Shown here: in pieces, positions 1 through 64,000 of the stretch
Position numbering within the stretch: the first letter of the stretch is position 1
Layout: every line of letters begins with the position of its first letter
NCBI RefSeq assembly: GCF_024345575.1
Contig: NZ_JAGQBJ010000002.1
Location: forward strand, 1-64,000
Direction of reading: 5' to 3'
Source of the DNA: Cyanobium sp. Morenito 9A2
GTDB lineage: Bacteria; Cyanobacteriota; Cyanobacteriia; PCC-6307; Cyanobiaceae
Length of the DNA stretch: 64,000 bases
The notes under the pieces: model-generated
Told to the model about the DNA's origin: nothing
Seen by the model: only the letters and a program-made list of their open reading frames with translations
Databases searched by the model: none
Position numbers and translations under genes: made by a program

Positions 1-52
1 CGGTGCGCAGCTTGCGGATGATCTGCTCGGGGGTGTGACGCTTGCGTTTCAT
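1..52 (-). CDS. IS3-family transposase OrfA, N-terminal 17 residues (cut by window edge)
   Basis: The ATG at 50-52 (minus strand) opens MKRKRHTPEQIIRKLRT, the familiar start of IS3-family OrfA proteins. This is the beginning of a helix-turn-helix region that binds the element ends. The purine-rich stretch just upstream on the minus strand (around 53-66) can serve as ribosome binding site. Only 17 codons are inside the window, so it is unknown whether the gene is intact. Confidence 0.7.
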   Translation of the reverse strand, partial: MKRKRHTPEQIIRKLRT

Positions 53-122
53 GGGGCTTCTCCTGGCCAAGTCTGGCCGGTAGGGAAGCTCTCATAAGGG
101 CTGGTTCAGTTTCTGGGGTCCA
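1..122 (-). mobile_element. End of an IS3-family insertion sequence
   Basis: The left edge of the window cuts an IS3-family element whose transposase reads leftward out of the window. The outer end is probably at 122: bases 101-122 read on the minus strand begin TGGACCCCAGAAACTGAACC, which looks like an IS3-type terminal inverted repeat opening with TG. The other end and the body are outside, so completeness, target duplication and activity cannot be judged. Confidence 0.7.
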
Positions 123-164
123 CGTCAGCCCCAGCTTCGGCACAGAACTGCTCGAAAAGTCAAC

Positions 165-493
165 GTGCTCGGAGACGGGGACATCTCCGTGCTCGGCACA
201 GCGACGGGAGATCAATCCAGCAGGAAGGATGGCTCGGACAGCTTGAGCGTCAGGGCGCTCCATCGAGCGCTGTGGGGCGTTGAGGGGAGGTCCTCTGGAA
301 CCGAGGCGGGTGGTTCTGCCGTGGCCAAGGTGGCCCTCCACTGCGCGGCCACCTGCGAGGGCATGGGGAAGTGTTGATCGGCAAGACCCATGGAGCCCTG
401 CTGGACCTCAAGCCTGGGGATGACGTCGAGATCAGGCAGGACCAGCAACAGCTCGCACTGGTTCCTTGGGTTGCCACTGACGGCCAGGAGTGA
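165..493 (+). pseudogene. Degenerate copy of the cyAbrB regulator gene
   Basis: Two reading frames here resemble consecutive parts of the intact AbrB-like protein at 1235-1606. In the frame starting at 165, KDGSDSLSVRALHRALWG matches KDGSDRLNYTAFYEALLA of the intact copy. After a frame change near 370, LIGKTHGALLDLKPGDDVEI matches MVGKAYTALLDLKPGDQFEI and runs to a stop at 491-493. The middle is poorly conserved and the N-terminal part is not recognisable. This is a relic of a duplicated regulator gene; no functional product is expected. The true 5' boundary is unclear, perhaps disturbed by the IS3 element that ends at 122. Confidence 0.75.
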
Positions 494-1234
494 ACCACAA
501 AGCGAGCTTTCATTCCCCTGGCCTTAACGGGAAGGACAAGCAATTCCCAGCCTGTCAAGCTGACCAGAGCGTCCGGTGATCGGCTGCCGCCTCAGACACC
601 TGTCATAGACTCCGCTGCTATGACTGTAAGGGAACAGAAAAACATCTGGATGAGACCATGAAAGGCAAGTCCGTTTGATTCCCCTCAGACGATGACCTTC
701 CCGGTGATCCTGGCCTGATGGGAAGCCTGGTCAGGTCCTTGCGTTGTCATGGGAATGCGTTAGGCGGTCTCCGAGACTGCGTGTCGCCAGGCTCTGCTCG
801 GCTTTGAGACTTGGATCCCCCTGTTATGGACAGGGATCGACGGCAGCCCGATCGTCCCAACCTCTCTCCTCTGAACAGGAAACCTGAGCGGGGGCTAATG
901 CTTGGGGTCGCACCGTTCCTGTTGCTGCTGGCGAGACAAACACGCTTGATTGGCTAGAGTTGCAAGTCTCTCAATGACGAGGTTTGAGGGGCAGAGGAGA
1001 GGCTTTCGCCAGGTGTGGTGGGCATTGACAGGGGCGTCTGGCTGGTTGACGATGGCTGATCTGCGGTGGAGTCCGTTTTCAAGAGTCGCCACCGGGCAGG
1101 GGCGCGGATGTAACGGTTGAGACTGCCCCACCCTGGCTGATGACACGTGCCCCAAGGGCTGCTGGAATGGAGCACTGGGCACGAAATGCCACAGGAATGC
1201 TGTAGAACGGTATTGATTACGTGGGTAACCTGCC
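494..1234. other. Intergenic stretch, no gene recognised
   Basis: No reading frame here resembles a known protein or shows convincing codon structure. The only structure noted is a perfect 7-base inverted repeat, GTCATAG/CTATGAC, at 602-608 and 618-624 with a 9-base spacer, which could be an operator or chance. The promoter of the cyAbrB gene at 1235 must lie in the right part; no clear -35/-10 pair could be chosen. Confidence 0.5.
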
Positions 1235-1606
1235 ATGGCGTTAACCGGTCCTGAGTTGTTGGCCAAGATCAAGGAATTGGGAGACGCCAGTAAGTCGGAC
1301 CTGGTCAGGGCTGCTGGTTACGTTTCTGCCAAGAAGGACGGCTCAGACCGCTTGAACTACACGGCGTTCTACGAAGCCCTACTGGCCGCCAAGGGCACGA
1401 GCTTTGGGGACAAGGGCGGCCAGGCGGAAAGCAAAGCTGGTCGGAACCTTTCTTACGCCACCAAAGTCCAGTTCAACGGAAACCTTATGGTTGGTAAAGC
1501 CTACACAGCTTTGCTGGACCTCAAGCCCGGCGATCAGTTCGAAATCAAGCTCGGCCGCAAGCAGATTCGACTGGTGCCGTTGGGGGCCACCGACGACGAG
1601 GATTGA
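1235..1606 (+). CDS. Cyanobacterial AbrB-like transcriptional regulator (cyAbrB)
   Basis: The 123-residue protein has the layout of cyanobacterial AbrB-like proteins. An N-terminal region (about 1-50) contains LLAKIKELGDASKSDLVRAAG and KKDGSDRLN. A C-terminal swapped-hairpin type domain (about 75-118) contains YTALLDLKPGDQFEIKLGRK. In this family the unusual DNA-binding domain is C-terminal, and the proteins act as global DNA-binding regulators, in known cases of nitrogen, carbon and redox genes. Length is normal and no lesion is visible. A degenerate second copy lies upstream at 165-493. The highly acidic end (TDDED) is typical. Confidence 0.9.
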   Translation: MALTGPELLAKIKELGDASKSDLVRAAGYVSAKKDGSDRLNYTAFYEALLAAKGTSFGDKGGQAESKAGRNLSYATKVQFNGNLMVGKAYTALLDLKPGDQFEIKLGRKQIRLVPLGATDDED

Positions 1607-1703
1607 TTGATTCACCCCACGGCATGGCACCGGTTGATGGGGTATTGCCATGAACAGGGAGCATGGGGCATCTCACTGGAATGTGCTCTGCCATGCAGAT
1701 GAT

Positions 1704-1745
1704 CAGGTGGACGGCACCCCGTGGCGTGGGTGCCGTGTCCACCTG
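1704..1745. promoter_or_regulatory. Long hairpin between cyAbrB and the ferredoxin relic
   Basis: Bases 1704-1719 and 1728-1745 are inverted repeats: 16 pairs with a two-base bulge in the right arm and an 8-base loop. It ends only six bases before the ferredoxin ATG at 1752. It could be a terminator for the regulator gene, although there is no T-tract, or a leader hairpin that once covered the ferredoxin ribosome binding site. Confidence 0.5.
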
Positions 1746-1751
1746 GAATCC

Positions 1752-2032
1752 ATGACCACGTCCACCATTTCGATCGAAGGCGGCAGCTCCTTTACGTCTG
1801 CCGACGACACCTACATCCTTGACGCCGCAGAAGAACAGGGCATCGACCTTCCCTATTCCTGCCGGGCTGGAGCCTGCAAACCTGCGCTTACCAGCTGCTC
1901 AGCGGCAGCGTGGATCAGTCCGATCAGAGCTTCCTGGATGACGAGCAGATCGGCGAGGGCATTGCCCTGCTCTGCATGCGTTAGCCCAAGGGTGACTGAA
2001 CGGTGAAGGCCAACGTGGAAGACGACCTCTGA
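1752..2032 (+). pseudogene. [2Fe-2S] plant-type ferredoxin pseudogene (petF-like)
   Basis: From ATG 1752 the frame reads like photosynthetic ferredoxin: [20 protein letters not shown] followed by GAC, which gives the first two cluster cysteines. The frame then breaks within the cluster loop; two bases appear to be missing. The continuing frame gives [32 protein letters not shown] and the C-terminal [10 protein letters not shown], ending at TGA 2030-2032. That frame also carries two in-frame stops, TAG at 1981-1983 region and TGA at 1996-1998 region, in place of conserved Tyr and Cys/other codons. Ferredoxin carries electrons from photosystem I; this copy cannot make a functional one. It is 97 codons long if repaired, the normal family length. 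Confidence 0.85.
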
Positions 2033-3564
2033 AGCCAGACGGTTGTGGGCACAGCGGAAGGCTCTGACCCTTCCCCTGCAGCCCCCTCCGGCCATCAAGG
2101 GCCTGTTTGGCGGCACCAGCCAGTCATGATCTGGCTCATCAACAATGGGGTGCCGGTCGATCGGATCACTGACAAACGCTAGCGCCTATCGGCCACGACC
2201 GGCAAAAACGTCATGCCCAGACCAGCTGCAACGTCCTCCAGGGCTCCCTTAATGCCTGAACGGATCGAGGCGGATGAGAAGAGGACAGAGCCTCCACGCA
2301 GTTGGCCACCGCCCAGACGCTGCCGCGCCGTCCGATGTCGTCGCCTTTATTGCCCCTTGGCACACCAGTACCGTTGATCCTGCCCTGGCGGAAACCACCG
2401 CATCGGCCCCGGCCAAGGGCCTGGGTGTTATAGGCCAGGCTTCAGTGTCAGCCTCCACATGTCATTGTGGGATCTTATCGTTAATGCCCATGAGCAGTGC
2501 GGGGATCATCAACAGTTGAATCGGAAAGGCGAAAGTACCGATGGCAGGCAACAGGTCTGCCATCTGAATGCCGTCGATTGCGTCACTGTCCAGCGGGGGC
2601 TCGGTGCGGATGGGCACTGAAGAGTCGCCACTCGTTCTTGAGTCTGGCGAGATAGTGACCCATGATTTCGGCCCTCGCACCGAGGGCCAAGGAACATCGA
2701 GCCGTCTCAGGTCACGGCTATACCTGGAGCCATCAATGCATCAGCCTCCAAAGAAGAGCCGCTCTTACGGAAGTCGATCAAACGCCTCTCTCTTGTGAAG
2801 GAGAAACGGATCTCATGCACCACACTGGTCAGGAGTGATTCGCAGTGAGCACGGAAGCGCGTGGCCTCGTGATGACGGGGAACAGATAAGCCCATGGGGC
2901 TTGCTGGTGTCTGAACCTGAGGGGATGGCAAGGTTCCAAAGTGCGTGAATTCAGCTGCAACGTTAATCCGTCAGTGGAAGAAGGGGCCCATCGGCAAGGC
3001 AGCTGCGAAGACTAAAGGTATCTAATGAATCAATGCGTCCATTCTTTCCTTGGGGCGTAGTCGAGCTAGGGCTTTACGCCAGCCGGCTCGAGAAAAGGAC
3101 GAAGCCATAACGACTTAGCATTCTCAGGCCGAAAAGAGGCAGTCAGCTTCAATGTGATGCAAATCAAACAAGCTATCTTGCAAAGAGATGAACTGCATCC
3201 TCAATTGTATTCAGATGGCGCAACCTCCCCTGCTGTGGAATACGACAAAAGGAACGTTCTGACATGGGACCAAGGAATCGTTTCTAGCCTTGCACTCGGA
3301 TTCGGCGGGTCTCAGGTCCAACTGTCATCTTCTGTTCTAAGCAAGTTGCAGAGGTGCCCCTGGCGTCGAGGCTCAGAACCACTCTGTTAATGGCAACCTG
3401 CAGATGGAGGGAGCACCAAACAGCGGCCACCTCCAAATGATCTCCAACCTGAATGTGAATCATCGTTCCATAGGTGAAGAGGGTTGATAACACCTTAGGA
3501 GACCCTGGAAAGCCCAGGCTGATCTCGGGACAATGGTCCTGTGAACGCAGCCAGGACCAAGTCC
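2033..3564. other. 1.5 kb gene-poor stretch, probably decayed
   Basis: No reading frame can be assigned to a family. The most protein-like is a minus-strand frame, 2462-2680, whose end has a hydrophobic segment (LLPAIGTFAFPIQLLMIPAL); it may be a fragment of a membrane protein but has no recognisable relatives. A 78-codon plus frame at 3154-3390 lies in more AT-rich DNA and is also unassigned. The left end of the IS5-family element should fall near 3490-3560 but no clear terminal repeat was found. Confidence 0.4.
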
Positions 3565-3614
3565 ATGGGTGGCAAGCAGCTCGGCTTCGGTGATTACGAG
3601 CAGACCACAGCCCT

Positions 3615-3646
3615 TACCGAGCCCGCAGGGCGAGCGTGGCGGAGCC
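3615..3646 (+). repeat. Short palindromic insertion, long type, copy 1
   Basis: This 32-base segment inside the transposase gene matches the segment at 4098-4129 at 30 of 32 positions. The two differences (C/G at 3622 and G/C at 3630) are partners in a 4-bp stem with a GCA loop, GCCC-GCA-GGGC, so the stem is kept. It adds codons for TEPAGRAWRS and a TAG to the transposase frame. Confidence 0.75.
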
Positions 3647-3786
3647 ACTAGAAACGCGCCAAACGTGAGAAGTTCCTCGCTGATATGGACCAAGTGGTGC
3701 CCTTGCAGGCACTGATCGAACTGATTGATCTGTACTACCCCAGAACCAGCAAGAAAGGCGGTCGTCCGCCATACCCGCTGGCCACG

Positions 3787-3810
3787 TAGCCGCAGGCTTC
3801 TGCGAAGCAG
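3787..3810 (+). repeat. Short palindromic insertion, short type, copy 1
   Basis: These 24 bases split the transposase between PPYPLAT and MLRIHLMQQW, which are normally contiguous. The segment forms GCC-GCA-GGC, then GCTTC-TGC-GAAGC. It matches the reverse complement of the insertion at about 4194-4220 at 18 of 24 positions, with one swapped base pair in the GCA-loop stem. Confidence 0.65.
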
Positions 3811-4097
3811 ATGCTGCGGATTCACCTAATGCAGCAGTGGTCCAGCCTCAGCGATCCAGGCATGGAAGAGACGCTGATTGAGGTGCCAACCATGCGCCGC
3901 TTCGTTGGGATCGACAAGATCAGCGACCGGATTCCAGACAAGACGACGATCCTGACGTTTCGGCACCTGCTGGAGAAGCACAATCTGGGAGAGCAGATCT
4001 TTGAGATGGTGAAAGCCCATCTCAAGGAACACGGCATGGCCATGAAGCAGGGCACGATCATCGATGCCACCTTGATCGCCGCACCGCGTTCCCCCCC

Positions 4098-4129
4098 TAC
4101 CGAGGCCGCAGGCCGAGCGTGGCGGAGCC
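4098..4129 (+). repeat. Short palindromic insertion, long type, copy 2
   Basis: Near-identical to 3615-3646 (30 of 32 bases). The stem reads GGCC-GCA-GGCC instead of GCCC-GCA-GGGC, a compensatory change. In the upstream transposase frame it encodes TEAAGRAWRS, almost the same peptide as copy 1. Together with flanking bases it shifts the frame between LIAAPRS and NRVRERDPERH. Confidence 0.75.
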
Positions 4130-4193
4130 CTCGAACAGGGTTAGGGAGCGGGATCCCGAGAGGCACCAGACAGGCAAGGGCAAGCAGTGTTAT

Positions 4194-4217
4194 CACCGCT
4201 GCACGGAAGGCTGCGCC
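4194..4217 (-). repeat. Short palindromic insertion, short type, copy 2 (inverted)
   Basis: These bases interrupt KGKQCY...GVKVHIGVD of the transposase in frame. Read on the minus strand, with the neighbouring TA, they give TA-GGC-GCA-GCC followed by TTC, matching the 3787-3810 element except for six positions, two of which are one exchanged base pair. TAT occurs on both sides (4191-4193 and 4218-4220), possibly a 3-base target duplication. Confidence 0.55.
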
Positions 4218-4695
4218 TATGGGGTGAAAGTCCACATTGGCGTGGACAAGGATACAGGCCGGATCCACTCGGTTAAGCCCATCGCTGCCAATGTGCACGA
4301 CCTCACCCCAGCAGCAGACCTACTGCACGGCGAAGAGGAAGTTGTGTATGCAGACGCTGGCTACCAAGGGATTGAGACACGAGAGGAGATGGAGGGCAAG
4401 ACCGCCAAGTTTCGGGTTGCCATGCGCCCCGGCAAGCGCCGCGCCTTACCGGACACACCCGAGGGCCGGCTGGAGAATGTGGAGGAGGTGGCCAAGGCTC
4501 ACATCCGGACCAAGGTTGAGCATCCCTTCCGCGTGATCAAGCAGCAGTTCAGCTTTGAGAAGACGCGGCTGCGGGGAATGACCAAGAATCGCTGCCAGGT
4601 GAATGTGCTGGCCGCATTGACGAATCTGTTCTTGGCCCGCCGCAAACTGCTGCTGACAAGCTGAACAGGGAATCAGTGTACCTATTGGGCATTGA

Positions 4696-5037
4696 TCAGG
4701 GCAAAAGACAGGGCAGATTTACTCCGGAATCAGCAGTCATTACCTGATTGAAGCCTTGAGGTCCATAGATGCGCTCATTACGGTCATGGTGCCGCGTTGG
4801 CACCTGAACGGACGGCCTTGCCCAGAGTTTCCTTAGCGGTTCACCGCATCCTGTCATGGTCAATGTTAAGCCTCTCCAAGCATCCACAATATGTGCTATG
4901 GACTGCGTTACTTCCTTGATCCCGTCAGTTTCGTCTGTCTTTGGGCTGAGAGCGATCAGGCGAGCGAGCGCTTCGGTTACGCTGTTGCACTTGGAGATCT
5001 TCTGTTGAGAGTGAATGCTAGGCGCTTTCTTCAGCAC
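4696..5037 (-). CDS. Hypothetical protein, doubtful
   Basis: A 113-codon minus frame opens with GTG preceded by a good purine-rich stretch (AAGGGGAAA just upstream). The first half (LARLIALSPKTDETDGIKEV and following) looks like an ordinary amphipathic helical protein, the second half less so. I do not recognise a family. It lies between the transposase relic and the acnB region in gene-poor DNA and may be a fragment of a larger lost gene. Confidence 0.25.
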   Translation of the reverse strand: MLKKAPSIHSQQKISKCNSVTEALARLIALSPKTDETDGIKEVTQSIAHIVDAWRGLTLTMTGCGEPLRKLWARPSVQVPTRHHDRNERIYGPQGFNQVMTADSGVNLPCLLP

Positions 5038-5611
5038 CTTTCCCCTTGGTTCGATATCTCGATTGACGGCTTATCTCTAGTGGATAGTGATGCCGTTTGA
5101 TCTGTTGTAGAAGCCGCTCGGAATCTGGAGGCTTCCAAGGAGGGGCCGCGGCTGTTGAACAAGGAGCACTCAGCACTTGGGTATGAGTTCATCGATGAAG
5201 CAACCCCATAACAACTTCTTCAACGGGATGGAAAGATACTGCGCTATTGCACGGTACGCTGCGAACGCTGGATGTGTTCTGCCGGCAGGTGATTTGAGCT
5301 GGCGATAGCTTTGGGGCTGGCAGCGCAAGGGGTTGGTTCCACCACCCACCAGCGCTTCGTTCAGCTTCAGGCCTCCATCAAGGGCGACTCACCCCTTGAG
5401 GTAGGGCCCTGCCCTAAGGTCTGATTGGGGAAGGAGGCAGCCTGCCGAACCCGGGTCACCCTGCCGTGCGCTGGGGTACGCCGAGGCCGCGGGGGTGCAC
5501 CTTGGCCAAGCGGGGCTGAACATCTCCCAGCCAAGGGTTGATTGAACGCACACGCCCCAACCAGGACTCCTTTGCCCGGCACCCATGGGAGGGGTGCTAT
5601 TCCGGCCTGGC
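5038..5611. other. Intergenic stretch downstream of acnB, nothing recognised
   Basis: No gene, RNA or clear terminator could be supported. Open frames at 5367-5600 are extensions of frames antisense or out of phase with acnB and resemble no protein family. Confidence 0.5.
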
Positions 5612-8212
5612 TCACACCCCTGCCAGCACCTGCGCCTGCTCTTCGCTGCTCACCACCCGCCCGTCGTCTTCGAAGCCATCGATCTGATCGAAGTTGAGGT
5701 AGCGGTAGAGCTGATCGGCCACCGGATCGATCCTTGCTGCGGCGATCTCCAGGTACTCGGCCGGGCTGGGAATGCGGCCCAGCAGGGCACACACCGCCGC
5801 CAGTTCGGCGCTGCCCAGGTACACCTGGGCGCCGTTGCCGAGCCGGTTGTTGAAATTGCGCGTGCTGGTGGAGAACACGGTGGTGTTGTCTTCCACCCGG
5901 GCCTGGTTGCCCATGCAGAGTGAGCATCCGGGCAGCTCCATGCGGGCGCCGGCGGCCTCGAACTTGGCGGTGTAACCCTCGGCGCGCAGCACCTCATCGT
6001 CCATGCGGGTGGGGGGGCAGACCCACAGCCGCGCGGCGCTGGTGCCGGCTCCATCGAGCACCGTGGCGGCGGCGCGGTAATGGCCGATGTTGGTCATGCA
6101 GGAGCCGATGAACACCTCATCGATCCGCTCGCCCACCACTTCGCTGAGACGTTTGACGTTGTCGGGGTCGTTGGGGCAGGCCAGCACCGGTTCGGTGAGC
6201 TCATCGAGGTTGATCTCGATCACCTCGGCATACTCGGCATCCGCATCGGCGCCCATCAGCTGGGGATCCGCCAGCCAGGCCTCCATCGCCTGAATCCGCC
6301 TGGCCATGGTGCGGGCATCGGCATAGCCGCGGGCGATCATGTTTTTGAGCAGAGCCACATTGCTGCGCAGGTACTCGGCGACGGTGGCTTCCGAGAGCTT
6401 GATCGTGCAGCCGGCACAGGAGCGCTCGGCCGAGGCGTCCGTCAATTCAAACGCCTGTTCGAGCTTGAGATCGGGCAGCCCCTCGATCTCCATGATCCGG
6501 CCGGAGAACACGTTCTTCTTGTTCGCCTTCTCCACGGTGAGCAGACCCTTCTGGATCGCCACCCACGGGATCACATTCACCACATCACGCAGCGTCACGC
6601 CCGGCTGCAGCGAGCCCGTGAAGCGCACCAGCACCGATTCGGGCATGTCGAGCGGCATGGCGCCGATGGCGGCGGCGAAGGCCACCAGGCCCGATCCTGC
6701 GGGGAAGGAGATCCCAAGGGGGAAACGGGTATGGCTGTCGCCGCCGGTGCCCACGGTGTCGGGCAGGAGCATGCGGTTCAGCCAGCTGTGGATGATGCCG
6801 TCGCCGGGGCGCAGGGCGACGCCGCCGCGGGAGGCCATGAAATCGGGAAGTTCGGCGTGGGTCTTGAGATCGACAGGCTTGGGGTAGGCGGCGGTATGGC
6901 AGAAGCTCTGCAGCACCAGATCAGCGGAGAAGCCCAGGCAGGCGAGTTCCTTCATCTCATCGCGGGTCATCGGCCCGGTGGTGTCCTGGGAGCCGACGGT
7001 GGTCATCAGCGGTTCGCAGCTGGTGCCGGGGCGCACGCCGCCCAGGCCGCAGGCCTTGCCCACCATCTTCTGGGCCAGGGTGAAACCCTTGCCGGTGTCG
7101 GCGGGAGCCACGGGGCGGATGAACAGATCGCTGGGCGCCAGCCCCAGCTGGGCGCGCACCTTGTCGGTCAGCGAGCGTCCGATCAGCAGCGGGATGCGGC
7201 CGCCGGCGCGCACCTCATCGGTGATCGTGCTGGGCTTGAGCTCGAAGCGGGCCACCACCTCGCCGGCGCGGGGTTCCCCCGCGGCCCGCTCGATCGTGCC
7301 GGCGTAGGGGCGGATCGTGATCACATCGCCGGTGTTCAGGGCGCTGACGTCGCATTCGACCGGCAGGGCGCCGGAATCCTCAGCGGTGTTGAAGAAGATC
7401 GGCGCGATCTTGCCGCCGAGCACCACGCCGCCGCTGCGCTTGTTGGGCACATGGGGGATGTCGGTGCCGGTGTGCCAGAGCACCGAGTTGATCGCTGATT
7501 TGCGCGAACTGCCGGTGCCGACCACATCGCCCACGTAGGCGACGGGGTATCCCTTGGTCTTGAGCTGCTCGATCAGCGCCAGCCCGCCTGGCATGCGGGT
7601 CTCCAGCATCGCCATGGCGTGCAGGGGGATGTCGGGCCGGGTGGTGGCGTGGGTGGCGGGGGAGAGGTCGTCGGTGTTGGTTTCCCCCTCCACCTTGAAC
7701 ACCGTGACCGTGATCGCGGCGGGCAGCTCTGGCTTGGCGGTGAACCACTCGGCGGCGGCCCAGGAGTCGACCACCCGCTTGGCCCAGGGGTTGGTTTCCG
7801 CCAGCTCCAGCACGTCGTGGAAGGAGTCGTAGACCAGCAGGGTGCGGCACAGACCGGTGGCGGCCTCGGCGGCGATGGCTGGATCGGCGCTGGAGAGCAG
7901 CTCGATCAGGGCGCCGACGTTGTAGCCGCCGATCATGGTGGCCAGCAGGCGGGTGGCCTCGATCGGGCTCACGAGGGGGCTCGCGCTCAGCCCCTGGGCG
8001 ATGGCGCTCAACCAGCTGGCCTTCACATAGGCCGCCTCATCCACTCCCGGGGGGATGCGTTCGCTGAGCAGATGCAGCAGAAAGCCCTGCTCACCGGCGG
8101 GGGGCTGCTCCAGCAGTTCTGTGAGGGCCTGGGTCTGGGCAGCATCCAGGGCCAGGGCCGGCACCCCCTGGGCCTCGCGATCAAGGGCGGCCTGGCGGTA
8201 GGCAGCAAGCAT
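5612..8212 (-). CDS. acnB: Aconitate hydratase B
   Basis: This 866-residue protein isomerises citrate and isocitrate through cis-aconitate in the cytoplasm and, in this family, may also act on 2-methylisocitrate. It starts with the HEAT-like AcnB N-terminal domain (about 1-160), followed by the swivel domain, including TDDLSPA and [20 protein letters not shown], and the catalytic Fe-S domains. The [4Fe-4S] ligands are in [14 protein letters not shown] and [32 protein letters not shown] is also typical. Length is normal. ATG at 8210-8212 is preferred over the GTG just before it. It is divergent from the DAHP synthase gene with about 115 bp between. Confidence 0.97.
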
Positions 8213-8328
8213 CACAGCGGTTCGATCTCAACCCATTGTTCTTGGCCGCCGGACCGGCTTTGGTGACGATGGCTTCCAAAGCGACTGTTTAGGCTGGACG
8301 ATTGGCCCGACCAGGAGACCGTCCCGGC

Positions 8329-9402
8329 ATGATCCCCACCTCCGATTTGCACGTGGTGGAGACCCGCCCCCTGGTCGCTCCCGCCCTGCTGCACCGGGAG
8401 CTTCCCCTCACTGATAAGGCGGCCAGCACGGTGCTGGGGGCACGGGAGCGCATCAAGGCGATCCTGCGGGGCGAGGACAGCCGCCTGCTGGTGATCGTGG
8501 GGCCCTGCTCGGTCCATGACGTGGCCGCCGCCCAGGAGTACGCCACCGCCATGGCCGAGCTGCACCAGCGTCACCGCCACCAGTTGGAGGTGGTGATGCG
8601 GGTGTATTTCGAGAAGCCCCGCACCACCGTGGGTTGGAAGGGCCTGATCAACGACCCCCATCTGGATCACAGCTACGACATCAACACCGGCCTGCGCCTG
8701 GCCCGGGGGCTGCTGCTGCATCTCGCTGAGCTGGGCCTGCCCGCCGCCACCGAACTGCTGGATCCTGTGGTGCCCCAGTACATCGCCGATCTGATCGGTT
8801 GGACCGCCATCGGCGCCCGCACCACCGAGAGCCAGACCCACCGGGAGATGGCCTCGGGGCTGTCGATGCCGATCGGCTTCAAAAACAGCACGGACGGCAG
8901 CGCCGCCACCGCCATCCATGCCATGGAGGCCGCGGCCCGCCCCCACCATTTCCTGGGCATCAATGCCCTGGGCCAGGCGGCGATCGTCACCACCACCGGC
9001 AACCCCGACGGCCATCTGGTGCTGCGGGGCGGCAAGGGCGGCACCAACTACCACCAGGAGGCGGTGGAGGAGTCGGCCGCTGCCCTGACGAAAGCCGGCC
9101 TGCCCGCCCGGGTGATGGTGGACTGCAGCCACGGCAACTCGAACAAGGACTACCGGCGCCAGGGGGAGGTGGCCGAGCAGGTGGCCGAGCAGCTGCGCTC
9201 TGGTTCGCGCCACGTGATGGGGGTGATGATCGAGAGCCATCTGGTGGCCGGCAGCCAGAAGATTCCCGCCGATCTGAGCGAGCTCACCTACGGCCAGAGC
9301 ATCACCGATGCCTGCATCGATCTGGAGGCCACCGGCGAGGTGCTGGAGCAGTTGGCGGCAGCCGTTGACCGCTCCCAGGCTCGGCTGATGGCGCCGATTT
9401 GA
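8329..9402 (+). CDS. 3-deoxy-7-phosphoheptulonate (DAHP) synthase, class I
   Basis: This enzyme condenses phosphoenolpyruvate and erythrose 4-phosphate, the first step of aromatic amino acid synthesis. The 357-residue chain shows the class I (AroF/G/H) barrel motifs: LLVIVGPCSVHD, FEKPRTTVGWKGLINDP, ATELLDPVVPQYIADLI, the Arg/Glu segment GARTTESQTHREMASGLS, PIGFKNSTDGS, VDCSHGNSNKDY and GVMIESHL. ATG 8329 is chosen because AGGAG at 8313-8317 lies 11 bases upstream; a TTG at 8302 would add nine residues. The E. coli family has three feedback-regulated isozymes; which inhibitor acts here cannot be read from sequence. Confidence 0.95.
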   Translation: MIPTSDLHVVETRPLVAPALLHRELPLTDKAASTVLGARERIKAILRGEDSRLLVIVGPCSVHDVAAAQEYATAMAELHQRHRHQLEVVMRVYFEKPRTTVGWKGLINDPHLDHSYDINTGLRLARGLLLHLAELGLPAATELLDPVVPQYIADLIGWTAIGARTTESQTHREMASGLSMPIGFKNSTDGSAATAIHAMEAAARPHHFLGINALGQAAIVTTTGNPDGHLVLRGGKGGTNYHQEAVEESAAALTKAGLPARVMVDCSHGNSNKDYRRQGEVAEQVAEQLRSGSRHVMGVMIESHLVAGSQKIPADLSELTYGQSITDACIDLEATGEVLEQLAAAVDRSQARLMAPI

Positions 9403-9527
9403 ATGATTGGCACTCGCATGATTTGAGTGCCAACGTGACAGCGACAACGACGAACTGTTCCTGCTGAACAGAGTCTTTGGCTGGCGTCTTTAGGGTGCGA
9501 TCGAACCAGTCAAGGGAGCTATTGCCC

Positions 9528-9860
9528 ATGACCTATCTCCTTCAGTTCTGCGGTTTTTCCGATCCTCTCCAGGTCTTTCATCTCGAGCAGAGCGGCGTGG
9601 ATGTCGGCCCGGCCTACGCCGGCTTCCGAGCCTTCCAGCTCGATGACCTGCTCGGCTGGGCGCTCACCGCCGCCCAGGCCCGGCAGTGGGACAGCGAGGG
9701 GATTCAGCGCACCGTGCTCTCTGAATGGATGGAGCGGGCCGAGGCCATCCGCCAATGGCAGAGGTGGCTGCGGCAGGAGCCTGCCGGCCGCCTGCTGGTG
9801 GCGGCCCTGGGCACCGAAGCCGATTGGCGCACCCGTTGCGAACAGTTGCTCAGGGCCTGA
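9528..9860 (+). CDS. Conserved hypothetical protein, 110 aa
   Basis: A soluble 110-residue protein starting MTYLLQFCGFSDPLQVF, rich in Trp, Gln and Arg in the second half (AEAIRQWQRWLRQEPAGRLL). AAGGGAG at 9511-9517 is the ribosome binding site for ATG 9528. I recognise no domain. It ends converging on the phytol-kinase-like gene with an 11-base overlap, so the two 3' ends are transcribed against each other. Confidence 0.75.
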   Translation: MTYLLQFCGFSDPLQVFHLEQSGVDVGPAYAGFRAFQLDDLLGWALTAAQARQWDSEGIQRTVLSEWMERAEAIRQWQRWLRQEPAGRLLVAALGTEADWRTRCEQLLRA

Positions 9861-10527
9861 GTTGGCTCCAGAGCAGACCCACGGCCACGGGAACGCTGAA
9901 GTTGTCGAGGCCCGCCACGGCGACCTGCTCCAGCAGGGTGGCCACCAGGGTGATCAGCAGGAGCGGCTGAGCGGCAGAGCCCCAAGCTGCCCCACAGCCG
10001 CTGGTGATCCATAAACCCGTGAGCACCGCCAGGCTGGCGGCGGCCATTGTGGTGGTGCCGAGCAGGGATTTGCGCTGCCCCAAGAGGCTCCAGCTCGTGG
10101 AAGGGACGCTCGCCCCCACCAGACCGGCCAGGCCATCGCCCACGGCCATCACCAGCACCCCGGCCGCCACGGCCGCGGGTTGCTGCGGCCAGAACAACGC
10201 CAGCAGCAGGCTGATCGAGGCCCCGTAAGCGATCGTTCCGTAGCTCCGGCGGCCCACGTCTTCGATCGCTCCCAGCAGCCGGAAGCGGTGGTTCAAGCTG
10301 GTAAGCACGGTGGCGGTCAGGGCGGCACCCAGGGCGACCGGGCGGCTGATGTCGAAGCCCCAGGCCAGCAGCACCACGGCACCGGAGCCGATGTGCACCA
10401 GTTTTCGGCTCCACTCCTTGTGCTGGGGCCAACGGGCCCGCAGCATCACGGCACCGCCCGCGACGAGCGTCAGCCAGAGGGTGACCACGGCGACCCCCAG
10501 CAGCTGTCGCTGGACCTCCGCTGCCAT
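9850..10527 (-). CDS. Phytol kinase / diacylglycerol-polyprenol kinase family membrane protein
   Basis: 225 residues with about seven membrane helices. The family hallmarks are KEWSRKLVHIGSGAVVLLAWG near the N terminus and AVGDGLAGLVGASVPST followed by GQRKSLLGTTTMAAASLAV, the CTP-binding signature of the dolichol/phytol kinase and CDP-DAG synthase-like family. In cyanobacteria such proteins phosphorylate phytol freed from chlorophyll for tocopherol or chlorophyll recycling. Which of the two kinase steps (phytol or phytyl phosphate) this one does cannot be decided. It follows the sigma factor gene by 7 bp and is probably co-transcribed. ATG 10525-10527 is preferred over an adjacent TTG. Confidence 0.85.
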   Translation of the reverse strand: MAAEVQRQLLGVAVVTLWLTLVAGGAVMLRARWPQHKEWSRKLVHIGSGAVVLLAWGFDISRPVALGAALTATVLTSLNHRFRLLGAIEDVGRRSYGTIAYGASISLLLALFWPQQPAAVAAGVLVMAVGDGLAGLVGASVPSTSWSLLGQRKSLLGTTTMAAASLAVLTGLWITSGCGAAWGSAAQPLLLITLVATLLEQVAVAGLDNFSVPVAVGLLWSQLRP

Positions 10528-10534
10528 CAACGGC

Positions 10535-11572
10535 TCAGGCGGCCTGCTGGTGGTTGGTCATCAGGCGCAGCTTGAGGATCGCCTTGGCCTCCAGCTGGCG
10601 CACGCGTTCGCGGGAGACGTTGATCTGGCGACCGATCTCGGCGAGGGTGAGCGGTTCGGCCCCCTCGAGGCCGAACCGCAGCTTGAGAATCTTCTGCTCG
10701 CGCTCGTTGAGCTGGGACAGCCAGGCGCTGAGGTGCTCCTTCTGGAGGCTGCGATCCATGGAATCCATGGGCTCGGCGCTGGCTGGATCGGCGATCAGCT
10801 CCCCCAGGGTGCTGCGGTCTTCCTCGCCGCGGGCATGGGCATCGAGGGAGGCGCAGGGGGCGCTCTGGGCGATCAGATCCTCCAGCTCCTGGGGGGGCAT
10901 GCCCATGGCGTGGGCCAGCTCCAGCCGGTTGGGCTGACGGCCGAAACGGTGGGAGAGCTCCCGGCTGATGCGCCGCATCTTCGAGAGCTTTTCGCTGACG
11001 TGGATCGGCAGGCGAATCGTGCGGGCGCTGTTGTCGATCGCCCGGGTCATGCCCTGGCGAATCCACCAGTAGGCGTAGGTGGAGAACTTGTAGCCCATGG
11101 CGGGATCGAACTTGTCGACGGCGCGCTCCAGACCGATCGCCCCTTCCTGGACAAGATCCAGCAGCTCGAGGCCCTGGTTCTGGTACTTCTTGGCGACACT
11201 CACCACCAGTCGCAGGTTGGCGGCCATCATGCGATCACGGGCCCGGGTGCCCATGCGGATCTGATGGCGTTGCCGGGGCGTGAGCGTGGTCGCGTCCAGT
11301 TCATGGAGGCGCTTCATCGCCTGAACGTGGTGGGCGAGCTCGATTTCCTCGGCCGGCGTGAGCAGTGGCACACGGCCGATGGTGCTGAGATACCAGCCGA
11401 TTGAGTCGGCACTGAGACGACCGGCGGGGCGGGCCGCCGTGCGGGTGGCTTTCTTGCGCGCCGGCGATGGGGTGGCACCGCCAGCTGTGTCATCCATGAG
11501 AGAATCCGAATCCGAACTCGAAGACGTGCGCATAGACGCAGTCTTCAGAGCGGATCGCAGAGGTGTCCCCAT
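10535..11572 (-). CDS. RpoD-like group 2 sigma factor
   Basis: 345 residues with regions 1.2 to 4 of a primary-type sigma factor and a short low-complexity Ser/Ala-rich N terminus (about 1-50). Region 1.2: DSIGWYLSTIGRVPLLTPAEE. Region 2: AANLRLVVSVAKKYQNQGLE, LLDLVQEGAIGLERAVDKFD and YKFSTYAYWWIRQGMTRAID. Region 3: RTIRLPIHVSEKLSKMRR. Region 4: LTLAEIGRQINVSRERVRQL. It lacks the long region 1.1 of the housekeeping factor, as expected for cyanobacterial group 2 factors, which redirect RNA polymerase under light, nutrient or stress changes. AGGAG lies upstream of the ATG. A later ATG at MRTSSSSDSD is possible. Confidence 0.93.
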   Translation of the reverse strand: MGTPLRSALKTASMRTSSSSDSDSLMDDTAGGATPSPARKKATRTAARPAGRLSADSIGWYLSTIGRVPLLTPAEEIELAHHVQAMKRLHELDATTLTPRQRHQIRMGTRARDRMMAANLRLVVSVAKKYQNQGLELLDLVQEGAIGLERAVDKFDPAMGYKFSTYAYWWIRQGMTRAIDNSARTIRLPIHVSEKLSKMRRISRELSHRFGRQPNRLELAHAMGMPPQELEDLIAQSAPCASLDAHARGEEDRSTLGELIADPASAEPMDSMDRSLQKEHLSAWLSQLNEREQKILKLRFGLEGAEPLTLAEIGRQINVSRERVRQLEAKAILKLRLMTNHQQAA

Positions 11573-11805
11573 CACCCCGAGCTCCTATTTGATTTGCGCG
11601 GAATGTAGCACTGCTGGGAGGAAATCACCGTGCCAAAGGCGAAGAATTCCTGACAGGCTCACTACGTTCTGTTGCGTATGCTGTTGGGCGACCAACGATT
11701 TTGTTGTCTTCAGCACATTCTGCCGTCGTTGATTCAAATCTGCCGGTGTTCTGGACCAGCGATCATTGGGGCTGAATGGCTACCCCGCCGCCGAGGTGGG
11801 ACAGT

Positions 11806-13953
11806 TCAGCCCAGCACGCGTGCCTGGTCCCTGAAGCCACCCCGCCAAGCCGCGATCAGATCCTTCTGCACCGCCCGTGCTTCGTCCTCCGGTTGGCGAC
11901 GTTCAAAGCTGCCGTCGCTGTGCATGTCCCAGGCCGTGCTGTTGTCACCCAGGTAGGTCTCCAACAGTTGCGCCAACTGCAGGCGTAACTGGGGATCTTC
12001 AATCGGCGTGATCGCTTCCACCCGCCGGTCGAGGTTGCGGGGCATCCAGTCGGCGCTGCCGATGTAGAACTCCTCCTCGCCGCCGTTGGCGAACGAGAAC
12101 AGGCGCGAGTGCTCCAGGAAGCGGCCAATCACACTGCACACGCGGATGTTGTCACTCACCCCTTTGACCCCTGGGCGCAGGCTGCACATGCCGCGCACCA
12201 CCAGATCGATCTGCACGCCTGCCTGGGAGGCTTCGTAGAGCAGGGCGATGATCCGCGGATCCACCAGGGAGTTCATCTTGGCCTTGATGGCTCCACCCCG
12301 GCCCTCAAGGGCGTGGAGCGTTTCACGCTCGATCAGGGCCTCCATGCCCTTACGCAAGGTGACGGGAGCCACCAGGAGCCGCCGGAAACTCTGCTGCTTG
12401 GAGAAGCCGGTGAGGTAGTTGAACAGTTCGACCAGATCTTGGCCGATTTCCGGGCGGGCGGTGAGCAGGCCCAGGTCGGTGTAGAGGGTGGAGGTCTTGG
12501 AGTTGTAGTTGCCCGTGCCGATGTGGGCGTAACTGCGCAACCGCTCCTTTTCCTTGCGCACCACCAGCATGATCTTGGTGTGGGTCTTGAGCCCGAGCAC
12601 GCCGTAAACCACGTGCACGCCGGAGCGCTCCAGTTGCCGCGCCCACTGGATGTTGTTGTCCTCGTCGAAGCGGGCCTTGAGCTCCACCAGGGCCATCACC
12701 TGCTTGCCGTTCTCGGCGGCGCGGATCAGGGCGCCGATGACCGCAGAATCCTTGGAGGTGCGGTAGAGCGTCATCTTGATCGCCAGCACCGAGGGGTCAT
12801 CGGCGGCCTGGCCGATGAACTCCTCCACCGAGGTGGAAAACAGATCGAAGGGGTGCTGCAGCACCACATCGCCCCGGCGCAGCACCGAGAAGACGCTTTC
12901 GAATTCCTCAGCTTTGATCGAGCCATCCTCCAGGCGGCTCTTCTGGGCCCGGGCCAGGGCGGGGTGGGTGCGGCCCTTGTGGGGTTTGTCCTTGAGCGTG
13001 GGCAGGGGGATCGCCAGCAGGCTCATCAGGTCGTCGAGGCCCAGGGGGCCGTTGATCCTGTAGAGGTCGTCGGCCTCCACGTCGGTGCCCTCCATCAGAA
13101 GCTCCACCACCTCGTCGGGCATCTCATCGGCCACCTCCAGGCGCACCACCTCGCCGCCCCGGCGCCGTTTGCGCAGACCCTCCTGCAGGGCCTCCATCAG
13201 GTCGTCGGCTTCGAGGTCACGCAACTCCAGGTCGGCATCGCGGGTGACCCGGAAGAAGTAGTGCCCCTCGATCGTCATGCCGGGGAACAGCAGCTGCAGG
13301 TTGAAGGCCACCACCTGCTCCAGGGGCACGGCGGTGTAGATCGGCGCCGGCTCGCGGGTGCAGAGCTCGGTGGGGATCGTCACGAACCGGGGCAGGTTCT
13401 TCTGGGGTACCTTCACGCGGGCGAACTGCTGCTGGCCGGTGTCCGGGTCGCGAATCAGCGCTGCCACGTTGAGGCTGAGGTTGCTGATGAAGGGGAAGGG
13501 GTGGGCCGGATCCACCGCTAGGGGGGTGAGCACCGGAAAGATGGCGGTCTGGAAGTAGACGTTGACCCAGGCCTTCTGGTGGGCGTTGAGCCGTTCGTAG
13601 TCGATCAGCTGGATGCCGTGCTCCGCCAGTTGGTGCTTGAGGTAGAGGCGGTAGTGGCCCTGCTGTTGCTCCAGGAGGGGGCGCAGGGTCTCCTGGATGA
13701 GCTTCAGCTGTTGAAGGGGCGTGCGGCCGTCGTCGCTGAGGCTGGTGACGCCTGCCTCGAGCTGGGACTTCAGGGACGCCACGCGCACCATGAAGAATTC
13801 GTCGAGGTTGTTGCTGAAGATGGCGCTGAACTTGGCCTGCTCCAACAGCGGCGTGTGCTCGCTCAAGGCCTGGGCCAGCACCCGCTGGTTGAAGGTGATC
13901 CAGCTGAGTTCGCGGTTGATGTAGAGCTCTGGAGCCACCACGGGATCGCTCAT
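11806..13953 (-). CDS. ppk1: Polyphosphate kinase 1
   Basis: The 715-residue enzyme reversibly transfers the ATP gamma-phosphate to polyphosphate, normally at the inner membrane. The N-terminal domain starts ELYINRELSWITFNQRVL with NNLDEFFMVRVASLK. The two catalytic histidines sit in SYAHIGTGNYNSKTSTLYTD (autophosphorylated His) and VIGRFLEHSRLFSFANGG. Other PPK1 motifs are KMTLYRTSKDSAVI and ELKARFDEDNNIQWARQLE. Length is normal. It lies 45 bp downstream of an MFS transporter gene on the same strand and 230 bp upstream of the sigma factor gene. Confidence 0.97.
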   Translation of the reverse strand: MSDPVVAPELYINRELSWITFNQRVLAQALSEHTPLLEQAKFSAIFSNNLDEFFMVRVASLKSQLEAGVTSLSDDGRTPLQQLKLIQETLRPLLEQQQGHYRLYLKHQLAEHGIQLIDYERLNAHQKAWVNVYFQTAIFPVLTPLAVDPAHPFPFISNLSLNVAALIRDPDTGQQQFARVKVPQKNLPRFVTIPTELCTREPAPIYTAVPLEQVVAFNLQLLFPGMTIEGHYFFRVTRDADLELRDLEADDLMEALQEGLRKRRRGGEVVRLEVADEMPDEVVELLMEGTDVEADDLYRINGPLGLDDLMSLLAIPLPTLKDKPHKGRTHPALARAQKSRLEDGSIKAEEFESVFSVLRRGDVVLQHPFDLFSTSVEEFIGQAADDPSVLAIKMTLYRTSKDSAVIGALIRAAENGKQVMALVELKARFDEDNNIQWARQLERSGVHVVYGVLGLKTHTKIMLVVRKEKERLRSYAHIGTGNYNSKTSTLYTDLGLLTARPEIGQDLVELFNYLTGFSKQQSFRRLLVAPVTLRKGMEALIERETLHALEGRGGAIKAKMNSLVDPRIIALLYEASQAGVQIDLVVRGMCSLRPGVKGVSDNIRVCSVIGRFLEHSRLFSFANGGEEEFYIGSADWMPRNLDRRVEAITPIEDPQLRLQLAQLLETYLGDNSTAWDMHSDGSFERRQPEDEARAVQKDLIAAWRGGFRDQARVLG

Positions 13954-13998
13954 GGCCGCTCTCGAATCAATCGATTGGATTGGGGCTCAACGTAGCAA

Positions 13999-15270
13999 TC
14001 AACCCTCGGCCTTTTCGGTGTTGGAGGTGCTTGCCAAGGGTCCTGAGCTGGGTAACCCCCCCGCCACCAGGGTGGCCACCGCCGTCAGCAGCCCGATGCT
14101 CAGCCAGAAGGGGCTGGTGCGGCCGGTGAGCTCGTAGGCCAGTCCCGCCAGCGGCGGTCCGAGGAAGCTGCCCAGGCTCTGCAGGCCCTGCAGGCTGCCC
14201 AGGGCGGCCCCCTGGCCACTGCTGTCCAGGCGGCGCGACACCAGGCTGCGCAGGCAGGGGGTCACCAGTCCCGTGCCCAGGGCGAGCACGGCCACGGCGC
14301 TGAACACGACCGGCTGGGCATGGGCCCTGCTGGCGAGCGGGATCAACAGGCAGCCGGCGATCACGAAGCCCAGGCCCGCCAGGGTGAGGCGCCATTCGCC
14401 GAAACGCTTCACCAGCGGCCCGATCAGGCCCCCCTGCACCACCGTGGCCACCACGCCCACGATCAGGAAGGCCGTGCCGGCCAGGGCCGGACCCCAGCCG
14501 AAGACCTGCTTGAAATAAAGCACCAGTACGGCGGTGAAGCCGTTGAAGGCCAGAAAGAACAGGAAAAAAGCCAGGCAGAGACGACGCACCTGCGGGTTGC
14601 TGAACACCTTGTGCAGGGCGCTGAAGGGGTTGAGCTCGCGCCGGCGGGGCATCGGCTGGCGGGCCTCGGGAGGGTGGGTTTCCGGCAGCAGCAGCAGCAC
14701 CAGCACGAAGTTCGCGGCGGCGAAGCCCACCGCCACCAGCACCGGCAGGTTCACGTTGATCTCCCCCAACCGTCCCCCCAGGCCTGGACCGAGGATGAAG
14801 CCCAGCCCGAAGGCCACGCCGATCAGGCCAAAGGCCTTGGCGCGCTTCTCCGGCGGGGAGATGTCGGCGAGCACGGCCCCGGCGGTGGCGGCGGTGCCGC
14901 CGCTGACCCCATCGATCAGGCGGGCCAGAAACAGCAGCCCCAGGGGGAGACTGGTCCCGGCCGCCCAGGGGAACCGGCTCCAGTCGGTGGCCACGGTGAG
15001 GGCGAACAACCCCAGGCCCAGCACCGAGCCAGCCACGCAGAGGGCGATCACGGGTTTGCGGCCGTAGCGGTCGCTGAGGGCACCGATCAGGGGAGTGGCG
15101 GCGAACTGGGCCAGGGCGTAGCTGCCCGCCAGCAGCCCCAGGGTGCGGCCGTCGTTGCTGAAGTTGGCCAGCAGGAACGGCAGCAGCGGAAAGACGATGC
15201 TTTCCCCCATGCGGTCGTTCAGCAGCGTGACGAAGGCGCAGAAGTAGGTGGAGGGCCGAGCGAGGGGCAA
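13999..15270 (-). CDS. MFS transporter, TetA-like drug:H+ antiporter family
   Basis: 423 residues and about 12 membrane helices. Loop 2-3 carries the MFS signature GALSDRYGRKPVIALCVAGS, and helix 5 resembles motif C of drug:H+ antiporters (GFILGPGLGGRLGE). The likely role is efflux of a small molecule; the substrate is unknown. The frame opens with TTG at 15268-15270 and there is no closer ATG that keeps helix 1, so the start is uncertain. It runs in the same direction as ppk1 and is divergent from the YbjQ gene at 15356. Confidence 0.85.
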   Translation of the reverse strand: MPLARPSTYFCAFVTLLNDRMGESIVFPLLPFLLANFSNDGRTLGLLAGSYALAQFAATPLIGALSDRYGRKPVIALCVAGSVLGLGLFALTVATDWSRFPWAAGTSLPLGLLFLARLIDGVSGGTAATAGAVLADISPPEKRAKAFGLIGVAFGLGFILGPGLGGRLGEINVNLPVLVAVGFAAANFVLVLLLLPETHPPEARQPMPRRRELNPFSALHKVFSNPQVRRLCLAFFLFFLAFNGFTAVLVLYFKQVFGWGPALAGTAFLIVGVVATVVQGGLIGPLVKRFGEWRLTLAGLGFVIAGCLLIPLASRAHAQPVVFSAVAVLALGTGLVTPCLRSLVSRRLDSSGQGAALGSLQGLQSLGSFLGPPLAGLAYELTGRTSPFWLSIGLLTAVATLVAGGLPSSGPLASTSNTEKAEG

Positions 15271-15355
15271 GGGCGGCGGTGCCGAGGGGTCCTCAGGCTC
15301 CCACGGGAGCGCCGGGCCGCCATAGGGTTGGACCCGATCGAAGCGAGGGCACGCC

Positions 15356-15700
15356 GTGGTTCAACCGGTCTTCGTGACTACCACCTTCAGCATCGAGGGC
15401 TATGCCATCAAGGAGTACCGGGGGATCGTCCGGGGGATCGTGGTGCGCTCACCCACCCTGCTGCAGGGCTTCCTCGGGGGGCTGAAATCGATGATCGGCG
15501 GTCGCATCGGTGCCTACACCGAGATGTGCGAGCAGACCCGCCAGCAGGCCTATGAGCAGATGATCAGCCATGCCCGCAAGCTCGGGGCGAACGCGATCGT
15601 GGGCACCCGCTACGACGGCTCGGAGGTGGAGAGCGGCGCCTCGGCGGCCACCGAGGTGCTCTGCTACGGCACGGCGGTGCTGATCGAGAAGCTGGAGTGA
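15356..15700 (+). CDS. YbjQ/UPF0145 family protein, single domain
   Basis: A 114-residue cytosolic protein of the YbjQ family (heavy-metal-binding domain in some databases). The typical pattern is TTTFSIEGYAIKEYRGIVRG at the N terminus, then RQQAYEQMISHARKLGANAI and VGTRYDGSE, ending in a strand with CYGTAVLIEKL. These proteins form ring-like pentamers in known structures; their role is unknown. The start is GTG 15356. The window also holds a three-domain version at 18050-19270, so the genome has at least two architectures of this fold a few kilobases apart. Confidence 0.85.
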   Translation: MVQPVFVTTTFSIEGYAIKEYRGIVRGIVVRSPTLLQGFLGGLKSMIGGRIGAYTEMCEQTRQQAYEQMISHARKLGANAIVGTRYDGSEVESGASAATEVLCYGTAVLIEKLE

Positions 15701-15737
15701 CGCACCCGGGAGCGGAGCGTGTGCCGACGCCGGGGTC

Positions 15738-16766
15738 TCACTTGTAGGCGATGCCGGCGCTGGCGGGTCCGGCCAGGGGGATCACTTCCGTGCGCCGGAA
15801 CCCCGCCTCCAGGCACCAGTCGTTGAAGTCTGCGCCGGTGTAGTCGAAGGCGTCGCCGTTCTCGATCAGCATGTTCAGCGACATCATCAGCCCGAAGGCG
15901 TTCTCACGCCGGGCATCGTCGATCAGGTGCTCCAGCACGATGAAGACTCCCCCCTCGGGCAGGGCCTCGTAGGCGGCGGCGATCAGCTCGCGCTTCTTCT
16001 CCAGGTTCCAGTCGTGGAGGATCAGGCCCATGGTGATCACATCGGCCCTGGGTAGCGGCTGGGCGAAGAAATCCAGCGGCACGGCACTGACCCGATCCGC
16101 CAGCCCCGAGGCGGCCACCTGGCGCGCGGCGATTGCCGTGGCGGGGGGCAGATCGGCGGTGAGACAGCGCAGATGGGGGTGGCGGCGGGCGACGGTCAGG
16201 GCCAGCAGGCCCGAGGCACCGCCCACGTCGCAGAGGCTGCGGTAGGGGGAGAAATCGAAGCGCTCGGCCAGGGCCGCCGCGTTGCCGGCGGAAATCCCCG
16301 CCATGGCGGCAAGGAACTGCTCCAGTCGCTCGGGGTCCGCATAGAGCGCCTCAAAGAGCGGGGCACCGTTGTGCTTGATCTCGTTTTGAGGTGCGCCCGT
16401 GCGCAGGGCTTCCGTGAGATCGCCCCAGAAGGGATAAAGGCGGTCGTTGGCCATGGCCAGGAAGCCACCGATGTAGGCGGGATGGGCTCTGTTCAGGAAC
16501 GTGCCCGTTTCGGCGCTGTTGCGGTAGAGCGCCTCCGCCCCGTCGCCCTCGCGCTCAAGAAACTGCAGGGCCACCAGGGTGTCGAAGAAATCGGGGTTGG
16601 CGCGGGGGTGCAGCTTCAGCTCCGCGCGGAGCTCAGCGCCAGCCAGGGCGCGCTCCCCCAGGGTGCTGAACAGATCGAGTTCGACGGCCGAGAGCAGCAC
16701 CTTGGCGGGCCAGAAAGCCATGGCCACATCGAGGATCCGGGCCGGGGAGAGGTCGTGGGGGGCCAT
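15738..16766 (-). CDS. SAM-dependent O-methyltransferase (small-molecule type)
   Basis: 342 residues. The N-terminal dimerisation/winged-helix part (ILDVAMAFWPAKVLLSAVEL, then DLFSTLGERALAGAELRAEL) precedes a Rossmann SAM domain with SLCDVGGASGLLALTVARRH, DFFAQPLPRADVITMGLILHDW and a C-terminal GGVFIVLEHLIDDARRENAF. This is the acetylserotonin/hydroxyneurosporene O-methyltransferase family; His in LILHDW fits the catalytic base. The substrate cannot be read from the sequence. It is the last gene of a minus-strand group, 20 bp after the small secreted protein gene. Confidence 0.88.
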   Translation of the reverse strand: MAPHDLSPARILDVAMAFWPAKVLLSAVELDLFSTLGERALAGAELRAELKLHPRANPDFFDTLVALQFLEREGDGAEALYRNSAETGTFLNRAHPAYIGGFLAMANDRLYPFWGDLTEALRTGAPQNEIKHNGAPLFEALYADPERLEQFLAAMAGISAGNAAALAERFDFSPYRSLCDVGGASGLLALTVARRHPHLRCLTADLPPATAIAARQVAASGLADRVSAVPLDFFAQPLPRADVITMGLILHDWNLEKKRELIAAAYEALPEGGVFIVLEHLIDDARRENAFGLMMSLNMLIENGDAFDYTGADFNDWCLEAGFRRTEVIPLAGPASAGIAYK

Positions 16767-16786
16767 GGGAGCGGGTGAAAGGGTCG

Positions 16787-17251
16787 TTACTTCGACAGGC
16801 CGGCGGTTGGGGGGGAGGTCCTTTTGGCTTCCCAGGTCCAGCGGTGGTTCTTGACGTTCCAGGCGTCGCCGGCCATGCGGTTGCCGCGGATCAGCCCCTG
16901 GCGGGTGGCGTACTTGGTGGTGACGATGATCACCACGGGGCCGTTCTGGGCCCAGTTGTCGCCTTCATCCTGGTAGGTCTTGGCTTTGGCGCCGGTGCCC
17001 GCCGTGAAGCGCAGGGCGCCGCCGGGCAGAAAGGTGTAGCTGTAAAAGTCACCGTCGGAATCCGTGCCGCTCCAGGTGGTGCCCTCGAGGGTGGGGGTGC
17101 GGCCTTTGGGGGCGATCACGGCTTGCGCCAGGGCTGCCGGCGGCACGATCGCCAGCATCAGGGTCGCTGGCAGCAGGAGTGTGCCGGACACCAGGGCACT
17201 GCCCAGCAGAGCGCGGGCAGCGGTAGGGATGGCCAGGCGAATGGAAGGCAT
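16787..17251 (-). CDS. Small exported protein of unknown function
   Basis: 154 residues with a hydrophobic N-terminal signal (about residues 1-43) ending in PPAALAQA, a good signal-peptidase I site. The mature part, about 110 residues, begins with a strand-rich segment (TLEGTTWSGTDSDGDFYSYT, FLPGGALRFTAGTGAKAKTY) typical of small beta-barrel periplasmic proteins; no family is recognised. ATG 17251 is taken rather than the GTG four codons earlier. It lies between the hydrolase and methyltransferase genes in the same orientation. Confidence 0.7.
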   Translation of the reverse strand: MPSIRLAIPTAARALLGSALVSGTLLLPATLMLAIVPPAALAQAVIAPKGRTPTLEGTTWSGTDSDGDFYSYTFLPGGALRFTAGTGAKAKTYQDEGDNWAQNGPVVIIVTTKYATRQGLIRGNRMAGDAWNVKNHRWTWEAKRTSPPTAGLSK

Positions 17252-17294
17252 GGCTGGTGCCACTTGGAGGTGCCCTGACGCTGAGTTTCAACAT

Positions 17295-18050
17295 TCAACC
17301 GCGCATCAGTCGCTCCCCCACGAACTCCATCACGGTCGCAACAACCGCCGGACCCTCCAGATCGAGAACGAGCTCATGGCCCGAGCGCTCGAACCAGACC
17401 ACACGCTTCTCGGCGGCCGGGGTCGCCAGGCCGGCGCACAACAACGGGACGCTGGCGTCCAGTACCACCGGATCGGCATGGCTCTGCAGGATCAAGGCAG
17501 GGCAGCTCACTTCCCCCAACCGCGCGCGGGTGGTGGCGCTGAAGTCCAGGAAGGAGAGCAACGGAGCCATGGGTGCCCAGGCGTAGCTGCTGTCGTGGAT
17601 GGCCAGGGAGGGGTCTCGGTAGGTTTTCGGGATCGGCCAGCGGTGCAGCAGCCGTTGCAACAGGGGCCTGAGCAGCTGCAGCGGTCGCCCCGGAGCCAGC
17701 GGGGAGGCCAGCTGGAGGGGGGCCGCCGCCAGCACCAGGCTGTCGATGCTGGCGCCATGGTCGGCCGCCAGCTGCAGGGCCACCAGGGCGCCCATGCTGT
17801 GGCCCACGACGATCACGTGCTCGGCCCGGTGGCGCAGGCGCACCAGGGCCTGGGCCCCGTCGGCGACCCAGTCGGGCCAGCGCACCGCTTCAAGGGCCGC
17901 TGGACTGGGCCCCCCATGGCCCCGCAGCAGGGGCATCGCCACCGGACAACCCAAGGCCCGCAAGGGTGCTTCCAGGGGGCGCATCGCTGTGGGGTTGCCG
18001 GTGAAACCGTGCAGCAGCAGGGCGCCGAGCGGGGCTTGCGCGCCCACCAT
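17295..18050 (-). CDS. Alpha/beta hydrolase, carboxylesterase/monoacylglycerol-lipase like
   Basis: 251 residues, cytosolic. The catalytic triad of the Est30-type esterase family is visible: nucleophile Ser in VVGHSMGALVA, Asp in QSHADPVV and His in FERSGHELVLD. The oxyanion region LLHGFTGNPTAMRPL is at the N terminus. It probably hydrolyses short or medium-chain esters. Its ATG overlaps the TGA of the triple-YbjQ gene (TGATG), indicating translational coupling. Confidence 0.88.
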   Translation of the reverse strand: MVGAQAPLGALLLHGFTGNPTAMRPLEAPLRALGCPVAMPLLRGHGGPSPAALEAVRWPDWVADGAQALVRLRHRAEHVIVVGHSMGALVALQLAADHGASIDSLVLAAAPLQLASPLAPGRPLQLLRPLLQRLLHRWPIPKTYRDPSLAIHDSSYAWAPMAPLLSFLDFSATTRARLGEVSCPALILQSHADPVVLDASVPLLCAGLATPAAEKRVVWFERSGHELVLDLEGPAVVATVMEFVGERLMRG

Positions 18051-19270
18051 CAGCGGCTGATCACGACCACCACGTAGACGATCCAGGCCACGATGGCGAA
18101 CAGGAGGCCCACGGACCCCAGGAGGCCGCGCGCGTTGGTGGGCTGGTTCAATGGCGCCGAACTGCTGGACTGGGCGGTGTTGATGAAGGTGTCCTGGTCG
18201 CGGATGACCGCCTGGGGCAGCAGCTGCCCCGAGTGGGTGCCCACACCAGGCATGGCCTTGACCGCGGTGCCGATCGCCAGGAATTCGACGATGCCGCCGC
18301 CGAGGTTGTAGACGTAGGTCTTGATGCCGACCACCTGGTCGGCGCCGCAGCGGCGTGCATCCACTTCGATGTGGCGCAGGGCCTGCTCGCGGGCCGCATA
18401 GATCAAGGTGGTGAGTTCGCGGATTTCGCCGCGCACGAATGACTTGAAGAAGGCCGTCAGGCCGCCGACAAGTCCCAGCGAATAGACCGATACGCCCAAT
18501 ACCAGTTGAACGGGCATGAGGCCTTCATCGATCAGGTTCCACATCTCCTCGTTGGTGAGGTCACTGGTGATCGGTGTCTCGCTGTAGGCCGCAGCCAGGG
18601 CGGGATGGTGGGACGCGGTGCCGATCATCACCATTTCCTGCAGGCCGACGAAGGGCAGAATCGTGGTGCGGATGCCCACCACGGCGTTGGCGCCCACGGC
18701 GATGGCCTCCGCCTGGATGCGCTCAAGGGCCAGATGGCGGATGGTGTTGAACAGCCGGGAGAACTCCACCACCTCACCACGCACCAGGCTGCGCAGGCTC
18801 CCCAGCAGCCCGCCCCCCAGCCCCACGGCGTAGGCGACGTTGCCGAACACGAACTTCAAGGGTCTGAAGCCGCAATCGAGCTGGCAATAGAGGGCCTGGC
18901 CATCGGCGGAGCTGGAGAAGGCCAGGACGTCGTCCGTCGATCCATCCACCCGGTGCAGGCAGGAGCCGATGGCCAGGAACTCCACGTTGGTGCCCTGGAA
19001 AATCAGTTCGTTGGCCACGCCTGTGATGCCGACGCCACCCCGCTGGCCGGCCTCACGCTCGAGGCGCCGGTAGGCGCGAGCGCGACCTTCGTGGATCAAG
19101 GACGTGATCGGATGCACCTCTCCCCCCACCAGGGTCCTGAAACCGGAGATCAGGCTGCGCACCAGGCCCAGGGCGATCACGCTGTTGCCGATCACCAGAT
19201 CCCCTGGCTTCAAACCCTGCCGGCGCAGGCAGTAGATCTCGTTGCCGGACAGGCCGGTGATCACGGTCAT
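18050..19270 (-). CDS. Three-domain YbjQ/UPF0145 protein with C-terminal membrane anchor
   Basis: 406 residues containing three consecutive YbjQ-like units. Each has a GL..GD..IGN or similar entry, an LI..G/VRGE turn, an Ala-rich helix (REQALRHIEVDARRCGADQV) and an exit strand such as VEFLAIGS, QEMVMIGTA or VEFLAIGTAV. A single hydrophobic helix at the extreme C terminus (SVGLLFAIVAWIVYVVVVIS) should anchor it in a membrane with the ring domains in the cytoplasm. Start ATG 19270 overlaps the stop of the ABM gene by ATGA; a longer frame begins upstream inside that gene and is not used. The fused repeats may assemble a pseudo-oligomeric ring. Function unknown. Confidence 0.82.
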   Translation of the reverse strand: MTVITGLSGNEIYCLRRQGLKPGDLVIGNSVIALGLVRSLISGFRTLVGGEVHPITSLIHEGRARAYRRLEREAGQRGGVGITGVANELIFQGTNVEFLAIGSCLHRVDGSTDDVLAFSSSADGQALYCQLDCGFRPLKFVFGNVAYAVGLGGGLLGSLRSLVRGEVVEFSRLFNTIRHLALERIQAEAIAVGANAVVGIRTTILPFVGLQEMVMIGTASHHPALAAAYSETPITSDLTNEEMWNLIDEGLMPVQLVLGVSVYSLGLVGGLTAFFKSFVRGEIRELTTLIYAAREQALRHIEVDARRCGADQVVGIKTYVYNLGGGIVEFLAIGTAVKAMPGVGTHSGQLLPQAVIRDQDTFINTAQSSSSAPLNQPTNARGLLGSVGLLFAIVAWIVYVVVVISR

Positions 19271-19845
19271 GGCTTGGGGGCGATGGGATAAAGCCAACGG
19301 CGGAACAGGCGCGTCATGCGCGGCATGGCCACGTAGGTCATCAACGACACCATCAACACGGTCACGATCAAGGTGCGCAAGGGCAGGGGCAACGCGATCA
19401 GCCAAGGCTGCAGTGCCAGGTTGATCAGGGTGATCAAGGGGTAGACCGTGAGGGTGCTGATCAGCAGCATCTTGTGGCGGGGCGGTGGCGCCTGACCGGG
19501 CCGGCTCGGCAGGGTGAACCAGGTTTCCAACCCCGTGAGCAGGCGGATCTGGCCGGCGTCAACGGTGTGCCGATGCAGACGACGAACGAGCAAACGCCGC
19601 CGATCGGAGGCCTGCCAGCCCTGGAGGCTGCTGAGGTGATCGAAGCTGTGGATGATCCGGTAGTTGGGATCGTCGGAGCTTGACGGGCGGTAGACGTTGA
19701 CCGCCAGATGCCCCGGGTGCTCCCGGGCGGCCGTCATCAGATCGGCCATGGCACGTTCGAAAGCCGCCTCGTGCCCTGGCTTGATCCTTTGGACCACTTC
19801 GAAAGTAGCGAGGGGATCCTGATCATGTGCGCGCTCCGAGGTCAT
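19267..19845 (-). CDS. ABM-domain (antibiotic biosynthesis monooxygenase-like) membrane protein
   Basis: 192 residues. The first 110 form a dimeric alpha/beta-barrel ABM domain (FEVVQRIKPGHEAAFERAMA, then HLAVNVYRPSSSDDPNYRII and HSFDHLSSLQGWQ). Two membrane helices follow (LLISTLTVYPLITLINLAL and LRTLIVTVLMVSLMTYVAM). Such fusions occur in many bacteria without known function; the ABM fold ranges from haem degradation to signal-molecule oxygenation. Its TGA overlaps the start of the triple-YbjQ gene. It begins 22 bp after the EAL gene. Confidence 0.85.
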   Translation of the reverse strand: MTSERAHDQDPLATFEVVQRIKPGHEAAFERAMADLMTAAREHPGHLAVNVYRPSSSDDPNYRIIHSFDHLSSLQGWQASDRRRLLVRRLHRHTVDAGQIRLLTGLETWFTLPSRPGQAPPPRHKMLLISTLTVYPLITLINLALQPWLIALPLPLRTLIVTVLMVSLMTYVAMPRMTRLFRRWLYPIAPKP

Positions 19846-19867
19846 GGCCGCCGGGTTGTGCAGAGGA

Positions 19868-21103
19868 TCAGATTAGGGGGCTGAGGCGCTGATCGATGCA
19901 GAGCACGTAATCGACGGCACTGGAGTGCTCCACCATCACAGCCACGGTGCGGCAGGGTTGGCCAGTGGCCAGGCTGATGTAGCTGTCGGTGATGTATTGC
20001 TTCAGGCCCGTATCGCGCAGGCTGAAGAAGTACTCCTTGTTGGCGTGGTCCGTGCCCTGCTGGGCGGGCATGAACAGACGGCTGCCGGCGGGGCGGATGC
20101 CCTGACCCAGGTGGGTGTGGCTGATCTGCAGGCCCTCACCATCGAGGGCATAGGCCGCTTCGACCATGGCGTTGCCGCTCACCCAGTGGGCCAGAACGGT
20201 GTCGAAGACCGCCGGTGCCCTGTGACGGAGGACGTCACAGCCTGTGCGGGCCAGATTGAGCAGGTCCAGGCCCTCCTTGCGCCGGGCCTGGATCGCGGCC
20301 ACGGCCTTGGACCGTTGCCGACGGGAGGCTTCCTTGAGCATGGGTTGCAGGGCCGCCAGATGCAGGTCGGCGGTGGGCTTGGCCCGGGCCAGGTGGAAGC
20401 CTTGGAACAATTCCGCCCCGAGGGCAGCACAGGTGTCGAGTTCGGCTTGGGTTTCAACTCCTTCGGCCAACACAAGGCAGCCGATGGTTTTTCCGAGCAG
20501 GACCAGGGACTTTACTGTTTCTTGTTTGAAGAAGCTGCGGTCAACGCTGGCGACCAGACTGCGATCCAACTTGATGATGTGGGGCCGCAATTCGGCGATG
20601 CGCGGCAGGTTGCTGTAGCCGGAACCCATGTCGTCGAGGGCGATCAAGAAACCCATCTCCCGGTGACGTTCGACAAAGCGTTTGAGGGTGACCGTGTCAC
20701 TGGTTTGTGTTTCGTTGAGCTCGATCACGATGTCGCTTGGATCGAGTCCTTCGGCCAGGACGGCGGCGAGCAGGGCGCCCGAGCCTTCTGCCCTTTCGTC
20801 GATCAGCGAGGTCTCGATGTTCAGGAAGAGAAAGGGACGCAGGGAGCGGGGCAGATGCAGGCCCCGGTACTCCTCCATGGCCCGGGCGCGGCAGCGGCGA
20901 TCGAGCTCCAGCAGCCGACCGGCCTGGCGGGCTTTGGCGAAGAGCTGGCCGACGCTCGTGTGTCCCGGGCGCACGAGGGCTTCGAGGCCGACAACGGTTG
21001 ACTGTTTAAGGGAAACGATTGGTTGAAAATGAATGGACAGCTCGTTCCCTGGCAGGCTCCAAGGGTCCTCTATCGCCATGAGCATGGGCTTTGCGTCATC
21101 CAT
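19868..21103 (-). CDS. EAL-domain c-di-GMP phosphodiesterase with C-terminal sensor-like domain
   Basis: 411 residues. The EAL domain (about 20-245) keeps the catalytic set: EAL at 41-43, Asn 95 (FLNIE), Glu 131, Asp 157/158 in ALDDMGSGYSN, Lys 178 (IIKLDRS), Glu 214 (LAEGVET) and Gln 234. It should therefore hydrolyse c-di-GMP, although ELNET replaces the usual ELTES. The C-terminal 130 residues resemble the Cache/PAS-like domain found after EAL in YkuI-type proteins (FFSLRDTGLKQYITDSYISL, ATGQPCRTVAVMVE). No membrane segment is visible. It is the first gene of the group with ABM and triple-YbjQ. Confidence 0.88.
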   Translation of the reverse strand: MDDAKPMLMAIEDPWSLPGNELSIHFQPIVSLKQSTVVGLEALVRPGHTSVGQLFAKARQAGRLLELDRRCRARAMEEYRGLHLPRSLRPFLFLNIETSLIDERAEGSGALLAAVLAEGLDPSDIVIELNETQTSDTVTLKRFVERHREMGFLIALDDMGSGYSNLPRIAELRPHIIKLDRSLVASVDRSFFKQETVKSLVLLGKTIGCLVLAEGVETQAELDTCAALGAELFQGFHLARAKPTADLHLAALQPMLKEASRRQRSKAVAAIQARRKEGLDLLNLARTGCDVLRHRAPAVFDTVLAHWVSGNAMVEAAYALDGEGLQISHTHLGQGIRPAGSRLFMPAQQGTDHANKEYFFSLRDTGLKQYITDSYISLATGQPCRTVAVMVEHSSAVDYVLCIDQRLSPLI

Positions 21104-21272
21104 ATCATTCAGGCCAGACGGTTGAATCAGCGCAGTCTGCCAAGGTTTTTGACCAATTTCTTGCGGGAGGGGGTGATGGTGAATGTTGCGCGATTCAGCC
21201 GAACGTCAGGCATGAATTCAGCGCCGCTGCAGGAAGTCAAAGGAGAACAACCTTAGTGGTCAAAAGAAGGGT

Positions 21273-21666
21273 TCAGGTGTCGGATCGCACTGAATCAAGG
21301 GTTGGCGGCTTCGACGTTTCGTCGCGGGAGCCCGCCCTGAGGTGACGGCAGGCGTGCTCCGCCGGGGTGAGGGCCTGGCCGCCGGCACCACAAGCGCGAC
21401 CTTCGGGAGCAGTGGACCGTTCATCGACGACGCAGATGGGGCCCTTCTTCTGCTGGTTGAAGGTGAAGACCAGAGGCAGGTCGCCCACCGGCTGGTCACC
21501 ATCGGCGATGCACCACTCCATCCCGCGCTCGGTTTGCCGGGGAGGTTGCCTCCACCGGGGAGCGTTCGTGCGTGTGTTCGTAGACGATGGTGAAATCGTC
21601 GGTATACCCTCCCACCAGCGACCTCAGCCGATCGCGCCGCTCGGGCCCGACGGTCCCCGGTTGCAT
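21273..21666 (-). pseudogene. Frameshifted small gene of unknown family
   Basis: Two minus frames join into one plausible protein. From ATG 21666 the frame gives MQPGTVGPERRDRLRSLVGG and YTDDFTIVYEHTHERSP. Near 21520-21560 the sense moves to another frame reading GMEWCIADGDQPVGDLPLVF, TFNQQKKGPICVVDERST and onward to TGA 21273-21275. A one-base difference would join them. I do not recognise the family. It lies 11 bp after the alpha/beta hydrolase gene at the end of the long mrp run. A sequencing error cannot be excluded. Confidence 0.5.
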
Positions 21667-21677
21667 CGGATCCGGTG

Positions 21678-22313
21678 TCAGCGCGACGCGAGATGGTCCT
21701 CGACCATCGGTGCCAGGGCTGAGGCATGGGTGAACGCCAGGTCGTGGTCGGCGCCGGCGATCACGCGCAACCGTGCCCGGGGCAGCAGCGCCTCCAGCCG
21801 GCGTCCGACACTCAACGGGCTGATCGGATCGGCGTCCCCCCATACCAGCAAGGTGGGGACCTGGAGTCTGGGCAGGAGCGGCGTCAGATCGGTGGAGGCC
21901 TCAGCGAACCAGGGGGGAGCCGCGGGGTGGTTGGCGCTGAAGGCTGGCCGCCAATCCACGGCGCCATGGCAGGTCCGATCCAGGCCACCTGAGGTGACGG
22001 TCAAGACCAGGTGCGTGATGGCCGCCGGTTGCTCCAGGGCAGCCCGCAGGGCGATCACCCCACCCATGGACTGGGCGATCAGGGCCGTGGGTCGATCCAT
22101 GGCTCCTGTGACCAGGGCGACCAGGTCACCCAGACCGTTGAAGAAGGGATCCGGCGGCGTCGGGCCGAAGCCAGGCCAGCCCAGGATCCTGCGCTCGGCC
22201 GGATGGCTGAGCCGCTGGACCAGCGGTTGCCAAAACGCCAGGCTGCCGGAGGCCCCAGCCAGAAACAGCAGCTGGGCCGGTGTCTTCGCTCCTGGGGCCG
22301 GCAGGTTCTCCAC
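21678..22313 (-). CDS. Alpha/beta hydrolase fold protein
   Basis: 211 residues. It has an oxyanion region LLFLAGASGSLAFWQPL, nucleophile elbow LIAQSMGGVIALRAAL, a late Asp in LLVWGDADPISPLS and His in IAGADHDLAFTHAS, so the triad is intact. The substrate is unknown; MEST/MhpC-like esterases are the closest architecture. The GTG start at 22311-22313 directly follows the TAG of the mrpB-like gene, so the hydrolase is the tail of the Mrp operon. Confidence 0.8.
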   Translation of the reverse strand: MENLPAPGAKTPAQLLFLAGASGSLAFWQPLVQRLSHPAERRILGWPGFGPTPPDPFFNGLGDLVALVTGAMDRPTALIAQSMGGVIALRAALEQPAAITHLVLTVTSGGLDRTCHGAVDWRPAFSANHPAAPPWFAEASTDLTPLLPRLQVPTLLVWGDADPISPLSVGRRLEALLPRARLRVIAGADHDLAFTHASALAPMVEDHLASR

Positions 22314-22982
22314 CTAAAGCAGCCCCCGGGCGCGCACGAAGGCCTGCAGCATCGACCACGACCCGAGCATGACCTTCAGGGCCATCACGGTGTTGAGCAG
22401 CGGGATCCAACCACCGCTGGCGATACTGCCGAAGCGGCCCCCCGGCAGGTCGAGGCCCTCCAGGCCCACCGCGGCCAAGGCAAGGAAGGCCAGCACCGAG
22501 CCCTTCTCCCAGCGGTCGGCGCGGCTGCGGCGTTGCAGCCGCTCCAGGGTGCTGGCGGAGCCGGTGATCAGCAGCAGGCCGATCGCCGTGCCCCCCGCCA
22601 CGCCAGAGGCAAAGCCTCCCCCCGGGGAGAGGTGGCCGCGGAGGGCCAGCTCCACCGCCACCAGGGCGGCCACCGTGGCCCCCAGGCGGCAAAGGACACC
22701 CACGGCGGGATCGCCCAGGGCGCGCACCGGGCCGGCGTCAGGCTCCTCCTGGAGCATCCAGCTCACCCCCAGGGCCGCCAGGGTGAACACCACCACTTCG
22801 GCGATGGTGTCGTAGAGACGGGTGTGCAGAATCACCCCCGAGACCACATTGGGGGCCCCCGTCTGGGCGAGGAGGGCGTTGATCAGCGCCGCTGCCTGGC
22901 GCGGTTCGACCAGTGGCAGTCCCAGGGGGGCGAGCACGGGCACCGCGGCGGCGAGGCTCAGCAGCAGAACCTTGGGTTTCAT
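22314..22982 (-). CDS. mrpB: Mrp-type Na+/H+ antiporter subunit B-like
   Basis: 222 residues with several membrane helices. The MnhB core is ILHTRLYDTIAEVVVFTLAA at 50-70, followed by RGHLSPGGGFASGVAGGTAI, the signature of MrpB. Mrp complexes are multi-subunit cation/proton antiporters related to respiratory complex I. The gene overlaps the preceding mrpA-like gene by ATGA. Confidence 0.85.
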   Translation of the reverse strand: MKPKVLLLSLAAAVPVLAPLGLPLVEPRQAAALINALLAQTGAPNVVSGVILHTRLYDTIAEVVVFTLAALGVSWMLQEEPDAGPVRALGDPAVGVLCRLGATVAALVAVELALRGHLSPGGGFASGVAGGTAIGLLLITGSASTLERLQRRSRADRWEKGSVLAFLALAAVGLEGLDLPGGRFGSIASGGWIPLLNTVMALKVMLGSWSMLQAFVRARGLL

Positions 22983-23485
22983 GGTTGCGGCTCCCCTGGG
23001 GCGATCGTTCCGCCCAGGCCCCGCCAGGCCTCGGCCCCGGCGAGGGTCTGCAGGTCGTGGTTCAAGTCGCTGGAGGCCAGATGCAGCTGGCGGCCCCCCA
23101 CCAGCTGGCCATGCAGGCGCAGGCGTTCGGGATCGCTCCCAGGCTCCAGGGTCACCAGTTCCAGCCCCAGCTGGGCTTCAGCCAGCCACTGGCGCAACAC
23201 CGTTTCATCCCCCTCGCTGAGGGAGTGATCGGGCGCCAGGCCCAGCCGCAGCACCATCGACGAGCGCAGCGCCACGGCATAGAGCACCGTGGCCAGCAGC
23301 GTCCCCACCAGCGCTTCGGTGAGGGCCACATCGGCCGCGCCCATCAGGGCATACACCAGTGCGGCCACGGCCCCGAGCATCCCCCTCAGCACCAGGGCCT
23401 GGGCGGGACGGCGCTGGCTCACGGTGAGCAGTGCCGTGAGCGGCAGCAACGCCGCGAGCGGCAGCAGCAGGGTCGTCCCGTTCAT
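22979..23485 (-). CDS. Short Mrp subunit A-like protein (DUF4040-type only)
   Basis: 168 residues starting MNGTTLLLPLAALLPLTALL. The recognisable part, LRGMLGAVAALVYALMGAAD then VALTEALVGTLLATVLYAVA, corresponds to the C-terminal portion of MrpA, not to the large NuoL-like part. The hydrophilic tail has no known domain. ATG 23485 overlaps the stop of mrpG by ATGA, which fixes the start. This matches the cyanobacterial arrangement as I recall it, with a short A subunit between G and B. Confidence 0.75.
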   Translation of the reverse strand: MNGTTLLLPLAALLPLTALLTVSQRRPAQALVLRGMLGAVAALVYALMGAADVALTEALVGTLLATVLYAVALRSSMVLRLGLAPDHSLSEGDETVLRQWLAEAQLGLELVTLEPGSDPERLRLHGQLVGGRQLHLASSDLNHDLQTLAGAEAWRGLGGTIAPGEPQP

Positions 23486-23763
23486 GGTTCGCGGCGCCCG
23501 GGGGGCAGCGGCGGCTGTGCTGCCAGCACGTAACCCAGGAGGGCGTTCCAGATCAGCAGCATCGCCAGGGCCAGCAGCAGCAGGGGCCATTGGCGCGGAC
23601 CCCGGAGCAGCAGGCCCAGAAGGATCAGGGCGGAGCCGAGAGTGTCGGCCACGGTAAGGCTGTGGAGTTTCACCAGGAGCGCAGCGCGCCCGAGCAGAGG
23701 CGCCGTGCCCCAGAGCCAGAACAGGGCCCCCAGGCCCAGGGCGAGGGCGCTGAGCAGGTTCAT
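23482..23763 (-). CDS. mrpG: Mrp-type antiporter subunit G
   Basis: 93 residues, three membrane helices. VKLHSLTVADTLGSALILLG matches the MrpG motif (R/KLHA..K.DTLG). ATG 23763 overlaps the mrpF stop (ATGA). A much longer frame extends upstream through mrpF and is not used. Confidence 0.85.
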   Translation of the reverse strand: MNLLSALALGLGALFWLWGTAPLLGRAALLVKLHSLTVADTLGSALILLGLLLRGPRQWPLLLLALAMLLIWNALLGYVLAAQPPLPPGRREP

Positions 23764-24014
23764 CGGGAGTCCTCCCGCAGGAGCCGCACCAGCAGCACCA
23801 GGCCGCCGTTGCCCACCGCCAGCACGGTCACGCCGACCTGCACCAGCATCGGGTCGGCCCGCTGCACCCCGACCACCAGCATCAGCACCGCCGCTTTGGT
23901 GGAGAGGCTGGCCCAGGCGGCCAGCTGTTCGCCGATCGGGCCCGGCCGCGTGGCCGCCAGGATCGGAATCAGCAGGCCTACGACCAGAACGGCCACCAGC
24001 AGGTTCAGGATCAT
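23760..24014 (-). CDS. mrpF: Mrp-type antiporter subunit F
   Basis: 84 residues with three membrane helices (LLVAVLVVGLLIPILAATRP, STKAAVLMLVVGVQRADPML, VTVLAVGNGGLVLLVRLL). MrpF proteins normally carry a RxxxGPtx..RvxAld motif; here RPGPIGEQLA is the remnant, so similarity is weaker than for other subunits and position in the operon supports the call. Overlaps both neighbours by ATGA. Confidence 0.75.
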   Translation of the reverse strand: MILNLLVAVLVVGLLIPILAATRPGPIGEQLAAWASLSTKAAVLMLVVGVQRADPMLVQVGVTVLAVGNGGLVLLVRLLREDSR

Positions 24015-24460
24015 CGCTGCCTTCCTCCCTTGCCCCGCTGGGTCGGTCCTGGCCGCCGCCGATGCACGCGGTAGTGGCGCCCATCGCTCTCCAGCCCCAG
24101 CACCAGGGTGAAGGGGGTGACGGAAAGGCGGAAGATCTCCAGGGCGATCACCAGATCTGAACCTTCGGCCTGACTGGGCTCGCGCACCAAGCCGTTGAGC
24201 GGCTGGCGGGCCAGCATCAAACGGAAGGCTTCGCCATAGGCCTGGGGAATGGCGACCAGGGCCTGGCCCAGGGCAGCCAGGAAGGCCCCCAGGGGCAGGG
24301 TCCTTCGGCGGTGGGGCAGCAGCAGGGCAACCGCCAGGCCAAGGCCGAGATTGAGGGGGCTCAGGTCACTGGTGAGCAGGCACCAGAGCGTCAGGCGCAG
24401 GGCCGTGGTCAGCAGCAGGACCGGCAGAGCGGCCGGGAGGGGGGGGATGGGCGTCGTCAT
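24011..24460 (-). CDS. mrpE: Mrp-type antiporter subunit E
   Basis: 149 residues. Two N-terminal membrane helices (LPVLLLTTALRLTLWCLLTS, LGLGLAVALLLP) are followed by a soluble MnhE domain containing LARQPLNGLVREPSQAEGSD and VIALEIFRLSVTPFTLVLGL, as in MrpE. Overlaps mrpD and mrpF by ATGA. Confidence 0.82.
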   Translation of the reverse strand: MTTPIPPLPAALPVLLLTTALRLTLWCLLTSDLSPLNLGLGLAVALLLPHRRRTLPLGAFLAALGQALVAIPQAYGEAFRLMLARQPLNGLVREPSQAEGSDLVIALEIFRLSVTPFTLVLGLESDGRHYRVHRRRPGPTQRGKGGRQR

Positions 24461-25974
24461 CGGGACAGCCCCAGCACCAGGGCGGCCGCCAGCAGCACCA
24501 GGGCCGCCAGCAGGTCGTCGAGCCCCTCCAAGGATGGCAGGCCCCAGGGCCTACGGCGGGTCTCCAGCCACCGCTCGAGGCCGACGCCGGCCGCCACCGT
24601 GGCGCCTGTTTTCAGGAGCGGCCATCCCAGGCCATCGTTGGCCAGGGCGTCCCAGGCCGGGCGGACCCAGGGACAGAGGTTGAGGAGCAGCAGGGCGGCC
24701 GCCAGCAGCAGTGCCCCCAGGGACCAGCTTCCCATCCCTGCTGTCGGATCGGCTTCACCCTCCTTGGGCGTGCCCAGTCCCAGCACGGGCGCTCCCCAGA
24801 GCCGGGCGTAGACCGCCACGGTGCCCACCCCCACCAAGGCCACCCAAGGCTCCAGGGGGCCAAGGGCCCCCTTCTCCAGGGCGCCCTTGGCGGCGAACCC
24901 CAGCAGTGGGGGCACGCCGGCAATGGAGCCGGAGGCGAGCAGCAGGGGAACGGCGGTGGCGGCCGCCAGGGGGCGCTGGCGCCAAGCGCGGAGGTCAGGG
25001 CTGGGGACGCCGCGGGCGCTGAGAAACAGGGCCGCCTTGGCCAGGCCATGGGCCAGGGCCAGCAGGGCCCCCGTCGCCGGCCAGAGCACCACCAATCCCA
25101 TCTGGGACAGGGTGCTCCAGGCCAGGAGTCGGCGCAGGTCGGTTTCGGCCAGGGCAAAGACGACCCCGAGGCCGGCGCAGAGGACCCCCAGCCCCTGCAG
25201 CACAGGCACCAGGGGCGGCGTGAGCGCCGCCAGCCGCAGCAGCGGCGCCACCCCGGCGCTGACCACCGCCCCCGAGAGCAACGCCGACACCGCCAGGGGG
25301 GCCTGGGCGTTGGTGCGTGGCAGCCAGAGCCCCGCCAGGAACAGCTCCCCCTTGCTCACCAGAGCCCCCACCAGCAGGGCCAGAGGGACCCCTCCGGCCA
25401 GGGGCGCCGCCCCCAGGGCAAACGTGCCCTGCTGCAGGTAGACCAGCCCGGCCCCGATCAGAAAGAGCAGCATCACCGTGTTGCTGAGCAGGCCGTAGCG
25501 CAGCGCGAGCCAGAGGTCGCGCTCGTCGTTGCCCAGGGCCAGCAGCAGCATCACCGCTACGCCCACCAACTCCAAAGCGACGTAGATCGAGATCAGATCC
25601 ACTGCCACGACCGCTGAATTCAGCGCCCCCAGCAGCACCAGTGCCAGGAGGGGCAGCCGGCCTTTTGGAGGCTCCGGGGACGGTCCGCCGGTGGGATCCC
25701 CTCCCGGGTCCGCGCCATCGAGAACCACGGCGGCCACCACCAGGCCGTTGACCAGCAGAAAGGGGGCGGCCAGGGCATCCGGCTGCAGCACCACCCCCAG
25801 GGGCCCCAGCAGGGGCAGGCTTTCGGGCACCCAGCCGGCGGAGATGGCCGCGGCCATGGCCACGGTCGCGGCGCTGGTGAGCAGCGTCAGGGGCCGGCCC
25901 TGGTGGGGGGCCAGGGCGGTGATGAAGGCCGCCAGGAAGGGGACCAGCAGCCAGGCGATGGCAGCGGCGATCAT
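24457..25974 (-). CDS. mrpD: Mrp-type antiporter subunit D (NuoN/NdhD-like)
   Basis: 505 residues, about 14 membrane helices, belonging to the complex I antiporter-like family. Recognisable pieces are VDLISIYVALELVGVAVMLL, the Lys-bearing segment GALVSKGELFLAGLWLPRTN, LLAWSTLSQMGLVVLWPATG and HGLAKAALFLSARG. The conserved Glu in helix 5 (ALELVG) and Lys residues of the proton path are present. It should be the main ion-translocating subunit of the complex. Overlaps mrpC and mrpE by ATGA. Confidence 0.9.
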   Translation of the reverse strand: MIAAAIAWLLVPFLAAFITALAPHQGRPLTLLTSAATVAMAAAISAGWVPESLPLLGPLGVVLQPDALAAPFLLVNGLVVAAVVLDGADPGGDPTGGPSPEPPKGRLPLLALVLLGALNSAVVAVDLISIYVALELVGVAVMLLLALGNDERDLWLALRYGLLSNTVMLLFLIGAGLVYLQQGTFALGAAPLAGGVPLALLVGALVSKGELFLAGLWLPRTNAQAPLAVSALLSGAVVSAGVAPLLRLAALTPPLVPVLQGLGVLCAGLGVVFALAETDLRRLLAWSTLSQMGLVVLWPATGALLALAHGLAKAALFLSARGVPSPDLRAWRQRPLAAATAVPLLLASGSIAGVPPLLGFAAKGALEKGALGPLEPWVALVGVGTVAVYARLWGAPVLGLGTPKEGEADPTAGMGSWSLGALLLAAALLLLNLCPWVRPAWDALANDGLGWPLLKTGATVAAGVGLERWLETRRRPWGLPSLEGLDDLLAALVLLAAALVLGLSR

Positions 25975-26351
25975 GTCGGCGCGTCGGGGCCAAGGGTGAG
26001 CCGATCGAGCCGGGCCGTGTCCAGGCGGGGATCGAGGCGGGCCAGACGGGTGGTCGCCACCAGCAGCAGCGCCTGCACCGAGAAGCCGATCACGATGCCC
26101 GTGAGAATGACCGCCTGGGGGATCGGGTCGGCCCAGGCCCCGTCGCCAACGGCCGCGGGGGTGTCGGTGCTGAGGATCGGGGTGCGCAGGCCGCTGCGGG
26201 CGGCGATCAGCACGAACAGGCTGATCACGCCGGTGCCCATCACATCCATGGCCAGCACCTTCAGCAGCAGGTTGCGCCGCAGCAGCAAGCCCAGCAGACC
26301 GATCAGCACGGTGAGCAGCACCAGTGCCTCGAGCACCCGGAACGGATCCAT
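25971..26351 (-). CDS. mrpC: Mrp-type antiporter subunit C (NuoK-like)
   Basis: 126 residues, three membrane helices in NuoK style: LEALVLLTVLIGLLGLLLRR, VMGTGVISLFVLIAARSG and IPQAVILTGIVIGFSVQALL. The last segment is the classic MrpC/NuoK signature (DPxPQALVLTxIVI). It is the first gene of the ATGA-coupled mrp set; 82 bp separate it from the small membrane protein gene upstream. Confidence 0.88.
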   Translation of the reverse strand: MDPFRVLEALVLLTVLIGLLGLLLRRNLLLKVLAMDVMGTGVISLFVLIAARSGLRTPILSTDTPAAVGDGAWADPIPQAVILTGIVIGFSVQALLLVATTRLARLDPRLDTARLDRLTLGPDAPT

Positions 26352-26433
26352 GGCAGCGGTCGCGGGCGGAAGCTGACTTTAGGGAGGGTGCCGGGAATCC
26401 CAGGGGGCCGCAGGTCCCGCTGGAGCCGCCCGA

Positions 26434-26640
26434 TCAGCGCAGCCACAAGGGCAGTCCCATCAGCAGGACGCAGCTGATCGCCAACGCCAGCGGGTTGGTG
26501 AGAAACCATGGGATCAGCGTCAGCAGCAGTCCACAGAGCAGGGCGGCGGTGTGGCCCTGTTTGCGCCCGTAGAGCACGTAGGCGCCGCCGATCAGGCTCA
26601 CCATCAGCCCCACGAACAGGGAGGTGGCGTCGTTGGTCAT
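26434..26640 (-). CDS. Small membrane protein, 68 aa
   Basis: Starts MTNDATSLFVGLMVSLIGGA and has two to three membrane helices (GLMVSLIGGAYVLYG; HTAALLCGLLLTLIPWFL; LALAISCVLLMGLPLWL). Its ATG overlaps the stop of the VanW gene by ATGA, which sets the start. Tiny two-helix proteins of this kind are common near transporters in cyanobacteria; no function is known. Confidence 0.72.
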   Translation of the reverse strand: MTNDATSLFVGLMVSLIGGAYVLYGRKQGHTAALLCGLLLTLIPWFLTNPLALAISCVLLMGLPLWLR

Positions 26641-27383
26641 GGCGCTGACCCCGGAGCGCTTGGACTCTGCAGGGGGCGGTAGTGGTTGGTCACCAGCAGC
26701 TGGCCATCGCTCCAGGTGCGCACGCGGAGATGGCCCGCCGCTGTCGCCGGTTCGCGCTCGAAGCGCAGCTCCCGCAGGGGCAGGGGGTCCGCTGCGCGCA
26801 GGCGACCGATCAGCTCTCCCTCGGTGAGCAGGCACTCCAGCACCAGCTCCTGGCCGTGGGGGTTGCCCAGCCGCAGATCGCGGGAGCCCCAGGCGACGGT
26901 GGCATCGGCCCCCAGGGGCGTGAAGCGCTCGCCATCGCCGTAGACATCGACGCTGTGGGCATGGCGCTCGACCACTTCCAAGCCCGCCAGCAGGCCCAGG
27001 TGATAGAGCAGCCCCGAGAGTTGGCAGAGGCCACCGCCCACCTGGGTCACCAATTGGCCGTTCACCAGGTTGCGGCCCCGCCGGTAGCCGCGTCGGGCGG
27101 AGGGGCGGCCGAGGGCCCGCCAGAACGACCAGGTGGTGGCGGGCCCCAGGCGCGAACCATTGAGGCGTTCAAGCGCCAGCTCCAGGTTGGCGCGTTTGTT
27201 CAGCAGCCATTCGCCGGGCATCAGCGGCTGGCGGATCTCCGCCCGTGGCGGTGCCGCCAGCTCCAGCGGGTGGTGGCCGTGGCTGAACACCAGCCCTTCG
27301 CGTCGGTCCCGCCATTGCCGCCGGAGCTGCAGCAGCTCCTGGCGCAGGGCAAGGGGCAGGCGGCGGCGCAGGGGAGTGCCCAT
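26637..27383 (-). CDS. VanW family protein
   Basis: 248 residues. The VanW domain is clear: GEWLLNKRANLELALERLNG, then WSFWRALGRPSARRGYRRGR, the signature NGQLVTQVGGGLCQLSGLLY, and ERHAHSVDVYGDGERFTPLG. VanW was first seen in vancomycin-resistance clusters, but its biochemical role is undefined; the Gly-Gly-Gly-x-Cys-Gln motif suggests an enzymatic site. No signal peptide is visible. Gene lies 46 bp after the ClC gene. Confidence 0.9.
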   Translation of the reverse strand: MGTPLRRRLPLALRQELLQLRRQWRDRREGLVFSHGHHPLELAAPPRAEIRQPLMPGEWLLNKRANLELALERLNGSRLGPATTWSFWRALGRPSARRGYRRGRNLVNGQLVTQVGGGLCQLSGLLYHLGLLAGLEVVERHAHSVDVYGDGERFTPLGADATVAWGSRDLRLGNPHGQELVLECLLTEGELIGRLRAADPLPLRELRFEREPATAAGHLRVRTWSDGQLLVTNHYRPLQSPSAPGSAP

Positions 27384-27429
27384 GGCGAGGACCGCAGCAA
27401 CCGGTCAAGGCTGGCATGGCTGGACGGGT

Positions 27430-28692
27430 TCAGGCCCCCAGGTACGCCTCGCTCTGGTGCTCGCTCCAACTCAAGGGGCTGAGGACGCGGCTGAGGCCGG
27501 TGGCCAGGGCCGAGGCCAGCAGCAGGAGGGAGAGGAGCTCGGGGTTGCCCTGAAGGGTGAACACGAACAGCGCGCAGAACAGGGGGGTGCGGCTGGCACC
27601 GCTGAACAGGGCGGCGGCACCGATCGCGATCAAGGCGGCCTGGTCGGGGGCACTGAGACCTTGCACCCAGGGGGCCACCACCACCGCCCCGAGGGTCATG
27701 GTGTCGTGCATCAAGCCGCCGGGGGCGCCGAGGGCGATGCTGAACAGGGAGGCGAGCAGCCGCGGCAGGGCGGCCCACCAGGGGGTGTCGGCTCGCCCTG
27801 TCAGCGCCGGACCGAGGCTGAGGGAGCCGTCGTTGAGGCTCAGGCCGCCACTGACCACGGCCAGCAGGGCCAGCCCTCCCCCCAGGGCCAGGGCGGTGGG
27901 CCAGAGGCGGGAGCGCAGGCGCTGGCCCAGCTGATCAGCCAGCGGGATCAGCAACCGCACGAAGGCGACCCCCACCAGGGCGCAGGCGGCGGTGACCAGC
28001 AGGGCCCAGGGCCAGAGCTGGGGTCGCAATCCCCCGATCAGGAAGGTCTGCAGCCGGGCCGGCTGCCCCAGGTCGGTGCCGACGAGCGTCCCGATGCCCG
28101 CCAGCGCCAGGGTGGGGAGCACCAGGGAGATGCCTTTGGTGGCACTGAGCTCCTCCAGGGCATAGGTGACTCCCAGCAACGGCGAGCGGAAGGCGGCCCC
28201 CAGTCCGGCGCCACCGCCGATCGCCGCCAGCAGGGCCGGCGAAAAGGCCGCCAGCGGGGCCAGTCGCGAACGCAGGGCCAGCAGCACCGTGGCTCCCAGG
28301 GCCGCCGAGGGGGATTCGATACCCAGTGTCAGACCGGAAACGTGGGTGAGCAGCAGCAGCGGTAGCCGCGTCAGCTGCACGCTCGGCGTGAGGCTTGCCA
28401 AGGCGCGCTGCCGCTGGCTGCTGGGCAGATCGCTGTGCTGCAGGGCCAGCAGCCCCCCCAACCCCCCGCCTCGGCCGGTGGCCAGGGGACCCCAGGCCAG
28501 GGCAAGGAACAGGGGCGTTCCCAGCAGGGGCAGGGCCACCAGGGCCAGGGGCCAGGACCGTGCCGTGCCCATGGGCCAGAGGGCCTGGAGCTGGAACCCC
28601 AGTTCGGAGATCCATTGGAGTGGCACCTCCAGGAGCCCGATCAGCAGCCCACAGCCCAGCAGGGTGAGCAGGCGCGAGAGGGCGAGGGTCAT
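27430..28692 (-). CDS. ClC-family chloride channel/antiporter-like protein
   Basis: 420 residues with 10 or more membrane helices. ClC landmarks: GIESPSAALGATVLLALRSR corresponds to the GREGP region, AIGGGAGLGAAFRSPLLGVT followed by YALEEL to the AAFNAPLAGxLFALEE region, and GAPGGLMHDTMTLGAVVVAP to GGIFAPSLAIGA. The first selectivity motif, usually GSGIP near residue 105, is replaced by sequence around GGLGGLLALQ. Transport of an anion is likely but specificity is uncertain. Confidence 0.82.
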   Translation of the reverse strand: MTLALSRLLTLLGCGLLIGLLEVPLQWISELGFQLQALWPMGTARSWPLALVALPLLGTPLFLALAWGPLATGRGGGLGGLLALQHSDLPSSQRQRALASLTPSVQLTRLPLLLLTHVSGLTLGIESPSAALGATVLLALRSRLAPLAAFSPALLAAIGGGAGLGAAFRSPLLGVTYALEELSATKGISLVLPTLALAGIGTLVGTDLGQPARLQTFLIGGLRPQLWPWALLVTAACALVGVAFVRLLIPLADQLGQRLRSRLWPTALALGGGLALLAVVSGGLSLNDGSLSLGPALTGRADTPWWAALPRLLASLFSIALGAPGGLMHDTMTLGAVVVAPWVQGLSAPDQAALIAIGAAALFSGASRTPLFCALFVFTLQGNPELLSLLLLASALATGLSRVLSPLSWSEHQSEAYLGA

Positions 28693-28710
28693 GGAGTTGG
28701 TCGGCGGGGC

Positions 28711-29439
28711 TCAGATCGGTCCGCTGAGCACCATGGGCCCCTGCGGCGCCGTGCCATTGGGATCACGCTCCAGGCTGACACTCACCCCCTTGGCCAGGCT
28801 GGTGGGCAGGGTCGGGATCAGCATCGCCACATGGCCCTGGGCCGTCGGCACGAAGGCGACGCAGCCCACCTTGTGACCGTCCACGTTAGCCCAGAGCCTG
28901 TACACATGGCCGGGGGGCGCCGGCGGCAGATCGTTGAGCATCAGGACGTTGTGGGTGGTGTTACCCGTCACCAGCACCTCTCCGTTCGCCGGGGCGCCCG
29001 GGGCCATCGCCGTGAGCGGCATCTGGCGGTGGGCGGTCGGAACGGCGGCGCCCTGTGGTTCCCTCCGTTGGCCCGACAACTGGTCCTGCACCTGGGCCAG
29101 CTGGGTGCGGGTCTGCTGCAGCTCCACCCCCAGGATCAGGAGGCCCAGCCCCAGCAGGGCCGGCACCAGCCAGGGGAGCCGGCGCCGGACGGGCGCCGTC
29201 GGTGCGAGCAGCCGCTGGCGCAGTCGGGCCGGGGGCGAGGCCGTGGTCGGCAGGGCCAGGGGCAACAGTTCGAGGGTGGTGCGGAACTGATCCAGTCGGT
29301 GGCGCAGTTCGGGCTGCTCCCGCAACAGGGAGGCCAAGCGCTCCCGCTCATCGGTATCCAGGTCGCCGAGGGCGTGGCCGGCAAGCAGAACGTCGCGATC
29401 GTCCCCAGGGGAGGAGCGGTGGTTGTCGTTGGCGTTCAT
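28711..29439 (-). CDS. Membrane anti-sigma factor, RskA-like
   Basis: 242 residues. A short N-terminal cytoplasmic segment (LAGHALGDLDTDERERLASL) matches anti-sigma N termini. One membrane helix lies around 90-110 (LPWLVPALLGLGLLILGV), followed by a periplasmic RskA-type domain with GHVYRLWANVDGHKVGCVAF and VSLERDPNGTAPQGPMVL. It would hold the ECF sigma factor at the membrane until a signal triggers release. The ATG overlaps the sigma gene stop by ATGA, the usual sigma/anti-sigma arrangement. Confidence 0.88.
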   Translation of the reverse strand: MNANDNHRSSPGDDRDVLLAGHALGDLDTDERERLASLLREQPELRHRLDQFRTTLELLPLALPTTASPPARLRQRLLAPTAPVRRRLPWLVPALLGLGLLILGVELQQTRTQLAQVQDQLSGQRREPQGAAVPTAHRQMPLTAMAPGAPANGEVLVTGNTTHNVLMLNDLPPAPPGHVYRLWANVDGHKVGCVAFVPTAQGHVAMLIPTLPTSLAKGVSVSLERDPNGTAPQGPMVLSGPI

Positions 29440-30020
29440 GGTTCGCTCCGAAAGTCGATGAGCAATTCCCGCAGGCGGATCAGGCCCTGGCGGGAGCGGG
29501 TCTTGACGGTGCCGAGCGGCAACTGCAGCTGCGCGCCGATCGCCGACTGGCTCAGACCCTCGTAGTAAGCCAGCTCCAGCACCTGACGCTGGTTGGCAGG
29601 TATCGACTCCAGCGCCAGCTTGACCCGGCGAGCCAGGTCGTCCGTTTCCGCCTGCTCGTGGGGGCTGGGCACGGCGGCGGGAAACAACTGTGACGACCAG
29701 CGTTGCACCAGTCGCCAGCGGTTCTGCCGCTGCTGCAGACGATTGAGGGCCATCGAACGGGTCAGCAGCAGCAGAAAGGCCAGCACCGGACCGCGGGAGG
29801 GGTCGTAGCGGTCCTGCTGCCAGTAGCGCAGGAAGACGTCATGGGTGAGGTCTTCCGCCTCCTGGCTGGAGCGGCACAGCCGCAGGGCCAGGCGGTAGAC
29901 GGGACCGCCGCAGGCGTCATAGAGACCAGCCAGGTCGCGGAGGTCGCCGGGCTCGCCGTTCGCGAGGCTCCCCGATCGCCGTTGGGCGGGGGCATCGGAT
30001 TCGGGGGGAGTCACTCCCAC
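29436..30020 (-). CDS. ECF-type RNA polymerase sigma factor
   Basis: About 194 residues from the GTG at 30020. Region 2: LAGLYDACGGPVYRLALRLC, then AEDLTHDVFLRYWQQDRYDP and GPVLAFLLLLTRSMALNRLQ. Region 4: ALESIPANQRQVLELAYYEG, LSQSAIGAQLQLPLGTVKTR. This is the SigK/RskA-type pair. The start is uncertain: the open frame runs back to 30155, into the DMT transporter gene, and GTG codons at 30020 and 30014 or a TTG further up are alternatives. It is followed by its anti-sigma factor and likely controls an envelope-stress regulon, perhaps including its neighbours. Confidence 0.85.
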   Translation of the reverse strand: MGVTPPESDAPAQRRSGSLANGEPGDLRDLAGLYDACGGPVYRLALRLCRSSQEAEDLTHDVFLRYWQQDRYDPSRGPVLAFLLLLTRSMALNRLQQRQNRWRLVQRWSSQLFPAAVPSPHEQAETDDLARRVKLALESIPANQRQVLELAYYEGLSQSAIGAQLQLPLGTVKTRSRQGLIRLRELLIDFRSEP

Positions 30021-30042
30021 TGGGCGTGCCGCGCGCAGATCG

Positions 30043-31026
30043 TCAAGGCAGATACCGATGGGGCGGCCGATCGGATTGGGCCGGGGCGCTGCTCCAGAGC
30101 GCGCCCGCCAGCACCAGAGCGAGACCCAGCACAGCCTGGGGGCTGAGTGGTTCATGGAGCAGCAGGGCGGCGCTGACCACGGCCACCGGCAGCGACAGGC
30201 TGCCCCAGAGCGACACCATGGCGACGCTGCTGTGGCGATAGGCCAGGCGCAGGCAGAGTTCGCGCCCCAGGCTCAGAACGACGGCGTAGACACCGATCAC
30301 ACCCAGCACCCACCACAGCTGCAGCAACAGGAAATGGTGGGGTCCGAACAGCACCAGGGCGATCAGAGCGAAGACCAGGGCGGTGAGCAGGGAGGGCACC
30401 CCCACACTCACGGCCACCGGCCAGCCGCGGCCGGCGATCGTCCGCCCCGTGACCGCGGCCGAGCTGAAGGCCGCCACCCCCACAAGCGCCCAGCCGATCC
30501 CCACCCGATCATCCATGGGCCCGCCCATGGCCGCCGAGGCCACCTGGGGCAGCAGTAGCCCGGCAGCGATCAGGCCGAGGCTGAGGGCGAAGCCCCGGGG
30601 CAGGGGCTCCCCCAGGAGCCAGCGGGCCAGCAGGGCGGAGAGCGGCAGCACCAGCGCGAACAGAAGCGTCTGGCTGACGACCGAGAGCGACTGCAGGGCC
30701 AGGTAGTAGGCGATCGGACCGAGGAACAGACCCAGGCCAGCGTCGAGGGCCAGCAGGCAGCGGTCGGCGGCGCCCAGGGCGGCCAGCTCCCGGGGCAGCG
30801 TCTGCCGGGCGGGCAGCAGGGCCACCAGACCCACCACCAGCTGGGAGAAGAAGAAGACGTTGCAGAAGCTGATCGGATTCTCACCGTTCACCAGGTGACT
30901 GGCTCCGGCCAGCTGCAGACCCTTCAGCGCCGTGGCGTCGAGACCCCGCAACAGCACGTAGAGGAGCAACGCCACCAGACCGAATCTGCCGGACGTGGCA
31001 GGGCGCAATCCGAACGGTCCGGTCAT
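30043..31026 (-). CDS. DMT-superfamily (EamA) transporter
   Basis: 327 residues with ten membrane helices in two EamA repeats. SQTLLFALVLPLSALLARWL followed by LGEPLPRGFALSLGLIAAGL closes repeat 1; MVSLWGSLSLPVAVVSAALL then LHEPLSPQAVLGLALVLAGA closes repeat 2. Such proteins export metabolites such as amino acids; substrate unknown. Upstream it faces the DM13 gene across an 88-bp divergent promoter region. The ECF sigma gene follows after about 20 bp. Confidence 0.85.
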   Translation of the reverse strand: MTGPFGLRPATSGRFGLVALLLYVLLRGLDATALKGLQLAGASHLVNGENPISFCNVFFFSQLVVGLVALLPARQTLPRELAALGAADRCLLALDAGLGLFLGPIAYYLALQSLSVVSQTLLFALVLPLSALLARWLLGEPLPRGFALSLGLIAAGLLLPQVASAAMGGPMDDRVGIGWALVGVAAFSSAAVTGRTIAGRGWPVAVSVGVPSLLTALVFALIALVLFGPHHFLLLQLWWVLGVIGVYAVVLSLGRELCLRLAYRHSSVAMVSLWGSLSLPVAVVSAALLLHEPLSPQAVLGLALVLAGALWSSAPAQSDRPPHRYLP

Positions 31027-31114
31027 CGGTAGTAGGGGGCAAGGAGCCGATCAACCTTGAGTCGAGTCACCTCGGATCAAGGCTTTCGCCCTTCCCTCAC
31101 TCTTTGAATCAATC

Positions 31115-31600
31115 ATGGCCCACGCCAACCGTTCCCTGACCAAGAGCCTTGCCCTGGCCCTGATCGGCGCCTCCGCGCTCAGCGGTGCCGCACTCCACGC
31201 CGAGTCCATGTCCAAGCCGGAGGGTGGCGCGATGATGGCCCCGGCCGCGATGGTCCAAGGCACGTTCCGCAAGGCGGAAGCGCCCGTCAGCGGAGGCTTC
31301 GCGATCAAGAAGCAGGGGAGCGGCAAGGTGCTTGTCCTGAGCAGCGATTTCAAGACCAACGACATGGCCCCGGATCTGAAGGTGATCTTCAGCCCCTCCA
31401 CCACCCCTCTGGCCAGCACCAAAGCCCCCGGCTTCCCGCTCAAGCCCGGTAGCTACACGATCCTGGCGTCGCTGAAATCCAGCTCCGGTGCGCAGACTTA
31501 CGCAATCCCCGCCTCGGTCGATCTGAAGGCCCAGGGATCGGTGCTGATCTGGTGCAAGAAGTTCAACGCCACCATGGCCTGGGCGCCCCTGAAGCCCTGA
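31115..31600 (+). CDS. Exported DM13-domain protein
   Basis: 161 residues. Signal peptide about 1-29 (SLTKSLALALIGASALSGAA, then LHAES). The mature protein is one DM13 domain: VQGTFRKAEAPVSGGFAIKK, GKVLVLSSDFKTNDMAPDLK and the C-terminal hallmark IWCKKFNATMAWAPLK with its single conserved Cys. DM13 domains are proposed electron-transfer or haem-related modules in cytochrome/DOMON contexts. It is the first gene of a plus-strand operon with DUF4079, Kir-like and DipZ-like genes (7-bp gap to the next). Confidence 0.88.
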   Translation: MAHANRSLTKSLALALIGASALSGAALHAESMSKPEGGAMMAPAAMVQGTFRKAEAPVSGGFAIKKQGSGKVLVLSSDFKTNDMAPDLKVIFSPSTTPLASTKAPGFPLKPGSYTILASLKSSSGAQTYAIPASVDLKAQGSVLIWCKKFNATMAWAPLKP

Positions 31601-31607
31601 ACAACCC

Positions 31608-32321
31608 ATGTTGCAGACCGTCGATTGGCTCTGGTTGTTGCACCCCGCCCTGGCGGTGGTGCTCGTCTACCCCCTGCTCGGCATGGTGCTGCGGTTGGCG
31701 CAGCAGACCCGTGACCGGCGCCTCAACCAGGCCAAGCTGCCGCCCACCGTGGGGCGCGACCATGCCGACCTAGGCCAGTGGTTGGCGACGTCGGTGGTGG
31801 CCATCGTGCTGATCGCCCTGGGGGTGGTGATCGCCACCAAGCACCCCCTCGGCGCCTTTGAAGGCGGACCGTTCCGGTTGCTGCTCCTGCTCCTGGTGCT
31901 GGCCGGATCGGTGGGAGCGCTGGTGGCCCTGGGCCGCGTCAAACAGCCGCTGTACCGGGCCACCTTTGCGTTGCTCTGCTGGGCGGGCGTGCTCGCCCTG
32001 GGGATGCAGCCGGAGGTGTTCCGCCTCAGTGACAACCCCTTCAGCCTCGCCTTCTGGCAATCCCACTTCTGGGGCGGGGCCGGCCTCACCGGGCTGATGC
32101 TGTTCTCGGTGGCCTGCCGCCCCGAGATCCACAAGCACCTGCGCTGGCGGCGGTGGCATCTCAGCGCCAATGTGCTGGCGGCCCTGATCTTCCTGGCCCA
32201 GGGGATCAGCGGGCCCCGGGATCTGCTCGAGATTCCGCTCGGCTGGCAGAAGCCGGCCGTCTACGCCTGTGATTTCCAGGCCCAGCGCTGTCCCACCCCC
32301 GCGCCTTCGGCCGCTCCTTAA
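31608..32321 (+). CDS. DUF4079 membrane protein (cytochrome b561-like architecture)
   Basis: 237 residues with six or so helices. Histidines lie in or near helices: WLLHPALAVVLVYPLLGMVL, WQSHFWGGAGLTGLMLFSV and EIHKHLRWRRWHLSANVLAA. This pattern is compatible with b-type haem ligation, as in the DUF4079/cytochrome b561-like family common in cyanobacteria and plants. The C-terminal tail is Pro/Ala-rich with CDFQAQRC, a possible disulfide. With the DM13 protein it could pass electrons across the membrane; this is inference. Confidence 0.78.
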   Translation: MLQTVDWLWLLHPALAVVLVYPLLGMVLRLAQQTRDRRLNQAKLPPTVGRDHADLGQWLATSVVAIVLIALGVVIATKHPLGAFEGGPFRLLLLLLVLAGSVGALVALGRVKQPLYRATFALLCWAGVLALGMQPEVFRLSDNPFSLAFWQSHFWGGAGLTGLMLFSVACRPEIHKHLRWRRWHLSANVLAALIFLAQGISGPRDLLEIPLGWQKPAVYACDFQAQRCPTPAPSAAP

Positions 32322-32345
32322 GGGTTCATCCCGACCGCCGGATTC

Positions 32346-33230
32346 ATGTCCTTCCGTTCGCCGGCTCCTTCGATGGCCCGCCGCCGCCATTGGCAGTCCC
32401 TGGGTGTTCAGCACAGCCCCTGGCAGCGGCTCTGGCGTCAGCCGGTGTCGATGGTGATGCGGATGCCCTGGCCGCTGTTCTTCCTGGCGATGACCGGGCT
32501 GTATCTGGCCGAATTGGTGGTCTTCACCCTGGCCTTTCAGCTGGATGCCGGCCACCTGGAGGGCATGGGGGCGATGGGCCTGCCAGCCAGCCTGGTCTTT
32601 GCCCTGCAGAACCTGTTCAGCGCCAGCTTCCGCGCCGCCGAGTTGACCTCGGGCTATGGCCTCGCCGTGGCCGCCCTCGAACGGCTGGTGGGGTTGCTCA
32701 CCAACGCGATGGTGACCGGCCTGTTCTTTCTGCGCTTCACCCGGGTGGACGCGCCGCTCACCTTCAGCCGGGCCCTTTGCCTGAGCTCCTGGTCCGGCGG
32801 GCACCTCAGCTGCCGCTTCGTCACCCGGGACCCCAGCCACTGGCTGAAGGTGTCCTACGGGATGTTCCTCTTCCTCGATGAGGAAATCGAACCCGGAGTG
32901 GTGCAGCGGCGCGTCGAGCCGCTGCCGGTGCTCAACGGCCAGACCCCCCAGCTGCAGGTCACGGCGGTGATCAGTCACCGGCTCTCACCGGACAGCCCGC
33001 TGCGGCGGCTGGGCCTGGATGGGCTGCAGCGGGCCAACGGGCTGCTGATGGTGCAGGTGGAGGGCACCGACGCGGTGACCGGAGCCCCGCTGTTGCAGAT
33101 CAACGCCTACCGCCCCGCCGACATCCGCGTGGGCGAGGTGTTCGCCGATCTGGTCAGCCTCGACGCCTCCGGGCGCCGCCAGGTGGACCTCGACGCCCTC
33201 GATTGCACCCACCCCCTCATCCACCCATGA
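32346..33230 (+). CDS. Inward-rectifier (Kir-type) potassium channel-like protein
   Basis: 294 residues laid out as KirBac: N-terminal slide helix (SPWQRLWRQPVSMVMRMPWP), TM1 (PLFFLAMTGLYLAELVVFTL), a pore loop with filter TSGYG at 101-105, TM2 (VAALERLVGLLTNAMVTGLF) and a cytosolic immunoglobulin-like domain with RFTRVDAPLTFSRALCLSSW. The usual filter is T-I/V-G-Y-G; Ser at the second position is uncommon and may alter selectivity or conduction. No other damage is visible. It ends overlapping the DipZ-like gene by ATGA. Confidence 0.82.
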   Translation: MSFRSPAPSMARRRHWQSLGVQHSPWQRLWRQPVSMVMRMPWPLFFLAMTGLYLAELVVFTLAFQLDAGHLEGMGAMGLPASLVFALQNLFSASFRAAELTSGYGLAVAALERLVGLLTNAMVTGLFFLRFTRVDAPLTFSRALCLSSWSGGHLSCRFVTRDPSHWLKVSYGMFLFLDEEIEPGVVQRRVEPLPVLNGQTPQLQVTAVISHRLSPDSPLRRLGLDGLQRANGLLMVQVEGTDAVTGAPLLQINAYRPADIRVGEVFADLVSLDASGRRQVDLDALDCTHPLIHP

Positions 33231-34483
33231 CCCTGCTGCTCCTGGCCTATCTGGGGGGTGTGCTCACCCTGCTGAGTGCCTGCATTCTTCCAGTGCTCCC
33301 CTTCGTGTTCGCCCGCGCGGGCGAGCCGTTCCTGACCCATGGCCTGCCCCTGCTGGGGGGCATGGCGCTGGGTTTTGCGTCCGTGGGGTCGCTCGCCGCC
33401 GTTGCCGGTGGCTGGGCCGTCCAGGCCAGTCAGTTCGGGCGCGCTGGAGCCCTGCTGCTGATGGCGCTGTTCGGGCTGTCGCTGCTGTTTCCTCCCCTGG
33501 CTGGGCGCCTGGGTCGGCCCCTGGTCCGGCTGGGGGAGCGCCTGTCGTGGCGTGCAGAGGCGGGGGGCAGCCCCGGGCGCCCAGTGGGCTCTTCGCTGCT
33601 GCTCGGCGTGGCCGTGGGTCTGCTCTGGGCCCCCTGCGCCGGTCCGATCCTGGGCCTGATCCTCACCGGTGCCGTGGTGGGGGGCGCCGGCGTCCGGACA
33701 CCCCTGCTGCTGCTTGCCTACGGCCTCGGTGCCGCCAGCTCCCTGGCGCTGGTGCTGCTGGCCGGCGGGAGGCTGGCGGCGGCCCTGAAGCGCACGGCGG
33801 CGGCCACTGCCTGGATCCGCCGGGGCCTGGGCGGTGCCGTGTTGGTGGCCGTGGGCGTGATCGCCCTGGGGCTGGAGCAGGCCTCGCTGGCTCGCTTTGC
33901 GTTTGCCGACACCGGTCCGCTGGAGCGGGCGCTGCTGGCACAGGTTCAGCCCGCTGGCAGTGGCCAGAAGCCGCCCGGAACCGCCAGCAACCTGCCGGTG
34001 CTGGGCACCCTGCCACCCTTCCCCAAGGGGTCCGCCTGGCTCCATTCCCCGCCGCTGAGCCGCGATCAGCTCTGGGGCAAGGTGGTGCTGATCGACATCT
34101 GGACCTACTCCTGCATCAACTGCGTGCGGACCCTTCCCCATGTGCGGGCCTGGGCGCAGAAGTACAAGGACCACGGTCTTGTCGTGATCGGTGTGCACAC
34201 GCCGGAATTCGCCTTCGAGCGCGACCTCGCCAACGTGCGCGAGGCCTCGAAGCGCCTTGGGGTGAGCTATCCGGTGGTGATCGACAACGACTACGCGATC
34301 TGGAAGGCGTTCAACAACAGCTACTGGCCCGCCTTTTATTTCATCGACGCCCAGGGGCGCATCCGGGCCACCCATTTCGGAGAAGGCGCCTACGACCGAT
34401 CGGAGCGGGTCATCCAGAGCCTGCTGCGGGAAGCCGGCCAGACCAACGTTCCCGGCGGCCTGGTGCAGCCCGGGGTCTCCTGA
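33227..34483 (+). CDS. DipZ-like protein: CcdA membrane domain plus thioredoxin-like domain
   Basis: 418 residues. The N-terminal half is a CcdA/DsbD-beta membrane domain with its two redox Cys in LSACILPVLPFVFA and LLWAPCAGPILGL. After a linker a periplasmic TlpA/thioredoxin domain follows (about 280-400): GKVVLIDIWTYSCINCVRTL with CINC active site, VVIGVHTPEFAFERDLANV and SYPVVIDNDYAIWKAFNNSY. It should carry reductant from cytosolic thioredoxin to envelope targets. ATG 33227 is set by the ATGA overlap. Fourth gene of the DM13 operon. Confidence 0.92.
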   Translation: MTLLLLAYLGGVLTLLSACILPVLPFVFARAGEPFLTHGLPLLGGMALGFASVGSLAAVAGGWAVQASQFGRAGALLLMALFGLSLLFPPLAGRLGRPLVRLGERLSWRAEAGGSPGRPVGSSLLLGVAVGLLWAPCAGPILGLILTGAVVGGAGVRTPLLLLAYGLGAASSLALVLLAGGRLAAALKRTAAATAWIRRGLGGAVLVAVGVIALGLEQASLARFAFADTGPLERALLAQVQPAGSGQKPPGTASNLPVLGTLPPFPKGSAWLHSPPLSRDQLWGKVVLIDIWTYSCINCVRTLPHVRAWAQKYKDHGLVVIGVHTPEFAFERDLANVREASKRLGVSYPVVIDNDYAIWKAFNNSYWPAFYFIDAQGRIRATHFGEGAYDRSERVIQSLLREAGQTNVPGGLVQPGVS

Positions 34484-34522
34484 GGCCGCCGTGTGGTTCG
34501 GGGGCTTCGCCATGATCGGGTG

Positions 34523-35026
34523 ATGCAGGATTCATCCCCCCGGCTCAGCCACCTCAACCATCGCGGCGAGGTGCACATGGTGGAGGTGGGCGATCGACCC
34601 GCCACCGACCGCCGGGCCGTGGCCGAGGGGTTCATCGTGATCGCAGCGCCGGTGCTGGAGTCGATCCTCTCGGGCACCGCCGCCAAGGGCGATGTGCTGG
34701 CGGTGGCGCGGGTGGCGGCGATCCAGGCGGCCAAGCGCACCTGGGAGCTGATCCCCCTCTGCCATCCGATCGCCCTCTCCGGCCTGGAGGTGCGGATCGA
34801 ACCCGCCGATGATGGCTCCGGCCTGCGCCTGGAGGCCACGGCCCGCACCACCGGCCCCACGGGGGTGGAAATGGAGGCGCTCACCGCTGTGCAGGTGGGT
34901 CTGCTCACCCTCTACGACATGGTCAAATCCGCCGATCCGGCGATGACGATCGGACCCGTGCGGCTGCTGCGCAAGGAGGGTGGGCGCCATGGGGTGTGGG
35001 AGTCGCCCACCAGCGGGCGCGCCTGA
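34523..35026 (+). CDS. moaC: Cyclic pyranopterin monophosphate synthase
   Basis: 167 residues. MoaC converts the MoaA product to cPMP, the first stable intermediate of molybdenum cofactor synthesis. Motifs: [55 protein letters not shown] and [23 protein letters not shown] 34523 gives the normal length. moeA follows after 4 bp. Confidence 0.96.
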
Positions 35027-35030
35027 ACCG

Positions 35031-36299
35031 ATGGCCGCGACCCCACCGCTCTCCTCTGTTTCTTCGGAACCCTTTCCCGCCGAGGGTCTGCCCCTGGGGG
35101 AGGCGCGCCGCCTCATTCTCGAAGCCCTGCAGCCCTTGGGCGGCAGCGAGCACCTGAGCCTGGCGGAGGCCCTGGGCCGGGTGAGCGCCGAACCCGCGCT
35201 CGCCCGCGAGGCGGTGCCGGGGTTTCGGGCCTCGATCATGGATGGCTATGCCCTGGCCGATGCCGGGGTGCCGGCGTTGGGGCAGAGCTGGCGCCTGGTG
35301 GGGCGCTCGGCCCCGGGGGCTCCCTATGCCGGCGTGTTGGCGGCGGGGGAGGCGATCCGCATCCTCACCGGTGCGCCCCTGCCGGAGGGGGCCCGGCGGG
35401 TGCTGCCCCAGGAGCTGGTGGAGCGGGAGGAGTCCGCGTTTCTGCGTCTGGGCCGTCCGGCGGGGCCGAACCCCTGGATCCGCGCTGCTGAGGAGGAGGC
35501 CGCAGCAGGCCAGGAGCTGCTGGCGGCGGGGGAGCGGCTCGGGGTGGCCGACCTGGCGCGCCTGGCTGGTTGCGGTGTGGCGGAGTTGGCGGTGCGTCCC
35601 CGCCCCCGCATTGGTCTGCTGATCAGTGGCGATGAGCTGGTGGCGCCCGGAACGCCCCGCGCTCTGGGGTGCATCTGGGAGAGCAATGGCACCCTGCTGG
35701 AGGCCCTGCTGAGGCGGCTGGGCTACGGCGTCAGCGAGCGGCGCGTGGTGGCCGATGATCCCGGCGCCCTGCGCCAGGCCCTGATCGAGTTGGCGGCGTC
35801 CAGTGACGTGGTGGTGAGCACCGGCGGCGTGTCGGCGGGCGACAGCGACTGGATTCGTTCGCTCGTGGCGGAGCTGGGGCAGGTGGCCTTCTGGAAGTTG
35901 TTTCTCAAACCGGGTCGCCCCTTCGCCTGGGGCCAGGTGCAGGGGCGGCCGTTCTTCGGTCTGCCGGGCAACCCCGTGGCGGCGGCGATCACGGCGTTGC
36001 AGCTGCTCTGGCCGGCGCTGCAGCGGCTGGAGGGGGCCGAGATTCAGCTGCTGCCACGGCTGAAGGTGCATCTGGCGGCGGATCTCAACCGCGGCCCCGG
36101 CCGCCCGGAACTGGCCCGGGCGCGGCTGCAGGTGGGAGCGGATGGGGGCTTGCTGGCGCTGGTGGAGGGCAGCCAGGCCTCCTCGCGGCTGGGGTCGCTG
36201 CAGGGGGCCGACCTGCTGCTGGAGATCCCCGCCGAAGCGGGAAACCTGGCGGCAGGCACGGAACTGTGGGCCCAGCTGCTGCGGCTGCCGATCTTTTAG
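35031..36299 (+). CDS. moeA: Molybdopterin molybdenumtransferase
   Basis: 422 residues. MoeA inserts molybdate into adenylylated molybdopterin. Recognisable: PGFRASIMDGYALADAG, EAIRILTGAPLPEGARRVLP, the MPT-binding VVVSTGGVSAGDSDWIRS, and LPGNPVAAAITALQLLWPAL. ATG 35031, four bases after the moaC stop, is chosen over a longer frame that overlaps moaC. Confidence 0.95.
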   Translation: MAATPPLSSVSSEPFPAEGLPLGEARRLILEALQPLGGSEHLSLAEALGRVSAEPALAREAVPGFRASIMDGYALADAGVPALGQSWRLVGRSAPGAPYAGVLAAGEAIRILTGAPLPEGARRVLPQELVEREESAFLRLGRPAGPNPWIRAAEEEAAAGQELLAAGERLGVADLARLAGCGVAELAVRPRPRIGLLISGDELVAPGTPRALGCIWESNGTLLEALLRRLGYGVSERRVVADDPGALRQALIELAASSDVVVSTGGVSAGDSDWIRSLVAELGQVAFWKLFLKPGRPFAWGQVQGRPFFGLPGNPVAAAITALQLLWPALQRLEGAEIQLLPRLKVHLAADLNRGPGRPELARARLQVGADGGLLALVEGSQASSRLGSLQGADLLLEIPAEAGNLAAGTELWAQLLRLPIF

Positions 36300-36301
36300 G
36301 A

Positions 36302-36316
36302 GCCGTTCAGAACGGC
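36302..36316. terminator. Small palindrome between converging moeA and moaE
   Basis: GCCGTTCAGAACGGC is a perfect inverted repeat just after the moeA stop and overlapping the moaE stop. It has no T-tract, so rho-independent termination is only a suggestion. Confidence 0.3.
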
Positions 36317-36765
36317 GTGTTGCCCTCCACCCAGGTGCCCACGCCGCCGCTCCATTCTCGCTTCCAGAATGGCGCCTCGTGCTTGAGCGCCTCCAGCAGC
36401 TCCTGGGCGCAGCGCTGGGCGGGGCCGCGGCGGTCGGCGGCCACAGTGACCAGCACGATCGCTTCACTGGGTCGCACCCGCCCGACGCGGTGGGCCAGGC
36501 GCACACGGCTCACCCCGTGGCGCTCCGCCAGTTCCTGGGCCAGGTCCTGCAGGCGCCGTTCGCTCATGCCCGGGTAGTGCTCCAGCTCCAACGCCTCCAG
36601 GGCCGTGCCATCGGCGGCCACAGGGCGCACGCGGCCGATGAAGTGGCTCTCGGCTGCCGCCAGGGGCGCCAGGGCCTGGGCGGCGAGCTCCCAGGCCGCC
36701 AGCAGCTCCAGGGGCTCGAACGGCTCCGGGTGCAGGCTGATCAGCAGCTCGGCGGGGAGGTCCAT
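36307..36765 (-). CDS. moaE: Molybdopterin synthase catalytic subunit
   Basis: 152 residues. MoaE with MoaD thiocarboxylate converts cPMP to molybdopterin. Motifs: AAESHFIGRVRPVAADGTAL, LELEHYPGMSERRLQDLAQE, VRLAHRVGRVRPSEAIVLVT, and the active-site Lys pair in ALKHEAPFWKREWSGG. Its ATG shares one base with the moaD stop (TGATG). Confidence 0.95.
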   Translation of the reverse strand: MDLPAELLISLHPEPFEPLELLAAWELAAQALAPLAAAESHFIGRVRPVAADGTALEALELEHYPGMSERRLQDLAQELAERHGVSRVRLAHRVGRVRPSEAIVLVTVAADRRGPAQRCAQELLEALKHEAPFWKREWSGGVGTWVEGNTPF

Positions 36766-37025
36766 CAGCCGCCGCTGATCGGGGGCAAAAAAGCCAGCTC
36801 ATCGCCGGCCCTGAGCTGCGCATCGGCGACGGCGAACTGCTGGTTGATGGCGATTCGCAGCGGGGCGGGCAGCGGGATCGGCCCCAGCCCCAGCCGCTCC
36901 CAGATCTCGGCAGCGCTGACGACACCCTCCCCCAGGGGCACGGTCCGCTCGCCCCAGCCGGCCTGCTCCCGCAACCGCGCGAACAGGCGCACAGTGATGG
37001 TGGGGGTGGCCTCGGGGGCGGGCAT
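36765..37025 (-). CDS. moaD: Molybdopterin synthase sulfur-carrier subunit
   Basis: 86 residues with a ubiquitin-like fold: TITVRLFARLREQAGWGERT, then RIAINQQFAVADAQLRAGDE and LAFLPPISGG. The C-terminal Gly-Gly is the thiocarboxylated end. ATG 37025 gives the usual length; an upstream extension is not used. Coupled to moaE; divergent from moaB with 98 bp between. Confidence 0.92.
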   Translation of the reverse strand: MPAPEATPTITVRLFARLREQAGWGERTVPLGEGVVSAAEIWERLGLGPIPLPAPLRIAINQQFAVADAQLRAGDELAFLPPISGG

Positions 37026-37123
37026 CACGGGGAGCTGGCTTCGATGAGCCTGGCACCTCCTGCCCAACGCCGGTTGAGCCGCCCGACGCTCGTGTCTAGG
37101 GTCGGGCACCAGCCAGCGCCGCC

Positions 37124-37648
37124 GTGGGCCTTGCGATCGCCCTGCTCACTATCTCCGATCGCCGCAGTGCCGATCCTGAGCTGGCCGACCCCTCCGGCGA
37201 TGCCCTCGAGCAGCGCCTGGGCGCGGCGGGCCATCAACTGCTGGAGCGTTGCCGTGTTCCCGACGATCGCTACCGGGTGCGCGCCGAGCTCAGCCGCTGG
37301 ATCGCTGACCCCGCCGTGCAGGTGGTGATCAGCTCAGGCGGCACCGGCCTCACCGGCCGCGACGGCACCCCGGAGGCGGTGGCGCCCCTGCTCGACAAGA
37401 CGATCGAGGGCTTCGGCGAACTGTTCCGGGTGCTGTCGTTTGAGACCATCGGCACCAGCAGCCTGCAGAGCCGTTGCCTCGCCGGGGTGGCCAATGGCAC
37501 GGTGATCTTCGTGTTGCCCGGTTCCCTCGATGCCGTCACCACCGCCTGGGATCGGCTGATCGGCGCCCAGCTGGAGGCCACCACGGTTCCGTGCAATCTG
37601 GTGCAGCTGCTGCCGCGGCTGCGGGAGTCGCCGCACCGGCCGGCCTGA
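37124..37648 (+). CDS. moaB: Molybdenum cofactor biosynthesis protein B
   Basis: 174 residues starting at GTG 37124 (MGLAIALLTISDRRSADPEL). The MoaB/MogA MPT-binding loop is VQVVISSGGTGLTGRDGTPE; other family pieces are RVLSFETIGTSSLQSRCLAG and VIFVLPGSLDAVTTAWDRL. It is expected to adenylylate molybdopterin before MoeA acts. Confidence 0.93.
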   Translation: MGLAIALLTISDRRSADPELADPSGDALEQRLGAAGHQLLERCRVPDDRYRVRAELSRWIADPAVQVVISSGGTGLTGRDGTPEAVAPLLDKTIEGFGELFRVLSFETIGTSSLQSRCLAGVANGTVIFVLPGSLDAVTTAWDRLIGAQLEATTVPCNLVQLLPRLRESPHRPA

Positions 37649-37654
37649 TCAGCC

Positions 37655-38404
37655 ATGGAGCCTTCCACCTGGCTGCTGGCGGCCCTGGCCGCCGTGGCCT
37701 TTCTCTATGCCGGCGTCGGCCATGCCGGCGCCTCCGGCTACATCGCTGTGCTGGCCCTGGCGGGATTCAGCGCCGCTGAAATCCGCCCCCTGGCGCTGGT
37801 GCTCAATGTGCTGGTGGCGGGCCTGGCCAGTTGGCAGTTCATCGGCGCGGGCCACTTCCGCCGCGCCGTGTTCCTGCCCCTGGCGCTGGCCTCGGTGCCC
37901 GCCGCCCTGGTGGGGGGGATGGTGGCCCTGCCGGGCCCCCTGCTGCAACGGCTGATCGGAGTGGTGCTGCTGCTGTCCGCCTGGCGGTTGCTGCGGCCGG
38001 CGCTGCCGGAACCGTCCGCCGGGGCCGTGCCGGGGCCGCTGGGTCTGGGGCTCACCGGCGGCCTGCTCGGCCTGCTGGCCGGCCTTACCGGCACGGGCGG
38101 CGGCATCTTCCTCACGCCGTTGCTGATCCTGCGGGGCTGGCTGGCGCCGCGCCAGGCGGCGGCGATCTCGGCGCCATTCATCCTGGTCAACTCCCTGGCG
38201 GGACTGACGGGGTTGTTGATTGCCAGGGGGCCCGCCGCGCTGCCTTCCCTTGCCCTGGTGGGGCCGATGGCCCTGGCGGTGGCGCTGGCCGGGGCCCTGG
38301 GGGCCTACGGCGGCAGCCGGCGCTTCAGCCCCCTCTGGATCCGGCGCCTGCTGGCGCTGGTGCTGGTGGTGGCCAGCGGCAAGCTGCTGGGCCTGGGGGG
38401 ATGA
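37655..38404 (+). CDS. TauE/SafE family sulfite/anion exporter-like permease
   Basis: 249 residues, about eight membrane helices. Typical of TauE: FLYAGVGHAGASGYIAVLAL near the N terminus, and in the second half LLAGLTGTGGGIFLTPLLIL followed by LAPRQAAAISAPFILVNSLA. It follows moaB after 6 bp. The family moves sulfite, sulfoacetate or other small anions; a link to the molybdoenzymes nearby is only positional. Confidence 0.88.
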   Translation: MEPSTWLLAALAAVAFLYAGVGHAGASGYIAVLALAGFSAAEIRPLALVLNVLVAGLASWQFIGAGHFRRAVFLPLALASVPAALVGGMVALPGPLLQRLIGVVLLLSAWRLLRPALPEPSAGAVPGPLGLGLTGGLLGLLAGLTGTGGGIFLTPLLILRGWLAPRQAAAISAPFILVNSLAGLTGLLIARGPAALPSLALVGPMALAVALAGALGAYGGSRRFSPLWIRRLLALVLVVASGKLLGLGG

Positions 38405-38422
38405 ACGGGGCGTTGGCTGGGC

Positions 38423-39112
38423 TCAGAGCCCTGCGAACCATTCGTAGCCCTGGTCTTCCCAGGTGCCGCGCCGCTCCCCCAGGGTCGCTGTCACCCGCAA
38501 CCCGGTGACCCATTTGCTCTGCTTGTAGCCCAGCTTGATCGGCGCCGCCAGCCGCACCGGGGCGCCGTTCGCTGCGGGCAAGGGAGCCCCGTTCATGTGC
38601 GTGGCCAGCAGGGTCTGGGGGTGCAGGGCCGAGGCCAGATCCCAGCTCTCGAAGTAGCTGTCGGCCGAATCAATCAGCACGTAGCCGCCCAGGGGCGAGA
38701 GCTGCGCCAGCCGCAGCACATCCGCCAGGCGCACCCCCGACCAGGCCACCACCGCCGCCCAGCCCTCCACGCACACATGGCGCATCACGCAGCTGTGCTG
38801 GGGCAGGGCGGCGACGGCCTCCAGATCGAGGCTCAGGGGGCGCCCCACCAGCCCCTTCACCTGCAGGCGGTAGCGCGCCGGATCCAGCCGGGGGGTGCCG
38901 TTGAAGCTGTTCACCAGCAGGGCGGCGGGCTCCACCTGATCGGGCCGGAATTCAGGCACTGGGCCCTGGCCCTGGAGCAGGGCTTCGAGGCGCTCGTTCA
39001 GGGGCTGGGTGGCGTTGCCCACCGCTTCGCTGAGGCCGTTCAGGGCGCAGCCCCCCAAAAAGAGGGAGGAGCTGCCCCCGAGGCCCAGGCCGAGGAGCTG
39101 ACGCCGGTTCAT
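38423..39112 (-). CDS. Molybdopterin-dependent oxidoreductase, exported lipoprotein (sulfite oxidase/MsrP fold)
   Basis: 229 residues. The N terminus MNRRQLLGLGLGGSSSLFLG followed by GC has a twin-Arg and a lipobox Cys at about 22, suggesting Tat export and lipid anchoring. The molybdopterin domain shows PALLVNSFNGTPRLDPARYR, CVMRHVCVEGWAAVVAWSGV with the Mo-ligand Cys, ADSYFESWDLASALHPQTLL and APIKLGYKQSKWVTGLRV. MsrP-type enzymes reduce methionine sulfoxide in periplasmic proteins using a membrane cytochrome b. It overlaps the cytochrome b gene by ATGA, and msrA precedes both. Confidence 0.85.
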   Translation of the reverse strand: MNRRQLLGLGLGGSSSLFLGGCALNGLSEAVGNATQPLNERLEALLQGQGPVPEFRPDQVEPAALLVNSFNGTPRLDPARYRLQVKGLVGRPLSLDLEAVAALPQHSCVMRHVCVEGWAAVVAWSGVRLADVLRLAQLSPLGGYVLIDSADSYFESWDLASALHPQTLLATHMNGAPLPAANGAPVRLAAPIKLGYKQSKWVTGLRVTATLGERRGTWEDQGYEWFAGL

Positions 39113-39714
39113 AGGGACATCGCCCGCAGCAGGCGCAGGCCGCCGACGCGCCAGCTCAACACCACATGCGCCACCACCAGCAGCACCATGGCCGGGATCG
39201 TGGCCAGGTGACTCACCCGCAGCGCCTGCCAGCTGCTCACCCCGAGCGGTTCAGCGAAGGCGAACAGGCTGGTGAGCCACCAGAACTGGGCCGGTTTGAC
39301 CATCGCCAGGCCACTGATCAGGCTGAAGGCCAGCACGATCAGCATCAGGGTGTAGACGATCCGGTGGGCCGAGAGCCGCCGCCTTGGCGCACTGGCGCTG
39401 GCCTTCAAGGCGGTGAGATCGCCGAGTTCCCCCAGGCGCCGGCGGCGCCGCTGGATCAGCAGGGCCAGCCAGAGGCCCAGGTTGAGGGCGTAGAGGCCCA
39501 TGAAGCCGAAGTGCCAGTCGCGGCCGCCCGCCAGCCAGCCGCCGAGGGTGAACAGATCCGGCACGACGGCTCCGCCGCGGCCCCCGAAGACGGGGTTGGC
39601 GTTGTAGATCTGCAGGCCGCTGGCGGCCATCACCAACAGCACCACCAGGTTGAAGCCGTGGAAGGCCCGGGTCCAGAGCGGGTGGTGGGGCTGGCGGGCG
39701 GAGGTGTGAGCCAT
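39109..39714 (-). CDS. Membrane cytochrome b, partner of the molybdoenzyme
   Basis: 201 residues, four membrane helices in the style of the Ni-hydrogenase/thiosulfate reductase cytochrome b family. Candidate haem histidines are in LWTRAFHGFNLVVLLVMAAS, RDWHFGFMGLYALNLGLWL, RRRLSAHRIVYTLMLIVLA and RVSHLATIPAMVLLVVAHVV. It should feed electrons from the quinone pool or another donor to the lipoprotein molybdoenzyme encoded next. It is coupled to that gene (ATGA) and starts one base after the msrA stop. Confidence 0.85.
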   Translation of the reverse strand: MAHTSARQPHHPLWTRAFHGFNLVVLLVMAASGLQIYNANPVFGGRGGAVVPDLFTLGGWLAGGRDWHFGFMGLYALNLGLWLALLIQRRRRRLGELGDLTALKASASAPRRRLSAHRIVYTLMLIVLAFSLISGLAMVKPAQFWWLTSLFAFAEPLGVSSWQALRVSHLATIPAMVLLVVAHVVLSWRVGGLRLLRAMSL

Positions 39715-39715
39715 C

Positions 39716-40342
39716 TCAGAGCGCCATCGCCGGGTACAGGGCCCGCAGCCGCGCCAGCTTCGGCTGGTCGTGGACCACGATGTAGGGGTGGAAGGGGTTC
39801 CGTGCCATGAAGTTCTGGTGGTAGGCCTCGGCGGGGTAGAAGGCCTGCAGGGGCACCACCTGGGTGACGATCGGCTGCGGGAAGCGGCGGGCGCGGCTGA
39901 GTTGGCTGATCGTGTCTAGGGCCATGCGCCTTTGCTCCGGGTTGGCGGTGAAGATCGCCGAGCGGTACTGGGGGCCCTGGTCGGGGCCCTGGCGGTTGAG
40001 CTGGGTCGGATCGTGGGCGACCTTGAAGTAGATCGACAGCAACTGACCGTAGGAGATCCGCCGGGGATCGAAGCGGATCCGAACCGCCTCGGCATGGCCG
40101 CTGCGGCCGCTGCTGACCGTGTCGTAGCTGGCCTCCGAGCGGCTGCCTCCGGCGTAGCCGGACATCACCTCGCGCACGCCCTTGACGTGCTCGAACACGC
40201 CCTCCACCCCCCAGAAGCAGCCCCCCGCCAGCACGGCGGTCTGCAGCGGTGGTGGTGGGGGCGTCGCCGCCCTTGCGGCGCCCAGGGAAGGCGGCATCAG
40301 GGCGAGGAGGGCCGTCAGCAGGGCAGTGAAGTGTGGACGCAT
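39716..40342 (-). CDS. msrA: Exported peptide methionine sulfoxide reductase A
   Basis: 208 residues. Signal peptide MRPHFTALLTALLALMPPSL followed by GAARA, so the enzyme is probably periplasmic or lumenal. MsrA motif: TAVLAGGCFWGVEGVFEHVK with the catalytic Cys, and GYAGGSRSEASYDTVSSGRS, GHAEAVRIRFDP, DPTQLNRQGPDQGPQYRSAI. It reduces the S-epimer of methionine sulfoxide in oxidised proteins. It heads a three-gene unit with cytochrome b and the MsrP-like enzyme. Confidence 0.92.
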   Translation of the reverse strand: MRPHFTALLTALLALMPPSLGAARAATPPPPPLQTAVLAGGCFWGVEGVFEHVKGVREVMSGYAGGSRSEASYDTVSSGRSGHAEAVRIRFDPRRISYGQLLSIYFKVAHDPTQLNRQGPDQGPQYRSAIFTANPEQRRMALDTISQLSRARRFPQPIVTQVVPLQAFYPAEAYHQNFMARNPFHPYIVVHDQPKLARLRALYPAMAL

Positions 40343-40455
40343 AGAAGCTGCGGGGCGTGATGCAGGGAATACCCGTGAACGCCCGGATCGGATGGGGGAA
40401 TCCTCGACCGGTGGGAGGGCGAACGCCGTAGCGTGGGCCTCTGCTCTGGCGGCAG

Positions 40456-40638
40456 ATGGCTGACCCGGGCTCCAGTCACGATTCCTCCACCCCGGCCATG
40501 GGCGGCGGCTGGCCTGTGATCGACGGCTGGGCCCGGGCCACCCTGTCGCCCCGCGGCCCCCTGCTCTGTCAGACGCTGCTGCACAAGAGCGCCTGCCTCT
40601 CCTGCGCGTGGGGCACCGGCGGCCAGAACGGTGGCGAA
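40456..40638 (+). pseudogene. 5' fragment of an FdhF/YdeP-type molybdopterin oxidoreductase
   Basis: From ATG 40456 about 60 codons read MADPGSSHDSSTPAMGGGWP, then ATLSPRGPLLCQTLLHKSAC and LSCAWGTGGQNGG. The CxxC followed by GTGGQ.GG is the start of FdhF/YdeP-type molybdopterin oxidoreductases. After GGQNGG the similarity ends abruptly and LrgB-like sequence begins in another frame. Only the extreme N terminus of a protein of roughly 700 residues is left. Its promoter and start are in place, so a fused nonsense product could be made. Confidence 0.65.
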
Positions 40639-41152
40639 CGACGTGGGGGCCGATCCGCCGGTGGTGGCCGGCATCGTGGTGGCTTCCGCCCTGCTGGGCA
40701 TGGTGGTGGGTCCGGCCTTGCTCAGCCGGCTGGGGATCCGCAGCCCCCTGGCCAGGGGGCTGGCCCTGGGCACGATCTCCAGCGGCCAGGGCACCGCCGA
40801 GGCTCTGCGGGAGGGGGATCTCACCGGCGCGGCGGCATCGGTGGCGGTGGCGCTGCTGGCGATGCCGCTCAGAACCCTGCTGCAGAACTCCACCGCCGTG
40901 ATGCTTCGGGTGCTCAGCGATGCCGGCAGGCCCGCTGATCTGATCCGCTCCGAGGCCCCGGGGGTTGCCGTGGCCAGCTCCCGAGAGACTGCTGAAGGGA
41001 TCGCACCAGCCCCACTGCGTCAGAAAAGAATTCCACTGGAGGTCCCGTCATTCCATGATCCGGCGAATCTCGGGGTCGTCGGTGCCTCTCACAACGCCCA
41101 CGGACCGCCTGCATTCAGTCGGCGAGCGGGATCGGCAGGGCCAGCAGAGTGA
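40631..41152 (+). pseudogene. 3' fragment of an LrgB family membrane protein gene
   Basis: The frame starting with GTG 40631 reads VANDVGADPPVVAGIVVASA, then LLGMVVGPALLSRLGIRSPL and ARGLALGTISSGQGTAEALR. This is the C-terminal half of LrgB/YohK, a membrane partner of the LrgA/CidA holin-like system. The N-terminal half is missing; a stop occurs upstream in the same frame. It abuts the oxidoreductase fragment at about 40625-40640. The last 60 codons to TGA 41150-41152 are not LrgB-like. Confidence 0.65.
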
Positions 41153-41196
41153 TCGTCAGCAGGGACATGGGGTCGGGCCGGCTCAGACCCACATGG

Positions 41197-42462
41197 TCAT
41201 TGCACCTCCAGGATCAGCCGATCAAAGCCACGGAAGCGATCCCCCACCAGGCGATGGCAGTCCTGCTCATGGCAATGGATGGCCCTGAAGCGTTCCCGCA
41301 AGGCGTCGAGCACGGCCCGTCCCTGGAGGCGGGCGAGCTGCCGCCCGAGGCATTGGTGCAGGCCCGGCGCGAAGCTCAGATGGGGATTGGGGTGGCGCTC
41401 GATCCGGAACAGATGCGGATCGTCGAACACGCGGGGATCGCGGTTGGCCGCTCCCACCAGGGCGGTGAGCGAGTCGCCGGCAGCGATGGTGTGACCGGCC
41501 AGTTCGATCGGCTCGGTGGCGGCACTGGCATTGAGGGCCTGGGCCGGCGGATCCCAGCGCAGCACTTCCTCCAGTGCCGGCCCCACCAGGGAGCCGTCGC
41601 CCCGCAGCCGCTCGAAGGCCCCGGGATGGCGAGCCATCGCGATGGCCAGGGTGCCCACGAGCAGGCGCAGCGTGAACACACTGGCGCTGTAGAAGTTGCT
41701 GGAGATGAACAGCAGCAACTGCTCATCACTGATGGGGCTGCCATCGCGGGGATCGACCATCAGGCGGCTGAGCAGATCGTTCTGGGGGTTGGCGCGGCGC
41801 TGATGGATCAAGGGCAGGAAGAACTGCTTGTAGAAGGCGATGGCGTCGTCGCCGCTGGCGGTCGTCTGCTCGGTCTGTGTCAGTCCGCGGGCGCGCACAA
41901 AGGAAGGAACGTGCTTGAGCAGCTCCTGCTGGAGGTCGGGGGGAACGCCGATGAGCTCGCTGGTGACCGCCACCGGCAGCGGATCAGCGAGCAGGGGCAC
42001 AAGATCGAAAGGTTCGCCTGCGGCGATCGATTCCAGCCTCTCGGCAATGAAGCTCCGCGTGAACGCTTCGAGGCTCGGGATGTTGATCGCGCGAAAGGCG
42101 TCGATCACATGGTGGCGAACCAGCGCATGGGGCTCGCCGTCCATGTAGGGGATGTCGAGCTTCTGGTCGTGGAAGATATGGCCGCTTCCGAAGCGCTCGA
42201 TCAGTTTGTCGAGATGGCGCTGACGGCTGCAGCGGGGATCCTGCATGTGCGCCACCGCTTCGGGATGGCCGAGGATGATCCACATCTGCGGCCCCTCGCA
42301 CCAGTGCACCGGGCTTTCGGAGCCCAGGGCGCCATAAATCGGATAAGGGTCGGGATGACCCGGCAGGCAGGGATCAAGCTGAAAGGCGGCGCGGTCGGCG
42401 GAGGCCAGGATCATCAGGTCGGCGGCAGAGGACACCACAGCCACCAATCTTGATGGTGGCAT
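41197..42462 (-). CDS. Cytochrome P450
   Basis: 421 residues from ATG 42462 (MPPSRLVAVVSSAADLMILA). The haem-binding loop is HLSFAPGLHQCLGRQLARLQ with the Cys ligand at 371, and the ExxR of helix K is EVLR at 299-302. The C-helix segment is MDGEPHALVRHHVIDAF. The I-helix region (about 252-264, FISSNFYSASVFT) lacks the usual A/G-G-x-D/E-T oxygen-activation motif, so chemistry may be atypical. No ferredoxin or reductase gene is adjacent. It is divergent from the GH57 gene with about 150 bp between. A longer frame upstream is not used. Confidence 0.88.
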   Translation of the reverse strand: MPPSRLVAVVSSAADLMILASADRAAFQLDPCLPGHPDPYPIYGALGSESPVHWCEGPQMWIILGHPEAVAHMQDPRCSRQRHLDKLIERFGSGHIFHDQKLDIPYMDGEPHALVRHHVIDAFRAINIPSLEAFTRSFIAERLESIAAGEPFDLVPLLADPLPVAVTSELIGVPPDLQQELLKHVPSFVRARGLTQTEQTTASGDDAIAFYKQFFLPLIHQRRANPQNDLLSRLMVDPRDGSPISDEQLLLFISSNFYSASVFTLRLLVGTLAIAMARHPGAFERLRGDGSLVGPALEEVLRWDPPAQALNASAATEPIELAGHTIAAGDSLTALVGAANRDPRVFDDPHLFRIERHPNPHLSFAPGLHQCLGRQLARLQGRAVLDALRERFRAIHCHEQDCHRLVGDRFRGFDRLILEVQ

Positions 42463-42613
42463 GGCCGTGCGCGGAGGGCTCGCCCGTGGGACCTGGCTCG
42501 GTTGTGCTCGGAAGCGGCGTCGAGAGCCAGGACGATGACCCAGGTCCAGACTGAGCCTGCACGACCTGCCCAGCGCACCCGTTGGCCTGGTGATTCGCCA
42601 CCCCACCATCGCC

Positions 42614-44158
42614 ATGACCACGCACGCCCTTCCGCCGATCGCCGGTGAGGAAGCGGGGATCCTCGCCCTGATGCAGCAGGCCGGCCCCGTTGTTCTGCCG
42701 CGCACCACGCTCAACCTGGCGCAGATCCGCTCAGGCTTCGCCTGCGCCCTGCACATGCACCAGCCCACGATTCCCGCCGGGGCGAATGGTGAGCTGATGT
42801 CGCATCTCCAGTACATGGTCGAGCACCCCGGCGAGGGGGACAACCACAACGCCGAACCCTTCGCCCACTGCTACAAGCGCCTCGCGGAGATCCTTCCCCA
42901 GCTGATTTCAGCGGGCTGCAACCCGCGGATCATGCTCGATTATTCCGGCAACCTGCTCTGGGGTTTTGAGCAGATGGGTCGCCACGACATCCTCGAGGCC
43001 CTGAAACGTCTCGCCTGCGATCCCAGCCTTCAGCCCCACGTGGAATGGCTCGGCACCTTCTGGAGCCATGCCGTGGCCCCCTCCACGCCCATCCCCGATC
43101 TCAGGTTGCAGATCCTGGCCTGGCAACACCATTTCGTTTCAATCTTTGGCCCTGAGGCGTTGCAACGGGTGAGGGGATTCTCTCCCCCTGAAATGGCGCT
43201 CCCCAACCACCCCGACACCCTCTATGCCCTGGTGAAGGCCTTGCGCGAATGCGGCTACCAGTGGCTGCTGGTGCAGGAGCACAGCGTCGAGAACCTCGAT
43301 GGCTCCAGCCTCAGTCAGGCGCAGAAGTACGGCCCCAACCAGCTGGTGGCGCGCAACTCCAGCGGGGAAACGGCCACGATCACCGTGTTGATCAAAACCC
43401 AGGGCTCTGATACCAAGCTGGTGGGCCAGATGCAGCCCTGCTACGAAGCCCTGGGGCTGGGACGGCAAGAGCTGGGGGGAGTCAGCATCCCTTCGCTCGT
43501 GTCGCAGATCGCCGATGGGGAAAACGGCGGCGTGATGATGAATGAATTCCCCTCCGCCTTCCTCCAGGCCCATCAGAAAATCGCCGCCCAGGCCACTGAT
43601 TCAGGCGGCGATTCAGCTACCGTGGCGATCAATGGCAGCGAGTATCTGGAGTTGCTGGAAGCCGCCGGGGTCCAACCAGCCGATTACCCAGCCATTCAGG
43701 CGGTTCAGCAACACAAGCTCTGGGAGGCCGTTAGCCGCCAGACCAACGGCCTCCCGCCCACCCCGGCGGCCACCGAAGCCGCCATCACCGCACTCCAGGC
43801 CAGCGATCCCTACTTCTCGATGGCGGGAGCGTCCTGGACCAACGACCTCAGCTGGGTGGAGGGCTACGGCAACGTGCTGGAGCCGATGAACCGGCTCAGC
43901 GCCCGCTTCCACCAAGTGTTTGATCCCCTGGTGGCGCAGGATCCCGCCGTCACCAGAACCACCCACTACCAGGACGCCCTGCTCCACCTGCTGTTGCTGG
44001 AAACCAGCTGCTTCCGCTACTGGGGCCAGGGGGCCTGGACCGGCTACGCCAGCGAGATTCACAGGCGCGGTGAGGCCGCGATCGGCAGGATGTCTGTCCC
44101 CAGCCGCTGCGGCAGCACCTCTGGCCCCATCAAGGTGGCCACCGGCACCGAGACTTAG
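42614..44158 (+). CDS. Glycoside hydrolase family 57-like protein
   Basis: 514 residues from ATG 42614. The first GH57 motif HxHQP is FACALHMHQPTIPAG. Other fitting segments are IMLDYSGNLLWGFEQMGRHD, HVEWLGTFWSHAVAPSTPIP, FSPPEMALPNHPDTLYALVK and WLLVQEHSVENLDGSSL. GH57 enzymes act on alpha-glucans such as glycogen (branching enzyme, amylopullulanase). Exact activity is uncertain, and the nucleophile Glu and acid Asp cannot be assigned confidently. A GTG at 42590 is an alternative start. It converges on the DUF350 gene with overlapping stop codons. Confidence 0.82.
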   Translation: MTTHALPPIAGEEAGILALMQQAGPVVLPRTTLNLAQIRSGFACALHMHQPTIPAGANGELMSHLQYMVEHPGEGDNHNAEPFAHCYKRLAEILPQLISAGCNPRIMLDYSGNLLWGFEQMGRHDILEALKRLACDPSLQPHVEWLGTFWSHAVAPSTPIPDLRLQILAWQHHFVSIFGPEALQRVRGFSPPEMALPNHPDTLYALVKALRECGYQWLLVQEHSVENLDGSSLSQAQKYGPNQLVARNSSGETATITVLIKTQGSDTKLVGQMQPCYEALGLGRQELGGVSIPSLVSQIADGENGGVMMNEFPSAFLQAHQKIAAQATDSGGDSATVAINGSEYLELLEAAGVQPADYPAIQAVQQHKLWEAVSRQTNGLPPTPAATEAAITALQASDPYFSMAGASWTNDLSWVEGYGNVLEPMNRLSARFHQVFDPLVAQDPAVTRTTHYQDALLHLLLLETSCFRYWGQGAWTGYASEIHRRGEAAIGRMSVPSRCGSTSGPIKVATGTET

Positions 44159-44364
44159 GTGGCCAGAACGGTCACGACCACGGCGGCCACCGCCAGGATC
44201 ACCGCCGAGAGCACCAGCCCGGCGGCCACATTCCCCTTGCGGATTTCGGCCCGGTAGTCGATCGGCGCCAGGCGATCAAACAGCACGGTGCCGGCATAGA
44301 TGAGCATCACGCCCACCACGGTCCAGCCCACGGTGAACAGGAGCTGGAGGAGGGGGCGGGGCAT
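44155..44364 (-). CDS. DUF350 family small membrane protein
   Basis: 69 residues, two membrane helices (LLFTVGWTVVGVMLIYAGTV, VAAGLVLSAVILAVAAVVVT) with the DUF350 link LFDRLAPIDYRAEIRKGNVA. Many DUF350 proteins contain two copies of this hairpin; here one. It is divergent from the putative polyamine-type cluster at 44474-47907, in which DUF350 is a frequent companion. A longer frame extends upstream but ATG 44364 fits the family. Confidence 0.8.
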   Translation of the reverse strand: MPRPLLQLLFTVGWTVVGVMLIYAGTVLFDRLAPIDYRAEIRKGNVAAGLVLSAVILAVAAVVVTVLAT

Positions 44365-44473
44365 GGGCTTCAGGTGAGTGGCGTCGTCGGCCGTGGGGCC
44401 TGGAGGGCTGGGCCCCGTAGGGTACCGAGGAACCGAGATCCGGGCGACTCGAGACCCAGGCCCGGAGAGCGTG

Positions 44474-45499
44474 ATGGCACCGCCAATCCTGCGATCGGCC
44501 GTGGTGGGCTGGCCCCTGGGGGCCCTGCTGCTACCCCTTCTCCCGTTGCTGGTGCTGCTGCTGTCCCTGCAGCTGCCCAGGGAGCGGCAGCTGCTTTTGC
44601 TCATCGGCGATGGACCCGTGGAGAGTCAGCCGTTCCATCTCCAGGATGGTTGGTGGGGCAGTCCGCGCCTTGACCTGCGGGTCGAGCTGCCGCCGAACAG
44701 CAGCCTGCTGCTGGATGTGGATCTGCTCGATGGGGCCGGTCAGCCCGTGCTCCAGCTCAGCAAGGAGGGCTGGCGGGAGCAGGGCACCTGGAGCGAGGAA
44801 GGCGAGAGCGGCACCTACGACGAGCAGGACGACGCCCTCACCTTGAACCTGCGGCCGCGCCAGAGCGGCGTCTACCGCCTGCGGCTGCAGCACCAGGATC
44901 TGCTCGATGGGGCCGGTGTGCCCCTGGCGGATCCCCTGCAGGTTCGCCTCAGCGTCGAGAACCACAGCGTCGATCGCCCCTTGCTCCTGATCACGGCGCT
45001 GGTGGCTGCCGTGCTGGTGTCGATGCTCTGGAGGGTGGTCTACGGCGACTGCCGCCTGCGCGTCCATCGCCGCTCCGACGAGGCGACGGCATGCGAGCGA
45101 CTCATCCTGGGGGCCCCGGGGTTGTTGCGGCTGCAGGTGGAGGCCCGCTACGAAGAGCCTTTCCACCCCCCGGCCGGCGCCGGTGCTCCTCCCGATGGGC
45201 TGACGCTGGAGCTGAGCCTCACCGACGCCCTCGGGAGAGCGCTGCTGCAGGAGCGCCAGCCGCTCAGGCTGCGCCCCGTAGCCGGGTCTGACGACGAAGG
45301 CTGGACGGCGTCCGCCCGCTGGCACCTGCAGTTGGATGAGCCCCGCAGCGTTCGCGTTCGTGTCGCGCTGCCGCAGGAGCTGGCCAAGGGTGCCCTGGAG
45401 CTGGAGTGGCTGGATCTGCTCGTGGAGGATGGGGTGGTGACACCGTGGCCCATCAACGCCCGCGCCCTCGCGCCGCCGCCGGCCACCCAACGTGCCTGA
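44474..45499 (+). CDS. Membrane-anchored protein of unknown function
   Basis: 341 residues. One helix at 10-32 (GWPLGALLLPLLPLLVLLLS), a domain of about 150 residues outside (RVELPPNSSLLLDVDLLDGA, SGVYRLRLQHQDLLDGAGVP), a second helix near 175 (LLLITALVAAVLVSMLWRVV) and a soluble C-terminal domain with strand-rich repeats (LTLELSLTDALGRALLQERQ, SVRVRVALPQELAKGALELE). I do not recognise a family. It begins the group with the 76-aa protein, the spermidine-synthase-like protein and DUF4178, so it likely works with them at the membrane. Confidence 0.75.
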   Translation: MAPPILRSAVVGWPLGALLLPLLPLLVLLLSLQLPRERQLLLLIGDGPVESQPFHLQDGWWGSPRLDLRVELPPNSSLLLDVDLLDGAGQPVLQLSKEGWREQGTWSEEGESGTYDEQDDALTLNLRPRQSGVYRLRLQHQDLLDGAGVPLADPLQVRLSVENHSVDRPLLLITALVAAVLVSMLWRVVYGDCRLRVHRRSDEATACERLILGAPGLLRLQVEARYEEPFHPPAGAGAPPDGLTLELSLTDALGRALLQERQPLRLRPVAGSDDEGWTASARWHLQLDEPRSVRVRVALPQELAKGALELEWLDLLVEDGVVTPWPINARALAPPPATQRA

Positions 45500-45516
45500 G
45501 CCCTGCCTGAGCCTTG

Positions 45517-45747
45517 ATGGAACGTCAGTTGATGCTCGCCTTGGTGGTGACGGCGGTGCTGGCGGGAACGGGCCTGGCGATCACCCGCCCCTTCCTCTTC
45601 CGGCTCGGCCAGGACGGTCCCCCCAGCGCCTCCGACTCCCGGGGGGTGAGCTATCGCGGCGCCTACCTGGCCGGCAGCTGGCGCCCGGCCACCCCCAGCC
45701 GCGATTGGGCTGGTTTTCAGGGCCGTGGTCCCGGCGGCGCCAAGTGA
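45517..45747 (+). CDS. Small membrane-anchored protein, 76 aa
   Basis: Starts MERQLMLALVVTAVLAGTGL, one N-terminal membrane helix or uncleaved signal, then a short Gly/Ser/Pro-rich tail (SYRGAYLAGSWRPATPSRDW, AGFQGRGPGGAK). No family is recognised. It is overlapped by the GTG start of the spermidine-synthase-like gene (GTGA), so translation of the two is probably coupled. Confidence 0.65.
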   Translation: MERQLMLALVVTAVLAGTGLAITRPFLFRLGQDGPPSASDSRGVSYRGAYLAGSWRPATPSRDWAGFQGRGPGGAK

Positions 45748-47285
45748 GCCGGCGAACGCCGCTCAGCCGGCTGCAGGTGCGCCTGCTCCTGGCCAGCGCG
45801 GCGATCTCCTCCACCGTTGGGCTGGTGCTGGAGCTTCTGCTGGTGACACAGGCCAGCTACCTGGCCGGCGATGCCGCCCTGGCCACCGGGGTGGTGGTGG
45901 GCACCTTCCTGGCGGCGATGGGGCTGGGGGCCTGGCTGAGCCAGTTCGTGGCGATCGGCCCCCGGCCCCAGGGGGCGCTGCTGCGCGGCTTCGTGGCCAT
46001 TCAGCTGTGCCTCAGTCCCCTCTGCCTGCTTGGCCCGCTGGCGCTCTTCGCCCTGTTCGCCGCCGATGGTCCGCTCTGGCTGGGCCTGGTGGTGCTCACC
46101 CTGCTGGTGGGTCTGCTGGGGGGCATGGAGCTGCCGCTTCTGACCCGGATGCTGGAGAGCCAGGAGCAGCTGCGCACCGCCCTGGCGCGGGTGCTCGCCC
46201 TCGATTATCTCGGCGCCCTGGTGGGGTCCCTGGCCTTCCCCCTGTTGTTGCTGCCCACCCTTGGGCTGCTGCCCACGGCGGCCCTGCTGGCGGTGGTGCC
46301 CTTGCTCTCCGGCGGGGCCCTGTGCTGGGGATTCCCCCAGCTGCGGCGCTGGCGTTGGCCGGTGAGCGCTTTGCTTCCCCTGGTGGGGGTGGCCGCCCTT
46401 GTGGTGGCGCCCCTGGGCGATCGCATCGAAGACCGCCTCTACGACGACCCGGTGATCGGTCGGTTGCAGACCCGATACCAGCGGATCGTGCTGACCCGCC
46501 GGCGGAATGACCTGCGCCTCTTCCTGGACGGCAACCTGCAGTTCTCCAGTCTTGATGAATACCGCTACCACGAGGCCCTGGTGCACCCGGCGATGGCCCT
46601 CCATGGGCGGGCAAGGCGGGTGCTGCTGCTTGGGGCGGGGGATGGTCTTGCCCTGCGGGAACTGCTCCGTTGGCCCGGGCTGCAGCGGGTGGACCTGATG
46701 GAACTCGATCCGGCGATGCTGCGGCTGGCCCGGAAGCAACCGTTCCTGCGGCGCCTCAACCGCGCCAGCCTCGATGACCCGCGCGTGCACATCCACATCG
46801 GCGACGCCTTCGCCCTGGTGCGGGAGCTGTCCGGCCCCTACGACGTGGTCATCGCCGATTTTCCCGATCCGGCCACCCCTCCCCTGGCCCGGCTGTACAG
46901 CGTGGCGTTCTACGGCCTCCTGCTCCGTCAGCTGGCCTCCGATGGTCTGGTGGTGACCCAGGCTTCAAGCCCCTTCTTCACACCGAAGGTGCTGGCCTCG
47001 ATCCAGGCCACCTTCGCGGTGCTGGATTTGGAAACCCTCCCCTACAGCGTCGATGTGCCCAGCTTCGGCCCCTGGGGCTTTGTGCTTGCCCACCGGCCGG
47101 GGCGGACCCTCGCCGCGGGCGCCTTGCCCTTCGAGGGTCGCTGGATCGATCGCGTCCAGCTCGCCAGGCTGTTTGAGCTGCCCATGGATCTGCGGCCGGG
47201 CTCCGGCCCACCGGTGCTGCCCAACCGGATGAACCACCCGGTGCTGGCCGATTACCAGCGCCAGAGCCTCTGGCCGCCCGACTGA
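45744..47285 (+). CDS. Membrane spermidine synthase-like protein
   Basis: 513 residues. The N-terminal half has about seven helices (AAISSTVGLVLELLLVTQAS, VVGTFLAAMGLGAWLSQFVA). The C-terminal half is a class I methyltransferase-fold aminopropyltransferase domain: DEYRYHEALVHPAMALHGRA, VLLLGAGDGLALRELLRWPG, DLMELDPAMLRLARKQPFLR and VVIADFPDP with the conserved Asp. Motif I is GAGDG where soluble SpeE has GGGDG. Such membrane-fused SpeE proteins recur with DUF350 and DUF4178 genes and may modify a membrane substrate rather than make free spermidine. GTG 45744 overlaps the previous stop. Confidence 0.85.
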   Translation: MSRRTPLSRLQVRLLLASAAISSTVGLVLELLLVTQASYLAGDAALATGVVVGTFLAAMGLGAWLSQFVAIGPRPQGALLRGFVAIQLCLSPLCLLGPLALFALFAADGPLWLGLVVLTLLVGLLGGMELPLLTRMLESQEQLRTALARVLALDYLGALVGSLAFPLLLLPTLGLLPTAALLAVVPLLSGGALCWGFPQLRRWRWPVSALLPLVGVAALVVAPLGDRIEDRLYDDPVIGRLQTRYQRIVLTRRRNDLRLFLDGNLQFSSLDEYRYHEALVHPAMALHGRARRVLLLGAGDGLALRELLRWPGLQRVDLMELDPAMLRLARKQPFLRRLNRASLDDPRVHIHIGDAFALVRELSGPYDVVIADFPDPATPPLARLYSVAFYGLLLRQLASDGLVVTQASSPFFTPKVLASIQATFAVLDLETLPYSVDVPSFGPWGFVLAHRPGRTLAAGALPFEGRWIDRVQLARLFELPMDLRPGSGPPVLPNRMNHPVLADYQRQSLWPPD

Positions 47286-47325
47286 GCGCCGATAGCCTGG
47301 AATCTGCGCCGTTGCCTGGGTCCGC

Positions 47326-47907
47326 ATGGCCGTTCTGCTGCTCCTGCTGCTGCTGGCGGTGGCCGGAGTCGTGCTGGTGCTGCAACGCTCGCGGCGACGA
47401 CTCGGCTCGCGCCCGCTGCCGCTGCGGGAGCGCACCCTGTTTGATCTCCGCCTCGGCGACATCGTGCAGGCCGACGCCCGCGACTGGGTGGTGGAGGACC
47501 GGCTGATCTACGAGGAGGACGGTTTCCAATGGCTCGAGTACCTGGTCCGCGACCGCCAGGACGCGCGCTGGCTGGTGGTCTGCGAGGACGACTGGCTGGA
47601 GGTGAGCTGGCTGGAGACCATGGACTTCCGCCCGCCCCGCCCCCTGCCCCAAGAACTGACCTGGCAGGGAAACGTCTACACCCTGCGGGAGCAGGGCGAG
47701 GCCACGGTGACGGCCACCGCCCGCACGATGAACCGCCGCCCAGGCCGCTGCCGCTACGCCGACTACGTCGCCAGAGAAGGGCGGCTGTTGGGGGCGGAGC
47801 TGTGGGGGGTCGGGGAGGACCAGGAGGTGGAGGTGAGCGTCGGCTGGCGCATCGATCCCTCGTGTCTCACGCTGCTTCCCGGGGATGGTCGCTCGGTCTA
47901 CCGCTGA
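47326..47907 (+). CDS. DUF4178 protein with N-terminal membrane anchor
   Basis: 193 residues. An N-terminal helix (AVLLLLLLLAVAGVVLVLQR) is followed by a DUF4178 domain: TLFDLRLGDIVQADARDWVV, DRLIYEEDGFQWLEYLVRD and WLVVCEDDWLEVSWLETMDF, with a second strand-rich part ending RIDPSCLTLLPGD. The fold is probably a beta-barrel; function unknown. It is the last gene of the spermidine-synthase-like locus, 40 bp downstream. Confidence 0.85.
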   Translation: MAVLLLLLLLAVAGVVLVLQRSRRRLGSRPLPLRERTLFDLRLGDIVQADARDWVVEDRLIYEEDGFQWLEYLVRDRQDARWLVVCEDDWLEVSWLETMDFRPPRPLPQELTWQGNVYTLREQGEATVTATARTMNRRPGRCRYADYVAREGRLLGAELWGVGEDQEVEVSVGWRIDPSCLTLLPGDGRSVYR

Positions 47908-48081
47908 ACGGCAGTCGGGTCCCGGGCCCCGAGGGTGCCCCTCGCTCTGATCGAGCTGCTGGGTGCGCCGGGGTGGATCCGATCCATCCGGCACCGGCTG
48001 ATCGCAGCAGGGAGCTGGGGCCGCCTGCGCTCTTCCCCGGGCGGCCCGGAGGCGCGCCAGTCGTCCGCTTCAGCCCGATGG

Positions 48082-48243
48082 CTACTGGTTCCGCAGATCG
48101 CTCGGTGCGGGCGAAGCGGGTGGTTCAAGCTCCCGCTTGTCCTTGCAGGTGGAACACAGCACAATCCCCTTCTGTTCGAGATAGAGGCGCATCGAGCGTT
48201 CGATCCGAACACCACAACCCGCACAGGCGAACAGAGGGCTCAT
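48082..48243 (-). CDS. Small zinc-ribbon protein, 53 aa
   Basis: A short minus-strand gene from ATG 48243 to TAG 48082. The product begins MSPLFACAGCGVRIERSMRL and continues YLEQKGIVLCSTCKDKRELE. Two CxxC pairs (CAGC, CSTC) spaced by 22 residues form a classic zinc ribbon. The tail (PPASPAPSDLRNQ) is Pro-rich. Role unknown; small ribbons of this kind bind nucleic acid or protein partners. It lies in an otherwise empty stretch between the DUF4178 gene and the N-formylglutamate amidohydrolase-like gene. Confidence 0.6.
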   Translation of the reverse strand: MSPLFACAGCGVRIERSMRLYLEQKGIVLCSTCKDKRELEPPASPAPSDLRNQ

Positions 48244-48543
48244 CGGTTGCAGGAATCATCCGCAGACCTGGTGGATCCGCGATTGGTATGCAGTCTCCCC
48301 CATGACCGACCGCCGGCGGGCGTCGGCCAGGCCCATCATCCATCGACGGCACCGGTGCCGGATCCAGCCGACGGGCAACCACCCCAACGACCCGCAGGCC
48401 CGTGGCCGTCCATTCCGCGCTCACCTCAGCACTCGCTCCCACCGGCCGGTCCCCGAGCGGGACCGCTGGTCAGCCTGGGCAACTGATCTCCAGACCATGG
48501 CCAAGGGGCGTCCAGCCAGAGGCCTGCTTCCCCCTAGGGTTGG
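48244..48543. other. Intergenic stretch, nothing recognised
   Basis: About 300 bases between the zinc-ribbon gene and the amidohydrolase gene. A plus frame at 48302-48547 is open but Arg/Pro/His-rich and unlike any protein I know. The promoters of both flanking genes should be here. Confidence 0.4.
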
Positions 48544-49365
48544 TTGATTCTGGCCCGACGGTTGCCTCTGGAACCCTTGCTGGGGGTTGGTGATCCGCCT
48601 GTGTTCCAGGTGATCCGTCCCGGCGGCCGCTCGGCTGTGCTGCTCACGGCCGACCACGCCGGTCAGGCCATTCCCCGCCGCCTGGGCGGCCTGAACCTGA
48701 GCGCTCGGGTGCTGGACACCCATGTGGCCTGGGATCTTGGCGTGGCTGGGCTGGGCCGCCGCCTGTCGGCCCGGCTCGATGCCTACCTGATCCTGCACAA
48801 CTATTCCCGCCTGGTGATCGACGTGAACCGCCCCCTGGAGGCCCCCGACTCCATCGTCAGCCGCAGTGAGCACACCGCCGTCGCCGCCAACGCGGCACTC
48901 TCCCCAGCCGAGCGGCAGCAGCGGGCTGCGGAGCTGTTCCACCCTTACCACCAGCGCCTCGCCGCCGATCTGGATGGGCGAGCCAAGCGGGCCCAGCCCA
49001 GCGTGCTGGTGGCGCTGCACAGCTTCACGCCGGTCTTTGCAGGCGCGGCGCGGCCCTGGCATGTGGGAGTGCTGCACGGCCGTGATGGGCGCCTGGCCGG
49101 GCAGATGCGCCAGGCGCTGGGGCGGGAGAAGCACCTGAAGGTGGGGATCAATGAGCCCTATGCGGTGAGCGATGACAGCGACTACACGCTGGTGGTGCAC
49201 GGCGAGCGGCGCCGGATTCCCCATGTGGAGCTGGAGATCCGGCAGGACCTGCTGGCGACCAGCGCCGGCCAGCGGGAGTGGGCCGAGCGGTTGGCCTGCG
49301 CGCTGGAGGCCGCTTTGGCGGAGGGTTTACCGCCGCTCCATGGAGCCCAGGGATCAGTACGGTGA
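48544..49365 (+). CDS. N-formylglutamate amidohydrolase family protein
   Basis: 273 residues. Family motifs: VLLTADHAGQAIPRRLGG with the metal-type Asp-His, DTHVAWDLGVAGLGRRLSAR, LHNYSRLVIDVNRPLEAPDS, VALHSFTPVFAGAARPWHVG and VELEIRQDLLATSAGQREWA. Enzymes of this family deformylate N-formylglutamate in histidine breakdown, but paralogues without that pathway are common. The start may be TTG 48544 or GTG 48601. It precedes the transglutaminase gene by 3 bp and so belongs to the Anbu locus. Confidence 0.88.
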   Translation: MILARRLPLEPLLGVGDPPVFQVIRPGGRSAVLLTADHAGQAIPRRLGGLNLSARVLDTHVAWDLGVAGLGRRLSARLDAYLILHNYSRLVIDVNRPLEAPDSIVSRSEHTAVAANAALSPAERQQRAAELFHPYHQRLAADLDGRAKRAQPSVLVALHSFTPVFAGAARPWHVGVLHGRDGRLAGQMRQALGREKHLKVGINEPYAVSDDSDYTLVVHGERRRIPHVELEIRQDLLATSAGQREWAERLACALEAALAEGLPPLHGAQGSVR

Positions 49366-49368
49366 CGC

Positions 49369-50208
49369 ATGGATCAAACACCCAATGCCGCAGCGGAGCC
49401 GAAGCCCCCGCTCGCCATCCGCGTGGGCTTCAATCTGGCGCTGCGCTGCCCCGCGCCCACGCCGATGATCGTCACCCTGGGGGTCCATGCCAGCAGGTCA
49501 GGAGATCTGCTGGAGGCCGACCCGTTGCAGGTGACGCCCGCTGTGCCGCTGCGGCCCTACGTGGATTCCTATGGAAACCTCTGCCATCGGCTGGTGGCCC
49601 CAGCTGGGCTGCTGCGGATCCACGGCAGTGGTCTGGTGGCCGACTCGGGTCTGAGCGATCCGGTGTGGCCAGAGCTGGAGCAAAAGCCCGTGGAGGATCT
49701 CCCTGATGACGTGCTGTTGTTCCTGCTGGCCAGCCGCTTCTGCGAAAGCGATCTGCTGACCGATATCGCCTGGTCAAACTTCGATGGGGCTCCCACCGGC
49801 TGGGGGCGTGTGCAGGCCATCTGCGACTTTGTGCATCAACACGTGCGCTTTGACTACAACCGATCCAGCCCAACCAAGTCGGCCCTGCAGACTCTTGAAA
49901 GTCGAGAGGGGGTCTGTCGCGACTTCACCCATCTGGCGATTGCCCTGTGCCGTTCCATGAACATTCCGGCGCGTTATTGCACGGGCTATCTCACCGACAT
50001 TGAGGTGCCTCTGCCCCATTCGGCCATGGATTTCTCGGCCTGGTTCGAGGCCTACCTCGGCGATGGCTGGCATGGGTTCGATCCCCGCAACAACACGCCC
50101 CGAATCGGGCGGATCCTGATTGCCCGGGGCCGGGATGCGGCGGATGTGGCCCTGACCACCAGTTTTGGTCCCTCGGTGCTGGAGTCGTTTGAGGTCTGGG
50201 CCGCATGA
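49369..50208 (+). CDS. Transglutaminase-like cysteine peptidase-fold protein
   Basis: 279 residues. N-terminal beta domain (about 1-130), then a transglutaminase core: AICDFVHQHVRFDYNRSSPT, SREGVCRDFTHLAIALCRSM with the catalytic Cys, ARYCTGYLTDIEV and AMDFSAWFEAYLGDGWHGFD, PRNNTPRIGRILIARGRD. This is the subfamily encoded beside Anbu peptidases. Its stop overlaps the Anbu start by ATGA. Confidence 0.9.
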   Translation: MDQTPNAAAEPKPPLAIRVGFNLALRCPAPTPMIVTLGVHASRSGDLLEADPLQVTPAVPLRPYVDSYGNLCHRLVAPAGLLRIHGSGLVADSGLSDPVWPELEQKPVEDLPDDVLLFLLASRFCESDLLTDIAWSNFDGAPTGWGRVQAICDFVHQHVRFDYNRSSPTKSALQTLESREGVCRDFTHLAIALCRSMNIPARYCTGYLTDIEVPLPHSAMDFSAWFEAYLGDGWHGFDPRNNTPRIGRILIARGRDAADVALTTSFGPSVLESFEVWAA

Positions 50209-50933
50209 CCTACTGCGTGGCGATGCTGCTGCAGAGCGGGATGGTGTTTGCCTCCGATTCGCGCACCCATGCCGGTGTGGATGATTTCGCCAGCTTCTGC
50301 AAGATGACGGTGTTCGAGCGCGCCGGCGACCGGGTGCTGGTGCTGCTCAGTTCCGGCAGCCTGGCCGGCACCCAGGCGGTGATCAGCCTGCTGCACCAGC
50401 AGGCCGACGCCGATGAGGGTGGCGCCAACGTCTGGACCGCACGAACCATGTTCGAAGTCATGGGCCTGGTCTCCGATGCCGTGCGCGCGATCGAACAACG
50501 GGATGGCCCCTATCTCAAGGGACCGGCCGGTGGCTTCAATGCTTCCTTCCTGGTGGGGGGGCAGATCAAGGGTGAAGGGCCGCGGCTGTTTCGGATGTAT
50601 GCCGAGGGAAATTTCATTGAAGCGAGCGAAGACACGCCGTTCCTGCAGACGGGGGAAGCGAAGTACGGCAAACCCATCATCGACCGGGTGCTTTATCCCG
50701 ACACCACGCTGGCGGAAGCGGCCAAGTGTGTGCTGGTCTCGTTCGATTCGACCATGCGCAGCAACCTGTCGGTCGGGATGCCGATCGACCTGATTCTCTA
50801 CGAACGGGACAGCCTGGCGATCAGCCACCGCAGGCGCTTCTGCGAGGGAGATGCCTACTTCAAGGAGTTGAGCACCGAATGGAGTGCGGGCGTGCGCAAT
50901 GTGTTCCGGGAACTGCCGGATCTGGAGTGGTGA
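50205..50933 (+). CDS. Anbu-type proteasome-related peptidase
   Basis: 242 residues. The N terminus MTYCVAMLLQSGMVFASDSR places Thr at position 2 after Met removal, the N-terminal nucleophile of the proteasome beta family; the Asp in ASDSRTHAGVDDF and Lys in SFCKMTVFERAGDRVLVLLS are the supporting residues. Length and motifs (SFLVGGQIKGEGPRLFRMYA, EGNFIEASEDTPFLQTGEAK) match Anbu, an ancestral self-compartmentalising relative of HslV. Substrates are unknown. Coupled to the transglutaminase gene; the companion alpha-E and ATP-grasp genes often found with Anbu are not in this window. Confidence 0.92.
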   Translation: MTYCVAMLLQSGMVFASDSRTHAGVDDFASFCKMTVFERAGDRVLVLLSSGSLAGTQAVISLLHQQADADEGGANVWTARTMFEVMGLVSDAVRAIEQRDGPYLKGPAGGFNASFLVGGQIKGEGPRLFRMYAEGNFIEASEDTPFLQTGEAKYGKPIIDRVLYPDTTLAEAAKCVLVSFDSTMRSNLSVGMPIDLILYERDSLAISHRRRFCEGDAYFKELSTEWSAGVRNVFRELPDLEW

Positions 50934-50958
50934 CGCGACCGCTTCCACCGGCCCAACG

Positions 50959-51423
50959 GTGACTCCACCGCGCCCGGCCGTGGCCAGGGGCTTTGCCGGC
51001 TCCACTTCCCCGCTACCAGAGGCCTGCCCCTGCGGTGGCGGGGCCTACGACTCCTGTTGCGCGCCGTTGATCCGGGGCCGGCAGCTGGCCTCCACGGCCG
51101 AGGAGTTGATGCGTTCGCGCTACAGCGCCTTTGCCCTGGCCCTGCAGGAGAGCGGCGCGATCGATCACCTGCTGCGCACCCACCCGGAACCTGGCATCAG
51201 CGAGCGCCAGCGGCGGAGGGAGCTGCAGGCGACGTGCGCCCAGACCCGCTGGCTGGAGCTCATGGTGCTGGCCAGCAGGGCAGGCGGTTCGGGCGATGCA
51301 GAGGGCACCGTGGAGTTCCAGGCCCGCTGGAGCCAGCACGGCCACAGCGGTGTGTTGGCTGAACACTCTCGTTTCGGGCGCGGACCCGAGGGCCAGTGGC
51401 TCTACCTGGAGGCGCTGGGCTGA
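50959..51423 (+). CDS. YchJ family protein with N-terminal SEC-C-type zinc motif
   Basis: 154 residues from GTG 50959. EACPCGGGAYDSCCAPLIRG is the YchJ/SEC-C cysteine cluster at the N terminus. The core follows: EELMRSRYSAFALALQESGA, IDHLLRTHP and a C-terminal cystatin-like strand set with VEFQARWSQHGHSGVLAEHS. Function of the family is unknown. It lies 25 bp after the Anbu gene. Confidence 0.85.
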   Translation: MTPPRPAVARGFAGSTSPLPEACPCGGGAYDSCCAPLIRGRQLASTAEELMRSRYSAFALALQESGAIDHLLRTHPEPGISERQRRRELQATCAQTRWLELMVLASRAGGSGDAEGTVEFQARWSQHGHSGVLAEHSRFGRGPEGQWLYLEALG

Positions 51424-51855
51424 GGGGTCGGCTCCATCGGCTGAAGCAAGCCTTCGACGACTCCAACCAGCTCTCCAGGCTCAGCCCCTCCACCCGCTCG
51501 AACGTGCGCACGTTGGCCGTCACCAGAGCGGCTGCGCTGACCAGGGTCTGGGCCGCGATCCAGAGACCATGGGGCCGATCGGTGGTCCCTACTGCTCCAG
51601 CTCCGCCCTCCCCCGTCCATAGGCCTGGGCCACGGCCCGATCCAGGGAGATCGGCTCCAGCTGGTTCACCAGAGCTTCCAACCGCTCACGGTTGCGCTCC
51701 GGCCAGGCGCTTTGGCGTCCTCCGGTTTCCAGTGCTCCCAACACCGGCGATGAGAGCAACAGCTGGGGGGCCTCCAAGCTGCGCCGGCACTCCACCACAG
51801 CTGGGTGGCCCTTGATCGCCGCGATCTGAATGGTGGTGTCCAGCGGATACGCCAC
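51424..51855 (-). pseudogene. Broken PIN-domain toxin (VapC family)
   Basis: From GTG 51855 the frame reads MAYPLDTTIQIAAIKGHPAV, LLLSSPVLGALETGGRQSAW and LEPISLDRAVAQAYGRGRAE before a TAG at 51589. The homologous continuation, LWIAAQTLVSAAALVTANVR then TFERVEGLSLESWLE, is in a neighbouring frame, so a base is missing near 51570. PIN toxins are RNases needing four acidic residues; here D6 and E (ALETG) remain, but the C-terminal acidic site is cut off. The 3' end has run into the YchJ gene without a clear stop. Confidence 0.75.
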
Positions 51856-51906
51856 CGATCAATCCAGCGCAGTGACAGGTTCCGCCTGGATGTCCGGCGG
51901 TGCCCC

Positions 51907-52095
51907 TTATTCGGCCACGGTTTCGCTCCAGAACGGTTCGACCAGCTCCGAGGCCAGGCGGGCCGGCTCTGGCACCAACCGGACCACGGTGCGTCCACGT
52001 CGCGTGATCCGCACCTCCGCGCCAGCCTCCACCTCAGCGAGCAGGGCCGAGAACTGGGACTCGGCTTCCAGCACGGCCACCGATCGCGTTGCCAT
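51907..52095 (-). CDS. Phd/YefM-type antitoxin
   Basis: 62 residues starting MATRSVAVLEAESQFSALLA and VEAGAEVRITRRGRTVVRLV, the Phd/YefM DNA-binding fold with a typical short acidic C-terminal toxin-binding tail (SELVEPFWSETVAE). It lies 51 bp upstream of the broken PIN toxin and appears intact. With no working partner here it may be an orphan antitoxin or repressor. ATG 52095 is preferred; 52101 is also possible. Confidence 0.8.
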   Translation of the reverse strand: MATRSVAVLEAESQFSALLAEVEAGAEVRITRRGRTVVRLVPEPARLASELVEPFWSETVAE

Positions 52096-52136
52096 GACCA
52101 TCTCGATGACCTGATGGTCAGGTGCTGGCACCGGTG

Positions 52137-52991
52137 ATGGCTGCCCAGGCCTTCCGCCATAGGCTTGCCTTCAGCCCACCCCCGGCCTTGACCTCCCCCC
52201 GCCCCTATCTCGAACTCCAGGCCGTGGACGCCTACCTGGGCCCACGCCTTGTCTTCGAAAAGCTCGATCTCCGCCTGCACCTGGGGGAGCACACCGTGGT
52301 GCTCGGCCCCAATGGAGCCGGCAAGAGCGCCCTGGTCAAACTTCTTGGACGTGAGATCTACCCGCTGGTCAAACCCGGTTCAGCGCTGAGGATCTTCGCC
52401 AGCGAAACCGTGAACCTCTGGGACCTGCGCGGGCGCATCGGCCTCGTCTCAACGGATCTGCAGATCGGCTACGCCGGGCGCGTGCGCACCTTCGATGTGG
52501 TGCTTTCGGGCTTTTTCGGTTCGGTGGGGATCGGCCGCAGCCAGCAGCCCACAGGCGCCCAGAGCGAGCGGGTGCGTGCCCTGATGGATCAGTTAGCCCT
52601 GGGCGATCTGGCCCAGCGCCCCTTCGCTGAACTCTCCGATGGTCAGAAGCGGCGCGTCCTGCTGGCCCGGGCCCTGGTGCACGACCCCGAGGTACTGGTG
52701 CTGGATGAACCCACCAATGGCCTCGACCTGCGCTCCCGCCACCAGCTGCTGGACATCCTGCGCGCCCTGGCCCACGCCGGCACCACCCTGCTGCTGGTGA
52801 CCCACCAGATCGAGGCGATCATCCCCGAAATCAGCCGGGCCGTGCTGCTGCGCCAGGGGGCTGTGGTGGGCGATGGCCCCGCCGCTGAGCTGCTCCAGGC
52901 CGGTCCCCTGAGCGCCTTGTTCGAGACGCCCCTCCAGGTGGTGACGGCTGGGGGCTACCGGCAGGTGCTTCCGGCGGCCCCGTCCCGCTAG
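52137..52991 (+). CDS. ABC transporter ATP-binding protein (ModF/iron-type stand-alone)
   Basis: 284 residues. Walker A VLGPNGAGKSALVKLLG; signature LSDGQKRRVLLARALVHDPE (LSDGQ rather than LSGGQ); Walker B VLVLDEPTNGLD; H-loop LLVTHQIEAI. The overall layout, including EIYPLVKPGSALRIFASETV, resembles the halves of ModF/PhrA. No permease gene is adjacent, so partner and substrate are unknown. Divergent from the antitoxin gene with about 40 bp between. Confidence 0.85.
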   Translation: MAAQAFRHRLAFSPPPALTSPRPYLELQAVDAYLGPRLVFEKLDLRLHLGEHTVVLGPNGAGKSALVKLLGREIYPLVKPGSALRIFASETVNLWDLRGRIGLVSTDLQIGYAGRVRTFDVVLSGFFGSVGIGRSQQPTGAQSERVRALMDQLALGDLAQRPFAELSDGQKRRVLLARALVHDPEVLVLDEPTNGLDLRSRHQLLDILRALAHAGTTLLLVTHQIEAIIPEISRAVLLRQGAVVGDGPAAELLQAGPLSALFETPLQVVTAGGYRQVLPAAPSR

Positions 52992-53019
52992 AACCAGGTT
53001 GAACGTCTTGGCCCCGATC

Positions 53020-53724
53020 ATGCGCTTCCTTTGCTTTCCGCGGGCCCTGCTGGCCCCGCTGTGCGCCCTGGTGCTGCTGGCTGCCGCCCTGCCGGCCTGG
53101 GCGGCCTTTGAACTGCCGCCCCTGCCCTACCCGAGCGCAGCCCTGGAGCCCGCGATCAATGCCACCACGATGACGATCCACCACGACCGCCATCACGCCG
53201 CCTACGTGAGCAACCTCAACGGCCAGATCTCCGCGAATCCGGGCCTGGGCGATCTGTCGCTGGAGGCGTTGCAGGCCCAGGTGGGACGCTTCCCTGCGGC
53301 GGTGCGCAACAACGGTGGTGGCCACTGGAACCACAGCCAGTTCTGGGCGGTGATGGCACCGGCGGGCCAGGGCGGAGCGCCCTCGCCCGAACTCCAGCAG
53401 GCCATCGACGCGAGCTTCGGCAGCCTGGAGGCCCTGCAGCAGCAGTTCAACCAGGCGGCCGCCGCCCGCTTCGGCTCCGGCTGGGCCTGGCTGATCCGCA
53501 GGAGCGATGGCCAGCTGGCGATCACCAGCACCGCCAACCAGGACAATCCTCTGATGGACCTGCCGGGCCTCGAGCGGGGTCTCCCCCTGATCGGGCTCGA
53601 TGTCTGGGAGCACGCCTACTACCTCCAGTACCAGAACCGCCGCCCCGAGTACATCAGCGCCTGGTGGGATCTGATCAACTGGAACGAAGTGAACCGGCGC
53701 TTCGCGGCGGCCTCCAGCCTCTGA
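53020..53724 (+). CDS. Exported superoxide dismutase, Fe/Mn family (Mn type)
   Basis: 234 residues. The N terminus is a signal sequence or anchor (LLAPLCALVLLAAALPAWAA), so the enzyme should act at the thylakoid lumen, periplasm or membrane surface. Metal ligands: first His in TIHHDRHHAAYV, His in NNGGGHWNHSQFWAVMAP, Asp and His in LIGLDVWEHAYYLQYQNRRP. Gln in TANQDNPLMDLP points to manganese. It converts superoxide to peroxide and oxygen. ATG 53020 is taken; the frame also opens with TTG 52999. Confidence 0.93.
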   Translation: MRFLCFPRALLAPLCALVLLAAALPAWAAFELPPLPYPSAALEPAINATTMTIHHDRHHAAYVSNLNGQISANPGLGDLSLEALQAQVGRFPAAVRNNGGGHWNHSQFWAVMAPAGQGGAPSPELQQAIDASFGSLEALQQQFNQAAAARFGSGWAWLIRRSDGQLAITSTANQDNPLMDLPGLERGLPLIGLDVWEHAYYLQYQNRRPEYISAWWDLINWNEVNRRFAAASSL

Positions 53725-53747
53725 GCCTCCTCTGAACAGGGCGCCGT

Positions 53748-54305
53748 TCAGCTCTCCCGCCGTAACAGGAAGAAGAAGGGCCGCTCCTGGCCCTTGAGGT
53801 CCATCAGCCCCAGCAGGGTGTCGTCGTCGATCCGACGGAAGACGTCGTTGATCGGCGCGTGGTCGTAGAGCATCGTGGCCGAGTCCACACCCCGGTAGCG
53901 CGTGCGGCGCAGGCGGGCCCGCGACTGCCGCGTCGCCAGCAGCGGCATCAGCGCCTGGAACAGGCGCCCCACCCAGGGCGCGCCCAGCCACGGCAAGTGC
54001 TCAAGCCAGCCCAGGCCCGGCATCAGCAGCCGCGGTTCAAGGCTGATCAGTTGTCCGCCGGCGCGGCGAAACACCAGTGGGTGCACGTCTTCGCGGCTCT
54101 CGAAGCGCTTGCCATGCCAGTGACAGTTCTCCAGCAGCCCATCGAAGGGATGGCCGGTGGCATAGCTGCTGCCCCGCCAGGCGCCGATCAGGCTCTCCTC
54201 CTCTACGGGCTCCAGCCGATCAAAGAGCTCCAGGGCCGCTTCGGTGCTCAGCGGGCCCGGGGGGAGACGAGCGGTGGGCAACGGCTCTTGGCTGGGAGAG
54301 GTCAT
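53748..54305 (-). CDS. GXWXG/DUF4334 domain protein
   Basis: 185 residues. The GXWXG motif is in EEESLIGAWRGSSYATGHPF followed by DGLLENCHWHGKRFESREDV. The C-terminal DUF4334 part has LRRTRYRGVDSATMLYDHAP and INDVFRRIDDDTLLGLMDLK. The family is thought to bind lipophilic small molecules; function unknown. ATG 54305 overlaps the stop of the GHL10 gene (ATGA). Confidence 0.88.
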   Translation of the reverse strand: MTSPSQEPLPTARLPPGPLSTEAALELFDRLEPVEEESLIGAWRGSSYATGHPFDGLLENCHWHGKRFESREDVHPLVFRRAGGQLISLEPRLLMPGLGWLEHLPWLGAPWVGRLFQALMPLLATRQSRARLRRTRYRGVDSATMLYDHAPINDVFRRIDDDTLLGLMDLKGQERPFFFLLRRES

Positions 54306-55624
54306 GGCTGCCGGCGTGGGGCGGGTGTCGGGAACAGCTCTCGAAAGCCGTCCAGGCGCACCGGGGCGGGTTCGGGGGCCAGACGCCAGAGCGATTCGAG
54401 GTAGAAGTACACCGCCCCGATACCCCGCCCCCGGGCGGCGCGGGTCTGGGCTTCGATGCGCTCCAGGGGCACGGGGCTGCTGCGCTGGCCGGCCATGATC
54501 CCGATCGCCGTGGGGATCAGCCGTTGGCTTTCCGCCAGCTCGGGGCGCTCCAGCTGGCTCTCGAAACTGGCCAGGTCGGGGCGGTAGAGCTGAACGACCA
54601 CCTCGTCGACGATTCCGCGCCGTACCCAGGTGAGCCAGTCCTGGAGCTGCAGGCGGTAGGCGAAGTCGTAGTAGTTGGGAGAGATGGAGACGATGGCGTT
54701 GGGCTTGCGCTCCCGCACCGCCTGGCGCAGCCGTGCCATGAAGGCCGTGATCTTGCCGGCGCGCCACGTCACCCAGGCCGGATCCTGGGGGTTGGCGGGG
54801 GGATCTTTTTTGGCTTCCTTGCGGTAGAGCGCCACGGTGAACGGGTCGTAGCCGAAGTCTCTCGGCAGGACCATGTGGTCATCGAACTGAATCCCGTCGA
54901 CGTCGTAGCTGCCGACGATCTCCAGCACCAGCTCGGTGATGAACGCCTGCACGTCGGGGTGGAACGGGTTGAGCCAGACCACCTCCCCCGCCGCCGTGAT
55001 CGAGGTGGTGCCACCATCGCGCTTGCGTGTCAGCCAGGCGGGATTCTTGGCCACCAGCTCGGAGCTGGGCGGCGCCATGAAACCGAATTCGAACCAGGGG
55101 ATCACCAGCAAACCGCTCTGGCGGGCGCGGGCACTGATGTCGGCCAGCAGGTCCTGGCCCTGAAGGCCCAGGTAGGTGAAGGATTGAATCCCGCGCCGCT
55201 GGGTGACGGCGCTGGGGTAGTAGGCGAAGCCGCTGTTCCAGACCACCGGGTAGAGGGTGTTGAAGTGGAGCGCGCTGAGCTGGTCGATGGTGGCCTGAAG
55301 GCGCCCCTGGTCCCGCAGCACGGCCATGTCGTTGCTGGTCAACCAGACGCCGCGGATCTCGGCCCTGGTCAGCGGCGCAGGACCTGGGGGAGGTGGCGCT
55401 TCAGGCGCTGGCCCCGTTGGTGGTGGTGGCGCAGGCAGGGGAGGGAGCCAGTCCTGGGCCCGGGACGCTGGGACCAGAGCGGAGGGGAGCAGCAGCAGGC
55501 TGCCCAGAACCAGGCCGCAGCAGCGTCCCAAGGACCCGACGCCGGATCTCGTGCCGCCTGATCCCGCGCAGCCGGACGGCCGGGCCGGGCCCATGGTCAG
55601 ATGCGGAGCCTCGCCCACCAGCAC
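54302..55624 (-). CDS. GHL10/DUF187-type glycoside hydrolase, exported
   Basis: 440 residues. An N-terminal segment with a hydrophobic signal (RCCGLVLGSLLLLPSALVPA) and a Pro-rich linker of about 35 residues precede a TIM-barrel domain: EIRGVWLTSNDMAVLRDQGR, LHFNTLYPVVWNSGFAYYPS, WLNPFHPDVQAFITELVLEI and DVDGIQFDDHMVLPRDFGYD, with the acidic pair expected of GH10-like barrels. Related YngK-type proteins act on cell-wall or exopolysaccharide glycans. The signal starts late, so ATG 55594 (MGPARPS) is a plausible alternative. Confidence 0.85.
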   Translation of the reverse strand: MLVGEAPHLTMGPARPSGCAGSGGTRSGVGSLGRCCGLVLGSLLLLPSALVPASRAQDWLPPLPAPPPPTGPAPEAPPPPGPAPLTRAEIRGVWLTSNDMAVLRDQGRLQATIDQLSALHFNTLYPVVWNSGFAYYPSAVTQRRGIQSFTYLGLQGQDLLADISARARQSGLLVIPWFEFGFMAPPSSELVAKNPAWLTRKRDGGTTSITAAGEVVWLNPFHPDVQAFITELVLEIVGSYDVDGIQFDDHMVLPRDFGYDPFTVALYRKEAKKDPPANPQDPAWVTWRAGKITAFMARLRQAVRERKPNAIVSISPNYYDFAYRLQLQDWLTWVRRGIVDEVVVQLYRPDLASFESQLERPELAESQRLIPTAIGIMAGQRSSPVPLERIEAQTRAARGRGIGAVYFYLESLWRLAPEPAPVRLDGFRELFPTPAPRRQP

Positions 55625-56314
55625 CTTCAGGGCTGCATGGGCTCAACGTTAGGGGGGCTCGACGACGAACGGCCCTGAAGGCAGCATGCTGTTTATGGTG
55701 CTGATCGGCTGAGCGCGGCTCAGATGCCTTCCCTGAATGACCGCCTCGCCACAGCCCCTTGGCCTGCCATGGCACACCGTTGATTCCGGACCGTCGCGAT
55801 GCGGTGGAGGTGGAGCAGGATCCGCTGGCCTAGAGCCTGCGCGCCAAGGAGATCCTGGCTGAAGGTTCCGAACTGGAGCCCAACCAGATCCCTGCCATGC
55901 TGCTGTCCGCCGCTGTGCTCGCTCGCCTCCATGGGTTGGAACCGCTGCCGGCGTGAAGCTGTTGCTGGCCGCCACGGCCCCGGGTTGTCTCAGTCGTCGC
56001 CTCGGCGAAATGCACCATGACGCGATTCACAGCTTGGAGAGCTCCATGGGCCACGGCAGGAGTGATCAGGACAACGCGGCGATCGCGGATCAAGACAGGA
56101 GCGGTTCGCTCAGCAACGATGGGATGGTCCAGATTTCGCCTGAGATCGCGGCTTCCCCCATGACTTGGGGGCTGGTTTCGCTGGGACGCATCCGGAACGG
56201 TCGGTGCCATGCGTTGCTGCTGGCTCCCATCGAGCCCGTCGAGGTGGCCCGCAACCCCCATGGATTGCTTGACCATGGGCAGGAATCGCCTGTGATCAGG
56301 TGATCGTCGAACCC
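55625..56314. other. 690-bp stretch with possible gene remnants
   Basis: No complete gene is supported. A plus-strand passage at about 55797-55956 reads protein-like (SLRAKEILAEGSELEPNQIP, AMLLSAAVLARLHGLEPLPA) but is preceded by an in-frame TAG and has no good start, so it may be the 3' part of a decayed gene. The following frames on both strands resemble nothing. Confidence 0.35.
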
Positions 56315-57295
56315 ATGCCCATCATCCGCGCCGACAACCTCTCCAAGACCTACCGGGTCGCCGACAAGCAGCCCGGGCTGCGCGGCACGTTGCGCCATTT
56401 CGTCGCCCGCCGGCACCGCGACGTGCCGGCGGTCACGGGGGTGAGCTTCCAGGTCGAACCGGGGGAGGTGGTGGGCTTTCTGGGCCCCAATGGCGCCGGC
56501 AAGACCACCACCCTCAAGATGCTCTCGGGCCTGATTCACCCCACGGGCGGCTCGGTGCGGGTGGCGGGCTTCGAGCCCGCCCGGCGCGAGGGCGCTTTTC
56601 TGAACCAGATCACCCTGGTGATGGGCCAGAAGCAGCAGTTGATCTGGGACCTGCCGCCGCTCGATTCCCTGCGGGTCAATGCGGCCGTCTACGGCATCCC
56701 CGATGGCGAAGCCAAGCGACGCATCGACGAGCTGGCGGAGATGCTCGAACTGGGTCCCGAGCTGACGCGGCCTGTGCGCAAGCTCTCCCTGGGGGAGCGC
56801 ATGAAGGCCGAGCTGATGGCCGCCCTGCTGCATCAGCCCGCGGTGCTGTTCCTGGATGAACCCACCCTGGGTCTGGATGTCAACGCCCAGGTGCGGGTGC
56901 GCGATTTCCTCGCCGACTACAACCGCCGCACGGGTGCCACCGTTCTGCTCACCAGCCACTACATGGGCGACATCACCGCCCTCTGCCCGCGGGTGCTGCT
57001 GATCCACCAGGGCCACCTGTTCCATGACGGCTCCCTCGAGGCCCTCACCGAACGGCTCGCCCCCCAGCGCCAGGTGCGGTTGGAGCTGAAGCAGCCCCAG
57101 CCACCGGAGGCGTTCGCCGGCTACGGCACCCTGGAGGAGTGCCAGGGCCACCAGGTGCGGCTGCTGATTCCCCGCGAGGGCCTCACAGCCACGGTGGGTC
57201 GCCTGCTCACGGCGTTTGAGGTGGTGGATCTGGAGGTGAGCGAGCCGCCGGTGGAAGAGCTGATCGGGCGGCTGTTTCGCCAGGGATCCCTCTAG
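56315..57295 (+). CDS. ABC-2 type exporter, ATP-binding protein
   Basis: 326 residues. Walker A FLGPNGAGKTTTLKMLSGLI, Q-loop VMGQKQQLIWDLPPLDSLRV, signature LSLGERMKAELMAALL, Walker B VLFLDEPTLGLD and H-loop LLTSHYMGDI. The C-terminal 80 residues (QVRLELKQPQPPEAFAGYGT) are the usual ABC-2 extension. Together with the two permeases after the embedded toxin-antitoxin pair it forms an exporter of the PF06182-type three-component family; substrate unknown. ATG 56315 is preferred over GTG 56300. Confidence 0.9.
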   Translation: MPIIRADNLSKTYRVADKQPGLRGTLRHFVARRHRDVPAVTGVSFQVEPGEVVGFLGPNGAGKTTTLKMLSGLIHPTGGSVRVAGFEPARREGAFLNQITLVMGQKQQLIWDLPPLDSLRVNAAVYGIPDGEAKRRIDELAEMLELGPELTRPVRKLSLGERMKAELMAALLHQPAVLFLDEPTLGLDVNAQVRVRDFLADYNRRTGATVLLTSHYMGDITALCPRVLLIHQGHLFHDGSLEALTERLAPQRQVRLELKQPQPPEAFAGYGTLEECQGHQVRLLIPREGLTATVGRLLTAFEVVDLEVSEPPVEELIGRLFRQGSL

Positions 57296-57325
57296 GCTGC
57301 TTGCATTCTGCTAGCAGCCCGCGCC

Positions 57326-57547
57326 ATGCGCACCCTCTACCTGCGCAACGTGCCCGATGAGGTGGCCGAGCGGCTCGAGCGGCTCGCCTCCCGGGCTGGC
57401 CTGCCGCTGAGCACGTTCGCGGTGCGTGAGCTCACCGAAGCCTCCAGGCGCGCCGATGCGGCGGCCCTGCTGGAGGGCCTCCCCGACCACGCCATTTCGC
57501 TTGAGGCGATCACCCGGGGCCTGGGGGCCGAGCGGGAGGAGCGATGA
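57326..57547 (+). CDS. FitA-like ribbon-helix-helix antitoxin
   Basis: 73 residues: [20 protein letters not shown] then [20 protein letters not shown], a ribbon-helix-helix DNA-binding domain, and a C-terminal acidic toxin-binding tail. It lies between the ABC ATPase gene (30 bp before) and the PIN toxin gene, whose ATG overlaps its TGA. Confidence 0.85.
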
Positions 57548-57936
57548 TCGTGGTTGATGCCTCTGCCGTGGTGGCGGGGTTGCTGAACGCAGGCCCAGCC
57601 CGCACAGCCTTGGCCATGGAGGCCCTGCAGGCGCCCCACCTGCTGGATGGGGAGGTGGCCTCCGTGTTGCGGCGGCTCTGCCGCACCGGAGAGTTGCAAG
57701 TCGTTGGGGCTGAGCACCTGTTGCTCGTTTTCTCAGCCCTGGGAATCCGTCGCCATGCCAGTGCCCCCCTGCTGGGCAGGATCTGGGCGTTGCGCGACAA
57801 CCTCAGTGCCTACGACGCCAGCTACGTGGCCCTGGCTGAAACCCTGGGCTGTCCGCTGCTCACGGCCGATCGCCGGCTGGCCGCCGCCCCTGGCCCCACC
57901 TGTGGAATCACGCTCCTGGCCGCCGCACCACCATGA
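57544..57936 (+). CDS. PIN-domain toxin (VapC family)
   Basis: 130 residues with all four PIN acidic positions visible: D5 in [16 protein letters not shown] in [13 protein letters not shown] in [16 protein letters not shown] and D in [11 protein letters not shown]. VapC toxins cleave tRNA or rRNA and are silenced by their antitoxin. Start fixed by the ATGA overlap with the antitoxin gene; its own stop overlaps the permease start by ATGA. Confidence 0.88.
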
Positions 57937-58775
57937 GGATTCGCCCGAACGCCAGACCCACACCCCTCCAAGCCGCCCTTCGAGCCGCCCGCCACGCCCT
58001 CCGCCTGGCCCGGGTGCTGCTGGGTAGCCAATACGCCCTGATGCTCGAATACCGCGCCGAGATCGCCCTCTGGGCGCTCTCCGGCGTGTTGCCGCTGATC
58101 ATGCTCGGGGTCTGGAGCGGTTCGGGGGCCGCCGCTGATTCAGGCTTCAGCCCCCTGCAGCTGACGCGCTACTTCCTGGCGGCCTTCGTGGTGCGTCAGT
58201 TCACGATCATCTGGGTGATTCACGCCTTTGAGGAGGACAACCTCCAGGGCCGCCTCTCCCCCTACCTGCTGCAACCGCTGCCGCCGTTGTGGCGCTACCT
58301 GGCCGCCCACCTGGCGGAGCAGGCCACCCGGCTGCCCTTCGTGGTGGTGATCCTGGCGCTGGTGTTCCTGGTGCTGCCCCACACCTTCTGGTTGCCCTCG
58401 CCGGCCACCTTCCTACTGGCGGTGCTGGCCACCTTGATGGTGTTTCTGCTCCGCTTTCTGATCCAGAGCCTGATCACGATGCTCTGCTTCTGGAGCGAAC
58501 GGGCCGCCGCCCTGGAGCGCCTGCAGATGATCCCCTACCTGTTCCTCTCCGGCCTGGTGGCGCCCCTGGACACGTTCCCCGCGGGCATGCGCGCCTTGGC
58601 CTACGCCACCCCCTTCCCCTGGATGATCGGCTTTCCGGCCCAGCTGCTCAGCGGTGGTGAGGTGAATCTGGCGCTGGGCTTCGGGGCCCTGCTGGGCTGG
58701 ACGCTGCTGGTGTTTCCGTTCGTGCTGCTGCTCTGGAGCGCCGGCATGCGTCGTTACGCGGCGATGGGGGCGTGA
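57933..58775 (+). CDS. ABC-2 type permease, first subunit
   Basis: 280 residues, six membrane helices: EIALWALSGVLPLIMLGVWS, LTRYFLAAFVVRQFTIIWVI, FVVVILALVFLVLPHTFWLP and following. The cytosolic EEDNLQGRLSPYLLQPLPPL segment is characteristic of the PF06182 family. Coupled to the toxin gene upstream (ATGA) and to the second permease downstream (TGATG). Confidence 0.88.
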   Translation: MRIRPNARPTPLQAALRAARHALRLARVLLGSQYALMLEYRAEIALWALSGVLPLIMLGVWSGSGAAADSGFSPLQLTRYFLAAFVVRQFTIIWVIHAFEEDNLQGRLSPYLLQPLPPLWRYLAAHLAEQATRLPFVVVILALVFLVLPHTFWLPSPATFLLAVLATLMVFLLRFLIQSLITMLCFWSERAAALERLQMIPYLFLSGLVAPLDTFPAGMRALAYATPFPWMIGFPAQLLSGGEVNLALGFGALLGWTLLVFPFVLLLWSAGMRRYAAMGA

Positions 58776-59596
58776 TGCCAGCACCAACGGCGAACTTGCG
58801 CTCGACGTTCAGACGCTATCGGCGCACCCTGCGGCGCTTCTGGGCCACATCGCTCACGGCGGAGCTGGAATACCAGGCCAATTTCCTGATTGAGCTGCTT
58901 TCGGTGGGCGGCAACCTGGCGGGCAGCATCTTTCTGCTCTCGCTGTTCTTCGCCAATGGCCGCAGCCTGGGGGGCTGGAGCTGGGAGCAGGCGCTGGTGG
59001 TGCTGGGGATCTACACCCTGCTCGATGGGATCACCAGCACGCTGCTGCAGCCGAACCTGAGCACGATCGTCACCCACGTGCGCACGGGCACGCTCGATTT
59101 CGTGCTGCTCAAGCCGATCGACAGCCAGTTCTGGCTCTCGGCCCGCACGGTGTCCCCCTGGGGTCTGCCGGGGGTGGTGCTGGGGCTGGCGTTGATCGTC
59201 GTGGCCGCGGCGCGCTCCGGCGCCACCCCAGATCTGCTCACCGTGCTGAGCGCTGCCCTGCTGCTGCTCTCCAGCACCTTGATTTTGTATGCGCTCTGGT
59301 TCGTGCTGGCGGCCACCAGCATCTGGTTCGTGAAGGTCTGGAACGCCACCGAGGTGCTGCGTTCGGCCCTGGTGGCCGGCCGCTACCCGATCAGCGCCTA
59401 CCCGGCGGCCCTGCGCACCTTCTTCACCGTGGTGCTGCCGGTGGCCTTCCTCACCACCGTGCCCGCCGAGGCGATCCTGGGCACGGGCAGCGCCCGTTGG
59501 CTGCTGGCCTCGTTGGTCGTGGCGGCGGCGGCGCTGGCCTTCAGCCGCTGGTTCTGGGGCTTTGCCCTGCGCTTCTACACCTCGGCGTCCAGCTAG
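58775..59596 (+). CDS. ABC-2 type permease, second subunit
   Basis: 273 residues, six membrane helices. Paralogous to the preceding permease; LEYQANFLIELLSVGGNLAG, LLDGITSTLLQPNLSTIVTH, VRTGTLDFVLLKPIDSQFWL and YPISAYPAALRTFFTVVLPV are the PF06182-type landmarks. The two permeases would form a heterodimer driven by the ATPase at 56315. A strong hairpin follows at 59637-59669. Confidence 0.88.
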   Translation: MPAPTANLRSTFRRYRRTLRRFWATSLTAELEYQANFLIELLSVGGNLAGSIFLLSLFFANGRSLGGWSWEQALVVLGIYTLLDGITSTLLQPNLSTIVTHVRTGTLDFVLLKPIDSQFWLSARTVSPWGLPGVVLGLALIVVAAARSGATPDLLTVLSAALLLLSSTLILYALWFVLAATSIWFVKVWNATEVLRSALVAGRYPISAYPAALRTFFTVVLPVAFLTTVPAEAILGTGSARWLLASLVVAAAALAFSRWFWGFALRFYTSASS

Positions 59597-59636
59597 AGCC
59601 AGGCTCCAGCTGAAGACCAGTGTGCTGCGATCGGTC

Positions 59637-59669
59637 GCAGGCAAATGGGTAAGTCGACCCATTGCCTGC
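59637..59669. terminator. Hairpin after the ABC-2 operon
   Basis: GCAGGCAAATGGGT (59637-59650) pairs with ACCCATTGCCTGC (59657-59669), 13 pairs with one bulged A and a 6-base loop. It sits 40 bp past the last permease gene. No long T-run follows, only TGGTTGT, so it may be a terminator or an RNA-stabilising end. Confidence 0.55.
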
Positions 59670-60113
59670 TGGTTGTAGCCGTCCGATGGTGATCTCAACC
59701 GCAGCACCAGAGCCTGCGGAGTCGTGATTCGGAGACCTCCATGGACGACACGCCGCCTAACCAGATGTCAGGAGCGCGCTGACGTTTCGGACCCCTGCTC
59801 CAACAGTCTCATTGGGATCTTGGGTCATCCGGCCGAGCCCCGTGCTCAACGGCCACCCACCGCACCGCCCCAGGTGCCCCGGGTCCAACGGACGACCACC
59901 GCTTGAACGTCATGGCCCCAGGGGCCTGCGCCAGCCACTCCGCCCCCTGCGCCCAACCTGAGGATCGATCCATCGATCCGTTGCACAACTCTCAAGCCTC
60001 TGGCCCCGATGGGCCTCCAAATGGGCAAAGCCCGGTGACCCGCTCGCCGGGCTTTGTTGTGGGACGACCAGAAAACGGCTCCGGGGGGAGTCCCTCCAGT
60101 CCGGGCGAAGCCC
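59670..60113. other. Intergenic stretch with a second hairpin
   Basis: No gene is supported. It contains CAAAGCCCGG (60026-60035) and CCGGGCTTTG (60047-60056), a perfect 10-bp stem with an 11-base loop, followed by TTGTGGG; a likely bidirectional terminator for the J-domain gene that ends at 60114. Frames here are Arg/Pro-rich and unlike proteins. Confidence 0.5.
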
Positions 60114-60491
60114 TCAATCAAGTCGACGGCCCAGCAGCAGATCACGGGCGCCATTGATCGCAGTCATGGTGTGGTGCTGGCCGCCGCGGTCGGGGTGATG
60201 CTCGCCGGCCGCCCTTTTCCAGGCCTGGGTGACCACGTCGCTGCTGAGGCGCCCCGCCAGGGCAAGCCCCAGCAAGTGCCGCGCTTCGATGGCTTCAAGA
60301 TCCGGGCTTTTGCCCAGGGGCGAACGATCGGCCGCGGTGAGGCCGGATCCCTTGCGCTTGCGGCCCTTGCCGCCCGCAGCTTTTGAGTGCTTGGCGGGCT
60401 TACCTCCGAATCCCCGGGTGTCGTTGCTGCTGGTGCCGCTGGCCTGGTCGGCCGCTGGTTTCGGTTTCAGCCGAACGAGGGCCGGGCTCAT
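60114..60491 (-). CDS. Short J-domain protein
   Basis: 125 residues. The first 60 are basic and Lys/Gly/Ser-rich (GKPAKHSKAAGGKGRKRKGS), probably disordered. The C-terminal half is a J-domain of minimal length: LEAIEARHLLGLALAGRLSS, WKRAAGEHHPDRGGQHHTMT, AINGARDLLLG. The HPD that stimulates DnaK ATPase is present at 99-101. It carries no substrate-binding region, so it should recruit Hsp70 through the basic tail. Start ATG 60491. Confidence 0.82.
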   Translation of the reverse strand: MSPALVRLKPKPAADQASGTSSNDTRGFGGKPAKHSKAAGGKGRKRKGSGLTAADRSPLGKSPDLEAIEARHLLGLALAGRLSSDVVTQAWKRAAGEHHPDRGGQHHTMTAINGARDLLLGRRLD

Positions 60492-60612
60492 GGGGTTGCT
60501 TCGCTATCACTCCAGCATCCTCCATGGGGCCATGCCGGTCTGCGTCACGCATCACCAAGGGCCGGCGTCACGGCTCACCAAGGGGTGACGGCCCTGTCGT
60601 TTCGCCCTCCGC

Positions 60613-61260
60613 TCAGATCGTGCTGAACCGCATCGGCATCAACGTGCCCATCCAGTCGATTGAGGTGGTGTGCAGGTTGTAGTGGGCTGCCTCCACCTGC
60701 AACTTTCCCTCGCGCATGCGGTCGGTGAGCAGCACGCTTGAATCCACCAGATTGCGGGCCGAGGTCAGCGTGTGGTGGCGGCAGGCCTGTTCCAGATCGT
60801 CGTTTCCCCCCAGGTTGGCCAGTTCCATGCGCAGCTGACCCACCACTTGGGCCAGGTTGGGGGTGAGGTTGATGCGGGGGTTGAGGGCCGCCTGCACCGC
60901 GCCGCAGCGGTCGTGGCCCAGCACCACGATCACCGGTACGCCCAGGTGCCCCACGGCGAATTCCAGGGAGCCGATTGAGGCCGCCGACGACATCGTGCCG
61001 GCGTTGCGGACCACGAAGAGATCACCGAAACCCGTGTCAAACAGCAGCTCCACGGGTACGCGTGAATCGGCGCAGCCGAGCACCGCGGCCATGGGGTGCT
61101 GGGCCTCCTCCAACTCCAGCATCCGACGCCGGTCGCTGTGGGGATGGAGCGAGTGCCCGTCAAGAAAGCGCTGGTGGCCCTCCCGCAGCTGATCCAGCAC
61201 CTGCTCAGGCGTGGCCAGATCGGTCGAAACAGCCGCGGAAGGGGGCAGGGTGGTGGTCAC
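60613..61260 (-). CDS. Beta-class carbonic anhydrase
   Basis: 215 residues from GTG 61260. Zinc ligands of beta-CA: Cys 63 in AVLGCADSRVPVELLFDTGF with the Asp65-Arg67 dyad, His 116 and Cys 119 in VLGHDRCGAVQAAL. FVVRNAGTMSSAASIGSLEF is also typical. It interconverts CO2 and bicarbonate. There is no carboxysome-targeting peptide I can recognise, so it is probably the cytosolic or periplasmic type. The frame extends upstream about 40 codons without similarity; GTG 61260 is the best guess for the start. Confidence 0.9.
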   Translation of the reverse strand: MTTTLPPSAAVSTDLATPEQVLDQLREGHQRFLDGHSLHPHSDRRRMLELEEAQHPMAAVLGCADSRVPVELLFDTGFGDLFVVRNAGTMSSAASIGSLEFAVGHLGVPVIVVLGHDRCGAVQAALNPRINLTPNLAQVVGQLRMELANLGGNDDLEQACRHHTLTSARNLVDSSVLLTDRMREGKLQVEAAHYNLHTTSIDWMGTLMPMRFSTI

Positions 61261-61383
61261 AGATGGGTGGCTTCTAGTCGGAATTGTCACTGTCGTTGGG
61301 TGGTGGCGCTGTCCGGATGGGCACCGACTGACCAAGCCTCCGAAGGGTGCGGCGGCGGGATTGCCCTGACCCACCGGCAAGGC

Positions 61384-61734
61384 ATGGTGGGTTCACAGGT
61401 GCTGGGGCAGATGGGATCGGAGTTCGGCCGTCGCCTGCGCCAGTTCCTGGCCCTGTTCGTCGTGTTCGTGCTCAGCGCTGATCTGCCCATCCGGGTGTTT
61501 CACATCGCCCAACATCTGATCTGGGGTGGTCCGGGCATCAGCGGTGCGGTCTTGGAGCATGGCCTGCCACTGCTGGCGGTGGGCGTTGCGTTGGTCTGTG
61601 CCCTGTACCTCGCCCAAGGAGAGCTGGGCACCCAGCGCTTGATCGCCTCCTACCCGCCGAGCGAGCCCGTGCCCCTCGCCCTGCACGGGCTTGGACTGCT
61701 CTCGGGACTGATCATGCTCCTGCTTGAGCGCTGA
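61384..61734 (+). CDS. Small membrane protein, 116 aa
   Basis: Starts MVGSQVLGQMGSEFGRRLRQ and has three membrane helices (FLALFVVFVLSADLPIRVFH; GLPLLAVGVALVCALYLAQG; LALHGLGLLSGLIMLLLE). ATG 61411 is an alternative start. No family recognised. It converges on and overlaps the hydroxylase gene by 23 bases. Confidence 0.6.
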   Translation: MVGSQVLGQMGSEFGRRLRQFLALFVVFVLSADLPIRVFHIAQHLIWGGPGISGAVLEHGLPLLAVGVALVCALYLAQGELGTQRLIASYPPSEPVPLALHGLGLLSGLIMLLLER

Positions 61735-62560
61735 GGGAGCTGGCGTAGCCCGGATCCTCGCTGCCGAACAGGCGATCGAGGTGAGTGAAGTAAAGCCCGA
61801 AATGCACCGCTGGTCGCCGGTGGTGCAGGGCGTGGTGGGAGGGCCCGATCAGCCAGCGCCCCAGCCAGTGGTGGGGGAAGGCCGCCGGCAGTCGGTCCAG
61901 GCCGAGGTGGTTGACCACCGCCCAGATGGTCATGGTGGTGAGCACGGCGATCAGAGTGATGGGGTGCAGGGGCAGCACCAGCACCACCGCGATCAGGAAG
62001 AGGGCCTGCAAGGCCGCTTCGGGGGGATCGAAGGCGAAGGAGGTCCAGGGGTTGGGGCAGAGGGAGCGGTGATGGCCCCGGTGCATCCAGGGGTAGAGCG
62101 CCGGCAGGTGCACCAGCCGGTGGGTCAGGTAGAACCAGGCGTCCTGCAGCACCAGCACCAGGGCGTAGCTCACCATCCCGTAGGTGATCCCGGCCAGGGG
62201 CCCCGGCACGGCTGTGTACAGGCGCGTCAGGCCATGGCTGTGGGCCGCCAGCAGGGCCAGGGTCGCCAGGGCGAACACCCCGGCCGAGAGCACCGACAGG
62301 CCGATGTCGCGGCGGATGGAGGTGGCCGAAGGTTGCTGGGCCCGGGGCCGGAGCTGGCGGCCGGGCTGGGCGGCTGGTGGGCAGGTGGCTGTTCGTTGCA
62401 GCGCCGGGGACTCCGCTCCGCCGCGGTAGAGCAGCAGGTAGGAGCCGCCGGCCACCAGGAAATAGCGCCCCAGGATCAAGCCGAACACGATCAGACCGTC
62501 GATCAGCAGGGCGTGCCCCTGAAATCCAGTCGAAAAAGCCAGCGCTGGAATCAGAGTCAA
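61712..62560 (-). CDS. Fatty acid hydroxylase / sterol desaturase superfamily membrane enzyme
   Basis: 282 residues with at least four helices. The His boxes for the di-iron centre are WFYLTHRLVHLPALYPWMHR (HxxxH), HRGHHRSLCPNPWTSFAF (HxxHH) and GPSHHALHHRRPAVHFGLYF (HxxHH). The substrate may be a carotenoid, fatty acid or hopanoid; it cannot be decided. The start is uncertain; TTG 62560 (LTLIPALAFSTG) keeps helix 1, while the open frame extends to 62728. Confidence 0.85.
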   Translation of the reverse strand: MTLIPALAFSTGFQGHALLIDGLIVFGLILGRYFLVAGGSYLLLYRGGAESPALQRTATCPPAAQPGRQLRPRAQQPSATSIRRDIGLSVLSAGVFALATLALLAAHSHGLTRLYTAVPGPLAGITYGMVSYALVLVLQDAWFYLTHRLVHLPALYPWMHRGHHRSLCPNPWTSFAFDPPEAALQALFLIAVVLVLPLHPITLIAVLTTMTIWAVVNHLGLDRLPAAFPHHWLGRWLIGPSHHALHHRRPAVHFGLYFTHLDRLFGSEDPGYASSLSAQAGA

Positions 62561-62733
62561 CCTGCCCCCACGGCCAGCCCTGCTGGTCCGGCCTCTAGTG
62601 TCCCTGTCGCCATCTCCTCTCCCCGCTCCGCTCGCAATCAAGCTAGGCACGGTTTCGCTTGGAGCCGCTTTCCGGCGACACCCGCGGAACGGGCCTTTCC
62701 ACTGGCACCTGTCCTTCTTGTCCTGCACGCGCC

Positions 62734-62985
62734 ATGGTGAACGATCCGATCACCCTCTTCGGTGTCGTGGCGGTGGCCGTGATGCTGATCGCCTACACCC
62801 TTGAAGAACGGGCTCCGGTCTGGGTGCTGGTGTTTGCGGCCGGCTGTCTGGCTTCAGGGGTCTACGCGCTGCTGGCGGGGGCTTGGCCCTATGCGGTGGC
62901 GGAGTTGATCTGGACAGTGGTGGCCCTGCGGCGCTGGCGCAGACGCGTCCGGCCCAGGCCCGTGGCCGAGGGAGGCCTGCGCTGA
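62734..62985 (+). CDS. Small membrane protein, 83 aa
   Basis: MVNDPITLFGVVAVAVMLIA opens a chain with three short hydrophobic helices (FGVVAVAVMLIAYTLEE; VWVLVFAAGCLASGVYALLA; YAVAELIWTVVALRRW) and a basic tail. The pattern resembles small cyanobacterial proteins of unknown function. Divergent from the hydroxylase gene. Confidence 0.7.
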   Translation: MVNDPITLFGVVAVAVMLIAYTLEERAPVWVLVFAAGCLASGVYALLAGAWPYAVAELIWTVVALRRWRRRVRPRPVAEGGLR

Positions 62986-63058
62986 CGGTCACCACCGGCT
63001 CCCACCGCGCGGGAGATGGCCGCATCAGGCGCCAAAAAGCTGCTCCATGCGGCCTTGC

Positions 63059-64000
63059 TCAGGAGCCGAGCAGCGCCGTACATTCCAGCCGCTCCTGGGC
63101 GCTGGCACGGCGCTCGTGCCGCAACCGGATCGCCTCCGCCAAGTAGGTCGCGTCATCGGCCACACCGCAGAAGCGCGCGGATCCCCAGGTGTGCAGCCAG
63201 GGCAGGCCGAGCAGGTACAGGCCGGGGGCCTGGGTGAGGCCTCGCTGGTGGGCCGGCTGGCCGGTTCCATCAAAGATCGGCACCTCCACCCAGGAGAAAT
63301 CGGGGGAGTAGCCCGTGCACCAGATCACGGCGGCCAGGGTGAGTGGATCCAATTCCTGGGGCGTGGTGCCGACTGTGGGTTGCCAGCAGGGGGCGTAGGG
63401 CGGTTCAACGGGCGCCTCAAGGCCGTTGGCGGCGATGTGTTCGTCGATGCTTCGGCGGATGCGGCAGTAGACGGCATCGGCCCCATCGAGGCTGGCGGCC
63501 AGGTCGTCACGGAAGCTGATCCGCGCGCTCCCCAGACTCTCCACACGGCCATGCAACACCATGCCCTCCAGGGCCCTGCGGCGCAGGTCGATCTCTCGCC
63601 CGCCATCGCGACCGGTGAGGTAGTGGTTGGTCTTGGAGCGCACGGAACGGGGATCGTCGTGCTGCTCGATCGCCATGGCGTAGTAGCCCATGCGATCAAG
63701 CCAGTCGACCACGTCCTTGCCGCGGTAGCGCCGGGGCGAGCGCGGGGCGCTGCCCACACTCAGGTGCACCGGACGGCCGGCGAGGAACAGATCTTCAGCG
63801 ATCTGGCAGCCCGACTGGCCGCTGCCCACCACCAACACCGGACCCTCCGGCAGCTGGCCTGGGTTGCGGTAGTCACGCGCATCCAACTGCAGCAGCCCCT
63901 CCGGCAGGCGCAGGGCCTGCCCATGGCGCCTGGGACGGTGGTAGCCACCCGTGGCGATCACCACTTGATCAGCCTCCAGCTCCCCCTCGCTGGTGTGCAG
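63059..64000 (-). CDS. Flavin-dependent oxidoreductase, MSMEG_0569-like, N terminus beyond window
   Basis: About 314 C-terminal residues are inside the window. The inner NAD(P)-binding site is GPVLVVGSGQSGCQIAEDLF; VVIATGGYHRPRRHGQAL is the FMO-type ATG motif, and WCTGYSPDFSWVEVPIFDGT with GLYLLGLPWLHTWGSARFCG closes the protein. These traits match flavin monooxygenase-like proteins of the MSMEG_0569 type, which in many bacteria are encoded in a conserved nitrilase (Nit1C) cluster. The flanking DNA past 64000 would show whether that cluster is present. Confidence 0.85.
   Translation of the reverse strand: MHTSEGELEADQVVIATGGYHRPRRHGQALRLPEGLLQLDARDYRNPGQLPEGPVLVVGSGQSGCQIAEDLFLAGRPVHLSVGSAPRSPRRYRGKDVVDWLDRMGYYAMAIEQHDDPRSVRSKTNHYLTGRDGGREIDLRRRALEGMVLHGRVESLGSARISFRDDLAASLDGADAVYCRIRRSIDEHIAANGLEAPVEPPYAPCWQPTVGTTPQELDPLTLAAVIWCTGYSPDFSWVEVPIFDGTGQPAHQRGLTQAPGLYLLGLPWLHTWGSARFCGVADDATYLAEAIRLRHERRASAQERLECTALLGS

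Follow-up and report, generated by a model that had tools for sequence, protein, structure and literature searches.

The question raised by this locus is how a single transposase gene came to hold four short palindromic segments, and how elements this small move. The gene lies within the 64,000-nt stretch of Cyanobium sp. Morenito 9A2 DNA that we analyzed (the window), in an insertion sequence whose ends read GGAGACCCTGG... and ...CCAGAGTTTCC and which is flanked by CTTAG direct repeats at 3494-3498 and 4832-4836 (ends and repeats identified by eye). The features are listed below, the limits of the inserts having been refined by comparison with empty homologues.

3499 to 4831 (approximate limits), + strand: IS5-type insertion sequence, read by eye, with limits taken from this copy alone.
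3565 to 4664, + strand: interrupted IS5-type transposase gene, 326 codons once the inserts are removed.
3613 to 3648, + strand: insert 1, family 1a, 36 nt, codon site 15; CTTACCGA-GCCC-GCA-GGGC-GAGCG-TGGC-GGA-GCCA-C.
3787 to 3810 (exact limits), + strand: insert 2, 24-nt element, codon 61; T-AGCC-GCA-GGCT-T-CTGC-GAA-GCAG.
About 4094 to 4128, + strand: insert 3, family 1a, about 35 nt, codon site 155; GGCC-GCA-GGCC / TGGC-GGA-GCC.
4196 to 4219, - strand: insert 4, 24-nt element, codon 178; TAGGCGCAGCCTTCCGTGCAGCGG, that is, T-AGGC-GCA-GCCT-T-CCGT-GCA-GCGG, with one stem base unpaired.

Four inserts interrupt one IS5-type transposase gene

Cutting out 36, 24, 35, and 24 nt yields a continuous 326-codon frame, whose sole internal stop is a TAG at codon 17, directly after insert 1, where empty relatives show AAG. 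In the insert-free translation, Pfam finds DDE_Tnp_1 (E 1.1e-28) and DUF772 (E 1e-19), the combination of a DDE transposase domain with DUF772 by which the host gene belongs to IS5. The original prediction, that four inserts break one IS5-type transposase, is thus confirmed, except that the restored frame is not fully continuous since this TAG remains. The predicted coordinates were exact for insert 2, two bases off for insert 4 (4194-4217 rather than 4196-4219), and in the right region for inserts 1 and 3, the limits of which we have refined to 3613-3648 and about 4094-4128. The edge of insert 3 is blurred, with a C run and one base missing relative to other copies, and its 35 nt shift the reading frame of the window copy. 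Next to insert 4, positions 4194-4195 read CA, where empty copies show TT or TA.

The inserts form two related pairs, as had been proposed. By eye, 30 of 32 bases are the same in inserts 1 and 3, both differences being paired bases (GCCC-GCA-GGGC versus GGCC-GCA-GGCC), and 18 of 24 positions match between inserts 2 and 4 once one of them is inverted. Patterns built for the two families give 2 and 1 matches in the window, and none in shuffled sequence (100 runs each). An Rfam search of positions 3000-5400, up to an E value of 1, returned no match. The site of insert 1 is also occupied in IS5 copies B, C16, L369, and L380, and that of insert 3, which is empty in L380, is occupied in IS copy A and in other IS5 copies.

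Two hairpins with covarying stems

The core of the 24-nt elements reads T-AGNC-GNA-GNCT-T-CNNC-GNA-GNNG, which corresponds to two hairpins with C-GNA-G loops, pointing in the same direction, with CTTC between them. We searched 201 genomes of the taxonomic family, presumably Cyanobiaceae, with a pattern in which three stem pairs were left free, TAGNCGNAGNCTTCNNCGNAGNNG, and found matches in 56 of them, the reversed control giving none. Of the 150 matches listed, 128 show Watson-Crick pairing at each of the three variable pairs; the rest have two pairs (11 matches), one (3 matches), or none (8 matches). The last 8 are a single conserved-gene sequence in two spellings, so that a few of the 56 pattern-positive genomes may hold no true element. 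Pair by pair, Watson-Crick combinations number 140, 132, and 137 among the 150 matches listed, against means of 69, 75, and 82 and maxima of 86, 96, and 101 in 10,000 shuffles. Among the 128 fully paired matches listed, stem 1 carries C, G, or A and stem 2 carries TG, CG, or TC, and all nine combinations are present. When the conserved-gene rows are left out, 17 cells of the three variable pairs are mispaired, 2 of them as G-T or T-G. The proposal that the folded form is kept by compensatory change is therefore borne out by the three covarying pairs in 128 of the 150 matches listed.

When the loops were left free in the search, GNA was recovered in 131 of 158 first loops and 152 of 158 second loops of the elements in the fetched cyanobacterial loci. 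Exceptional stability is known for DNA mini-hairpins with a C-GNA-G loop (PMC4686876). Family 1 follows the same plan over 33-36 nt, with C(GA)GGCC-GNA-GGCC(GA)G or CTGGCC-GAA-GGCCAG followed by TGGC-GGA-GCCA. In further subfamilies the second stem has 5 bp, or the whole element measures 22 nt and is nested inside the loop of another element (in L053, L076, L149, and others). In 1.28 Mb of loci, the first hairpin alone matches 134 times, 23 of them with no second hairpin adjacent; among the displayed ones, these lone hairpins look like subfamilies, decay, or chance. DNA folding z-scores of seven sequences, calculated with parameters that may omit a GNA bonus, range from -0.3 to -3.0 and are unconvincing, and the best predicted DNA fold of insert 2 of the window differs from the two-hairpin form.

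Distribution of the elements

The genome of the window (G000; 3.1 Mb in 26 contigs, 99.79% complete) contains more IS5 copies on contig C16 and, as a nested pair, at 174-177 kb on contig C12. All 5 family 1 matches in this genome with at most two mismatches lie within IS5 copies; at three mismatches there are 4 matches, one of which is the C16 copy. The 24-nt elements (family 2) are found there in IS5 copies, in IS3-type-looking genes (by eye), and in one cluster on C5. Further copies, as expected from the original prediction, are present well beyond this strain: among the 201 genomes, the family 2 pattern (at most two mismatches) occurs in 57, with no match to the reversed control in any, and the family 1 pattern (at most one mismatch) in 19, with the reversed control matching once in each of 2 genomes. 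In a broader genome scan, which covered at least 119 stretches, three-pair matches make up 25 of 35 cyanobacterial matches and 2 of 90 elsewhere among those listed, and the cyanobacterial carriers listed include Synechococcus, Cyanobium, and Vulcanococcus. Among 324 genomes from other families of the class, 3 contain a pattern match and none a match with three pairs. Presence in viruses was considered and rejected, because the 69 matches in 58 viral contigs include none with all three pairs and many lie in simple repeats.

Many of the sites, as judged by eye for part of them, are inside transposase, AbrB-like, or helicase genes. The window itself holds an AbrB-like gene (PF14250) at 1235-1606, a member of a multicopy family with up to 13 matches in one genome; relatives occur in G139 and other genomes, and in G167 one of the copies has an element inside it. 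In the nested pair mentioned above (L003, G000:C12:174651-176693), one IS5 copy sits inside another of the same family, and the two carry family 1 inserts at different sites. Beside this pair, on the + strand of L003, an IS3-type-looking gene (by eye) contains TAGCCCGTAGGGCTTCCC between two TTTGCG motifs, apparently another 24-nt insert of slightly different sequence. Many diverged copies of a short gene bear elements at the same two sites in L142 (G123:C19), L077 (G162:C49), L099 (G083:C1), and L149 (G169:C5). The short gene of L142 has no Pfam match in the two frames searched; one copy of this type of gene has an RCECCGA motif, and a DUF3427 helicase lies nearby in L142. Subtypes also differ between genomes, AGAC/CTCC being found in 6 of the 9 matches listed for G069 and AGGC/CTCC in all 5 listed for G139.

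Insertion replaces one base and duplicates none

Comparison of filled copies with empty homologues, much as the original prediction had envisaged, defined the insertion points. Within the fetched loci, 93 elements have a gapless empty homologue, and 76 of these filled/empty pairs are at least 80% identical. The 76 pairs are nonindependent and amount to about 33 distinct sites, and since most loci were fetched for holding an element, site counts are biased. There is no target duplication in any of the 76 pairs. Instead, in 73 of 76 pairs the first base 3' of the insert is T where the empty copy has A. The second base differs in 32 of 76, and mismatch rates between filled and empty copies fall from 0.97 at +1 to 0.42 at +2 and 0.16 at +3, the other displayed positions lying between 0.01 and 0.28. 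Since the target A reads T after insertion, a 25-nt T-hairpin-T-hairpin-T unit replaces one A-T pair. A simple 25-for-1 swap leaves the frequent change at +2 unexplained. There are exceptions to the A-to-T rule: the base after insert 2 of the window remains A, and the 22-nt nested subfamily seems to retain its A. An independent case of the A-to-T change is the AbrB-like gene of G167, for which more than 20 relatives read GCC-AAG and the filled copy GCC-[24]-TAG.

The target is mostly Y-S^A-N-G. Over 73 distinct sites, the base two positions left of the cut is C in 46 and T in 20, the base just before the cut is G in 41, C in 23, and A in 9, and G is the third base past the cut in 60. The inter-hairpin CTTC is complementary to GAAG, the most frequent target. 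This correspondence is one of letters only and is limited to that target, given that C precedes the cut at 23 of the 73 sites and T stands at +2 in 20. In each of the three IS5 copies checked, CCGAA with A or G as the next base is found one or two times, both strands summed. This scarcity means that a preference of five to six bases may suffice for repeated hits.

Recent movement and apparent repeated use of the same sites

Evidence for mobility comes from two IS256-like copies (by eye) in a single genome, L049 and L395 of G045, which align over 1502 columns with 9 mismatches and one 24-nt gap. Within 120 nt on either side, the insert itself and the base that follows it are the sole differences at the positions compared. 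This difference is a recent movement in G045, and it supports the original view of the inserts as mobile, or recently mobile, miniature elements.

To follow the sites of the window across copies, we used an IQ-TREE tree of 41 IS5 rows, from which one row (26% identity) was left out and in which C16 (L020), whose inserts at sites 15 and 61 are decayed, was scored as filled there. The 10 filled rows at codon site 178 (insert 4) require 8 changes on the tree, the 6 at site 61 (insert 2) require 4, and sites 15 (insert 1) and 155 (insert 3), with 4 filled rows each, require 3 each. The notion that the four inserts landed at random was not upheld, as each site is filled in other IS5 copies and has changed more than once. 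Quick, weaker trees of other loci gave 8 filled rows and 8 changes for quick-tree site 11 and 10 filled rows and 5 changes for quick-tree site 13; quick-tree sites 6 and 7 were left out because some of their empty rows are zero-distance duplicates of filled ones, with the junction misplaced. Parsimony counts of this kind are blind to gain versus loss, and gain is favored because loss would need to restore the replaced bases every time. Intact homologues carrying the same segment, which the original prediction had regarded as evidence against it, do exist for insert 4; mobility is not refuted by them, because close relatives lack the segment.

Old insertions, inherited with the insertion sequence and then moved between homologues by short-tract gene conversion or precisely lost, are an alternative that we regard as unlikely. 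Multicopy hosts make conversion easy, and on the sense strand the changed junction bases CA precede the insert in all 10 filled rows at site 178 (by eye). The nearest neighbor is another filled row for 5 of these 10 rows and an empty copy for the other 5 (L402, L262, L371, the window copy, and C16/L020). The pair L402 (filled) and L401 (empty) speaks against conversion. These are sisters with support 100/100, identical over 36 nt to the left and at least 39 nt to the right of site 178, at which L401 reads TT and L402 reads CA plus 24 nt, so that a converted tract would have to be shorter than these flanks. The same exact site appears to have been filled in several lineages by repeated landing.

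How the elements may move

On balance, we consider it somewhat more likely than not that these are nonautonomous mobile mini-elements of the small-dispersed-repeat type, which move through a single-stranded DNA form with the help of a trans-acting nuclease or recombinase and spread copy by copy. We infer single-stranded DNA because GNA/C-G mini-hairpins are exceptionally stable, only one of the two strands makes them, and wobble pairs are rare. In this scheme, every step of which beyond the junction analysis we infer, the mobile form would be single-stranded DNA, a trans-acting nuclease or recombinase would recognize both hairpins, and the inter-hairpin CTTC, as the complement of the GAAG target, may set the cut. 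The element would then spread from copy to copy, and an element in frame would ride along with its insertion sequence. A fuller picture can be drawn, which is possible and which we put forward only tentatively. The element would be 25 nt of single-stranded DNA arranged as T-hairpin-T-hairpin-T, which amounts to a dumbbell circle of 24 nt capped by two C-GNA-G loops and containing a T-T mismatch. A trans-acting enzyme would insert it at CTTC-paired GAAG-like sites, swapping one A-T pair. The element would independently revisit the same nucleotide in diverged copies and persist as a translated octapeptide in active transposases and defense-type helicases.

Movement through RNA, with a small structured RNA being reverse-spliced or priming reverse transcription at the target, has reportedly been suggested for the small dispersed repeats of Nostoc. 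It would be compatible with a single-strand structure, the lack of target duplication, and the A-to-T replacement; in one variant, a cut leaving a bottom-strand 3' CT, used as a primer that pairs with ...UAG, could explain the replaced A. We nevertheless judge this route quite unlikely here. RVT_1 is detected in just 10 of the 201 genomes, 5 of which belong to the 56 pattern-positive ones, and it is absent from G000, G045, and G192, genomes with recent or multiplied copies, although an enzyme acting in trans from elsewhere is possible. Moreover, inserts occur in either orientation relative to the host gene (IS5 sites 61 and 178), which rules out sense mRNA as the only target, and wobble pairs, which RNA could tolerate, are rare.

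Movement by a trans-encoded Y1 tyrosine transposase of the IS200/IS605 or RAYT type, as proposed for REPINs, seems distinctly unlikely, even though two hairpins, no target duplication, a short guide-like CTTC, and a short target motif are all what such an enzyme would suggest. Y1_Tnp is detected in 20 of the 201 genomes, 5 of them among the 56 pattern-positive ones, and the genome of the window has neither a Y1_Tnp nor an RVT_1 match at 99.79% completeness. In G045, which holds the most recent filled/empty pair, Y1 was matched twice, and such an enzyme may play a role in that genome. The five pattern-positive genomes with Y1_Tnp and the five with RVT_1 do not overlap, leaving 46 of the 56 in which neither was detected.

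In-frame survival as an octapeptide

The length of the 24-nt elements is a multiple of three, and only one of the six frames of the consensus core contains a stop (by eye). Nineteen IS5 rows have an open frame of at least 326 codons, a 20th open row (26% identity) being excluded; 16 are element-free, and 3 contain elements in stop-free frames, namely L402 and L262 (334 codons) and L406 (342 codons, two elements). The motif WYFGMKV of empty copies becomes WYHRCAEGCAYGMKV in L402. In G192, to which L402 belongs (G192:C1), four IS5 copies with an open frame of 341 aa have an element-encoded octapeptide at the same place, which indicates that the insertion sequence multiplied together with its element. 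A 667-aa helicase frame with DUF3427 in L142 also bears an element. Consequently, the idea of the insertion sequence as a neutral target that records landings was only partly right, given the in-frame elements of these 3 open frames out of 19 and of the four G192 copies.

The window copy and copy B, compared without gaps over 323 codons, have a dN/dS of 0.15 at a dS of 1.04 and have diverged under constraint. Insert 1 is present in both with the same stem variant, and the tree is ambiguous on its ancestral presence. That both share the TAG of insert 1 despite this constraint, that a TAG comes first in frame in many transposase cases, and that the only stop of L389 is a single TAG might suggest that the elements serve the host gene as a bypass or recoding signal or a regulated stop, with TAG-bearing transposases staying functional; this is highly improbable, since the three full-length open IS5 frames hold their elements in stop-free frames, the window copy, B, C16, L380, and L410 have extra stops or frameshifts, and insert 3 of the window, at 35 nt, breaks the frame. 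The phase 0 of the inserts is explained by AAG codons being the favored target. Translational bypass or recoding was rejected specifically, with no matching landing codon seen by eye and with open copies using stop-free frames. A TAG-to-TGG change in L409, considered as a stop repair, was rejected too, as it is silent in that frame (by eye).

Comparison with known repeats

Small dispersed repeats (SDR1-8) of Nostoc and relatives were reportedly described by Elhai et al. in 2008, and are said to be 21-27 nt long, to share a common structure with compensatory change, to insert precisely, and to nest. The present elements resemble them in a size near 24 nt, compensatory structure, precise insertion, nesting, and presence in mobile elements, which supports the original assignment to this type. 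The length range includes the 24-nt family and misses its sister family 1 (33-36 nt); three covarying pairs are found in 128 of the 150 matches listed; insertion is precise over the 76 pairs, the first base being replaced in 73 and none duplicated; and the 22-nt element nests within the loop of another, as in L053, L076, L149, and others. By the description of SDRs, what sets the present elements apart is their occurrence in picocyanobacteria, their two C-GNA-G hairpins, and their mostly Y-S^A-N-G target with its A-to-T change, together with a 33-36-nt sister family and in-frame coding inserts.

The palindromic elements of Rickettsia are mobile and survive in frame inside coding genes, a likeness to the present elements, and are several times longer, the comparison being one of descriptions only. 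Miniature inverted-repeat elements (MITEs) are much longer than 24 nt. In being nonautonomous and mobile, MITEs such as Nezha (PMC3733652) are alike, whereas the present elements are far shorter and have no target duplication. The GTAG/CGTC-tagged repeats, for which PMC3733652 names Anabaena, Nostoc, and Cyanothece among cyanobacteria, are also small palindromes with a TAG at the 5' foot; in contrast, the base before TAG varies here (G 41, C 23, and A 9 of 73), so there is no fixed GTAG. SDR5 of Nostoc reportedly enters HIP1 after its third base (GCG^ATCGC), likewise at G^A (PMC4390886). For REP/REPIN sequences, IS200-like recognition by a trans-acting transposase is proposed (PMC3116915). REPINs with their RAYTs share with our elements the mobility of short palindromes as a pair, and differ in that many sites here are intragenic, the hairpins point in the same direction, no Y1 was found in the genome of the window, and G precedes TAG in just 41 of 73 sites. 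A retroelement would be expected to come with RVT_1, which has no match in G000 and is found in 10 of 201 genomes. A search of mainly open-access literature on small dispersed or palindromic repeats in cyanobacteria turned up no description of these elements. Their kind, small dispersed repeats, is already known; the variant seen here has a precise insertion rule, recurrent sites, and in-frame survival.

Meaning for mobility and protein evolution

The elements are real, mobile, and selected for their structure, with single-stranded DNA as the favored form. The outcome of insertion is defined as a gain of 24 nt and a change of A to T with nothing duplicated, one genome offers a very recent filled/empty pair, the target motif is short, and 46 of the 56 pattern-positive genomes have neither a reverse transcriptase nor a Y1 match. 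Together, these make the question of how such small elements move testable with a plasmid target in a cyanobacterium. The elements also show one way in which proteins gain eight-residue peptides at repeatable positions.
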